A stretch of DNA of 8,463 bases from Chloroflexota bacterium. GTDB lineage: Bacteria > Chloroflexota > Anaerolineae > Promineifilales > Promineifilaceae. The notes beneath the pieces were generated by a model. The model saw nothing but the letters and a program-made list of their open reading frames with translations. It had not been told where the DNA came from and searched no databases. Position numbers and translations under genes: made by a program. The stretch is taken from the NCBI GenBank assembly GCA_008501785.1, contig QQUD01001027.1, forward strand, positions 1 through 8,463, in the 5' to 3' direction. Shown piece by piece: positions 1 to 8,463 of this stretch (position 1 is the stretch's first letter; the number at the start of each line of letters is the position of its first letter).

Positions 1-2
1 TC

Positions 3-311
3 GCCGTCACCAACCTCACCTTGATGATGAATATGACCGAAACGAACAGAGCCGGTGTTTATCTCGGAGCTTGGGGGTTTGCGCAAGCAGTTGGTGTGGG
101 CACAGGCACACTGCTGGGCGGCGTGATTCGTGACATCACGCTCGCCATTACCAACCAGGATTTGTTTAGTTATTATGCCGTCTATGGGTTTGAAATCATC
201 CTTTTGATGTTTGCATTCCCCTACATTATGGAACTAGATGTGACACGTTTCAGAGAAATAGCGCAAATTAACGTCACCGAAATTTTAGCTAAAACCGGTG
301 ATGCAGCATAA
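3..311 (+). CDS. PucC/BCH-family MFS transporter, C-terminal fragment
   Basis: This is the 3' end of a gene that begins before the window; the frame is open from base 3 and ends at TAA 309-311. The visible part, about 102 residues, has the run MTETNRAGVYLGAWGFAQAV, then a Gly-rich stretch (GTGTLLGGVIRD) and a hydrophobic helix (about YYAVYGFEIILLMFAFPYIM), with a short hydrophilic tail. The pattern 'M-T-x-x-x-R-A-G-x-Y-L-G-x-W-G-x-A-Q-A' followed by 'G-T-L-L-G-G-x-x-R-D' is typical of the last transmembrane helices of the BCH/PucC branch of the major facilitator superfamily. In phototrophs these proteins are tied to bacteriochlorophyll or light-harvesting assembly, but relatives also occur in non-phototrophs, so the substrate is unknown. 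Its stop lies inside the 3' end of the convergent minus-strand gene (23 bp overlap). The family call is fairly sure; the role is not. Confidence 0.72.
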   Translation, partial: AVTNLTLMMNMTETNRAGVYLGAWGFAQAVGVGTGTLLGGVIRDITLAITNQDLFSYYAVYGFEIILLMFAFPYIMELDVTRFREIAQINVTEILAKTGDAA

Positions 312-1197
312 ATTGAATGTGTTGGCTAAATTGTGCGTGAATGGAGTTTGATGAGGTTGTGGCATAACGGCCGTTTAACACCCCCAACATCCCCTTCAAT
401 TTCGAAGGCTGCCCCGTCAGTATCCATTCAAACTGCTCCAAATCCGCCAGCAGCGTATCATCATCCTTATTGGGGTTTTCAACAATTTGTTCAATCACCT
501 CAGCAATAAACATCAAGGCGCTGCTGATTGGGTCGGCATCTGTTGTGGGCAAACGCCTGTACTGAGCGCCGCCGAAGTAGCCGTTTTCACCCCCCATCCC
601 TTCCGGCAAATACACATCTGCCAACGCACGTGACAACATCGGCGCAAATTGAATTGGATCCACCAACGTACGCACATCAATGGCATGGTCTTCACCCAAA
701 ATCGTTGGTAAATATTTTTCGAAGATGGCTTGCAGCGCTTGCGTTAAACGGCCGTAATCCTCATCCGCCGATTCCAACTGCCAATCGCCACTACCTAAAC
801 TAAAAAACGTCATACACTTCAGCGGTCGCCAATCGGCAGGCCAGGTACAACCTTGCTCACCAAGATACACACAGGCCCGTTCATCATGATGCGTCTGCTC
901 AGGCAAGACTGGCAAATCGTGACCCAGCACCGTCAATGCCGCTACATCAATTGGCGTCACTTCCGACGCCCCCACCACACAACACCCCCCCAAGCACATG
1001 CGGCAGAACGGATACGCTTGCCACATTACCTGGTTGTATTTTTGAAAGAGGGTGGTTAGGTGGGAAACGGCCGTTTTCAACCCATCCCCCGCCGCCTCAT
1101 TCCCATCCATCCAGGCCACCAACGCCGCCCGCACCGCATCTACCAATTCCCTATCAGCCAAATATTTCTTATACTCAGGATGTTTAAGCAAGTTCAT
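289..1197 (-). CDS. YkgJ-like cysteine-cluster protein (putative Zn/Fe-binding)
   Basis: A soluble protein of 302 residues (304 if the ATG at 1203 is used). Numbering from that longer form, it has a compact cysteine cluster: C67-x2-C70-x3-C74-C75, then C111, C119 and C130, in the context CRMCLGGCC ... CVYLGEQGC ... DWRPLKC. This spacing, with a final 'R-P-x-x-C', matches the YkgJ / UPF0153 family, annotated as putative zinc- or iron-chelating; its biochemical role is not established. The usual family domain is about 100 residues. Here it sits between an N-terminal helical region (1-60) and a long C-terminal region (about 140-304) that I do not recognise. The ATG at 1197 is preferred because AGGGA (1208-1204) lies 6 nt upstream of it, whereas that site directly abuts the ATG at 1203. 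The 3' end overlaps the convergent transporter gene by 23 bp. Three ACGGCCGT palindromes fall inside this gene. Confidence 0.72.
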   Translation of the reverse strand: MNLLKHPEYKKYLADRELVDAVRAALVAWMDGNEAAGDGLKTAVSHLTTLFQKYNQVMWQAYPFCRMCLGGCCVVGASEVTPIDVAALTVLGHDLPVLPEQTHHDERACVYLGEQGCTWPADWRPLKCMTFFSLGSGDWQLESADEDYGRLTQALQAIFEKYLPTILGEDHAIDVRTLVDPIQFAPMLSRALADVYLPEGMGGENGYFGGAQYRRLPTTDADPISSALMFIAEVIEQIVENPNKDDDTLLADLEQFEWILTGQPSKLKGMLGVLNGRYATTSSNSIHAQFSQHIQFMLHHRF

Positions 1198-1203
1198 ATG
1201 CAT

Positions 1204-1208
1204 TCCCT
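1204..1208 (-). promoter_or_regulatory. Ribosome binding site deciding the YkgJ-like start
   Basis: On the minus strand AGGGA ends directly at the ATG of 1203 but is 6 nt from the second in-frame ATG at 1197. Only the second spacing is workable, so the protein probably starts M-N-L-L rather than M-H-M-N. Confidence 0.55.
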
Positions 1209-1225
1209 AAAACAAAATCCCCCGC

Positions 1226-1234
1226 ATTGTACCA
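1226..1234 (-). promoter_or_regulatory. Possible extended -10 promoter for the YkgJ-like gene
   Basis: The minus strand reads TGGTACAAT: a TACAAT -10 box (one mismatch to TATAAT) with the TGn extension. It would start transcription about 20 nt before the ATG. No good -35 box lies 16-18 nt upstream, as expected for an extended -10 promoter. The same bases form a small ATTGT/ACAAT dyad (1226-1239). This is a visual match only. Confidence 0.35.
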
Positions 1235-1512
1235 ACAATCTCCAACCAAGCGCACCCATTCACCATTCACAATTTATTACTAGACATTGTATTTTTTAGT
1301 TTCGCCTCTAGTAGGATCGTTTCACCACACCCCGGCGATTATCGGAGCCCGATCACACTCTAAACAAGTCGTGGCTATATTCAAAGGGACGGCCCCCTAC
1401 TACCGTACTACTTGTGAATGTAAACATAGCGACTGCGAAGAAAGGCCATTTGGAATATCCTATCAACGGTTTTGGGTCCGAGGGGGAGCCAAATCCATAT
1501 TTTATTATTCAT

Positions 1513-1518
1513 GGGAGG
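1513..1518 (+). promoter_or_regulatory. Ribosome binding site deciding the 5'-nucleotidase start
   Basis: GGGAGG lies 6 nt before the ATG at 1525. That start begins a textbook signal peptide, so the in-frame upstream ATG at 1414 is rejected. Confidence 0.8.
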
Positions 1519-1524
1519 ATACAC

Positions 1525-3261
1525 ATGAAGCATAAATTCGTTGTTTTTATAATGTCATTTTTGGCTGTACTGCTCCTGCTCCCGCAGGCCGCATCTGCGG
1601 CACCGGCAGGCAAAGGGCGTCCCAACCCAAGGAGGCGATTTATCAATCTTCAAATCCTTGGGATCAATGACTACCACGGTCATCTCGAGGCGAACACGCC
1701 TGGCACCGTGGATGGCACCACTGCCGGTGGGGCCGAGTACCTGGCAGCAAAGCTCAATGAGCTGCGCCAGGATCACCGGTACAGCCTGACCGTCGCCGCT
1801 GGCGACCTCATCGGCGGCTCACCGGCGTTCTCCGGTCTCTTCCACGATGAACCGTCCATTGAATCACTAAACGCAATGCAGCTCGACATTTCCAGTGTGG
1901 GCAATCACGAGTTCGACGAAGGCGTAGACGAACTGCTCCGTAAGCAGAACGGCGGCTGTCACCCGGTTGATGGCTGCTACTTCCCCGACCTGCCGTTTGC
2001 CGGTGCCGACTTCCAGTGGCTCGCCGCCAACGTCGTCAACGAAGCTGGCGAAACACCCCTGCCCCCTTACGAAATCAAGAGAATCAGAGGCGTCAAAGTT
2101 GCCTTCATCGGCATGACACTCGAGGCCACTGACACTCTGGTTGCCCCAGCTGGTGCTCTGGGATGGGACTTTCTCGACGAGGCCGAGACCGCCAACAAGC
2201 TCGTACCGATCTTGCGACGCAAAGGCGTCCGGGCTATTGTCGTGCTGCTGCATGAAGGTGGGATGCAGGCCTCGCCTTCTGATGACATAAACTCGTGCGC
2301 CGGCATCTCCGGGCCAATCGTCGCCATCAATGACGCGCTCCATCCCCAGATCGATGCGATCATCACCGGCCACACCCATCAGCCGTACAACTGCGTATTG
2401 CAAGACCCTATTGGCCGGCCACGCATTGTGACAAGCGCTTACTCGTATGGGCGAGTCGTCACTGAACTAAACCTTGTCCTTAACAAGTGGACCAGGAATG
2501 TTAACCGCTACCGGAGTACAGCCACCAATCATATCGTTGATCAGGCCTCTCTGACACCTGATCCGGCACTCACGGCAATCATAGACAAGTGGCAGCCACT
2601 GGTCGACGCGGCTGGCAGCACGCCTGTCGGAACAATTACGGAGTCAATCTTTCGTGGCGGCATCCCGGCCGAAGAGGATCGTGGCGTCGAGTCTGCGGCT
2701 GGCAACCTCATCGCCGACGCTCAACTGTGGGCAACATCGTATAACGGCGCGCAGATCGCGTTTATGAATCCCGGTGGTGTCCGCTCCGATCTAATCTACC
2801 CTGAGTCAACCGGTGAAGGGGATGGGGTCGTTACATATGGCGAGGCATTCATGGTCCAGCCATTTAACAACACACTCTTCACGTTCCCAATGACTGGGGC
2901 ACAGATCATCTCGGTGCTTGAAGATCAATGCCAGCCCACCGGGTCGAGCCGTCCATTCCAGCACCTTGGCGTGTCCGACGGTTTCACCTACGATCTTTCT
3001 AAGACGATAGAGGCGGGTAACTGCACATCGGTAACAGTGAGCAATGTGCAATTGAATGGCGTCCCCCTCAGTCCAACTGATTCGTACCTGGTGACAGTAA
3101 CTATCTACCTTGCCTATGGTCTTGATAATTTCACCACGTTCACTACGATAGACCCATCAACATGGCTTGACGGTGGCAATGACCTCGAAGCATTCGTCAA
3201 CTATCTCGGTACATTTAGCCCGGTTGCCCCACCAATCATCGACCGCGTCAACGAGAATTAA
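1525..3261 (+). CDS. Secreted bifunctional metallophosphatase/5'-nucleotidase
   Basis: A 578-residue exported enzyme of the UshA/CD73 family, which hydrolyses 5'-nucleotides (and often UDP-sugars or 2',3'-cyclic nucleotides) to nucleosides and phosphate outside the cytoplasm. Residues 1-25 are a signal peptide (MKHKF, hydrophobic 5-20, cut near ASA25). The N-terminal two-metal phosphoesterase domain has NDYHGH (48-53; D49, H51), AGDL (D94), GNHEFDEG (126-133), LLHEGG (H243) and GHTH (282-285), so all metal ligands are present. The C-terminal substrate domain has NPGGVR (415-420), YGEAFMVQPFNN (438-449) and GFTYD (486-490). The usual GGDG/GGDN motif near the C-terminus reads GLDN (532-535). 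There is no LPXTG or C-terminal helix, so the protein is probably released. It is monocistronic and ends just before a strong hairpin. Sampled lines are about 55-63% G+C against about 43-50% in neighbouring genes, and the ACGGCCGT palindrome is absent, which suggests acquisition by transfer. Confidence 0.92.
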   Translation: MKHKFVVFIMSFLAVLLLLPQAASAAPAGKGRPNPRRRFINLQILGINDYHGHLEANTPGTVDGTTAGGAEYLAAKLNELRQDHRYSLTVAAGDLIGGSPAFSGLFHDEPSIESLNAMQLDISSVGNHEFDEGVDELLRKQNGGCHPVDGCYFPDLPFAGADFQWLAANVVNEAGETPLPPYEIKRIRGVKVAFIGMTLEATDTLVAPAGALGWDFLDEAETANKLVPILRRKGVRAIVVLLHEGGMQASPSDDINSCAGISGPIVAINDALHPQIDAIITGHTHQPYNCVLQDPIGRPRIVTSAYSYGRVVTELNLVLNKWTRNVNRYRSTATNHIVDQASLTPDPALTAIIDKWQPLVDAAGSTPVGTITESIFRGGIPAEEDRGVESAAGNLIADAQLWATSYNGAQIAFMNPGGVRSDLIYPESTGEGDGVVTYGEAFMVQPFNNTLFTFPMTGAQIISVLEDQCQPTGSSRPFQHLGVSDGFTYDLSKTIEAGNCTSVTVSNVQLNGVPLSPTDSYLVTVTIYLAYGLDNFTTFTTIDPSTWLDGGNDLEAFVNYLGTFSPVAPPIIDRVNEN

Positions 3262-3278
3262 ACGAAGTGCAATAGCAA

Positions 3279-3311
3279 GCTGGCCCCGACCCTGACAGGA
3301 TCGGGGCCAGC
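3279..3311. terminator. Shared hairpin between convergent genes
   Basis: A perfect 11 bp stem, GCTGGCCCCGA (3279-3289) with TCGGGGCCAGC (3301-3311), has an 11 nt loop. It sits 17 bp after the nucleotidase stop and immediately before the 3' end of the minus-strand pdxH (stop at 3313), so it can serve both genes. Neither side has a proper T-run, so intrinsic termination may be weak, or the hairpin may mainly protect the RNA 3' end. Confidence 0.65.
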
Positions 3312-3312
3312 G

Positions 3313-3906
3313 TCATGGCAGCAGCCGCAAAACTTCCCATTTTTCATCTTGACGGGTATACACAAAGCGATCATGTAGACCATCGGGGTTGCCTTGCCAA
3401 AATTCGATTGATTGCGGCACAATGCGATAACCGCCCCAGAAATCAGGCATGGGAATCTGTCCGTCGCGGAATTTTTGTTTAATTTCGGCCCATTTAGCCT
3501 GCATCACAGACCGGGACGTAACCACACCACCCGATTCAGCCAGCCAGGTTCCCATCTGAGTAGCGCGGCGACGAGTGGTGAAGAAACGAAGGACTTCGGG
3601 GGTGGGAAGGGATACGGCCGTTCCCATCACCTTCACCTGTCGCTCCAACACTAACCACGGGAACAGCAGCGACACTTGCGCATTTTCGTCTATTTGTTGC
3701 GCCGTGAGCGTGTTGGTCGCTGAGAAAAAGATGAACCCTTTTGCATCAAAATAACGCAGCAGCACAATGCGCGACGACACCACACCCGTGGCTGAAGCAG
3801 TCGCCAAACTCATTGCATGAGGATAAGGCATTTCTGCGGCCTGGGCATCTTGAAACCACTTCTCAAATTGTGTAAAGGGGTCTTTACTGAGTGAATTGCG
3901 TTCCAT
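3313..3906 (-). CDS. pdxH: Pyridoxamine 5'-phosphate oxidase (PdxH family), divergent
   Basis: A 197-residue cytosolic FMN enzyme of the PdxH family, which oxidises pyridoxine or pyridoxamine 5'-phosphate to PLP. Full-length family features are present: SSRIVLL (44-50), QVSLLFPW (77-84), LERQVKV (87-93), MPDFWGGYRI (153-162), IEFWQG (167-172), LHDRF (177-181) and the C-terminal RLLP. Against E. coli PdxH as I recall it (constant offset of 21), several ligand residues differ: the FMN-phosphate pair R88-K89 is L67-T68; substrate residues Y129 and S137 are F108 and T116; R197 is G176. R133 (R112), H199 (H178) and R201 (R180) are kept. It may therefore be a weak, altered or specialised oxidase. 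It starts inside the end of the upstream aminotransferase gene (23 bp overlap) and is surely co-transcribed; GAGG lies 12 nt before the ATG, a long spacing. One ACGGCCGT palindrome lies within. Confidence 0.87.
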   Translation of the reverse strand: MERNSLSKDPFTQFEKWFQDAQAAEMPYPHAMSLATASATGVVSSRIVLLRYFDAKGFIFFSATNTLTAQQIDENAQVSLLFPWLVLERQVKVMGTAVSLPTPEVLRFFTTRRRATQMGTWLAESGGVVTSRSVMQAKWAEIKQKFRDGQIPMPDFWGGYRIVPQSIEFWQGNPDGLHDRFVYTRQDEKWEVLRLLP

Positions 3907-5017
3907 TTTTTAAATATGCCTCGAATTTTTGCAGCGCTTCACCAAATGCAGCACGCCCTAGACCAATACGCATGTGCTGGTCATCGCTGCCCAGGGTGGT
4001 GGCAGGGTGGATGAGCACACCCGCTTCATCTGCTAGCTGTTTGGAAAGTGCAGTAACAGAGGGGACGTTCATTTTGACGAGAGCGGTGGAGCCGGCTAAC
4101 GGCCGTTTCCACGCAAACAAACCCGGCCATCGTAAACAAAACGCCTCCACTAGGGCCAAATTATGCTCAATCAGGGCAATATTTTTGTCACGAAGCTGAT
4201 CCCGCACTTGCCACGCCACCAACGCTAATAACTCCGAAGGCGCAGGCGGACAAATGCTCGTGTAAAATTTCCAGTTCATCACATTTTGGCGTAGTGCTTC
4301 ATCCTGAATAATCAACCAGCCGGTGCGCAAACCGGGCAATCCATACGTTTTCGACAACCCCGACAGCACAACCGCCTTTTTGCTAACATCGGCCGCTGAA
4401 GGAATGGTAGGCGTGCCTGAATGCACCAATCCATAATACATTTCATCATAAAAAAGCCACAAATCATGCTCTTCGACAATGGCCGCCAATTCATGCAGGT
4501 GGTCTGTTGTGGGCAAATAACCGGTAGGATTATGGGGAAAGTTCACAACCAGCAATTTTGTTTGGGGTGTGATCAGCGTGCGTAAGTGATCAAAATCCAA
4601 CTCCCAGCTATTTTCCCCCGCCGTAAATGCCCACTTATTTACCCGACTTGCACCCACAACATGTTCAAACATGTTGATCAATGCATCGTACGCTGGCGTC
4701 AGCACCACAACTTCATCACTCTCTTCCAGCAGTGCGCGGGCGGCGAGGTAAATGCCTTCCACAGGTGTGCCCAAAACCACAACATCATCAGCTGTGACAC
4801 TGTCATAGGCGTCGGCAATCGCTTCACGCAATTGTGGATTGCCTTGCGATTCTGTATAACCCAATGATAATTGCCCCAATTCAGATAGCGGCACATTGGC
4901 CATTCGCAATAGTTCGTCTACAGTAACGGTTTCGCAATCAGAGTTACACAGTTGGTATGGCGTATTAAATTCATATTGATCAAAAAAATGTTCGGTAGCA
5001 AAAGGGGTGATTTTCAT
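3884..5017 (-). CDS. PLP-dependent aminotransferase, class I/II (fold type I)
   Basis: A 377-residue cytosolic aminotransferase. Visible landmarks are NFPHNPTG (159-166, N163 contacting PLP), YDEMYY (190-195, D191 to the pyridine nitrogen, Y194), SGLSKTYGLPGLRTGW (219-234, with Schiff-base K223 and R231) and HMRIGLG (348-354, with R350 for the substrate carboxylate). The amino donor and acceptor cannot be told from the sequence. The segment that normally reads G-A/S-x-E-A and holds the PLP phosphate with backbone amides is here G83-T-P-V-E-G88, placing a proline in that loop. Start: GGAG lies 5 nt before the ATG, and a TTGACA-like promoter lies upstream. The gene leads a two-gene unit with pdxH, so the PLP user and the PLP-making family member are expressed together. 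One ACGGCCGT palindrome lies at 4099. Confidence 0.88.
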   Translation of the reverse strand: MKITPFATEHFFDQYEFNTPYQLCNSDCETVTVDELLRMANVPLSELGQLSLGYTESQGNPQLREAIADAYDSVTADDVVVLGTPVEGIYLAARALLEESDEVVVLTPAYDALINMFEHVVGASRVNKWAFTAGENSWELDFDHLRTLITPQTKLLVVNFPHNPTGYLPTTDHLHELAAIVEEHDLWLFYDEMYYGLVHSGTPTIPSAADVSKKAVVLSGLSKTYGLPGLRTGWLIIQDEALRQNVMNWKFYTSICPPAPSELLALVAWQVRDQLRDKNIALIEHNLALVEAFCLRWPGLFAWKRPLAGSTALVKMNVPSVTALSKQLADEAGVLIHPATTLGSDDQHMRIGLGRAAFGEALQKFEAYLKNGTQFTQ

Positions 5018-5051
5018 AAAAACTCCAAGGTTGTTTTTTCAGATGCCAGTC

Positions 5052-5079
5052 AATATCTTCTTTTCTGATTTTTTGTCAA
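5052..5079 (-). promoter_or_regulatory. Candidate promoter of the aminotransferase-pdxH operon
   Basis: On the minus strand a perfect -35 TTGACA (5079-5074) is followed after 16 nt by GATATT (5057-5052, 4 of 6 matches). This gives a start near 5045 and a leader of about 28 nt. The -35 is strong and the -10 is weak. Confidence 0.45.
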
Positions 5080-5097
5080 GTAAGCAGTGCCAATTGT

Positions 5098-5127
5098 TTG
5101 ACAACGTTCTTATTTCCCAGCTATGAT
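5098..5127 (+). promoter_or_regulatory. Sigma70-type promoter of the small RHH-like gene
   Basis: TTGACA (5098-5103), an 18 nt spacer and TATGAT (5122-5127, one mismatch) form a near-consensus vegetative promoter. The RNA would start about 24 nt before the ATG at 5158. Its -35 lies only 18 bp from the opposing -35 of the aminotransferase operon, so both promoters share one control region. Confidence 0.65.
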
Positions 5128-5157
5128 GAACCGGGCAAGACAATTTTCTGAGGATAT

Positions 5158-5358
5158 ATGAATAAACGACCAAGACCTTCCCGAAAACATTTCCCCTTAA
5201 AACCGAAAAAGGGTCGAACGCTGGTGGCACGCGTCCACTTAACCAAAGAAGTAGATGAAATGCTGAAATATTTATGGGGGCATTTTCGCCTTTCCATTGA
5301 TGATATTGTTGACGAGGCTGTGCGTGAAAAGTATGCAGAGTTTCATAAAGAAGAATAG
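5158..5358 (+). CDS. Small basic protein, ribbon-helix-helix-like
   Basis: A 66-residue protein with a very basic, probably disordered N-terminus (residues 1-20: K/R/P-rich). It is followed by a predicted beta strand (TLVARVHL, 21-28), a helix (TKEVDEMLKYLWGHF, 29-43) and a second helix (SIDDIVDEAVREKYAEFHKE, 46-65). The pattern 'strand - T/S-x-E-x-x-x-x-L - S-x-x-x-I-V-x-E-A-V-R' resembles the MetJ/Arc/CopG ribbon-helix-helix fold of small DNA-binding proteins, usually dimers. I cannot assign a named family. GAGG lies 4 nt before the ATG and a near-consensus promoter precedes it. No toxin gene follows, so an antitoxin role is not supported. A transcription factor acting on the shared divergent promoter region is an inference. 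Confidence 0.7.
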   Translation: MNKRPRPSRKHFPLKPKKGRTLVARVHLTKEVDEMLKYLWGHFRLSIDDIVDEAVREKYAEFHKEE

Positions 5359-5362
5359 CAAT

Positions 5363-5416
5363 CAGGTATCAGGTGCCAGGTATCAGCTTTCAGCAAGAAG
5401 CTGATACCTGGCACCT
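5363..5416. repeat. Intergenic inverted repeat with direct CAGGTATCAG copies
   Basis: AGGTGCCAGGTATCAGCTT (5371-5389) is perfectly repeated in reverse at 5398-5416 around an 8 nt loop, a 19 bp stem. The decamer CAGGTATCAG appears twice directly, at 5363-5372 and 5377-5386. There is no T-run, so it is not a classical terminator. It has the look of a dispersed intergenic palindromic element, though it may end transcription from the small gene just upstream. Confidence 0.75.
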
Positions 5417-5454
5417 AATAGCTAACCGCTTACTTCACATCACAAGGAGATACC

Positions 5455-6594
5455 ATGGCAAATATTCCACTTTATCAGAATGATCCGCGCTGGAAAGACA
5501 CAGTGATGGGGTTTGGCTCGACTGAAACCATTGGGAATTTAGGCTGTTTGCTCACCAGCTTAACAATGGTGGGCAATTATTATGGGGGAAATGAAACGCC
5601 GGTAACGTTTAATAGTAAAATGAAGCAAGTAGAGGGGTTTCAAGGCCCCTGGGTGCGTGCCTACAAAATTTCTTCAGTTTTCCCCAATGTCAAATACCAA
5701 AAACGGGCACGCAGTACCGATCAGAAAGCGCCAATAGATTTGATTGATGCGGCGCTCAAAGCGGGATCGTTACCTGTGGTGCAGGTTGATTATTCGCCTG
5801 CTGCGGGCGTTCAAAGCCATTGGATTGTTTTGTATAAAAAGCAGGGTGACGATTATTTGATGTGGGACCCGTACAACAGCCCAGAAAAGCCGAATACGTT
5901 AAACGGCCGTTTCGGCTTCGGCGGCACCCCAACAGAAATCATCCAAGACACCATCATCTTTGGCAAAGGCGATTTGGTATTGCCTACAGCAGAAGAAGCG
6001 CCACCCAAGAAAACAACCTCCACAAAAAAACAGGCGCCACGCACGACCACACAAACTTCCACCGCGACAACAACCAGTTCAACCTCATCAAGCGACAAAC
6101 TGGTTGTTGAACCAACCGTCAGCAGCCTTACTCTGCGCCGTCAGCCATCCACAGCCGGTGGCAGCGTCATCAAATATTTGAAGCGCACCGACGATTTGCT
6201 GGTGCTCGAAGCAAGCACCACAGCCAAATCAAAAATCGGCCAGCGCAACCAATGGTTAAAAGTGAAAGACATTGAAGGAAATGAAGGGTATGTTGCCGCA
6301 TGGTACGTAACCCCATCAGATGATCCAGCGTTTGGGGTGCAAGAAGCAACTGAAAACAAACCAACCCCCACCTCACAATTGGTTGTCAAAACAACTGGCA
6401 ACGGTGTCTCCTTACGCACTCAACCCCGTATTTCTAACCAGACATTGATCAAATATCTGCCCTTTGGCACTGAGCTAAAAGTGATTGATAAAGACCCATC
6501 CAAAATTGGCAAGTCGGGCCAATGGTTGAATGTACAAACGATTGACGGCCGTTCCGGCTACATTGCCGCCTGGTACGTCGTCCGCAAAAGATAA
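5455..6594 (+). CDS. C39-like cysteine peptidase with two SH3b domains
   Basis: A 379-residue protein in three parts. Residues 1-172 are a papain-fold domain of the peptidase C39-like type: Q8 (oxyanion), C31 in NLGCLLTSLTM, H122 in SHWIVLY and D138 in MWDPYN form the expected catalytic set. Residues 178-214 are a Thr/Ser/Lys-rich low-complexity linker. Two bacterial SH3 domains follow (about 216-286 and 308-377) that are clear duplicates: LRRQP...IKYL...KIGQRNQWLKV...GYVAAWYV versus LRTQP...IKYL...KIGKSGQWLNV...GYIAAWYV. SH3b domains commonly bind cell-wall peptides, which suggests a wall- or protein-targeted hydrolase. There is no N-terminal signal peptide; catalytic residues begin almost at once, so either export is non-classical or the protein acts inside. 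AAGGAG lies 5 nt before the ATG. Substrate unknown. Two ACGGCCGT palindromes lie within. Confidence 0.82.
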   Translation: MANIPLYQNDPRWKDTVMGFGSTETIGNLGCLLTSLTMVGNYYGGNETPVTFNSKMKQVEGFQGPWVRAYKISSVFPNVKYQKRARSTDQKAPIDLIDAALKAGSLPVVQVDYSPAAGVQSHWIVLYKKQGDDYLMWDPYNSPEKPNTLNGRFGFGGTPTEIIQDTIIFGKGDLVLPTAEEAPPKKTTSTKKQAPRTTTQTSTATTTSSTSSSDKLVVEPTVSSLTLRRQPSTAGGSVIKYLKRTDDLLVLEASTTAKSKIGQRNQWLKVKDIEGNEGYVAAWYVTPSDDPAFGVQEATENKPTPTSQLVVKTTGNGVSLRTQPRISNQTLIKYLPFGTELKVIDKDPSKIGKSGQWLNVQTIDGRSGYIAAWYVVRKR

Positions 6595-6673
6595 ATCACG
6601 AATAAAACGAATAAACGAATGGCACGAATTTTCTTTGGATTCGTGTTATTCGTCCATTTGTGCCATTCGTGAT
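6595..6673. repeat. Long imperfect palindrome built from ATTCGT units
   Basis: The arms 6595-6629 and 6639-6673 (35 nt each) are inverted copies with 8 mismatches around a 9 nt loop. Outer ends are ATCACGAAT / ATTCGTGAT. The right arm is a run of related units: ATTCGTG, ATTCGT, ATTTGTG, ATTCGTG. Four of the mismatched positions become G-U pairs in plus-strand RNA. It begins directly after the peptidase stop codon (6592-6594) and ends 13 nt before the regulator ATG. It probably represents a dispersed intergenic repeat; a terminator role is possible. Confidence 0.7.
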
Positions 6674-6686
6674 AAAAATTCCCCCT

Positions 6687-7547
6687 ATGTTTAAAATTGG
6701 TGACTTTTCACAATTGGGTCAAGTGTCTACGCGAATGTTAAGGCATTATGACAAGCTAGGGTTGCTCAAACCAAGCAATACCGACAAATGGACGGGTTAT
6801 CGTTATTACACAATTGATCAATTGTCGCGGCTGCACCGCATTATTGCACTGAAAGATTTGGGGTTGAGTTTAGAGCAAATCAGCCGCCTGCTGGACAATG
6901 GGGATGATCTGCCAGTGGCACAACTGCGCGGCATGTTGACCATTCGTCGTGCTGACCTTTCACAAGAATTACAAGAAAAGCAAGCTCAGTTGGAACGGGT
7001 AGAAGCCCGTCTAACACATTTAGAGCATGCTGGACAGCCTTCTCCTTACGAAATTGTCGTGAAGTCGCTGCCATCACAGGCGATTGCCTCCATTCGAGAA
7101 CCGGTCCCGTCGGCTCCAGAGATGGAATATTATTGCAAGGTGCATCATGAGCAGCTTTATGCGCTGATGCAGCAGTGTGGAATACGGCCGTTAACCCCCG
7201 AAATCACCCTCTACCACAACAAAGAGTACACTGATGTTGAGCTGGATGTGGAAACGGCCGTTTCTATTCTTCCCAAATACATTAATCAAGCAATTGACAA
7301 TGACTACCTGATCTTGCGTGAGCTGCCTGCTGTTGAGCAAGCGGCTTGCCTCATTTACGAAGGGCCATACCCTGGCATGACGGCTGGTGTGCTGGCTCTA
7401 ATTACTTACATTGGCACACATGGCTTTGTGGCGGCAGGACCGCTGCGTGAAATTCACTTATCTGGACCCACGTATATCGACGGTATTCGTCAAGACCCGG
7501 CAGTGCTGGAGCTGCAAGTGCCGATTGTGCAGTTAACAAATGGTTGA
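6687..7547 (+). CDS. MerR-family regulator with GyrI-like ligand domain
   Basis: A 286-residue transcription factor of the BmrR/TipA type. Residues 1-70 are a MerR winged helix-turn-helix (MFKIGDFSQLGQVSTRMLRHY, then LGLLKPS, GYRYY, and LHRIIALKDLGLSLEQI). Residues 75-115 form the dimerising coiled coil (QELQEKQAQLERVEARL). Residues 120-286 are a GyrI-like effector-binding domain with YEIVVKSLP, a DVELDVETAV strand, LIYEGPYPG and the conserved acidic position E255 in PLREIHL. Such proteins bind hydrophobic or cationic compounds and twist promoters with 19 bp spacers to activate export or detoxification genes; the target here is unknown. The ATG at 6687 fits the family N-terminus; an in-frame ATG at 6660 lies inside the palindromic repeat. 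No Shine-Dalgarno is visible at either. Two ACGGCCGT palindromes lie 70 bp apart (7184, 7254). Confidence 0.87.
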   Translation: MFKIGDFSQLGQVSTRMLRHYDKLGLLKPSNTDKWTGYRYYTIDQLSRLHRIIALKDLGLSLEQISRLLDNGDDLPVAQLRGMLTIRRADLSQELQEKQAQLERVEARLTHLEHAGQPSPYEIVVKSLPSQAIASIREPVPSAPEMEYYCKVHHEQLYALMQQCGIRPLTPEITLYHNKEYTDVELDVETAVSILPKYINQAIDNDYLILRELPAVEQAACLIYEGPYPGMTAGVLALITYIGTHGFVAAGPLREIHLSGPTYIDGIRQDPAVLELQVPIVQLTNG

Positions 7548-7616
7548 AACAATGGAAGAGAATAATTCACCAATTAATTATTTTCCTATTTCTTTTCTAA
7601 AAAAAGTGACCTTCAA

Positions 7617-8141
7617 ATGACAAAACGGCCGTTTCTCCCCCTCACCCTCTTCATCCTTACAACCCTTGCATGCAGCTTATTCACCACACGCGAAATCACC
7701 AGCAAAAATCCTTGGGTTCAAAATCCGCCCCAATTAAACGGTAATTATTCAGAAACGGGGCAAGTTGTTGACATAATCGATGGGGATACAATTGATGTAA
7801 TGATTGACGGCGAGGAATATCGTGTCCGCTACATCGGTATCGATACACCGGAGCGGGATGAGGTTTGCTACAATGAAGCCACAGCTAAAAACAGTGCCCT
7901 GGTTGCCAATCAGACGGTGCGGCTAGTGCAAGATGTGAGTGATGTGGACAGATACGGCCGTTTACTCCGCTACGTCTACGTCGATAACCTGCTCGTTAAT
8001 GCCGAACTCGTGGCCGGTGGCTGGGCCGAATCCAAAGCATACCGCCCCGATACCGAACTCCACAACTTCATGGAAGACCTGGAATCCGATGCCGCCAATG
8101 CTCAACGTGGCTGTTACCCTACCGGCATCTTCAACAAATAA
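7617..8141 (+). CDS. Thermonuclease (SNase domain), predicted lipoprotein
   Basis: A 174-residue Ca2+-dependent nuclease of the staphylococcal nuclease family, cleaving DNA and RNA. The N-terminus MTKRPF, a hydrophobic run (7-18) and TLAC19 resemble a lipoprotein signal, so the enzyme is probably anchored on the outer face; the -3 position (T16) is not ideal for a lipobox. The SNase domain covers about 46-172. All catalytic equivalents are intact: D57 (D21 of S. aureus nuclease) in IDGDT, R71 (R35) and D76 (D40) with E79 (E43) in RYIGIDTPE, and R115 (R87) in DRYGR. Two extra cysteines, C84 and C166, could form a disulfide. No clear Shine-Dalgarno precedes the ATG and the 69 bp upstream gap is A/T-rich without a convincing promoter. 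Co-transcription with the regulator is possible. Two ACGGCCGT palindromes lie within, one at codons 3-5. Confidence 0.88.
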   Translation: MTKRPFLPLTLFILTTLACSLFTTREITSKNPWVQNPPQLNGNYSETGQVVDIIDGDTIDVMIDGEEYRVRYIGIDTPERDEVCYNEATAKNSALVANQTVRLVQDVSDVDRYGRLLRYVYVDNLLVNAELVAGGWAESKAYRPDTELHNFMEDLESDAANAQRGCYPTGIFNK

Positions 8142-8262
8142 ACAAACGATTTCATCATTTTAAACAATTCGCACCAAATCATAGTCACACACAATTTAGT
8201 CACAAATATTTTCAGGGCAGATTTCATGAACGTGATACACCACCACGCATGTAAACCGTAGA

Positions 8263-8300
8263 CCGATTCTGAAAATCGGGTATCGAACAAGATGTTCGAT
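8263..8300 (+). promoter_or_regulatory. Two adjacent hairpins in the leader of the VOC gene
   Basis: CCGATT/AATCGG (8263-8268 with 8274-8279, 5 nt loop) is followed directly by ATCGAACA/TGTTCGAT (8282-8289 with 8293-8300, 3 nt loop). The second ends 5 nt before the AAGGAGG ribosome site (8306-8312). They could be an operator dyad or RNA structures near the start site. The rest of the 8142-8316 gap is A/T-rich and shows nothing else I can name. Confidence 0.4.
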
Positions 8301-8316
8301 TTACAAAGGAGGCAGT

Positions 8317-8463
8317 ATGACCTCAGATTTTCCCATGTCTGGCATGGCACTTACCCATATTCTTGTTGTAAGCGATCTTAATCGCGCGAAAAAGTTTTAT
8401 GAAGACGTATTGGGCGCTTCACTATATGTAGAGTAAGGCGGGACATCCATCGTTTTTAGTTTT
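8317..8463 (+). pseudogene. Glyoxalase/VOC-fold protein start, interrupted by TAA
   Basis: A strong AAGGAGG (8306-8312) precedes ATG 8317. The product begins MTSDFPMSGMALTHILVVSD, then LNRAKKFYEDVLGASLYVE, followed by TAA at 8434-8436 after 39 residues. The frame then continues as GGTSIVFSF to the window end. 'L-T-H-I-L-V-V-x-D-x-x-x-A-x-x-F-Y-x-x-V-L-G' is the first beta-alpha unit of the vicinal oxygen chelate superfamily (glyoxalase I, bleomycin-resistance, dioxygenases), with H14 as a likely metal ligand. Family members often read 'E-Y-G-G' at the stop, so a single TAC/TAT to TAA change is the simplest explanation. It is either a recent nonsense mutation or a base-calling error. The rest of the gene lies beyond the window, so the call of a pseudogene is provisional. 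Confidence 0.6.

Follow-up and report, generated by a model that had tools for sequence, protein, structure and literature searches.

Does the palindrome ACGGCCGT, found repeatedly in the 8.46 kb stretch of DNA analyzed here (the window), belong to a system of highly iterated palindromes (HIPs) like that of the Cyanobacteria, and what might the cell do at its copies? In the window, ACGGCCGT is the commonest 8-mer, with 11 exact copies against 0.10 expected, a count attained by none of 200 shuffles. Its hexamer core, CGGCCG, occurs 13 times (2.31 expected), and 11 of the 13 copies carry the A...T flanks. All 11 octamers lie inside ORFs taken as genes; minus-strand genes contain five of them and plus-strand genes six, and all three coding phases are used. 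The octamers and the two remaining hexamers are located as follows.

367..374, ACGGCCGT HIP site within the minus-strand ORF 289-1203
748..755, ACGGCCGT HIP site within the minus-strand ORF 289-1203
1067..1074, ACGGCCGT HIP site within the minus-strand ORF 289-1203
3614..3621, ACGGCCGT HIP site within the pyridoxamine-phosphate-oxidase-like gene 3313-3906, minus strand
4099..4106, ACGGCCGT HIP site within the aminotransferase gene 3884-5017, minus strand
5903..5910, ACGGCCGT HIP site within the C39-like/SH3 gene 5455-6594, plus strand
6545..6552, ACGGCCGT HIP site within the C39-like/SH3 gene 5455-6594, plus strand
7184..7191, ACGGCCGT HIP site within the MerR-family gene 6660-7547, plus strand
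7254..7261, ACGGCCGT HIP site within the MerR-family gene 6660-7547, plus strand
7625..7632, ACGGCCGT HIP site within the SNase-like gene 7617-8141, plus strand
7954..7961, ACGGCCGT HIP site within the SNase-like gene 7617-8141, plus strand
2666..2671, CGGCCG hexamer core, A...T flanks absent
4390..4395, CGGCCG hexamer core, A...T flanks absent

These counts agree with a preliminary description of the window, which had claimed 11 octamers, far over expectation, in all three phases and in genes of both orientations. It had also taken the octamer as the unit of iteration. This holds in the lineage of the window, and in relatives the hexamer core outlives changes of the flanks. The wider (A/T)AACGGCCGTTT preference that it proposed is present in the window and is partly reproduced in sequence pooled over 25 relatives (448 kb): A is favored at -1 (46%) and -2 (32%), but G is favored at -3 (46%) and -4 (53%). 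The aminotransferase of the window shares 75-76% identity with that of a Candidatus Leptofilum genome, also Chloroflexota.

Among relatives, high iteration of the palindrome ACGGCCGT characterizes one order of uncultured Chloroflexota: 27 of 56 genomes of this order carry approximately 1.0-2.1 copies per kb, with a maximum of 15,176 copies, and the octamer is rare outside the order. Judging by named records, the order is probably Promineifilales, the window's own group. The genome G013 (7.7 Mb) contains 14,867 copies of ACGGCCGT and 185 of the reversed word; sizes of the relatives' genomes are rounded to 0.1 Mb, and their completeness is not established. In 448 kb from 25 genomes, 679 copies are present against 14.6 expected under an order-2 Markov model, an approximately 46-fold excess. 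HIP types were assigned from roughly 3-45 kb per genome (415 kb for G013 and G001); the initial stretches of G034 and G042 consist of N. The enrichment is independent of frame and strand. Density in G013 is 1.70 per kb in intergenic DNA and 1.97 per kb in coding DNA, and all phases are used in the relatives' genes, but unevenly. Close neighbors are scarce, with 48 spacings under 50 bp against 76 expected in G013 and 18 against 51 expected for the iterated sites of G001. The preliminary description had assigned the octamer to a HIP-like class and argued that protein sequence could not explain it. Both points extend to the relatives, where a perfect palindrome with a hexamer core lies far over compositional expectation genome-wide and throughout the order, in all phases, on both gene strands and between genes. 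The weakness it had foreseen, a genome-wide count near expectation with the window as a local cluster, does not appear in relatives such as G013.

The flanks, and once the core, vary between lineages of this CGGCCG-core, HIP-like system. Related palindromes replace ACGGCCGT in several genomes: TCGGCCGA is iterated instead in the two sister genomes G001 and G015, GCGGCCGC in G045, and TGCCGGCA, which has a different core, in G026. The bare CGGCCG hexamer is iterated in several genomes of the order, and one of these hexamer-type genomes, G049, contains 19,906 copies of CGGCCG versus 768 of GCCGGC. One-off deviations from ACGGCCGT are concentrated at the outer bases, where TCGGCCGT (outer A to T) occurs at 3.5 times and GCGGCCGT (A to G) at 1.9 times expectation, though CCGGCCGT (A to C) reaches 1.0 times only. 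Variants at base 2 are depleted (0.30, 0.31 and 0.62 times expectation).

Where the encoded protein is conserved, orthologues retain the sites at the same positions, the outcome of an ortholog-alignment check that the preliminary description had proposed. Where amino acids are identical, rpoB site windows are identical in 293 of 399 comparisons (73%) versus 8562 of 44617 controls (19%), and those of the candidate methyltransferase gene described below in 104 of 126 versus 4674 of 16609; the controls are 8-mers of equal GC encoding identical amino acids, which removes codon preference incompletely. The rpoB set comprises 26 of 30 genomes (G004 and G006 have no match, and G017 and G019 are in pieces) and yields 56 site cases from seven columns in related genomes. 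One rpoB site is retained in 15 of 16 ACGGCCGT-type genomes. Without amino-acid conditioning, rpoB sites are common to 70% of comparisons (controls 11%), and sites of the faster-changing methyltransferase gene to 22% (controls 11%), so many sites turn over. With both genes pooled, 1826 of the 1996 site pairs compared have less than 78% of bases in common.

A mirror-symmetric GC skew flanks each site. On both strands, G is enriched and C is scarce in the DNA that lies 5' of the site. The bias declines smoothly with distance, reaching tens to a few hundred bp from the site (tens of bp in G013, approximately 250 bp or more in G001; bootstrap intervals were computed). Both coding and intergenic DNA carry it, third codon positions most strongly; it is equal to the left and right of the site and independent of transcription direction. 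The skew is strong in the window itself and positive in all 27 testable ACGGCCGT genomes, a test that leaves out G034 (one site) and in which a few sites may have been counted twice where stretches partly overlap. It tracks whichever octamer a genome iterates. Across five rpoB columns, the 54 cases that have the site show a third-position skew of +0.255, versus -0.041 for the 76 cases that lack it. Pooled control palindromes have a flanking skew near zero. Small single control sets scatter more, with CAGCTG (32 and 36 sites) reaching a size of 0.077 beyond 4 bp; in G013, the skew at 5-10 bp is 0.054 for TGATCA and 0.30 for ACGGCCGT. This mirror-image strand bias suggests some action of the cell on its DNA at the sites. 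The preliminary description does not mention it. Novelty of the skew is not established from the open-access literature, among the matches listed (the best 12 of 36).

Most of the base change consists of G in place of C, and past the first 4 bp the T-A skew does not exceed about 0.05, a pattern that fits poorly with an exposed strand undergoing simple cytosine deamination. The left flank is uncorrelated with the right, and no helical (10-bp) period is apparent in either. A Chi-like flank motif was rejected, as no specific word stands out and the highest-ranking words are rich in G, largely as expected from composition. Selection for a hairpin or cruciform was likewise rejected, with left-right complementarity at the composition level. 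Sites can accumulate without skew, because HIP-rich viral stretches carry dense sites with almost none.

The best candidate for a reader of the octamer is a putative orphan amino-methyltransferase of approximately 660 amino acids. It has the SAM fold with a (D/N/S)PP(Y/W/F) motif that defines amino-methyltransferases, and scores 76 bits against the DUF1156 anti-phage methyltransferase model NF042963, under the curated cut-off of 1000. The preliminary description had suggested a search for such an enzyme. The candidate is present in 29 of 31 octamer genomes (the 27 strong genomes, G003 at 0.44 per kb, G001, G015 and G045), and also in 14 of the 25 others, where octamer iteration is weak or absent. 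These 43 of 56 genomes include whole and partial matches; G026 and G054, with weak matches, are not counted. Fisher's exact p is 0.0013, uncorrected for kinship and optimistic, since the association of candidate and octamer is concentrated among kin (4 label changes versus 13.1 when shuffled on the enzyme tree, 3 versus 9.1 on the rpoB tree). The enzyme tree keeps 38 of 41 sequences and leaves out pieces under 380 residues (G020, G023 and G003). Four genomes have no CGGCCG excess; the candidate is missing in three of these and partially matched in one. It was not found in the strong ACGGCCGT genomes G007 and G043, which keep both sites and skew, nor in the hexamer-type genomes G005 and G049-G054, though G049 is rich in CGGCCG. 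Enzyme branches of G001 and G015 are very long, but their rpoB branches are also rather long, and faster enzyme evolution at the flank switch is not claimed.

Other methyltransferase families are distributed differently. PF00145 is matched in 26 of 56 genomes and PF01555 in 52 of 56 (E<=0.001). A universal m5C methyltransferase was rejected, as 30 of 56 genomes lack a PF00145 match; of the 27 strong genomes, 13 gave no match, and no m5C enzyme is coextensive with the octamer. Clustering the proteins that accompanied the loci (30 PF00145, 30 PF01555) produced groups spanning at most seven genomes.

Several known systems resemble this one in part. As excerpts of Elhai (2015, PMC4390886) describe them, cyanobacterial HIP1 (GCGATCGC) and its alternates (TCGATCGA, GGGATCCC, GGCGCC, rCCGGy and GCsGC) are, like ACGGCCGT, GC-rich palindromes with a hexamer core, of order 0.5-2.5 per kb. 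In the same excerpts, the commonest one-offs of HIP1 are also at the outer bases, related palindromes substitute for it in some relatives, and it is tied to solitary methyltransferases. ACGGCCGT is not HIP1 proper: its sequence differs, its host is a member of the Chloroflexota rather than the Cyanobacteria, its CGGCCG core contains no A, and no PF00145 enzyme is coextensive with it. Its flanking skew is also far over that of HIP1, with 0.30 in G013 versus 0.013 at 5-10 bp; a weak skew of 0.02-0.04 flanks HIP1 from 21 bp outwards. No description of the octamer as a HIP outside the Cyanobacteria was found in the open-access literature, among the matches listed, in line with the preliminary description. 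The available part of PMC6560206 describes M.Ssp6803II of Synechocystis as a GGCC N4-cytosine methyltransferase that affects replication and repair. Its target lies inside CGGCCG and, unlike the octamer, has four bases only. The Anabaena GGCC enzyme Alr1052 belongs to Pfam family PF02086 (PMC4390886, in part). The palindromic GATC site of E. coli Dam and MutH mismatch repair serves strand discrimination (PMC4390886, in part), as is proposed below for the octamer. However, E. coli K-12 GATC sites have no such flanking skew (240 sites, 50 kb). The DUS/USS of Neisseriaceae and Pasteurellaceae are many-copy, over-represented short words (PMC1939737). They have lineage dialects, as the octamer does; the octamer differs in being a perfect palindrome of which close pairs are rare.

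One account of these patterns, to which we give an even chance, is that the sites are marked and then used as strand-specific entry points for repair or recombination. The site would be read by a protein specific for its sequence, the likeliest being an orphan DNA methyltransferase such as the candidate above. Marked sites would become strand-discriminating entry points, at which a nick or break would be followed by 5'-to-3' removal of one strand. On each side, this removal would expose the very 3'-ended strand on which the bias is seen, and repeated patch synthesis or damage on that strand could produce the skew. Every lesion would need a site within reach, which would hold density near one per 0.5-1 kb.

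Four other accounts were weighed. Codon usage, protein sequence, a local cluster or chance has practically no prospect of being correct: uneven phase use is its one point of agreement, and it was rejected on the shuffles, the genome-wide counts with the reversed word rare, the use of all phases and both strands, and the intergenic copies. A nucleoid or chromosome-organizing protein could bind ACGGCCGT, with the G-rich 5' and C-rich 3' surroundings aiding binding, wrapping or translocation, so that sites and flanks are selected and no repair is involved. A dimer would suit the palindrome, and the G favored at -3 and -4, the conservation in orthologues and the skew that accompanies the site are all consistent with this. 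We consider it unlikely, because direct contacts would be short and patterned, but the skew fades smoothly over tens to approximately 250 bp or more, with no motif, no apparent 10-bp period and no left-right correlation.

Methyl-directed mismatch repair could instead make and freeze octamers as a functionless by-product, as in Elhai's ratchet model for HIP1, with conservation reflecting bias rather than selection. The enriched outer-base one-offs (as for HIP1 in the excerpts of PMC4390886), the shortage of close pairs and the turnover of sites in the methyltransferase gene are congruent with this model, and the skew would mark strand-specific repair. It is nevertheless quite improbable, as a weak bias hardly suffices to keep an rpoB site in 15 of 16 genomes when most site pairs share so few bases. 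An uptake role, in which the octamer labels kin DNA for natural transformation and biased uptake accumulates copies, has lineage dialects, the A favored just outside the core, and a density and persistence like those of DUS/USS on its side. Those sequences are directional, but the octamer is palindromic, its close pairs are too few, and a convergent strand skew is not obviously produced by uptake; this role is very improbable.

A wider account is also possible, although somewhat doubtful. Iterated palindromes in general might be programmed strand-discriminating processing sites, each marked palindrome being the start of repeated strand removal and resynthesis, through which the 50-250 bp around it would acquire a convergent G/C skew. 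Such a skew would then be a general signature of HIP-directed repair or recombination, strong in this order and weak around HIP1. HIP1 still has no settled role, and the evidence found on it comes from one phylum. The Chloroflexota add a second HIP system from a different phylum, spread across an order, in which natural changes of flank and core serve as independent replicates. Its convergent skew separates models, since each must explain why G replaces C leading into the site, on both sides, over tens to hundreds of bp. Through the skew, what was a statistical oddity predicts the places at which nicks, breaks or repair tracts would be expected.

The octamer enrichment given in the preliminary description holds in the window, where ACGGCCGT occurs 11 times against 0.10 expected and none of 200 shuffles attains 11. 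The hexamer CGGCCG occurs 13 times against 2.31 expected. As also described, the ACGGCCGT copies use all three coding phases and both gene orientations; all 11 lie inside ORFs taken as genes, five on the minus strand and six on the plus strand. By Pfam profile matches, the window genes are of ordinary kinds:

5'-nucleotidase-like gene
pyridoxamine-phosphate-oxidase-like gene
aminotransferase gene
C39-like/SH3 gene
MerR gene
SNase-like gene
PucC-like protein, end only

The ORF at 289-1203 has no match in Pfam or PHROGs. Its product has 304 residues, including several cysteines.

The window aminotransferase has 88% identity to the nearest other database protein and 75-76% identity to a protein of Candidatus Leptofilum, which is placed taxonomically in the Promineifilales, Chloroflexota. 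We infer that the 56-genome order containing G004 is the Promineifilales. Among 80 loci gathered with this aminotransferase, ACGGCCGT is the top palindromic octamer in three (L007, L009 and L013), and a 21 kb locus (L001) contains 37 copies of TCGGCCGA and none of ACGGCCGT. The iteration is also genome-wide in relatives: densities of ACGGCCGT, computed with rounded genome sizes, are 0.99-2.10 per kb in 27 of the 56 genomes of the order. For example, the 7.5 Mb genome G012 contains 15,176 copies against 183 of the reversed word. In a phylum-wide sample of 400 genomes, none of the 397 outside the order exceeds about 0.1 per kb, as read from the count table; the highest count among them is 408 in 4.3 Mb. 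CGGCCG is more frequent than the reversed GCCGGC in 52 of the 56 genomes, with extremes of 13,814 to 51 (G045) and 21,019 to 132 (G005), and shows no such excess in G008, G020, G026 and G027. The G031 sample (L123 and L142, pooled 19 kb) has only four octamers, though the genome is iterated, and is enriched in GAGCTC (25 against 6.5); this sample is perhaps partly foreign DNA.

Some lineages iterate other palindromes. TCGGCCGA is iterated in G015 (9,414 copies) and G001 (7,668), with at most 2,070 copies in other genomes. G001 and G015 are sisters with full support in the rpoB tree, so a single switch to TCGGCCGA suffices. In G045 the iterated word is GCGGCCGC, with 16 copies in 15.9 kb where 0.4 would be expected. 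G026 (loci L136, L344 and L345) is a core switch, with TGCCGGCA in place of ACGGCCGT (3,665 and just 14 copies genome-wide). CGGCCG is abundant with no dominant flank in eight genomes (G005 and G049-G055), and a minor ACGGCCGT excess is retained in G005 (1,727 copies) and G049 (2,982). The candidate methyltransferase, an orphan enzyme of about 660 residues proposed as the site reader, was not found in G005 and G049-G054. An m5C-type enzyme group is common to G005, G050, G051 and G036.

Across 25 genomes (448 kb), 679 octamers occur against 14.6 expected under an order-2 model. Single variants at the outer base exceed expectation for T (3.5-fold) and G (1.9-fold) and show no excess for C (1.0-fold); those at base 2 fall below it (0.30, 0.31 and 0.62). 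The 814 sites in 415 kb of G013 use every coding phase, unevenly, and have densities of 1.97 per kb (coding DNA) and 1.70 per kb (noncoding DNA). Site pairs less than 50 bp apart are scarcer than under random spread in G013 (48 against 76) and G001 (18 against 51).

Where amino acids are equal between pairs of ACGGCCGT-type genomes, site windows are identical in 293 of 399 rpoB comparisons and 104 of 126 for the methyltransferase gene; control 8-mers of equal GC are identical in 8,562 of 44,617 and 4,674 of 16,609, respectively. One of the rpoB sites occurs in 15 of 16 ACGGCCGT-type genomes and is absent from all 10 others. Without the amino-acid condition, sites are common to 70% of rpoB comparisons and 22% of those for the methyltransferase gene (controls 11% in both): where the protein is kept, so are the sites, and elsewhere they come and go.

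The most informative fact of the analysis is a convergent skew around the sites. On either side, the strand reading towards the site is rich in G and poor in C. The GC skew in G013 falls from 0.300 (5-10 bp) to 0.212 (11-20 bp), 0.121 (21-40 bp) and 0.031 (41-70 bp), and reaches up to 0.525 at third codon positions (5-10 bp). The G001 values are 0.160, 0.151, 0.104 and 0.061 over the same intervals and 0.033 at 161-250 bp. The skew also flanks noncoding sites, is equal on the left and right, and does not differ between the upstream and downstream sides relative to transcription; past 4 bp, T-A skew stays at about 0.05 or below. The window's 11 sites show 0.62 (5-10 bp), 0.53 (11-20 bp) and 0.31 (21-40 bp), none of whose intervals includes zero; at 41-70 bp the value is 0.08 and its interval does include zero. 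Of 28 ACGGCCGT-type genomes sampled, 27 contain five or more sites; each of these 27 has positive skew at 5-40 bp, with intervals that include zero in G003 and G031. Skew is likewise positive for TCGGCCGA (G001 0.130, G015 0.206), GCGGCCGC (G045 0.215, 16 sites) and TGCCGGCA (G026 0.106, 30 sites). It is weaker in the hexamer-type genomes (0.000 to 0.092 in G005 and G049-G054; -0.021 in G055) and close to zero in seven weakly iterated genomes (-0.006 to 0.033).

Other palindromic octamers, pooled as controls in G013 and G001 (795 and 1,157 sites), have skew within 0.03 of zero, with one interval barely above it (G013, 11-20 bp, 0.002-0.046). In G013, copies of CGGCCG that lack both the A and the T flank have a skew of -0.002 (5-10 bp) and 0.037 (11-20 bp). 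Third codon positions lying 5-40 bp from five rpoB columns have a skew of +0.255 where the site is there (54 cases) and -0.041 where it is not (76 cases, same columns), these cases being mutually dependent through kinship. Context alone therefore does not explain the skew.

The preliminary description's parallel with highly iterated palindromes (HIPs) is upheld: the iteration is genuine and general, and it belongs to the HIP class. No description of a HIP in this phylum was found in the literature searched. A study of HIP1 (PMC4390886) places its deviations likewise mostly at the outer bases, and the Chloroflexota octamer resembles HIP1 in this. At 645 HIP1 sites in 20 cyanobacterial genomes (stretches L249-L268), a weak skew runs in the same direction: 0.039 (21-40 bp), 0.038 (41-70 bp) and 0.024 (161-250 bp), with intervals above zero, and 0.013 at 5-10 bp, indistinguishable from zero. 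It spans 21-400 bp, is missing near the site, and is a hint only. E. coli GATC (240 sites in 50 kb) has no flanking skew. G194, in the phylum of G058 and taken as a cyanobacterium, has 14,949 copies of GCGATCGC in 4.1 Mb, the top count among 194 genomes.

The mechanism that we favour, at about an even chance, is one in which the site would be marked, the mark would provide a strand-specific entry point, and entry would lead to patch repair or recombination. At least 120 stretches of viral contigs contain two close octamers, a search criterion that favours dense contigs. In 15 stretches with at least eight sites and at least 0.8 per kb (337 sites), skew is only 0.023 (interval 0.003-0.042). Four phage- or plasmid-like contigs (L391, L428, L379 and L387) have 3.0-3.7 ACGGCCGT per kb, denser than any bacterial genome counted, and almost no skew. 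L391, L428 and L379 encode proteins matching families of phages or plasmids (ParA, ParB, helicase loader, endolysin-type domain); a search with one protein found no named relative. If these contigs infect this order, sites build up faster than skew, which would favour the skew as a slow consequence of host processing.
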